Both the position numbers and the translations under genes were made by a program. Positions 1 to 20,207 of a stretch of 20,207 nt of DNA are shown one piece after another. The notes below the pieces were generated by a model, which had not been told where the DNA came from, did no database searches, and saw only the letters and a program-made list of their open reading frames with translations. Source of the DNA: a virus; the IMG/VR virus record IMGVR_UViG_3300009161_000298, positions 1 through 20,207 of that record; one strand, given 5' to 3'. Every line of letters begins with the position of its first letter. The stretch's first letter is position 1.

Positions 1-153
1 CAAGGTCTATATGCCAATATCAATGCTAAACAAGAAAGAATTAAAGCAGGTTCTAATGAACGTATGCGGAAAGTTGGTAGCAAAGGTGCGCCAACTGCCA
101 AAGCATTTATCGAGTCTGCTAAAACTGCAAAGAAGCCTAAAAAGGTGAAGTGA
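1..153 (+). CDS. Conserved phage small basic protein, C-terminal part
   Basis: The reading frame is open from the window edge to a TGA at 151-153, so only the last 50 residues are present. They are very basic and contain YANINAKQERIKAGS and KVGSKGAPTAKAF. From memory, this RGLYANI-type protein recurs as a short conserved ORF next to structural genes in marine and freshwater tailed phages. No function is known to me; the Lys/Arg richness would suit nucleic-acid or virion association, which is inference. Its stop overlaps the next start (TGATG), so the two are probably translationally coupled. Confidence 0.75.
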   Translation, partial: QGLYANINAKQERIKAGSNERMRKVGSKGAPTAKAFIESAKTAKKPKKVK

Positions 154-458
154 TGAAAACTCCTGCTTGGCAACGCTCCGAAGGTAAAAATGCTAAAGGG
201 GGGTTGAACTCCAAGGGCAGAGCATCTTATAATACGGAAACTGGTGGTAATTTAAAAGCACCAGTAAAGTCGGGGGACAACCCTCGCAGAGCAAGTTTCT
301 TGGCTCGTATGAGTGGCAACGATGGCCCTGAGTACGACAAGAAAGGTGAACCGACAAGACTGCTTCTTTCGCTTAAAGCATGGGGTGCATCCTCAAAGGC
401 TGACGCAAAGGCAAAGGCTAAGTCTATTTCTGAACGAAATAAGGCAAAAGCAAAATGA
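153..458 (+). CDS. Conserved phage protein, DUF6321-like
   Basis: This 101-aa basic protein begins MKTPAWQRSEGKNAKGGLN and contains the conserved strings KSGDNPRRASFLARM, GEPTRLLLSLKAWGASS and a lysine-rich tail ending RNKAKAK. The layout matches the phage family I recall as DUF6321, of unknown role. I chose the ATG at 153 because it overlaps the upstream stop as TGATG. A GTG one codon earlier at 150 is possible and changes little. There is no membrane segment or signal peptide. It sits between another small basic protein and the connector genes, so a virion or assembly role is plausible but unproven. Confidence 0.75.
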   Translation: MKTPAWQRSEGKNAKGGLNSKGRASYNTETGGNLKAPVKSGDNPRRASFLARMSGNDGPEYDKKGEPTRLLLSLKAWGASSKADAKAKAKSISERNKAKAK

Positions 459-787
459 GAGCACTATCGGTTGGCGCAAACCTCACAGCAAACACGCTGA
501 CAACCCTTTACACAGTACCCAAGGGGTATTACGCAAGGGTAGTATTGCTACGGGCAGTTAATCAAGGTTCGCAAAAACATATTTCTTTTACTTGGACAGA
601 TACCTCTGCGTCTGTCACATATTATCTTGTCTTTGAAACTGCTTTAACTACTAAAACCACGCAAGATTGGGGTGGTACATCCTATTTTGTAATGGAAGAA
701 GGCGACATACTTAAAGCACAATCTGAGTCGGCATCTACCTTTTCGGTGGTTGTCACCATTGAAGAAGAAGGGTTAACACGCACATGA
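455..787 (+). CDS. Small beta-rich virion-type protein
   Basis: This 110-aa protein starts at an ATGA overlap with the preceding gene. The sequence MRALSVGANLTANTLTTLYT followed by VPKGYYARVVLLRAVNQGS reads as alternating beta strands, with Thr-rich loops and an acidic C-terminal third. The TTLYTVP-type opening followed by a strand-rich body is common in small phage structural proteins placed just before the head-tail adaptor. I cannot name a family. Head decoration or a neck accessory are the obvious candidates. There are no cysteines or catalytic motifs. Its stop overlaps the adaptor gene by 4 nt. Confidence 0.65.
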   Translation: MRALSVGANLTANTLTTLYTVPKGYYARVVLLRAVNQGSQKHISFTWTDTSASVTYYLVFETALTTKTTQDWGGTSYFVMEEGDILKAQSESASTFSVVVTIEEEGLTRT

Positions 788-1431
788 CATTCCTAGAACT
801 TGTAAACGATGTGTTGGTGCGCCTCAGAGAGCCTGTGGTCACTACTTTCAACGAAACTACCTATTCCACCCTGATTGCTAAATTTATCAATGATGCCAAG
901 CGTCAGATTGAAGATGCATTTAGTTGGAATTCTTTGGGTACAACCATCACAGTTACAACTGCCGCGACTACCTCTACCTATTCCCTTACAGGGGCTGGTC
1001 AGAAGTTTCAAGTCATGGATGTAATCAATACAACTAGCCTTTTAGGACTGAAAAACATTAGTTTTGTGGACATGAACCGCAAACTAAACTTTGCTCCTAT
1101 TGCGACTCAAACGCCAACAGAATATGCTTTTGATGGGGTAGATGGTTCTTATGACACACAAGTAAAACTCTATCCAATACCTAATGCGGTATACACAATC
1201 AAATTTATGCTGACTGTTCCACAAGCAACAATGGCATCTGATTCCACAGTAGTAAAAGTTCCTGATGTTTTAGTGGTGCAAAACGCTTATGCAAGAGCAT
1301 TGGTAGAACGTGGTGAAGATGGTGGTTTATCCTCCTCAGAGGCATACCTCTTATATAAAGCAATGCTGTCTGACTATATTGCTTTGGAAGGCACACGCTA
1401 TCCAGAGAATCAGGAGTTTGTCAGCATATGA
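784..1431 (+). CDS. Head-to-tail adaptor-like protein
   Basis: This 215-aa protein opens MTFLELVNDVLVRLREP and has IAKFINDAKRQIEDAFSWNSL at about residues 30-50, then a beta-rich middle (TTITVTTAATTSTYSLTG). This helical N-terminus with a following beta domain is typical of podovirus adaptors (P22 gp4 or T7 gp11 type), which form a ring between portal and tail nozzle. The C-terminal helix (about 155-200) contains VVQNAYARALVERGEDGG, a usual adaptor hallmark. Position supports the call: the next gene, overlapping by 4 nt, looks like the nozzle. Confidence is good for connector function and lower for the exact family. Confidence 0.75.
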   Translation: MTFLELVNDVLVRLREPVVTTFNETTYSTLIAKFINDAKRQIEDAFSWNSLGTTITVTTAATTSTYSLTGAGQKFQVMDVINTTSLLGLKNISFVDMNRKLNFAPIATQTPTEYAFDGVDGSYDTQVKLYPIPNAVYTIKFMLTVPQATMASDSTVVKVPDVLVVQNAYARALVERGEDGGLSSSEAYLLYKAMLSDYIALEGTRYPENQEFVSI

Positions 1432-2987
1432 CGCAAAGATTGCAGACCTTTAGTGTTCAAGCACCAGGCTTCTTTGGGCTAAACACGCAAGACTCTCCTC
1501 TGACATTGGAGGCAGGGTATGCATCCATTGCCACCAATTGCGTGATTGACCAATATGGACGTATTGGCGCACGAAAAGGTTGGTCAAGGGTTAATTCATC
1601 CTCTGGCAACTTAGGTGCAAATGACGTAAAAGTCATACATGAGTTAGTGCAACTTGATGGAACACTAACTGTATTGTTTGCTGGAAACAACAAGTTATTC
1701 AAACTCAGTTCTACTAATACAGTTACAGAATTGACCTATGGGGGTGGCGGTACTGCCCCGACTATTACTGCAAGCAATTGGCAATGTGCATCTTTAAATG
1801 GAATTACATATTTCTTCCAGTCTGGTTTTGATCCTTTGATCTATGACCCTGCGGTCAGCACCACTACATTTAGGCGTGTATCTGAGAAAACAGGGTATAC
1901 AGGCACAGTTCCTTTAGGAAACATTGTTATTTCTGCTTTTGGTCGTTTGTGGGTGGCTGATACTACCGCAGACAATGTAACCATAACCTTTTCTGACCTA
2001 TTGGCAGGACATAACTGGACTGCTGGCACATCTGGAAGTCTTGATGTTTCTAGGGTTTGGGCTAATGGCGCAGATCAGATAATGGGTTTAGGCGCACACA
2101 ACAATTACTTGGTTATCTTTGGTAAGCGTCAGATATTGGTTTATGGAGGAGCGACAACCCCATCCACAATGTCGTTGGCTGACACTATTGGAAACATTGG
2201 TTGTTTATCAAGGGATTCCATAGTTTCTACGGGTTCAGACATTGTTTTCCTATCTAATTCTGGTGTGCGTAGTCTTTTGCGAACCATCCAAGAGAAGTCT
2301 GCCCCATTGCGTGATTTATCAAAGAATGTTCGTAATGACTTGATGGGCTATGTATCTAGTGAAACACTACCTAATATTAAGGCTGTTTACTCTGAAGTTA
2401 ATGCTTTTTACCTTTTAACGCTTCCTATTGCCAAACAAGTCTATGTATTTGATACAAAGGCACAGTTGCAAGATGGTTCTTCTAGGGTAACAACTTGGGA
2501 TTCTATTGAGCCAACAGCACTTCTATCGAGAAGAAATGGTGACTTGTTGATAGGTAAAAGTGGATATGTAGGAAAGTATGGGACATTTCTTGACCATGCA
2601 TCTACTTATCGTTTCCAGTATTACACCAACTATGCAGACTTAGGCGATGCAAATATTACTTCTATTTTGAAGAAGATTTCTGTTGTTGTCATTGGTGGAA
2701 CTAATCAGACATTTACAATTAAATGGTCGTATGACTTTTCTGGGCAATATTACGCATCACAAGCGACTATTCCTATTTCAACAATTGCAGAGTATGGAAT
2801 GGCTGAGTATGGTGCAAATGGTAGTCCTGTTGCTTACTATTCTTCAGGTATCCAGATTGGCACTTTGGTTGGTCAAGCATCTGGCTTTGGCAAGGTTGTG
2901 CAAACAGCGTATGAAATTGATATAAATGGTTCTGCTGTGAGCATCCAAAAGATTGAGATTCAGGCTAAAAATGGAAAACTTGGGTAA
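1428..2987 (+). CDS. Tail nozzle / packaged-DNA stabilisation-like protein
   Basis: This 519-aa, almost all-beta protein starts MTQRLQTFSVQAPGFFGLNT with ATNCVIDQYGRIGARKGW soon after. It carries repeated blade-like segments, such as AFGRLWVADTTADNVTITFSD and NNYLVIFGKRQILVYGG, expected of a beta-propeller. P22 gp10 and T7 gp12-type nozzles have this build and occupy this place after the adaptor. The likely role is to plug the particle after packaging and form the distal channel of the short tail. There is no signal peptide or membrane segment. The start overlaps the adaptor stop as ATGA. A general phage propeller without nozzle function is the main alternative. Confidence 0.75.
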   Translation: MTQRLQTFSVQAPGFFGLNTQDSPLTLEAGYASIATNCVIDQYGRIGARKGWSRVNSSSGNLGANDVKVIHELVQLDGTLTVLFAGNNKLFKLSSTNTVTELTYGGGGTAPTITASNWQCASLNGITYFFQSGFDPLIYDPAVSTTTFRRVSEKTGYTGTVPLGNIVISAFGRLWVADTTADNVTITFSDLLAGHNWTAGTSGSLDVSRVWANGADQIMGLGAHNNYLVIFGKRQILVYGGATTPSTMSLADTIGNIGCLSRDSIVSTGSDIVFLSNSGVRSLLRTIQEKSAPLRDLSKNVRNDLMGYVSSETLPNIKAVYSEVNAFYLLTLPIAKQVYVFDTKAQLQDGSSRVTTWDSIEPTALLSRRNGDLLIGKSGYVGKYGTFLDHASTYRFQYYTNYADLGDANITSILKKISVVVIGGTNQTFTIKWSYDFSGQYYASQATIPISTIAEYGMAEYGANGSPVAYYSSGIQIGTLVGQASGFGKVVQTAYEIDINGSAVSIQKIEIQAKNGKLG

Positions 2988-2996
2988 GGAATAAAT

Positions 2997-3272
2997 ATGG
3001 CTAATTACACGAAAACCACCAACTTTGCGGCTAAAGATGCGCTTGCGTCAGGCAATGCTTCCAAGGTTGTCAAAGGTACTGAGATTGATACAGAGTTTAC
3101 AAATATCCAAACGGCTGTTGCTAGTAAGGTAGATGGAACATTGTCAAACTTCTCTTTTGTTGAAGCATCCAATGTGTTGTATATCTACAATGTGTCTACA
3201 CCTGTAGCAAAGATTGATGCCTCTGGCAATTTGACTGTGATTGGTAATGTCATAGCAAATGGAACGATGTAA
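2997..3272 (+). CDS. Small tail-fibre-like protein
   Basis: This 91-aa protein begins MANYTKTTNFAAKDALASGN and continues KVVKGTEIDTEF, a pattern I associate with the virion-binding N-termini of phage tail fibres. The rest is a beta-rich tail containing PVAKIDASGNLTVIGNV, typical of fibre-shaft strands. At this length it has no receptor-binding domain, so it is either a short adaptor on which a separate fibre docks or a self-contained small protein. AAGGA precedes the ATG at a usable distance. It lies between the nozzle and the internal virion proteins. Confidence 0.65.
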   Translation: MANYTKTTNFAAKDALASGNASKVVKGTEIDTEFTNIQTAVASKVDGTLSNFSFVEASNVLYIYNVSTPVAKIDASGNLTVIGNVIANGTM

Positions 3273-3283
3273 AGGAAAATGAT

Positions 3284-5611
3284 ATGGCAACCACAGACCA
3301 AGCAACCCAAACAGCAGTAAACCAATGGTTTGCGGCAAATCCTAATGCAACGCCAGAACAGGTTGTATCAATTATTCAATCTAATGGTGGATTAACAACT
3401 AATCTTGCTGGTGCGCTTGCTAATTATTATGGAACTGATGTTAATCAAATTCAAACTGGTTATAGTCAATTAACAACTACACCACCTCCAGCAAAGTTCT
3501 CTACTCCTTTGCCTCTTGAACAAGGAAGGGCTACTGGTACTGGTACTGCTATTCCAAACTATGTTGCTCCTACTGGAACTCCAACAGGAGGCTTACTTAC
3601 GCCTTCAACTGCTTCATCAGTGGCAACACCTAGCGCATTGCAAAACAGTGTAAATCAATGGTTTGATAAAAATCCAAATGCAACGCCACAACAAATATCA
3701 GATGTTATAAAAGCATCTGGTGGATTAACGCCAGAAGGAGCACAAGCGATTGCTAATAGAGTAGGTACTACTGCACAAGCAGTTCAATCCGCTTATGCAT
3801 CGTTAACTCCCGCTACTCCTACATACAGTTCTTATTTAGACCAAATTAAACAAACAAATCCTGCCGCTTATGCAAAGATTGCAGATATTGCAAAATACAG
3901 CGCAGATGAAAAATTTGGTGGAAAAATTCAAGACTATCAGGCTCAGTTATTAACATCTATAAATCCTGAGAAGGCGGGCATTCCAAAACAATTACAGTTT
4001 TCAAGTCAAGAACCTGTGCGTGGAATTGACCCAGACACAGGATCACCAATTACATACATACCTCCAACACAGGTATTAAATGCTAAAGTTACACCGATTG
4101 AAGAAGGTGGTTTTCGTTCAACAACACCTACTAACATAAATGGTGTTCCTATATATGCTAAATATGATAGCAAAGGACAAGTTACAGGATATGAGGGAGA
4201 CCCCTCTGTTACTACTTGGACAAGTGGTCAAGACCGCATAATTGGTAGTTGGGATGCACAAGGAAATGCTAAACCTGTACGTACAACTAACAATGATGGT
4301 AATTTTAATCTTAAAGGTATAGGGCTTTTAGCGAGTCTTGTCGGTGGTGCTTATGGCTTAGATGCTCTTACTGGTGGTTCTATTGGTGGTAGTACTCTTT
4401 TACCAGAAAGTCCATTTTTAAGTGGCATGGCGGCAGAAAATGCCGTGTCGGGTGCTGGTGTTGCTGGATTGGGTCTTGGTTCTGGAATTCCAGTAGGAGC
4501 GGCGGCAGGTTCGACAACAGGACTTTTTAATCCTATTACTTCTGGTTTATCTACTCTTGGTTCTGCACTTACTTCAGGATCAACTACTGGTATTCCTGCT
4601 GGCCTTACTGATATTGCTACCAAAGTTGGTACAGGAGTCGCTACTGGCCTTATTACTAGCGGTTTAACTGGTGGAACTGGTGGTGGAACTGGTATAAATC
4701 CTAACCTCGTACAAGGTGGAGTGCAGACCGCTGGTGGAATAATACAAAGCCAAGCATCCAAAGATGCGGCACTTAAAGCACAACAAGACATATTGGCGGC
4801 AACACAACAAGCAACTACAGGCGCACAGTTTCGTCCAGTAGGTGTTACAACTCGTTTTGGTTCATCTCAGTTCCAAATTGATCCTAAAACTGGTCAGTTA
4901 GTAAGTGCTGGTTATACAGCCGCTCCTGAGATTGTTTCTGCTCAAAATCAACTAATGAATTTGGGTGCTGGTTATTTAGCACAAACACCTGAACAAGTTG
5001 CACAACAGTATCTTGCAAAACAGTATGAATTGCTTGATCCAAGCCGTCAAAGACAGTTGGCAGACATTAGAAATCAGAATTTACAAACTGGTCGTGGTGG
5101 TTTGTCAGTAGGCTCTACTGGTTTGCGTCCAAGTGGCGCACAAGGCTTGATGGGTAGCAATCCTGAGATGCAAGCCTATTACAACGCTTTGGCACAACAA
5201 GATGCGGCATTAGTAGCACAAGCACAACAAGCAGGTCAACAACAAGTCACCTATGGTGCAGGATTGTTTGGTCAGGCTGGAACACTAGAGAGTTTGGCTC
5301 AACAACCATTCACTTTGGGTACAGGTCTTGGAACTTCTATCTCTACTGCTGGTGCTAATGCAGGTCGATTGAATCTTGCTGGTCAAGATATTGCTTCAGG
5401 GTATGGTACATCTTCTAATGCTACTAGAAATCCTTATGCAACATTACTTGGTGCTGTTGGAGGCCCAACTTCAACATTAGGAGCAGGAATAAATAAATAT
5501 TTAACAGATTATTTAGCAACTAATAAGACTTCTGATATTTTTGATACATCAAAATACGGAACAGGAGTAGAAGGATTTCAAAAAGCATTAGATGATATTT
5601 ACGGAACATAA
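3284..5611 (+). CDS. Large Gly/Ala/Gln-rich internal virion protein (putative ejection protein)
   Basis: This 775-aa protein opens with two copies of a ~49-residue module (residues 12-60 and 123-171; each has VNQWF, NPNATP and GGLT), separated by a Pro/Thr linker. A globular region follows (about 180-345). A Gly/Ala-rich hydrophobic stretch (about 345-490) could insert in membranes, and a Gln/Ala-rich helical C-terminal half contains EQVAQQYLAKQYELLDPSRQ. No transglycosylase or peptidase motif is visible. Position after the nozzle and before two similar large proteins suggests an internal core or DNA-delivery protein, analogous to T7 gp14-16 or P22 gp7/16/20. That is inference from size, composition and order. 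AAGGA lies upstream of the start. Confidence 0.65.
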   Translation: MATTDQATQTAVNQWFAANPNATPEQVVSIIQSNGGLTTNLAGALANYYGTDVNQIQTGYSQLTTTPPPAKFSTPLPLEQGRATGTGTAIPNYVAPTGTPTGGLLTPSTASSVATPSALQNSVNQWFDKNPNATPQQISDVIKASGGLTPEGAQAIANRVGTTAQAVQSAYASLTPATPTYSSYLDQIKQTNPAAYAKIADIAKYSADEKFGGKIQDYQAQLLTSINPEKAGIPKQLQFSSQEPVRGIDPDTGSPITYIPPTQVLNAKVTPIEEGGFRSTTPTNINGVPIYAKYDSKGQVTGYEGDPSVTTWTSGQDRIIGSWDAQGNAKPVRTTNNDGNFNLKGIGLLASLVGGAYGLDALTGGSIGGSTLLPESPFLSGMAAENAVSGAGVAGLGLGSGIPVGAAAGSTTGLFNPITSGLSTLGSALTSGSTTGIPAGLTDIATKVGTGVATGLITSGLTGGTGGGTGINPNLVQGGVQTAGGIIQSQASKDAALKAQQDILAATQQATTGAQFRPVGVTTRFGSSQFQIDPKTGQLVSAGYTAAPEIVSAQNQLMNLGAGYLAQTPEQVAQQYLAKQYELLDPSRQRQLADIRNQNLQTGRGGLSVGSTGLRPSGAQGLMGSNPEMQAYYNALAQQDAALVAQAQQAGQQQVTYGAGLFGQAGTLESLAQQPFTLGTGLGTSISTAGANAGRLNLAGQDIASGYGTSSNATRNPYATLLGAVGGPTSTLGAGINKYLTDYLATNKTSDIFDTSKYGTGVEGFQKALDDIYGT
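3317..3796 (+). repeat. Coding duplication: two copies of a ~49-residue module
   Basis: Within the 775-aa virion protein, codons 12-60 (3317-3463) and 123-171 (3650-3796) encode related helical segments. Both contain VNQWF, NPNATP, a Q-rich helix, GGLT and a final aromatic turn ending GY or AY. The DNA copies have diverged at many third positions, so the duplication is old. Confidence 0.8.
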
Positions 5612-5620
5612 GGAAAAATC

Positions 5621-6838
5621 ATGGCACAAGATATAGTAGGAGGATTGTTTGGTATTACTCCTGAGATGTACCAACAAAACTTAGCACAAAAAGAACTACA
5701 ACAAGGTATAGACTTATCTAGCCTATCCGCTGGTCAAGCAGGTAATGCCATGCTTTATGCTGGTGGCGCACAACTAGGTCGTGGCATTGGTGGTGCTTTG
5801 GGCGCACAAGACCCACAGTTACAGTTAATCAGCGCAAGAAATGCAGTATTGCGAGAAGTTGATCCTACTGATCCAGAATCTCTTATGAATGGTGCTAAAA
5901 GATTGGCGCAATTTGATCCTCAAGGGGCTACTTCTTTAGCAACAATGGCAAGAGAAGCGCAAGTTAAGTTGTCTCAAGTTGTTCGTAATACAAGAGAAGG
6001 TCGTGCGGCTGGTATTGGGCCAGAAGGAATGAGAGCGCAACGAGAAGCACAATTACAACAGGCATTACGTCAATTACAGTTAGAGGGCGTAGAACAAACT
6101 CCTGAAGTTAAAAATACCATACAACTGTATAAAGATGAACTTTCTGCTTTACAGCGTGGTGGTCAAGGCGGACAACCAGCAATTGCAAAATTACAAGCAT
6201 ATAGAGATCAATTGGTTGCTGAACTAGGTGAAGATCATCCAAAAGTAAAAGCAGTTGACCAAGCAATAAAATCAGAAATTCAAGGTAAAGGCACAACTGT
6301 AAATGTTGGGTTGTCTACTGTTGACAAAGAATCTAACTTACGTAATAACTTTACTGCTGAAACAAAGCCATTAACAACAGCAATATTGGCGGCAGATAAA
6401 ATAGAAAGACTATTAAAAAGCAATAGTTCATTGGGCGACATCATTGCCAAGAAACAATTTGCTAAAGTTGCTGGAGATAATAATATTTCTAATAAAGATG
6501 TTGCTGAATTGGCTAACTATGGTGATTTAGGACAACGATTGGCTGGTACTATGTCTCAATTCTTTGAAGGCAAATATACTCAAGGTCAACGTGAAGAAGC
6601 ACTCTCTTTGGTTAACCAACTCAAAACCGATGCAACTGAAAAGTATTCAGTTATTCAGAAAGACTACAAAGGTCGTGCTGATGCTGAAAAATTACCAGAA
6701 AAAACATCTAAGTTTATTGCCCCTGATCTACCAATCAAGGCGCAAACATCACTTCCTCCTGAAGGAACTAAATTGCGTAATAAGAAAACTGGAACAATTG
6801 AGATTGTGCGTGGTGGAAAACTTGTTCCTGCGGAGTAA
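5621..6838 (+). CDS. Internal virion protein (putative ejection protein)
   Basis: This 405-aa protein begins MAQDIVGGLFGITPEMYQQN. A Gly/Ala-rich helix around residues 38-65 contains GNAMLYAGGAQLGRGIGGAL. It is followed by PTDPESLMNGAKRLAQFDPQ and a long helical, charged middle with coiled-coil character. The last ~25 residues form a small beta unit with GTKLRNKKTGTIEIVRGGK, a tail I recall ending similar phage proteins. No enzyme motif is visible. AAGGA precedes the ATG. It is followed after 2 nt by another large internal protein; together they look like a podovirus DNA-ejection set, as judged from order and composition. Confidence 0.65.
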   Translation: MAQDIVGGLFGITPEMYQQNLAQKELQQGIDLSSLSAGQAGNAMLYAGGAQLGRGIGGALGAQDPQLQLISARNAVLREVDPTDPESLMNGAKRLAQFDPQGATSLATMAREAQVKLSQVVRNTREGRAAGIGPEGMRAQREAQLQQALRQLQLEGVEQTPEVKNTIQLYKDELSALQRGGQGGQPAIAKLQAYRDQLVAELGEDHPKVKAVDQAIKSEIQGKGTTVNVGLSTVDKESNLRNNFTAETKPLTTAILAADKIERLLKSNSSLGDIIAKKQFAKVAGDNNISNKDVAELANYGDLGQRLAGTMSQFFEGKYTQGQREEALSLVNQLKTDATEKYSVIQKDYKGRADAEKLPEKTSKFIAPDLPIKAQTSLPPEGTKLRNKKTGTIEIVRGGKLVPAE

Positions 6839-6840
6839 AC

Positions 6841-9384
6841 ATGGCAAATACTTATAACCCTGATGACTATGAAGTTGTAACAGAGGGAGAAACTCCTCCA
6901 ATGACAACTATGCAATATCTTGGGCAACGAGCATTGCGTGGTCTTGGTGCGCCACTTAGTGCCGCCGCTGGCCCAGGCATGGGGTTCGCTACTGCCGCAA
7001 CAGGATTTGCTCCTTTGGCTATGGGAACTCCTGCCACAACACCTACCGCAGAAGAAATAACAAATGCCACCAATAAAGTTCGTCAGTCTTTAGGAATGAC
7101 TACGAAAGCATTGCCAAAACAAGGACTATTTACAAGTTTAGTTGGGGCTGGTTTAGAAGAAGGTCTAAATCCATATAACTATTTAGTGCCAGGCGGCTCT
7201 CGTTTAACAACTGCTTTAACGCCTACTGCAACTGCTGTATCGTCTGAATTAGGTGGTCAAGCAGGAGAGGCTTATACGGGAACAGAGGGAGGAAGAACAG
7301 TTGGCTCACTAATTGGTGGATTTTTAAACCCTGCCGTATTGTTAGAAACAGGCTTAAACCAAATAACTGCCTCTAAATCCCTTAATCCTGAAAAACTAAA
7401 TGGATTACTTAAAGAGTTTGGCGATCAAAAGGCCGCCTTAATGATTGCCTCTGCTTATACGGCAGACCCTAATCTAAAAGCAAACTTACTTCGTGCGGCA
7501 GAACTGCAAGCCTCCACAGGTGTAAAAATACCTTTATTAGCCGCCGCTGAAGGTTCTAATGTATTGATGCAAACTGCCCGTAGTTTGTCCGCTAGAGATT
7601 TGAACTTCCAAGCAAAGTATGCTCAATTAGAGCAAGAAGCCGCCGCTCAACTTGCCGCAAGACAAGGAAAGATGTTTGGCTCTATCTCTGAAGCAAAGAT
7701 GGCTAATGCTTTGGGTGCGCCCACAAAAGTAGCCCCAAAAGTTGAGCAAAGAGTTCGTACTGTTGAAGAACAATTGGCTGATATGGGATTGGATTTTGAA
7801 AGGGCTAATTATCAAGAGATTGGCGACAAGTTGCGTAATTTAGTTGCCGCTAAAGAAGTTACTGTTCGCAAAGATTTGTCTAATAAATACGATAGTGTGA
7901 TCTCTGCCGCAGAAGATAAAGGTTATAAAGTTTCTTCAGAGGAGACTGGGAAACTCTATGATTTTGTCAACCAAGAACAAAACGATGACATTTTTAAGCG
8001 TTTCCCTACGCTTTATCCATTGATTAAGGCTAAATTTAGACCTACTGTGTCTGAGCCAAGTCTGATTGTTGATCCTACAACTGGTCAACCAATGCTCCCT
8101 GCATCAAGAGAGTTCCCTGAAGCCTCTATGAAAGACCTAGATAGTCTTAAACGGGCTGTCAATGACTCTATTCGTAAGGCTGATGCGGTTCAATTGCCAA
8201 CATTGCTTGAATTAAAAAAACAAGTTGGACAGGTGATTGACAATATGCCTGGAAATCTTGGTGACGCATACAAGGCGGTTGACAAAGAATATTTGGCTAG
8301 AGTTGGAATACCCTATGGTGCTAAAACAGTTCAAGATGTTAAATACAAAGACTTTGTTGAGCAATCAATCCCTGCAATCACCAAAAATAGAACGGCTTTA
8401 ACTGACTATTTGGCAAGCGTTGACCGCAAGGATGGAATAAACCTTGTTCAAGACGCTTTCTTTGCTGATGCAACCCGATATGGCGTGGTAAAAGATGGAG
8501 TTCTAGACCCTAAGAAACTTGCTAGATATATTGAGGTTAACAAGGACACATTGAGTGCCGTTCCAGAAGTAAGGCAATCATTACAAAACATCTCTGGCGA
8601 TGGACTTGAGTTGACTGCAACTATTGGAAAACTTAATGACCTGAAAAAGGTTCAAGATGCTCAAGATAGTGCAAAGATAATGCAGAGGTTTAACACATCT
8701 GGTTTAGATGGTGTTGCCGCTGACTTTATTAGAAGTCCAGACTTCCGTAAACAGTTTATGTCGCCAGGCGGTGCAGGTCGTAACCAACCAGCCATTAACA
8801 CTTTAAGGGCTAAGTTGGTGGATGACGCATTAAATTCTAATAATCCAATCCAATACATCCAAGAAAATCAAGTTGCTTATGACAAGTTGTTTGGTGGTCA
8901 GTATTACAAGGTTTTAAGTGATTTGGCAGAAACTGCTGGAAAACTAGAAAACAAGTTGTTTATCAATACACCATTAAAGACTGTTCAGCGCACAGGTTTT
9001 GAAGAGCAAACAGGCGTTTCTCCTGCTGGTTTAGTCTCTGTATTGCGTGATCGTGTGGCAGGTGTGACCTATAAAGGCATTAACTTGCTAAGTCGTTTCT
9101 ATGTAAACCAGATTGACAACACAACCAAAGATGAACTTGGTAGGTTCTTGACTGATCCAGATGCGGTTATGAAGGTAAATCAAGCATTTAAAAAGATTGG
9201 CAATGTTGACCCACAGGATGTTAGCCAAAGGGCTACCAAACTTGCAGGTGATTTATTTGGTGGCGTAGCGCATACATTGGTTCGCAGAGGTATTGCAGTC
9301 GGTGGAGTTGTAGGACAGCAACAACCTGAACCTGCAATTAAACCTGAAATGTATAACCCATCTGATTACGAGATTGTGGAGTAA
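6841..9384 (+). CDS. Large internal virion protein with matching N- and C-terminal motifs
   Basis: This 847-aa protein is the largest in the window. It starts MANTYNPDDYEVVTEGETPP and ends MYNPSDYEIVE, so the YNP-DYE motif stands at both ends. Residues ~25-75 are Ala/Gly/Pro-rich and hydrophobic. The rest is mostly helical, with heptad-like Lys/Glu segments (about 250-470). I see no lysozyme, peptidase or polymerase motif. Size and place at the end of the virion block suggest the largest ejection or core protein, comparable in position to T7 gp16 but without its transglycosylase domain. GGAG lies a few bases before the ATG. Its TAA is in frame with the following gene. Confidence 0.65.
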   Translation: MANTYNPDDYEVVTEGETPPMTTMQYLGQRALRGLGAPLSAAAGPGMGFATAATGFAPLAMGTPATTPTAEEITNATNKVRQSLGMTTKALPKQGLFTSLVGAGLEEGLNPYNYLVPGGSRLTTALTPTATAVSSELGGQAGEAYTGTEGGRTVGSLIGGFLNPAVLLETGLNQITASKSLNPEKLNGLLKEFGDQKAALMIASAYTADPNLKANLLRAAELQASTGVKIPLLAAAEGSNVLMQTARSLSARDLNFQAKYAQLEQEAAAQLAARQGKMFGSISEAKMANALGAPTKVAPKVEQRVRTVEEQLADMGLDFERANYQEIGDKLRNLVAAKEVTVRKDLSNKYDSVISAAEDKGYKVSSEETGKLYDFVNQEQNDDIFKRFPTLYPLIKAKFRPTVSEPSLIVDPTTGQPMLPASREFPEASMKDLDSLKRAVNDSIRKADAVQLPTLLELKKQVGQVIDNMPGNLGDAYKAVDKEYLARVGIPYGAKTVQDVKYKDFVEQSIPAITKNRTALTDYLASVDRKDGINLVQDAFFADATRYGVVKDGVLDPKKLARYIEVNKDTLSAVPEVRQSLQNISGDGLELTATIGKLNDLKKVQDAQDSAKIMQRFNTSGLDGVAADFIRSPDFRKQFMSPGGAGRNQPAINTLRAKLVDDALNSNNPIQYIQENQVAYDKLFGGQYYKVLSDLAETAGKLENKLFINTPLKTVQRTGFEEQTGVSPAGLVSVLRDRVAGVTYKGINLLSRFYVNQIDNTTKDELGRFLTDPDAVMKVNQAFKKIGNVDPQDVSQRATKLAGDLFGGVAHTLVRRGIAVGGVVGQQQPEPAIKPEMYNPSDYEIVE

Positions 9385-9387
9385 CCC

Positions 9388-10125
9388 ATTGATCCTTTCA
9401 GCCTCCTCCTCCTTGCCCAAGGCGCAGTCTCTGCCATCAAGTCAGGCTGTGCAATGCTCCATGAAGGGCGCATGGAACTGGAGGGTGCTAAGAAGACAAT
9501 TGAAGGAGTCATGGCTGATGTCAAGGCCATCAAGAAAATCTGGGATTGGGTTGTTGGACTGTTTAGCAACAAACCCAAGTCCGAATCAACAAAAGACACC
9601 CCCAAGCCTTTGGCGAAAGCGAAAGCCGCTTCCAAAAAGCAACAGACTTATGAGGAAATGGAACTTCAGACCATCAATGATGTTGGAGTCCAACTCGGCA
9701 ATTTCTTTGACATACAGGCTCAATTAAACGACTATTACGCCTCTCTAGAGGCAGAATCTAAGGAACACTATGACCCAAATCAAAATACTTCTAAAAAGGC
9801 TATTGAACGCGCCTTGGTGGAACTCCAAATGGAAAACCTTGATGCACAAATTCGGGAGCAAATGACCATATATGCGCCTCCTGAACTGAAGGCCATATAT
9901 ACAAGGTTTCTGAAGATGTACGCCAAGATTCAACAAGAACAGGAATGGGCTAGAGATGAGGAAATAAGGAAGGCTAGACGAGCAAGATGGGCTAAAGAAC
10001 AAAGAGAGATTGATTTTGTCTACTTTGTTTCAGGTCTAGTTGGTGTGGCTTTTATATCTCTAGTGATGGGATGGATAATGTGGCAGGTAAAGACAATGAC
10101 ACAATCAAGTTTGTTGCTAGGATAA
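9388..10125 (+). CDS. Coiled-coil protein with C-terminal membrane anchor, probable ATT start
   Basis: Read from the ATT at 9388, this is 245 aa beginning (M)DPFSLLLLAQGAVSAIKSG. A Lys/Glu-rich helical region fills residues ~60-215, and one membrane span (YFVSGLVGVAFISLVMGWIM) lies near the C-terminus. Between the upstream TAA and the first ATG at 9454 there is no ATG, GTG or TTG in frame, yet those 22 codons read as good protein. Phage proteins I recall of this kind open with M(I)DP. GGAG at 9378-9381 is six bases before the ATT, ideal spacing. A conservative annotation would start at 9454 (223 aa). Membrane topology and position suggest a role near lysis, not established. Confidence 0.65.
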   Translation: MDPFSLLLLAQGAVSAIKSGCAMLHEGRMELEGAKKTIEGVMADVKAIKKIWDWVVGLFSNKPKSESTKDTPKPLAKAKAASKKQQTYEEMELQTINDVGVQLGNFFDIQAQLNDYYASLEAESKEHYDPNQNTSKKAIERALVELQMENLDAQIREQMTIYAPPELKAIYTRFLKMYAKIQQEQEWARDEEIRKARRARWAKEQREIDFVYFVSGLVGVAFISLVMGWIMWQVKTMTQSSLLLG

Positions 10126-10292
10126 TGGTGCAAGTAGCACTTTGTCTTGTCATTGCTGTAACATTTCTAGCCTATATTGAGACATTGTGGATGAAGGCTG
10201 AGATCAAGCGAGAAGCCAAGGAATTGAGAAAGTTAAAAAGGGAAATCAATGAGATTCGTAATCGTCCTGTTGTTCCTGCTAGTGGCGTGTGA
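10071..10292 (+). CDS. Small single-span membrane protein with basic coiled-coil tail
   Basis: This 73-aa protein has a charged N-terminus (MDNVAGKDNDTIKFVARIMV), one membrane span at about residues 19-40 (VQVALCLVIAVTFLAYIETL) and a highly charged helix (AEIKREAKELRKLKREINE) likely in the cytoplasm. It overlaps the preceding gene by 55 nt in another frame. I kept the ATG at 10071 because the residues before the span fit the family feel. The ATG at 10125 overlaps the upstream stop as TAATG, but its AGGA is too close. Its place in the lysis cassette makes it a pinholin or antiholin candidate. No family is recognised with certainty. Confidence 0.65.
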   Translation: MDNVAGKDNDTIKFVARIMVQVALCLVIAVTFLAYIETLWMKAEIKREAKELRKLKREINEIRNRPVVPASGV

Positions 10293-10458
10293 TGATCGCT
10301 ATCGATATTTCTGTCAAGACCCTAAGAACTTCTCTGCCAAGCGTTGTCAAAGACCTGACTGCCAATTCACCCAAGATTGTCCTGATTATCTCGTAGCACC
10401 TATATTGGAGAAAAACATTGTCCAAGTTCCAAGTCAATCGGCTTCTGACGCAAGATGA
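10249..10458 (+). CDS. Small phage lipoprotein
   Basis: This 69-aa protein has a short signal peptide (MRFVIVLLFLLVAC) whose lipobox L-V-A-C puts the lipidated cysteine at residue 14, followed by Asp15-Asp16 and RYRYFCQDP. The mature part has four more cysteines (FCQDP, RCQRPDC, QDC), probably disulfide-bonded in the periplasm. I recall CDDRYRYPCQDP-type lipoproteins as conserved unknowns in pelagic phages. In E. coli, Asp at +2 keeps lipoproteins in the inner membrane, so inner-membrane placement is the inference. AAGGG lies six bases before the ATG. It overlaps its upstream and downstream neighbours by 44 and 41 nt, both out of frame. Confidence 0.75.
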   Translation: MRFVIVLLFLLVACDDRYRYFCQDPKNFSAKRCQRPDCQFTQDCPDYLVAPILEKNIVQVPSQSASDAR

Positions 10459-10912
10459 GATAGAAATACGAGTTTGGGCAAGTGTTGTCCTAATCGTAAC
10501 CATCATTCTTGCTGGTATCGTTATTTTCATGCTGTATAGCCTAGCCTTTGTGGTTCAGCCTATCAAAAGTATGGCTCCGATAGACCAAGCCTTTGCCAAG
10601 ATGTTGAACGACATTGTTTTACTGATTGTTGGCGGTATTGGTGGCGTAATGAGCCGTAAGGGTGTGCAAACTGTTGCTGAGAAGATGGCAAGTGCTACTC
10701 CACCCCCATCCCCTCCTAGCACCCCTCCACCCCCTCCTGCGCCTTCTGCCACCTCTACTTGGACATCATCAGGTGCTTTGCCAACATGGGTGAATCCTGC
10801 CTTAGATGAGGATTGGAGAGCACCACCACCACCTACTACACCGCCTGACTATGTTGACCCTGCCAAAGAAGAAATAGCCAATGAACGGGCTTTAGCAAAG
10901 GTTGAGCAATGA
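10418..10912 (+). CDS. Holin-like membrane protein with proline-rich tail
   Basis: This 164-aa protein starts at TTG with GGAG seven bases upstream (10407-10410), reading MSKFQVNRLLTQDEIEIRVW. Two membrane spans follow (about residues 20-48 and 64-80, the second with LLIVGGIGGVM), then a proline-rich segment (PPPSPPSTPPPPPAP, about 93-107) and an acidic C-terminus. Two spans immediately upstream of spanin and endolysin genes make it the best holin candidate, the protein that opens the inner membrane for a leaderless endolysin. The long Pro-rich extension is unusual for a holin. It overlaps the Rz gene by 4 nt. Function is inferred from topology and location. Confidence 0.6.
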   Translation: MSKFQVNRLLTQDEIEIRVWASVVLIVTIILAGIVIFMLYSLAFVVQPIKSMAPIDQAFAKMLNDIVLLIVGGIGGVMSRKGVQTVAEKMASATPPPSPPSTPPPPPAPSATSTWTSSGALPTWVNPALDEDWRAPPPPTTPPDYVDPAKEEIANERALAKVEQ

Positions 10913-11373
10913 TTCCTAATCCTTGGGTTATCTTGGGTGCTATTTGTGTGGCTATTAGCGTCTATTTCTATGGTCATCACAAGGGTTGGGATGCTAGGGA
11001 CATTGAGATGCAAGCAGAGATTGCTGTCAAGAATGAAGAAAACCGCATTAAAGAGCAAGAATTAACCAAACAACTTACCGAAAACTCAACTAAATTGATG
11101 GAGGCAAACAATGCCATTACTGAAAAACAGTCTAGTCTTGATCGCGCTATTCGTGCTGGTAGGGTGCGCCTCCCGTCCTCAAGTTGCGTACAAACCAATG
11201 GAAATACCACCCCTTCCAGCGGAAATAGCAACCAAGCGGCAAGCGAATCTGACACAGAGACTCTCAGACTTATTGCTCAAATCGCCGCAGACGGAGACAA
11301 AGCAATCAACCAACTCAACGCCTGTATCGATGCCTACCAAGCAGTAATGGAGAAAGCCAATGCTAAACGCTGA
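10909..11373 (+). CDS. Rz: Rz-like inner-membrane spanin (i-spanin)
   Basis: This 154-aa protein has an N-terminal membrane anchor (PWVILGAICVAISVYFYGHH, residues ~5-24). A long periplasmic coiled coil follows (about 30-90, KEQELTKQLTENSTKLMEAN), then a Ser/Thr/Asn-rich linker and a second helix with two cysteines in the C-terminal half. This is the i-spanin plan: it bridges to the outer-membrane lipoprotein Rz1 and fuses the two membranes in the last step of lysis. Rz1 is encoded entirely inside it in another frame. It begins at an ATGA overlap with the holin-like gene and overlaps the endolysin start by 14 nt. Confidence 0.85.
   Translation: MIPNPWVILGAICVAISVYFYGHHKGWDARDIEMQAEIAVKNEENRIKEQELTKQLTENSTKLMEANNAITEKQSSLDRAIRAGRVRLPSSSCVQTNGNTTPSSGNSNQAASESDTETLRLIAQIAADGDKAINQLNACIDAYQAVMEKANAKR
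11111..11347 (+). CDS. Rz1: Rz1-like outer-membrane lipoprotein spanin (o-spanin), nested in Rz
   Basis: This 78-aa protein is encoded wholly within Rz in the +1-shifted frame. A basic N-terminus and hydrophobic core (MPLLKNSLVLIALFVLVGC) end in the lipobox L-V-G-C, with the lipidated cysteine at 19 and Ala at +2, compatible with sorting to the outer membrane. The mature part opens ASRPQVAYKPMEIPPLPAEI, Pro-rich as in known Rz1 proteins, then a short amphipathic helix. Nested Rz/Rz1 is a classic arrangement in phages of Gram-negative hosts. A lipobox in exactly this place makes a chance ORF very unlikely. Confidence 0.85.
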   Translation: MPLLKNSLVLIALFVLVGCASRPQVAYKPMEIPPLPAEIATKRQANLTQRLSDLLLKSPQTETKQSTNSTPVSMPTKQ

Positions 11374-11956
11374 ACAACTGCAAAGACTCCACATTGGTGC
11401 TGACTGGGTGGATGCTCTGAATGAGACATTTGCTCGTTTCAACATCAATTCAAACAACCAGAAAGCCATGTTTATCGGTCAATGTTCGCATGAGTGCGGT
11501 AATTTCCGTATCCTTGAGGAGAACTTGAACTACAAGGCGGCAACGCTAATGAAGTTGTGGCCTAAACGCTTTCCTACCTTGGAGAAAGCCAATGAATATG
11601 GTGGAAATCCTAAAAAAATCGCAAATTCTGTATATGCTTCTCGTATGGGGAATCGTGATGAAAATTCTGGTGATGGTTACCGCTTCCGTGGTCGTGGCTG
11701 TATTCAACTTACTGGTCACGCTAACTATTTTCACGCTGGCAAAGCATTGGGTGTGGATTTCGTTATGGAGCCTGATCTTGTATCTACTCCTAAATTTGCA
11801 TCACTTTCAGCAGGATGGTTTTGGTCTACCCACAACTGCAATGCTCCAGCGGATGCCCTTGATTACACTAAAGTCACCAAGATCATCAATGGTGGGACTA
11901 TAGGACTAGATGATCGCATAAAGCACGTTCAACAGGCTCTAGCGGTCTTAGGTTAG
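11360..11956 (+). CDS. Endolysin, GH19 chitinase-like lysozyme
   Basis: This 198-aa protein has the GH19 pattern. QCSHECGNF (residues 41-49) holds the catalytic acid Glu45, EENLNY (53-58) follows, and YRFRGRGCIQLTG lies around 105-118. The C-terminal ITKIINGG-like element appears here as VTKIINGGTIGLDDR. GH19 phage lysozymes cleave the glycan backbone of peptidoglycan. There is no signal peptide or membrane segment, so export depends on a holin. The usual His-Glu-Ser-Gly is His-Glu-Cys-Gly here. It starts within the last codons of Rz and ends in a 4-nt overlap with an opposing gene. The order holin-like, Rz/Rz1, endolysin differs from lambda, where the endolysin precedes Rz. Confidence 0.88.
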   Translation: MLNAEQLQRLHIGADWVDALNETFARFNINSNNQKAMFIGQCSHECGNFRILEENLNYKAATLMKLWPKRFPTLEKANEYGGNPKKIANSVYASRMGNRDENSGDGYRFRGRGCIQLTGHANYFHAGKALGVDFVMEPDLVSTPKFASLSAGWFWSTHNCNAPADALDYTKVTKIINGGTIGLDDRIKHVQQALAVLG

Positions 11957-12054
11957 TCTTTGTCCCAACTCATGTAGAGTATTGCCACTAGGATACCTAC
12001 GGCTACAAATGCCCCAATTAGAAGTAGAGCGATTAGTGTTAGTAGGCTATCCAT
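11953..12054 (-). CDS. Tiny membrane protein (33 aa)
   Basis: Reading leftward from the ATG at 12054, the frame encodes MDSLLTLIALLLIGAFVAVG, then ILVAILYMSWDKD, and stops at TAA (11953-11955). Nearly the whole protein is one membrane span (residues ~4-28) with an acidic start and a charged tail. Its ATG overlaps the stop of the upstream 36-aa gene (TGATG), and AGGAG lies 12 bases upstream within that gene. Stop-start coupling, strong hydrophobicity and a two-sided charged pattern argue that it is real. Its 3' end overlaps the endolysin gene tail-to-tail by 4 nt. Function unknown. Confidence 0.65.
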   Translation of the reverse strand: MDSLLTLIALLLIGAFVAVGILVAILYMSWDKD

Positions 12055-12164
12055 CACTTTATTTTTCTCCTAATTACATCCTCTACGCATCCAAAAAGGG
12101 TGATTACGGCACTTAGGAAAACAGGTGCAATCATTCCTGCTATAAAAATAAATACTTCACTCAT
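12054..12164 (-). CDS. Tiny membrane protein (36 aa)
   Basis: Reading leftward from the ATG at 12164 this encodes MSEVFIFIAGMIAPVFLSAV, then ITLFGCVEDVIRRKIK, ending in TGA (12054-12056). Residues ~4-25 form a single membrane span followed by a basic amphipathic tail (VIRRKIK), as expected for a small inner-membrane protein with a cytoplasmic C-terminus. The start overlaps the stop of the winged-helix gene as ATGA, and its own stop overlaps the next start as TGATG, so three genes form one coupled unit. The 3' end supplies the AGGAG of the following gene. Function unknown. Confidence 0.65.
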   Translation of the reverse strand: MSEVFIFIAGMIAPVFLSAVITLFGCVEDVIRRKIK

Positions 12165-12499
12165 GGTTTTGCCTTTAAGACTCGTTGTTGTTTGCCTGAC
12201 ATTCCTGCCCTTGTCAAACCCGTATCCTCAATATACCCCTTTTCTAGCAATCCTTTAAATCTTGCCGTGACGCTAGAGTAGGGCTTGTTTGGCAGTCTTG
12301 CCAACACCTCATCTTGGATACAGCCATCAGGGAATGTGGCTATTACCTCGTAAACCAACTGTTCTAGGCTAGTTGTGTTGACACCCTGTGCCGCTTGTTT
12401 ACTCGTTGGTGGCGAGTCTTTCCTTGCCAACTTAAATGCTGGTGAACCAAAGAATTTCTCTACTTCACCACCAAACCATGTTTTGTCTAATAAACTCAT
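12161..12499 (-). CDS. Winged-helix-type phage protein
   Basis: This 112-aa protein has a short N-terminal region (MSLLDKTWFGGEVEKFFGSP), a linker containing SPPTSKQAAQGV, and a C-terminal helix-turn-helix-like unit from about residue 43. There LEQLVYEVIATFPDGCIQDE leads to PYSSVTARFKGLLEKGYIED and a basic end GKQQRVLKA. The SSVTxRxxxLxxKGxIxDTGxxR pattern is common in small phage proteins with a winged-helix fold. It could bind DNA or modulate replication, but no target is visible. AGGAGT lies upstream of the ATG, and a 20-bp imperfect palindrome lies in its leader. Confidence 0.7.
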   Translation of the reverse strand: MSLLDKTWFGGEVEKFFGSPAFKLARKDSPPTSKQAAQGVNTTSLEQLVYEVIATFPDGCIQDEVLARLPNKPYSSVTARFKGLLEKGYIEDTGLTRAGMSGKQQRVLKAKP

Positions 12500-12516
12500 A
12501 TTTACTCCTGTTAATT

Positions 12517-12536
12517 AAGTTAGTGGGTACTTACTT
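12517..12536. promoter_or_regulatory. Imperfect 20-bp palindrome, operator-like
   Basis: AAGTTAGT-GGGT-ACTTACTT has 8-bp arms matching at 7 of 8 positions around a 4-bp centre. It lies just upstream of the ribosome binding site of the leftward winged-helix gene. A second copy with the same half-site lies at 19945-19964. A dimeric DNA-binding protein or an RNA hairpin are both possible. Confidence 0.4.
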
Positions 12537-12556
12537 ACGCTTTCCCCATTGATACA

Positions 12557-12793
12557 TCAAAATGGGATGTCATCGTCTTTCAAGTTAGAAGGGGTTGACC
12601 TAGTTGCTGGTGGCTGTGCATCCCGTGGAGATACTGCCAATCCCATAAACTTGCCCGTTTTGCCTTCTTTTATCCAAGCAGATAGCCAATACTCGTTGCC
12701 ATCTACCATGATGTTTCCTTTGTAATCAGGATGTTTCTCATTTTCTTTCTTGTCGTTCTTAAAAAGAACACCTGAGTTATCACGTTTTTCCAT
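12557..12793 (-). CDS. SSB-like phage protein with acidic C-terminal tip
   Basis: This 78-aa protein starts MEKRDNSGVLFKNDKKENEK with HPDYKGNIMVDGNEYWLSAW following, a compact beta-rich body with aromatic residues as in OB-type folds. A Pro/Ser linker then leads to the terminal DDDIPF, which closely resembles the acidic tip by which bacterial SSB recruits repair and replication proteins. Its place directly after the YqaJ nuclease and ERF genes fits single-strand DNA binding during recombination. The body is much shorter than standard SSB, so the fold assignment is inference and the tail is what is seen. GAGAGG precedes the ATG. Confidence 0.65.
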   Translation of the reverse strand: MEKRDNSGVLFKNDKKENEKHPDYKGNIMVDGNEYWLSAWIKEGKTGKFMGLAVSPRDAQPPATRSTPSNLKDDDIPF

Positions 12794-12794
12794 A

Positions 12795-13415
12795 TTAACC
12801 TCTCAATTGATTTAACTTATTAACTTTGTCATCCACTTCCGCTAAGAACTGAATAACCTCTCCTTCTAGTTCAGCAATGTACTTGTCATCTCTGACAATT
12901 CTCTTGATAAACAACTGAAGTCCCTCTGGCATCCGTGGGTCATAACTCACGAAATCGCACCAATTACTTTCTGTGCAAGTCATCTGCCATTGCATCTGAT
13001 CGTAATATTTCTTTGCCACTTCCTCGCCTAACAAGGTGGAAATATGTTGGGCTGTGCCTGGACACTTGATCTCTAAGCATCCACCATCGCCCACCAAGCC
13101 ATCAGGAGAGGCGGCAGACATGGCAATCGTTGGATGGTCAATAGCACCTACCTCATCTACCAAAATGCCTGTCTTGCCCTCGTATGCCGCCCTAGCAAAG
13201 GGTTCTTGTTCAGTACCCCATTCCATTGCCGCATTGGTGTAGGACTCAGCGACTTGGTTGGTCATACGCTCGACTACTAACTGAGCCATGTAGTTAGCAC
13301 GACTTGTTGAATAACCTGACTTTGTTTTAGCAACGATGTCAGAGATGCGTGATGCCGTAGCCTTGCCACAACGCTGTGCAAACCACTCTGGCGTTCCTTG
13401 TTCTATATCACTCAT
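12795..13415 (-). CDS. YqaJ/lambda-Exo-type recombination exonuclease
   Basis: This 206-aa protein opens with QGTPEWFAQRCGKATASRIS (residues ~6-25), the signature of the YqaJ viral recombinase/lambda Exo family. The catalytic core follows with SPDG (Asp105) and LEIKCP (Glu115, Lys117), the D-ExK motif of PD-(D/E)XK nucleases, and QMQWQMTCTE near 140-150. The enzyme would resect double-stranded ends 5'-3' so that the annealing protein encoded just upstream can load. The pair overlaps as ATGA and is surely co-translated. The length is typical. The C-terminal helix is Glu/Lys-rich. Confidence 0.92.
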   Translation of the reverse strand: MSDIEQGTPEWFAQRCGKATASRISDIVAKTKSGYSTSRANYMAQLVVERMTNQVAESYTNAAMEWGTEQEPFARAAYEGKTGILVDEVGAIDHPTIAMSAASPDGLVGDGGCLEIKCPGTAQHISTLLGEEVAKKYYDQMQWQMTCTESNWCDFVSYDPRMPEGLQLFIKRIVRDDKYIAELEGEVIQFLAEVDDKVNKLNQLRG

Positions 13416-13981
13416 TTCAGCACCTTCTTCTTAGCATCCTTGGCGGCAATCATCTTGGTCTGCCATGCCTTGTTTCCATCGGTAGCCGCAAATGCCTCGA
13501 TGTAGATGTTCTTTAGTTCATCAACTGTGGTGGTGGCTTGAATAGCGGCAATGTAGTCAAGCATCCGTCCCTCATCTGGAGTGCCTTCTTCCTCAACCAC
13601 TTTAGAGCCTGTTGTAGCGTCTAACGCATCATGCTCGACTATGTGTAGCACCGACACCCAAAGGTAGCGGGAAAGGTAGGTCTGCACAGCACCAAGGTTC
13701 TGCACTTCATGGCAACCTTTGAGGGCGGCTGAAGACATAGGGCTTGTGAAGACAATGATCTCGTCAGGCTTCTCTGTATTGACAACAATGAACTCAGCAA
13801 TCTCTTTTCCAAAACGGATGATGGAAGTAAGACCCACCTCGTTAAATATGTCAATTGCGGGGATTACGAAATCGCCTAACTCAAAATAGTTGTAGCCAGC
13901 AAACTTGTTGTGACCAGACTTCTTGAGGGCTTTCTTGTGGAACTTGGCTCTCGCCTCGTTTAGTTTTTGATATACATTCAT
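13412..13981 (-). CDS. ERF-family single-strand annealing protein
   Basis: This 189-aa protein has the ERF pattern: MNVYQKLNEARAKFHKKALK, a Lys/Gly/Tyr segment NKFAGYNYFELGDFVIPAID, a beta-rich centre, and the family signature VQNLGAVQTYLSRYLWVSVL around residues 93-112, followed by EHDALDATTG. ERF proteins anneal complementary single strands in phage recombination, as partners of an exonuclease. The region after ~125 is a linker and helical C-terminus. The gene has one of the three perfect TTTAAACAGGAGT leaders. It is better balanced in base composition than the AT-rich gene upstream. Confidence 0.88.
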   Translation of the reverse strand: MNVYQKLNEARAKFHKKALKKSGHNKFAGYNYFELGDFVIPAIDIFNEVGLTSIIRFGKEIAEFIVVNTEKPDEIIVFTSPMSSAALKGCHEVQNLGAVQTYLSRYLWVSVLHIVEHDALDATTGSKVVEEEGTPDEGRMLDYIAAIQATTTVDELKNIYIEAFAATDGNKAWQTKMIAAKDAKKKVLK

Positions 13982-13986
13982 TCTTA

Positions 13987-13999
13987 ACTCCTGTTTAAA
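13987..13999 (-). promoter_or_regulatory. Shared ribosome-binding leader, copy 1 (ERF gene)
   Basis: On the minus strand this reads TTTAAACAGGAGT and sits five bases before the ERF start codon. The identical 13-mer precedes two other leftward genes. It overlaps the stop codon of the gene upstream. Confidence 0.7.
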
Positions 14000-14660
14000 T
14001 TGTTAAATTTGACATTTTTTCATTGATAGCAAATAGTTTTTCTATTGCTTCAATACGTTTATCGTAATCTATTACTGACTCATCATCATCAATGTTTACC
14101 CTAATTACGATCCCTTTCCATAAAATACTTGGACAATAACCGATTGATTGATCAACACCTATTATTGACAAGTTTCCATAATCTTCATCTTTCTCGAATG
14201 GCTTAAATTGCAATGAATTCCAAGTGTGCGAATGAACATAAAGATGATGGTATTTCACATGATTCCTTATCTTTTCAACCACCATCTGTTTGTAATCCAA
14301 CCAATCTTTTCTAAACCAAATTGTTTTCCTATCTTTTCTGACATATCTTGCGAATAAATCAGTTAAGAAAATACCAGTTTTCATGCTTCTTTCTGGGTGA
14401 CCCGAATATCTTGCATGGCGAGAGCCTCGCAAAAATACTGGGTCATGCCCTTCCTCAAACATTTCTAGCCGCCTCTGAAATGGTCGTTGATGATCACTCA
14501 TTACTGCTAGTTCTTGCTCATTAAATGTGTTTGATGGAACACAAGTAGGCATATCAGGAATCATAAAATGTCTTCTTAATTCAGAAAACTGTATTTTTTC
14601 TTCCACCACATTAGCCACCAAATCCAACAGCCTTGATGTCTTTACCTTCCATCTTTTCAC
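13995..14660 (-). CDS. AT-rich orphan protein of unknown function
   Basis: From the leftmost possible GTG (14660) this is 221 aa; other starts are GTG 14609, just past the upstream stop, and ATG 14564. The sequence shows MIPDMPTCVPSNTF, an Arg/His-rich stretch (LRGSRHARYSGHPERSMKTG), aromatic-rich KTIWFRKDWLDYKQMVVEK and an acidic NIDDDESVIDYDKRIEAIEK near the end. I recognise no family. No membrane span or clear catalytic motif is visible. The region looks distinctly richer in A+T than the ERF and nuclease genes beside it, suggesting a later acquisition. The true start is unsettled because no candidate has a strong Shine-Dalgarno. Confidence 0.65.
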   Translation of the reverse strand: MKRWKVKTSRLLDLVANVVEEKIQFSELRRHFMIPDMPTCVPSNTFNEQELAVMSDHQRPFQRRLEMFEEGHDPVFLRGSRHARYSGHPERSMKTGIFLTDLFARYVRKDRKTIWFRKDWLDYKQMVVEKIRNHVKYHHLYVHSHTWNSLQFKPFEKDEDYGNLSIIGVDQSIGYCPSILWKGIVIRVNIDDDESVIDYDKRIEAIEKLFAINEKMSNLTI

Positions 14661-14844
14661 TCAACATAGCAAACTTCATTTCTAAGTTAACTGTGTTGTA
14701 GACCTGTTGAGCATAGTTACAAATCGCTTTGGCTTGTGTGGCCTCTTGATTTCCCTGTGCAACATTAAGCATTTGCTCAAGAAGAAATGAGCGTAATTCT
14801 TGTGTGCTTTTTGGGGTTTTAATTGGCTTAACTATTTTTGACAT
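14611..14844 (-). CDS. Small phage protein, early operon
   Basis: This 77-aa protein begins MSKIVKPIKTPKSTQELRSF and continues as a helix (LLEQMLNVAQGNQEATQAKA) ending in ICNYAQQVYNTVNLEMKFAM. The KSTxELRxFLLxQM...AxxIxNxAQQVYNTxNxE pattern recurs in small phage proteins next to recombination genes. No role is known to me. It is predicted soluble and helical. A perfect TTTAAACAGGAGT leader lies seven bases before the ATG, so it is probably well translated. The ambiguous GTG start of the AT-rich gene would overlap its 3' end by 50 nt. Confidence 0.7.
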   Translation of the reverse strand: MSKIVKPIKTPKSTQELRSFLLEQMLNVAQGNQEATQAKAICNYAQQVYNTVNLEMKFAMLSEKMEGKDIKAVGFGG

Positions 14845-15048
14845 TTATTTACTCCTGTTTAAATATTGACTATGTTTAACTTGCTGTTCACCTATCCAAT
14901 GACTGAGCATAACCAGATCATTCTGTATTGCGCTTATGTCTTGGATGAATCCATCATACTTGCTGTTCAAGCATTTCTTGTCTAGGGTTTTCACCGATTG
15001 TTCTATTCTCATTAGTATGGTTGAGTAGTCGTTCAAAAGTATCTCCAA
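14845..15048 (-). CDS. Small helical phage protein
   Basis: This 67-aa protein begins MEILLNDYSTILMRIEQSVK and is probably a two-helix coiled-coil protein with a Leu/Ile heptad feel (DISAIQNDLVMLSHWIGEQQ). No membrane segment or metal site is present. Its last codons are formed by the TTTAAACAGGAGT leader of the next gene, so the ribosome-binding element is also coding sequence here. It overlaps the upstream membrane-protein gene by 16 nt in another frame. I do not recognise the family. Confidence 0.6.
   Translation of the reverse strand: MEILLNDYSTILMRIEQSVKTLDKKCLNSKYDGFIQDISAIQNDLVMLSHWIGEQQVKHSQYLNRSK
14851..14863 (-). promoter_or_regulatory. Shared ribosome-binding leader, copy 2
   Basis: The minus-strand sequence TTTAAACAGGAGT precedes the 77-aa gene start by 7 nt and doubles as the C-terminal codons of the upstream gene (L-N-R-S). 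Confidence 0.7.
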
Positions 15049-15224
15049 AGTGCGTATGCAATCATGCTGAGAACGGCAATTAGACCAAATAAAACGGGTA
15101 TGTCGTGTATGTTTGGTGCTGAGTAAAACGGCCCTTCAATAATGTTTTCGTTCACATAATCTTTTGGGTATGCCTCACGCAAAGAACGTGAAAACATACG
15201 AGTGGTTGGTGAGAAATCATCCAT
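15033..15224 (-). CDS. Small C-terminally anchored membrane protein
   Basis: This 63-aa protein reads MDDFSPTTRMFSRSLREAYP, a polar middle, then a membrane span at residues ~43-61 (IPVLFGLIAVLSMIAYALWR). The MDDFSP-x-x-R-x-FSRS-x-REAY opening is one I recall from small conserved phage membrane proteins of unknown role. The N-terminus is probably cytoplasmic. CAGGAG lies upstream at a good distance, inside the end of the preceding Cys-rich gene, which it overlaps by 8 nt. Confidence 0.7.
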   Translation of the reverse strand: MDDFSPTTRMFSRSLREAYPKDYVNENIIEGPFYSAPNIHDIPVLFGLIAVLSMIAYALWRYF

Positions 15225-15393
15225 TTAAAATCTCCTGTGCAATTTCTTGTTTACAGTCGTTATCAAGGTACTTAAATTCAACAAAGTGGTTTTCATGGCA
15301 ACAGCCAATCTTTTCACCTTGTGGTTGCAAGCAATAGCAACAGTAATAGACGTTAGATTCGTCTTCATAAATAGTTTCAAGTAGTTCTTTCAT
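15217..15393 (-). CDS. Cys-rich small protein, possible zinc binder (58 aa)
   Basis: Reading leftward from the ATG at 15393, 58 codons end in TGA (15217-15219). The protein is MKELLETIYEDESNVYYCCY, then CLQPQGEKIGCCHENHFVEF and a charged helical end. It has a CCYC...CCH cluster (Cys18, 19, 21, 31, 32, His33, His36), typical of a small zinc-binding module. GGAGG lies four bases before the ATG. The start overlaps the upstream stop as ATGA. I recall similar YCCYCLQP...GCC...HFxEF proteins in uncultured phages, of unknown function. Confidence 0.7.
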   Translation of the reverse strand: MKELLETIYEDESNVYYCCYCLQPQGEKIGCCHENHFVEFKYLDNDCKQEIAQEILNG

Positions 15394-15536
15394 TTGGCCT
15401 CCAACACCTTGATGCGTTGCTCAAGTTTGGCAACCAAGGCTTCTAGGTCTTTGATACGATCTAACAGCATATCTTGATATGTGTAGTCGCTCTTGCGGTA
15501 TGGGGCTGTAATGCCCACAGTCTTTCTATCCATCAT
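15390..15536 (-). CDS. Small coiled-coil protein (48 aa)
   Basis: Reading leftward from the ATG at 15536 (a second ATG follows at once), the frame gives MMDRKTVGITAPYRKSDYTY and then QDMLLDRIKDLEALVAKLEQ RIKVLEAK. The C-terminal half is a regular heptad repeat of Leu/Ile/Val with charged flanks, a short dimeric or trimeric coiled coil. A perfect TTTAAACAGGAGT leader lies directly upstream, and its TGA overlaps the next start as ATGA. The role is unknown; it may mediate oligomerisation. Confidence 0.7.
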   Translation of the reverse strand: MMDRKTVGITAPYRKSDYTYQDMLLDRIKDLEALVAKLEQRIKVLEAK

Positions 15537-15538
15537 TA

Positions 15539-15551
15539 ACTCCTGTTTAAA
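15539..15551 (-). promoter_or_regulatory. Shared ribosome-binding leader, copy 3
   Basis: TTTAAACAGGAGT on the minus strand stands immediately before the coiled-coil gene start (spacer TA to the first ATG, TAATG to the second). The second ATG is therefore at the better distance. Confidence 0.7.
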
Positions 15552-15556
15552 AAATA

Positions 15557-15853
15557 TTAACTTTTCATCGCCCTTACAAATGCGGCATAACTAGCGGCTG
15601 TGTCCCCAAAGGGTAACTTAGCCAACTCGACCGCCACCTCCTCCAACACATCATTACGCAACAGTAATGGATCATTACTAACTGGTAACGTGCGTAGATT
15701 CTCTGTCAAATCCCTGACCAAGGCTCTTTGAATACTGCCATCTGTAACACCAGTAGAAATCTTCTTTTGTTCAGCAAGGTATTCCATGTTTCTGATCTGG
15801 TCAGTCACATCAAACTCCAGTAAATCAAAGGCTTCGTCAAGTTTGTCGTTCAT
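15557..15853 (-). CDS. Hypothetical acidic helical protein
   Basis: This 98-aa protein starts MNDKLDEAFDLLEFDVTDQI with an ATGA overlap of the previous gene. It is mostly helical, with LVRDLTENLRTLPVSNDPLL and a C-terminal segment VAVELAKLPFGDTAASYAAF. There are no membrane spans, cysteine clusters or nuclease motifs. AGGG lies shortly before the ATG. It belongs to the leftward early operon, and I do not recognise its family. Confidence 0.6.
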   Translation of the reverse strand: MNDKLDEAFDLLEFDVTDQIRNMEYLAEQKKISTGVTDGSIQRALVRDLTENLRTLPVSNDPLLLRNDVLEEVAVELAKLPFGDTAASYAAFVRAMKS

Positions 15854-16041
15854 TCTCTCACCCTAATAGTGTCAACAATGTTTTGGGCTAAATGCTGTTC
15901 TTTAACCATGTTGAAGATGATAGAAGAAACCACATCCCGTTCATGTTCAGCACCAAGATCAAACGCATTGCTCATGCCTGTAATCGTGTTCTCATTACAA
16001 GCCGCCATACGTAGGTGCTGAACCATTTCTGCTTTAGTCAA
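15850..16041 (-). CDS. Hypothetical small protein, TTG start
   Basis: This 63-aa protein is read from a TTG at 16041, preferred over the ATG at 16026 because GGGAG lies seven bases upstream of the TTG. It reads MTKAEMVQHLRMAACNENTI and continues as helices (GMSNAFDLGAEHERDVVSSI). It is soluble and slightly acidic. It overlaps both neighbours (8 nt upstream, 4 nt downstream). No family is recognised. Confidence 0.6.
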   Translation of the reverse strand: MTKAEMVQHLRMAACNENTITGMSNAFDLGAEHERDVVSSIIFNMVKEQHLAQNIVDTIRVRE

Positions 16042-16315
16042 AACAAGTCTCCCATTCTTTGTGCCATTGTGTAGTTATGTCTCGCATCTCGTCCATTGCT
16101 TTGTTTTCGCAGTGGTTATATTGTTTCTTGCTTATATCGTAAGTAATGTGCTTATCGTCCTCGTCAAACACACTAAAGTCAATCTCATAGGTATCGCTGT
16201 GGTCAGCATCGAGTTCATCGCCTGGACTCAGGATGTCAAAGCAGACAAGACACTCGCCAATGCCCTCCAAGTAGACGCAAATCTCATGCTGAAAATCTTT
16301 AGGTTTTACCGACAT
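16034..16315 (-). CDS. Hypothetical acidic protein, first gene of the leftward operon
   Basis: This 93-aa, strongly acidic protein begins MSVKPKDFQHEICVYLEGIG and contains SPGDELDADHSDTYEIDFSV, then a Lys/His/Glu-rich helix and WHKEWETCFD. Strands dominate the first 60 residues. No domain is recognised. AAGGAGTTAACA precedes the ATG, a variant of the shared leader (TTTAAAAAGGAGT). It is the first gene downstream of the divergent control region, so it would be the earliest product on this strand; acidic early phage proteins often act by binding host proteins, which is only a suggestion here. Confidence 0.6.
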   Translation of the reverse strand: MSVKPKDFQHEICVYLEGIGECLVCFDILSPGDELDADHSDTYEIDFSVFDEDDKHITYDISKKQYNHCENKAMDEMRDITTQWHKEWETCFD

Positions 16316-16438
16316 TGTTAACTCCTTTTTAAGTTGGTGAGGAGATTGTCAAGGATTAAAAAAGGCTTGTGAACTAGGACAAACCCTATATTGACAAACT
16401 AAATTTAGATATAGGATTGCCTGTCAAAAGGAGACTGT
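16316..16438. promoter_or_regulatory. Divergent early control region
   Basis: This 123-bp gap separates leftward and rightward early genes. A consensus -35 box TTGACA at 16391-16396 faces right, with TAGGAT at 16412-16417 as a possible -10 (15-bp spacer). TTGACA is also present leftward at 16347-16352, where the -10 is poor (TTAAAA/TAAAAA). A third TGTCAA lies at 16422-16427. The perfect palindrome CTAAATTTAG (16399-16408) lies between the rightward boxes, and CCTATA (16385-16390) is inverted as TATAGG (16410-16415). AAAGGAG precedes the rightward gene. The layout fits back-to-back early promoters with an operator, inferred from motifs only. Confidence 0.55.
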
Positions 16439-16819
16439 ATGGAACTAAAACTAGGTCACACAACCATTCTAAAACGACTTGAACACTCAGCCTGTTCGCT
16501 TAAAGACTTCACCCACGCTAGTCAGGAAGTTGGCAATCAAGGGTATCACTATGCCAAGTATCTCAGCGACTTAGAGAATTGGGGTTATGTGCTGTTAATC
16601 GGTGACTACTACCGAATTACAGGGTTTGGGATTGCCAAACTGGAAGAGAAAAGGTTGATGGGAAGGCCAATAGCCACCAAGATTAGCGCAGGGACTACCA
16701 AGGAACTCTACGATGGTGCCGACCTGAAACAGGGTGGCATCAGGGAGGGAGCATTTGATTTCCTTAATTACCCATCAAAGTTTGGGGACAATTTGGTTTA
16801 TCCAAGAGTTTCCATATAA
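16439..16819 (+). CDS. Winged-helix-like protein, possible regulator
   Basis: This 126-aa protein is first in the rightward operon. Residues ~5-70 (TTILKRLEHSACSLKDFTHA, then YAKYLSDLENWGYVLLIGDY and YRITGFGIAKLEE) read as a winged helix, with the aromatic GD-YY-RIT strand pair typical of the wing and TxxGxxKLE as the final helix. The C-terminal part, containing GADLKQGGIREGAFDFLNYP, matches a tail I recall on small phage DNA-binding proteins. AAAGGAG is five bases before the ATG. Its place next to the divergent promoters suggests transcription control of the early region, but replication or packaging roles are possible. Confidence 0.65.
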   Translation: MELKLGHTTILKRLEHSACSLKDFTHASQEVGNQGYHYAKYLSDLENWGYVLLIGDYYRITGFGIAKLEEKRLMGRPIATKISAGTTKELYDGADLKQGGIREGAFDFLNYPSKFGDNLVYPRVSI

Positions 16820-16869
16820 TAGTTTGAAACACGGCTAGATGCGGATTGATCCCCTCATCGAAAAGAGAA

Positions 16870-16916
16870 CAGACCCCTCCTGCCGAGGTTTCTTTCAAGG
16901 GTCTATTTTGGGTCTG
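16870..16916 (+). promoter_or_regulatory. Alternative leader hairpins before the replication gene
   Basis: CAGACCC (16870-16876) can pair perfectly with GGGTCTG (16910-16916), or its last six bases can pair with GGGTCT (16899-16904). An inner CCTC/GAGG stem lies at 16876-16888. The outer stem ends six bases before the ATG at 16923, where no strong Shine-Dalgarno is visible, so folding could affect translation. Pairing was found by eye only. Confidence 0.35.
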
Positions 16917-16922
16917 AAAACA

Positions 16923-17678
16923 ATGCACTATTACCAATTCAATATTGGGGACTACGCTTCCCATACTCGGCATTTAAATGTCGTAGAAGACTGCGCCTAT
17001 CGCAGATTGTTGGACTTTTACTATCTTCACGAAAAGCCAATAAAACATCACGATATTGCGCGGCAGATCAATATGCGTGAACACGAACAAGAGGTCTTGT
17101 CAGTGCTTAACGAGTTCTTTTTGTCCACAGTCGATGGGTTTGTCAGTCCACGGGCAAACAAGGAAATTGAACATTTTCACTCGAAGATTGAACAAGCATC
17201 CAAGGCAGGTAAAGCGTCTGCTGAACGGAGGTTCAACGCCCGTTCAACGGATGTTCAACCAACCAATAACCATAAACCAATAACCATTAACCAAGAACCA
17301 AATATAGATATATGTCCACCTAGCGGTGAACCAGAGGAAAAGACAGGTTTACCAAAATGTAGTCATCAAGAGGTGATTGACCTTTACCACCAAAAACTTC
17401 CCACCCTGAGAAAGGTAGAGGTTTGGAATGATGCTAGGAAAGGTTATCTCAGACAAAGATGGCGAGATGTATCCCAAGAGTTAGCCCTTGAAAAACCAAT
17501 TCAAACAGAAGATGTGCTTTTGTGGTGGTCTGACTTCTTCACCCACATAGGCCAATCCAAGTTCCTGACAGGCAGAGTTAATGACAAATCAGGTCGGGCT
17601 TTTACGGCTGACCTTGAATGGATACTGAAACCAAGCAATTTTGCAAAGATTATCGAAGGGAAATATCATGGCATTTAA
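16923..17678 (+). CDS. DUF1376 replication-type protein
   Basis: This 251-aa protein starts MHYYQFNIGDYASHTRHLNV followed by EDCAYRRLLDFYYLHEKPI, the DUF1376 signature, which fixes the start at 16923 rather than the in-frame ATG at 16839. The N-terminal ~90 residues form a winged-helix-like domain. A polar linker follows (about 95-145, RRFNARSTDVQPTNNHKP). The C-terminal domain (150-250) contains VWNDARKGYLRQRWRD, WWSDFFTHIGQSKFLTGR and LEWILKPSNFAKIIEG. Phage proteins with this plan are usually placed as replication initiators or helicase-loading factors. That role is inferred from domain order and the neighbouring genes. Confidence 0.8.
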   Translation: MHYYQFNIGDYASHTRHLNVVEDCAYRRLLDFYYLHEKPIKHHDIARQINMREHEQEVLSVLNEFFLSTVDGFVSPRANKEIEHFHSKIEQASKAGKASAERRFNARSTDVQPTNNHKPITINQEPNIDICPPSGEPEEKTGLPKCSHQEVIDLYHQKLPTLRKVEVWNDARKGYLRQRWRDVSQELALEKPIQTEDVLLWWSDFFTHIGQSKFLTGRVNDKSGRAFTADLEWILKPSNFAKIIEGKYHGI

Positions 17679-17958
17679 TGGATTTAGAACCAAAAAAGAC
17701 GAACCCATTGATGACACAAGGTTTTTGCTTTGTGTCGAGCCTGGCTGCGGACAATTGTGGACTATCAATCTTGGTAAACCACTATGTTCATACCACCAAT
17801 GGAAAGACGATAAACCATTTGTCTATGCCCAATACACAGATTTTGGTCAAAAGTATTTTGGTGATCCAAAAGCCTGGGCAAAGCGACTTGTTGAAAAACA
17901 TGAGATGGGACTACCCGTTGCCAAGATTGCCTTGGAATTTGCTAGGGAGGCTTTGTAA
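17668..17958 (+). CDS. Small Cys/His protein, possible zinc finger
   Basis: This 96-aa protein begins MAFNGFRTKKDEPIDDTRFL. I chose the ATG at 17668 because GAAGGG lies seven bases upstream; the frame also extends further upstream. LCVEPGCGQLW and, about 20 residues on, PLCSYHQW give a C-x4-C...C-x2-H set suitable for one zinc ion. The C-terminal half is helical (KAWAKRLVEKHEMGLPVAKI). It overlaps the DUF1376 gene by 11 nt, and its TAA overlaps the ATG of the next ORF (TAATG). Its role is unknown; DNA or RNA binding beside replication genes is plausible. Confidence 0.7.
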   Translation: MAFNGFRTKKDEPIDDTRFLLCVEPGCGQLWTINLGKPLCSYHQWKDDKPFVYAQYTDFGQKYFGDPKAWAKRLVEKHEMGLPVAKIALEFAREAL

Positions 17959-18740
17959 TGTCATGGTTGATAAGCAATGCCTTAATGAACTCGCTCTCTT
18001 TGCAGGGGCTGGTGGTGGAGTCCTTGGTGGACACCTCCTTGGATGGAGAACAGTTTGCGCTGTCGAGTGGGAAGCCTATCCCGCAAGCGTACTTGTCGCC
18101 CGACAAAATGATGGAATTCTCCCGCCTTTCCCGATTTGGGATGACGTTCAAACCTTTGACGGACACCCTTGGAGAGGGGTTATCGATGTCATCAGTGGTG
18201 GCTTTCCATGTCAAGACATTAGTGCCGCAGGAAAAGGTGCAGGAATTGATGGAGAACGATCTGGAATGTGGGGACAAATGGCGCGCATCATTCACGAAGT
18301 TCGACCCAAATTCGTCTTTGTGGAAAACTCACCAATGCTCACTAGTCGGGGACTTGGACGAGTTCTTGGAGACTTGGCCAACATGGGGTTTGATGCGGAA
18401 TGGGGAGTGTTGGGACATGACAGATTCGGTGGTCAGCACAGGAGAGACAGAATTTGGATTACTGCCTACACCTGTAAGAAGTCTTTTCGCTCATTGGTCA
18501 AGCGCCAAGGCAAAGTTCTCGAACAATGGAAAAAGAAAGAGCGGAGTGAAGGTTGGGTCGATTTTGTGGTGGGAGATGACGGAACAACACCTCCGTCTTG
18601 GAGGATTAGAGGAAAAGAAGATGATTCCAGACCCATCATGTGGAGAAGTAGTGATGGGATGGCCGATGGGGTGGACAGAATTGCGGCCATTGGCAATGGA
18701 CAAGTTCCAAGAGTGGCGGCAGCAGCATGGAGTTTGTTAA
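17958..18740 (+). CDS. Second long ORF in another frame over the methyltransferase gene
   Basis: This 260-aa ORF overlaps nearly all of the methyltransferase gene in a different frame of the same strand. It starts in TAATG at the previous gene's stop, seven bases after AGGGAGG (17944-17950), and stops directly against the next ATG (TAA|ATG at 18741), as a true operon member would. The protein contains KMMEFSRLSRFGMTFKPLTD, SSLWKTHQCSLVGDLDEFLE followed by TWPTWGLMRNGECW, then GLLPTP and GWPMGWTELRPLAMDKFQEW. From memory these strings belong to phage proteins deposited on their own, often labelled methyltransferase-like. If real, function is unknown; the alternative is an ORF shadowing a constrained gene. 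Confidence 0.5.
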   Translation: MSWLISNALMNSLSLQGLVVESLVDTSLDGEQFALSSGKPIPQAYLSPDKMMEFSRLSRFGMTFKPLTDTLGEGLSMSSVVAFHVKTLVPQEKVQELMENDLECGDKWRASFTKFDPNSSLWKTHQCSLVGDLDEFLETWPTWGLMRNGECWDMTDSVVSTGETEFGLLPTPVRSLFAHWSSAKAKFSNNGKRKSGVKVGSILWWEMTEQHLRLGGLEEKKMIPDPSCGEVVMGWPMGWTELRPLAMDKFQEWRQQHGVC

Positions 18741-18754
18741 ATGACCAAAACTGA
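17963..18754 (+). CDS. DNA cytosine C5 methyltransferase
   Basis: Starting at ATG 17963 this 263-aa protein has all main C5 motifs. Motif I is LALFAGAGGGVLGG (residues 10-23), which binds AdoMet. Motif IV is GGFPCQDIS with the nucleophile Cys83. Motif VI is VFVENSP with Glu121. Motif VIII is QHRRDRIWI (158-166). A short recognition region follows (about 168-225), and the closing motif is AIGNGQVPRVAAAAW. It would methylate cytosine in phage DNA, probably to escape host restriction; no partner endonuclease is nearby. The ATG is 12 bases from AGGGAGG, farther than ideal. The frame is also open well upstream without recognisable sequence. A second ORF covers the gene in another frame. Confidence 0.9.
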   Translation: MVDKQCLNELALFAGAGGGVLGGHLLGWRTVCAVEWEAYPASVLVARQNDGILPPFPIWDDVQTFDGHPWRGVIDVISGGFPCQDISAAGKGAGIDGERSGMWGQMARIIHEVRPKFVFVENSPMLTSRGLGRVLGDLANMGFDAEWGVLGHDRFGGQHRRDRIWITAYTCKKSFRSLVKRQGKVLEQWKKKERSEGWVDFVVGDDGTTPPSWRIRGKEDDSRPIMWRSSDGMADGVDRIAAIGNGQVPRVAAAAWSLLNDQN

Positions 18755-18986
18755 AGCCCATGAAATCCTTAACCAAATCAGAGAAGGGCAGTCCATGTCC
18801 CTATCTCTCACAAATCAAGCCTTGGAACGGACAGGAGACATTTGTGGAGTATTTGACGAATCACTATGCCCTGATGGCAATGAATCCCGCAACGATAGAG
18901 CAAGCCCGACTCCGTACCAAGGAGTTGAAGGGAGATTTTCCTACTCTAGGTATCTTGATTGCAGCCAAAATCAAGGAGTTTCGTAA
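18741..18986 (+). CDS. Small protein, N-terminal half convincing
   Basis: This 81-aa ORF starts at an ATG directly after the TAA of the frame-shifted ORF and 14 nt inside the methyltransferase end. The first ~33 residues (MTKTEAHEILNQIREGQSMS, then LSLTNQALERTGD) look like small phage proteins I recall that end soon after the TGD. The rest is polar and unconvincing, overlapping the next small gene in another frame. Its TAA overlaps the zinc-ribbon start as TAATG. Either the protein has been extended after losing an earlier stop, or the distal half is only passage to the coupled stop. Confidence 0.5.
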   Translation: MTKTEAHEILNQIREGQSMSLSLTNQALERTGDICGVFDESLCPDGNESRNDRASPTPYQGVEGRFSYSRYLDCSQNQGVS

Positions 18987-19017
18987 TGAAATGCCCATTG
19001 TGCCAAGCCCCGACTGA
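18844..19017 (+). CDS. Small helical protein, GTG start
   Basis: Read from GTG 18844, six bases after AGGAG, this gives 57 aa: MEYLTNHYALMAMNPATIEQ, then ARLRTKELKGDFPTLGILIA and AKIKEFRNEMPIVPSPD. The composition is that of a normal soluble helical protein, unlike the out-of-frame 3' half of the gene it overlaps. The frame is open back to an ATG at 18760, but that start has no Shine-Dalgarno and yields an unlikely N-terminus. It overlaps the zinc-ribbon gene by 32 nt. I recall no named family. Confidence 0.55.
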   Translation: MEYLTNHYALMAMNPATIEQARLRTKELKGDFPTLGILIAAKIKEFRNEMPIVPSPD

Positions 19018-19144
19018 TGTAAAACACACAAAGGATGGACTTAGAACTAGGGAATGTTTCAATAATCATCGATTTAGGACTCAGGAGATATTGGTTTCAG
19101 AGCCTAAACCCAAGAGAAAATGGAAAATAAGGGATAGAGAATGA
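18986..19144 (+). CDS. Zinc-ribbon protein (NrdR-like ribbon only)
   Basis: This 52-aa protein reads MKCPLCQAPTDVKHTKDGLR then TRECFNNHRFRTQEI, ending in a Lys/Arg-rich tail. Cys3-x2-Cys6 and Cys24-x3-His28 form a zinc ribbon resembling the N-terminal part of NrdR, without its ATP-cone. ATG 18986 is chosen because AAGGAG lies seven bases upstream and the upstream stop overlaps as TAATG; the in-frame ATG at 18959 lacks this. The basic tail suggests nucleic-acid binding. Its stop overlaps the resolvase start as ATGA. Confidence 0.75.
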   Translation: MKCPLCQAPTDVKHTKDGLRTRECFNNHRFRTQEILVSEPKPKRKWKIRDRE

Positions 19145-19629
19145 TATATATCGGAATAGACCCAGGCTCAGTATCGGGTGCAGTAGGTGCAGTTTTATCC
19201 AATGGGGATTATTTGGACAGTTTTATGATTGAACACCAAGATAAGCATATTCTGCCAATGGTGTTTAAAAATATGATCCTGAGATTGGTTGACCCAAAAG
19301 AAGGGGCTGAAATTTGTTGTGAACTGGTTCACTCAATGCCAAATCAGGGTGTGGCAAGCACGTTCCAATTTGGTAGGGCTGTGGGTGTTATTACGGCAGT
19401 TTGCACCCTGACTAATTACCCCCTACACATGGTTTCGCCCCAAAAATGGAAAAAACACTTTCATCTATCAAGTGATAAAGGGGAAGCATTAGATTGCGCT
19501 CGAATGTTGTGGCCACAAGCGCCCCTTAAAAGAAAAAAAGATATAAATATCGCAGAGAGTTTACTCATAGCCGAATATTGGCGAGATTGCATCAATGGAA
19601 AAATCAGAGACAAAAGCCCTACACGTTAA
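19141..19629 (+). CDS. RuvC-like Holliday junction resolvase
   Basis: This 162-aa RNase-H-fold protein has the N-terminal strand MIYIGIDPGSVSGAVG with catalytic Asp7, CCELVHSMPNQGVASTFQFG with Glu61, and a C-terminal KKDINIAESLLIAEYW with Asp134 and Glu139, as in phage RuvC-type resolvases. VSPQKWKKHFHL (about 98-109) is also typical of the family. It would cut branched recombination or replication intermediates before packaging. The length is normal. It follows the zinc-ribbon gene with an ATGA overlap and overlaps the next gene by 35 nt. It pairs functionally with the ERF/Exo module on the other strand. Confidence 0.88.
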   Translation: MIYIGIDPGSVSGAVGAVLSNGDYLDSFMIEHQDKHILPMVFKNMILRLVDPKEGAEICCELVHSMPNQGVASTFQFGRAVGVITAVCTLTNYPLHMVSPQKWKKHFHLSSDKGEALDCARMLWPQAPLKRKKDINIAESLLIAEYWRDCINGKIRDKSPTR

Positions 19630-19810
19630 ATTCACACCCAAGGATCACAAAATCCTAACCACTATTGGTGGTGGCAACATGAGCGAGGGTTTTAGAATTG
19701 CAATTGTATGGGCAGCACACTTCCACAATTTAGGTCTAACTCCTGACATGGATTTGGACGTTATTGGCCTGGTTACTGTATCAAGTACCGATAAGCACCC
19801 ACACGAATAG
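19595..19810 (+). CDS. Small phage protein, last rightward gene
   Basis: This 71-aa protein begins MEKSETKALHVKFTPKDHKI, continues LTTIGGGNMSEGFRIAIVWA and ends with an acidic PDMDLDVIGLVTVSS. The strand-helix-helix pattern with GGGNMSEGxRIA resembles ribbon-helix-helix or similar small DNA-binding proteins; I give this only as a suggestion. The Shine-Dalgarno is weak (GCGAGATT), so translation probably depends on coupling with the overlapping resolvase gene. No terminator with a U-run follows on this strand. Confidence 0.65.
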   Translation: MEKSETKALHVKFTPKDHKILTTIGGGNMSEGFRIAIVWAAHFHNLGLTPDMDLDVIGLVTVSSTDKHPHE

Positions 19811-19830
19811 CATTTAAACGCATTTAAACC
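19811..19830 (+). repeat. Tandem 10-bp repeat
   Basis: CATTTAAACG is followed immediately by CATTTAAACC, two units matching at 9 of 10 positions just after the last rightward gene. Two copies are too few to call iterons. The surrounding gap (19811-19962) otherwise shows only the leftward terminator and a weak GTTAG/CTAAC inversion. Confidence 0.5.
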
Positions 19831-19917
19831 CTGATTTTAGACGTTATTTTGTGCGGGTAATGGTATGGGTTAGGCTAACACCTAAAAATGCATTCTATGG
19901 GTTAAAATTTAGGACAT

Positions 19918-19941
19918 AAAAAAACCACCCGAAGGTGGCTT
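19918..19941 (-). terminator. Rho-independent terminator with UUCG loop (leftward)
   Basis: On the minus strand this reads GCCACC-TTCG-GGTGG-TTTTTTT. A five-pair GC stem closed by C-G around the extra-stable UUCG tetraloop is followed by seven T; AAG before the stem can pair further with the T run. It lies just downstream of the leftward 60-aa gene and shields the rightward operon from read-through. Confidence 0.88.
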
Positions 19942-19944
19942 AGT

Positions 19945-19964
19945 TAGTTAGTGCTTACTAACTT
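19945..19964. promoter_or_regulatory. Imperfect 20-bp palindrome, operator-like
   Basis: TAGTTAGT-GCTT-ACTAACTT has arms matching at 7 of 8 positions, with the same half-site (AAGTTAGT) and 4-bp centre as the element at 12517-12536. It overlaps the stop codon of the leftward 60-aa gene, next to the terminator. Confidence 0.4.
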
Positions 19965-20145
19965 AATTTAATTTGTCTTCTTCTTCAATTAACAAATCCT
20001 CGATTTTTCTCATGGTTTCAGTTGAGATATTTATCCAATTGGAAAACCCTCGATCTGAGTTGAATTTGATGGATATTTGCCCATTTTTATCTGAGTAAAA
20101 TGGAAAAGGTGCGACTTTGAAAAACTGAGATTCAATATATGTCAT
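19963..20145 (-). CDS. Hypothetical 60-aa protein
   Basis: This leftward gene encodes MTYIESQFFKVAPFPFYSDK, then a beta-strand-like NGQISIKFNSDRGFSNWINI and a charged helix TMRKIEDLLIEEEDKLN. AGGAGTTAATAA precedes the ATG, again close to the shared early leader (here AAATAGGAGTTAA). It is followed at once by a strong terminator, so it is the last gene of a leftward unit entering from the right. No family is recognised. Confidence 0.65.
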   Translation of the reverse strand: MTYIESQFFKVAPFPFYSDKNGQISIKFNSDRGFSNWINISTETMRKIEDLLIEEEDKLN

Positions 20146-20159
20146 TTATTAACTCCTAT

Positions 20160-20207
20160 TTATTTGCGTTTGAGAATTATTTGAAGGATTAAGGCGATAG
20201 TGGCATA
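20160..20207 (-). CDS. C-terminal end of a leftward small hydrophobic protein (partial)
   Basis: The minus-strand frame entering from the right edge reads YATIALILQIILKRK and stops at TAA (20160-20162), just before the ribosome binding site of the 60-aa gene. The hydrophobic run with a basic end fits a membrane protein whose start lies outside the window. With 15 residues visible this is only probable. Confidence 0.45.
   Translation of the reverse strand, partial: YATIALILQIILKRK

Follow-up and report, generated by a model that had tools for sequence, protein, structure and literature searches.

An almost fully overlapping second frame in a phage C5-cytosine methyltransferase gene, probably encoding a second subunit of the enzyme

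Organization of the locus and its two proteins

The DNA analyzed here, referred to as the window, is a 20,207-base virus record. It contains two complete ORFs which lie on the same (+) strand and overlap in different frames: alpha, a C5 methyltransferase, and beta, which is in the +1 frame relative to alpha, i.e. beta codon positions 1, 2 and 3 are alpha's 2, 3 and 1. This arrangement had been described in an earlier note on the same DNA, and its coordinates, frames and flanks were confirmed. The elements of the locus read from the sequence are the following.

17944-17950 (+): AGGGAGG, ribosome-binding-site-like, upstream of the beta ATG (by 7 nt) and of the alpha ATG (by 12 nt)
17956-17960 (+): TAATG, in which the stop of the upstream ORF overlaps the beta start
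17958-18740 (+): beta ORF, ATG at 17958 to TAA at 18740, 260 codons (260 aa)
17963-18754 (+): alpha ORF, C5 methyltransferase, ATG at 17963 to TGA at 18754, 263 codons (263 aa)

The start region was also found as the note had it: the two spacings of AGGGAGG, the TAATG at the previous stop, and an ATG directly after the beta stop (at 18741) are all present. A translational coupling of beta to the upstream ORF is possible through the TAATG overlap. The alpha frame is free of stops upstream as far as 17618; the conserved protein starts near 17963. The locus is flanked by a replication initiator-like gene (16839-17678) and by a Holliday-junction resolvase gene (19141-19629), and lysis, tail, exonuclease and annealing genes are found elsewhere in the window. 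The window methyltransferase is an orphan enzyme in a phage replication module; the annotated gene neighbourhoods that we viewed, on plasmids and in E. coli prophages, name no restriction enzyme beside the methyltransferase. At another place in the window, a 146-codon ATG ORF (4351-4791, - strand) lies antisense to the gene at 3284-5611 and has no PHROG match.

A second pair of ORFs, again on the same strand and in different frames, is located directly after the methyltransferase.

18741-18986 (+): first ORF of the second pair, MTKTEAHEILNQIREG..., 81 aa
18760-19017 (+): second ORF of the second pair, MKSLTKSEKGSPCPY...NHYALMAMNPATIEQARLRTKEL..., 85 aa

Neither protein of this pair has a PHROG match. 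The viral relatives of the second protein (48 unique ones) all have an uninterrupted first frame across 62 codons (48/48), with 0 stops compared with 59 expected in total from synonymous shuffles.

Separate database searches of the two translations of the methyltransferase locus assigned alpha to PF00145 and beta to PHROG 1008. Alpha matches the PF00145 profile (C5-cytosine DNA methyltransferase) with E=1.5e-28 and 100.6 bits (cut-off 22), over profile positions 5-169 of 324 only. It holds motifs I, IV (PCQ), VI (EN), VIII and X in order, placed on the translation as follows.

17996-18019 (+): alpha motif I, LFAGAGGG (conserved columns)
18197-18223 (+): alpha motif IV, GGFPCQDIS, with catalytic Cys83 (invariant F81, P82 and C83)
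18323-18334 (+): alpha motif VI, ENSP (invariant E121 and N122)
18437-18460 (+): alpha motif VIII, HRRDRIWI (invariant R161 and R163)
18686-18709 (+): alpha motif X, AIGNGQVP (conserved columns), which adjoins and overlaps the motif IX-like segment of beta

Short PF00145 matches of this kind are present in every one of nine bacterial genomes with beta loci and end at 163-190, compared with 316-324 for the full-length canonical methyltransferases of the same genomes. The alpha structure model is confident up to about residue 190, poor at 191-250, and matches M.HhaI and M.HaeIII over about 175 residues. A target-recognition region (TRD) and motif IX were not found in the alpha chain: the Pfam match ends before them, the chain is near neutral over the corresponding bases (see below), and the model is poor at 191-250. 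Without a recognisable motif IX and with a near-neutral TRD, alpha alone would be an incomplete enzyme.

Beta belongs to PHROG 1008 ("DNA methyltransferase"), with E=1.5e-14 for the window protein and down to 4.3e-60 for a Mycobacterium phage relative. Its candidate motif IX was placed by a weak profile match and by comparison with one-chain relatives.

18633-18692 (+): beta motif IX-like segment, PSCGEVVMGWPMGWTELRPL

In a profile-profile comparison the beta consensus GGxLNPxWVEWLMGWPxGWTDLKPL aligns to the canonical motif IX RRLTPxECxRLQGFP; this is the only such match of beta to canonical methyltransferases, and it is short and weak (17 columns, E=0.084). Pfam gave nothing relevant for beta or ten of its relatives, and the beta profile gave a chance-level match only against PDB sequences. 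The AlphaFold model of beta has a mean pLDDT of 55, with poor confidence over residues 1-110 and a better one over 111-120 and 171-260; Foldseek returned no match to it below E=2.4, and no fold is claimed. The location of motif IX away from the catalytic chain, in the second chain, is supported by its position beside motif X, by the selection pattern and by the one-chain relatives.

Conservation of the beta frame, its start and its spread

For the single window gene, the chance of an open beta frame depends on the null model. When the own synonymous codons of alpha were permuted the beta frame was open in 7.7% of trials, a conservative figure because alpha codons are already shaped by the overlap; when alpha was recoded to match the codon usage of 13 further genes of the window, a mean of 11.1 stops was obtained and no frame was open in 20,000 trials. 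The two values bracket the answer. The estimate of about 1e-5 proposed in the earlier note agrees with the codon-usage recoding.

We then considered 80 viral loci, for the choice of which only the alpha protein was used. All 80 have an open beta frame, from a start near the alpha start to near the alpha end or the contig edge; the third frame of these loci contains 11-25 stops. Over 85 unique loci there are 0 stops in the overlap, compared with 4.7 expected per gene under synonymous permutation. As the viral scan for canonical phage methyltransferases gave one locus only, 23 canonical C5 methyltransferases from bacterial genomes were used as a control, and these have 5-33 stops in the corresponding frame. 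A chance ORF is ruled out by these comparative data and controls: 80/80 and 85/85 loci are open, canonical methyltransferases never. Stops in the beta frame of homologous methyltransferases, or simulations in which the methyltransferase by itself keeps that frame open, had been named in the earlier note as grounds for abandoning dual coding; both tests have been run, and neither refuted the proposal. One locus (L011) has 9 stops in the beta frame, all past the point where the frames swap with respect to the near-identical L006, and these were taken as a single-base frameshift or sequencing error. The beta profile also found 80 bacterial-genome loci. Both frames are uninterrupted across the match in 74 of these; the remaining six (L123, L131, L151, L156, L157 and L191) look like broken or frame-shifted copies.

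The beta start is conserved as well. In most relatives the beta ATG spans an alpha Asn-Glu (AAT GAG). This Asn codon is AAT without exception (121 of 121 loci), compared with about 54 expected from alpha's other Asn codons (72/72 viral loci with 33.8 expected, 49/49 bacterial-genome loci with 20.3 expected), although the test probabilities should not be read literally since the relatives are not independent. In 12 loci including the window, the beta start, M[ST]W[LI]IS, is made by different bases and overlies alpha residues such as MVDKQC rather than NELALF. Where the alpha start is at least 13 nt upstream (16 loci), an SD-like element is present 6-10 nt before the beta ATG in 13 cases, inside the alpha coding sequence. 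This sequence evidence indicates that beta is translated, and both proteins are probably made from one mRNA.

Beta-profile loci are distributed over genomes of Pseudomonadota, Verrucomicrobiota, Desulfobacterota and other bacteria, and are present on Leptospira, Acinetobacter and Nostoc plasmids. In E. coli PT62 (L234, 5001-5738) a rare prophage-type copy adjoins RuvC-like, DnaT-like and terminase genes; 4 of 5426 complete genomes have a match. The same arrangement with a shorter beta was observed in one phage each of Paenibacillus, Porphyromonas and Bacteroides: the beta frame has stops N-terminally and is then open through LLPTP-like and motif IX-like segments, which fits the weak constraint on the beta N-terminus described below. 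PHROG 1008 ties the window beta to actinophage relatives, whose annotation lists the two parts as separate genes with short overlaps. The Mycobacterium phages Wildflower and Wile have motif IX as well as motif X in the beta frame, and each half is annotated as a methylase gene of its own. Gordonia phage Trax gp78 (L232, 924-1787) and Mycobacterium phage Silvy gp53 (L231, 843-2495) are one-chain methyltransferases, with a C-terminus corresponding to the beta region. The +1 frame of Silvy and Trax still contains beta-like remnants (SETWPTSGMTRNG, SGTWPRMG), and the actinophage relatives (Silvy, Trax, L233 and L034) suggest that the layout has switched between two frames and one.

Where records were checked for frame, most of them annotate a single one, usually alpha. 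In Pseudomonas phage phPA-G (L036, 1501-2229) and Vibrio phage 1.236.O (L339, 1501-2199) beta alone is annotated, as "hypothetical protein", and the methyltransferase is omitted. The statement in the earlier note that beta motifs occur in separately deposited phage proteins was well founded: the beta frame has its own annotation ("hypothetical protein") in some phage records, and PHROG 1008 is the family of beta. No description of dual coding in phage methyltransferases was found in the literature searched, which does not prove its absence.

The selected reading along the gene

Substitutions between relatives were sorted according to whether they change alpha, beta, both or neither, and overlap-aware rates were computed. 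The canonical control gave a dNN/dNS of about 0.9, with saturation at the wobble positions (0.28 identity observed, 0.27 expected). In the dual-coding loci the identity at 4-fold wobble positions of alpha is 0.67 compared with 0.33 expected, and it rises to 0.93 over alpha 221-240, i.e. the bases encoding beta motif IX. Two further conserved beta segments and the variable region of the gene were placed as follows.

18120-18140 (+): beta conserved segment SRLSRFG, overlying alpha residues 53-60
18321-18344 (+): beta conserved segment WKTHQCSL, with W122 and T124 nearly invariant in beta
18459-18632 (+): target-recognition (variable) region, read in beta as LLPTP..., alpha near neutral from substitution rates

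Wobble identity is 0.80 (0.32 expected) over alpha 41-60, which includes the SRLSRFG bases, and 0.83 over alpha 121-140, which includes those of WKTHQCSL. Over the N-terminal part of alpha, alpha is strongly constrained and the dNN/dNS of beta equals that of the control (0.89 for the first 75 or so beta residues, about 0.9 for the control). Even there, alpha-silent changes are rarer than in control methyltransferases of similar divergence (p 0.29-0.43 vs 0.71), and the N-terminal beta segment 41-62 is conserved too. As a whole, the N-terminal half of beta is much more weakly constrained than its C-terminal half. The ratio dSN/dSS is imprecise because SS sites are few.

Over the TRD and motif IX, beta-silent changes (pNS) reach 0.41 per site compared with 0.12 for alpha-silent changes (pSN), a ratio of about 3.5 in 22 alignable pairs. 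In the same pairs beta pNN/pNS is 0.24 [0.18-0.31] and alpha pNN/pSN is 0.83 [0.67-1.00]. The target-recognition region alone gives a pNS of 0.456 and a pSN of 0.145, with alpha pNN/pSN at 0.86 [0.69-1.05] (22 pairs). Alpha is constrained again over motif X. This pattern shows an alternating custody, in which alpha is the selected reading over motifs I-VIII and X, and beta over the TRD and motif IX. The predicted structures of alpha and beta agree with it, as an independent line. The overlap-aware test found selection in both frames; with the frame open in all alpha-selected relatives and the start protected, this supports the old, conserved dual-coding region that the earlier note had suspected.

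The long beta proteins of two loci (L025 and L030) contain repeated WPTPxxx/LPTP units in the target-recognition region, where alpha reads VADA/MADA-type segments over the same bases. These repeats are possibly duplicated recognition modules.

A putative two-chain enzyme and its alternatives

We regard it as highly probable, from the comparisons above, that a single phage C5-cytosine DNA methyltransferase is made up of alpha and beta as two subunits, translated separately from overlapping frames. Alpha would bind AdoMet and carry the catalytic Cys, with motifs I-VIII and motif X; the C-terminal half of beta would supply the target-recognition region and motif IX. The two chains are predicted to bind each other and to be both needed for methylation, as reported for M.EcoHK31I. 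Given the orphan setting in a replication module, the enzyme probably protects phage DNA from host restriction, or else may mark it.

The two-subunit reading was compared first with that of a real but separate protein, i.e. one that regulates or inhibits alpha or has a phage function of its own. Beta is conserved with its own start, and its conserved segment 41-62 would not be needed by a pure C-terminal methyltransferase domain, which speaks for a separate protein. This alternative would however leave alpha as an incomplete enzyme, the C-terminal region of beta corresponds to the C-terminus of one-chain methyltransferases, and in the 80 genome loci beta always accompanies an alpha-type frame, a few broken copies aside; we hold this alternative to be unlikely. 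Because beta, and not alpha, is selected over the TRD and motif IX, beta most likely supplies the missing parts of alpha's enzyme, and the proposal of the earlier note that beta modulates the methyltransferase or acts alone is the less likely one. A further possibility is a single chain made by programmed frameshifting, from alpha (I-VIII) to beta (TRD-IX) and back to alpha for motif X. The selected reading does pass from alpha to beta to alpha in motif order, but two shifts of opposite sign would be required, beta has its own conserved ATG and SD-like elements, and the actinophage records give each part a gene of its own, with short overlaps, which makes this improbable. An untranslated beta, with a frame kept open by alpha's amino acids, codon usage or base composition, could appeal to the permutation of the window's own codons. 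It has against it the 85 open relatives of 85 and the control methyltransferases that never are, the protected start codon, and the TRD and motif IX, where beta-silent changes outnumber alpha-silent ones roughly 3-fold; we give it very little credit. A hidden homing endonuclease, for which the out-of-frame HNH gene inside a mycobacteriophage methylase, ShiLan, is a precedent (PMC11855218), is hardly conceivable here, as ShiLan is an insertion with a patchy distribution and the beta frame spans the catalytic core and is present in all alpha-selected relatives. No HNH match for beta was found in Pfam or PHROGs, and there is no insertion.

C5 methyltransferases made of two polypeptides are known, M.EaeI among them, and the small chain of M.EcoHK31I is read from an alternative frame overlapping the large chain. 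In M.EcoHK31I the large chain contains motifs I-VIII and X as well as the predicted TRD, and only motif IX is in the small chain; M.AquI is split between motifs VIII and IX, its small chain having both IX and X (PMC3404938). By these descriptions the window enzyme is like M.EcoHK31I in having motif IX out of the catalytic chain and a second chain in an overlapping frame. It differs from it in three respects: beta overlaps alpha almost completely (260 vs 263 codons), the enzyme is a phage orphan with no restriction enzyme seen nearby, and selection puts the target-recognition region in beta instead of the large chain. With M.AquI it shares two chains split between motifs VIII and IX, but motif X (AIGNGQVP) remains on the alpha chain and the overlap of the frames is nearly complete; among the actinophage relatives, L034 and L233 have IX and X in beta and resemble M.AquI in this. 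ShiLan, too, is a case of a phage methylase gene with a further protein in a different frame, except that it is an inserted homing element and the beta frame of the window is the enzyme's own core. The "DNA methyltransferase" label of PHROG 1008, which holds beta, is silent on the overlap with a catalytic subunit in another frame. The dual-coded phage enzyme would be a widespread variant of a rare two-chain kind, with its specificity region and motif IX in the overlapping frame.

It seems likely, on balance, that these loci form a large, phylum-spanning class of phage C5 methyltransferases, in which one enzyme is split over two almost fully overlapping frames with alternating custody: the catalytic core and motif X would be selected in one frame and the specificity region and motif IX in the other, so that specificity evolves in beta while alpha drifts over the same bases, annotation having generally recorded one half. 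It is rare for an enzyme core to be dual-coding over about 250 codons and to remain so in viral and bacterial loci of several phyla, and here the frame under selection can be followed position by position. Should beta prove to be an obligatory subunit, the annotation of many phage and prophage "DNA cytosine methyltransferases" covers only half of the enzyme; cloning of alpha without beta would then be expected to give an inactive protein, and specificity predictions for orphan phage methyltransferases would need to be based on beta. Such a naturally split methyltransferase family may also be of use in split-enzyme targeting, for which M.EcoHK31I has already been employed (PMC3439449).
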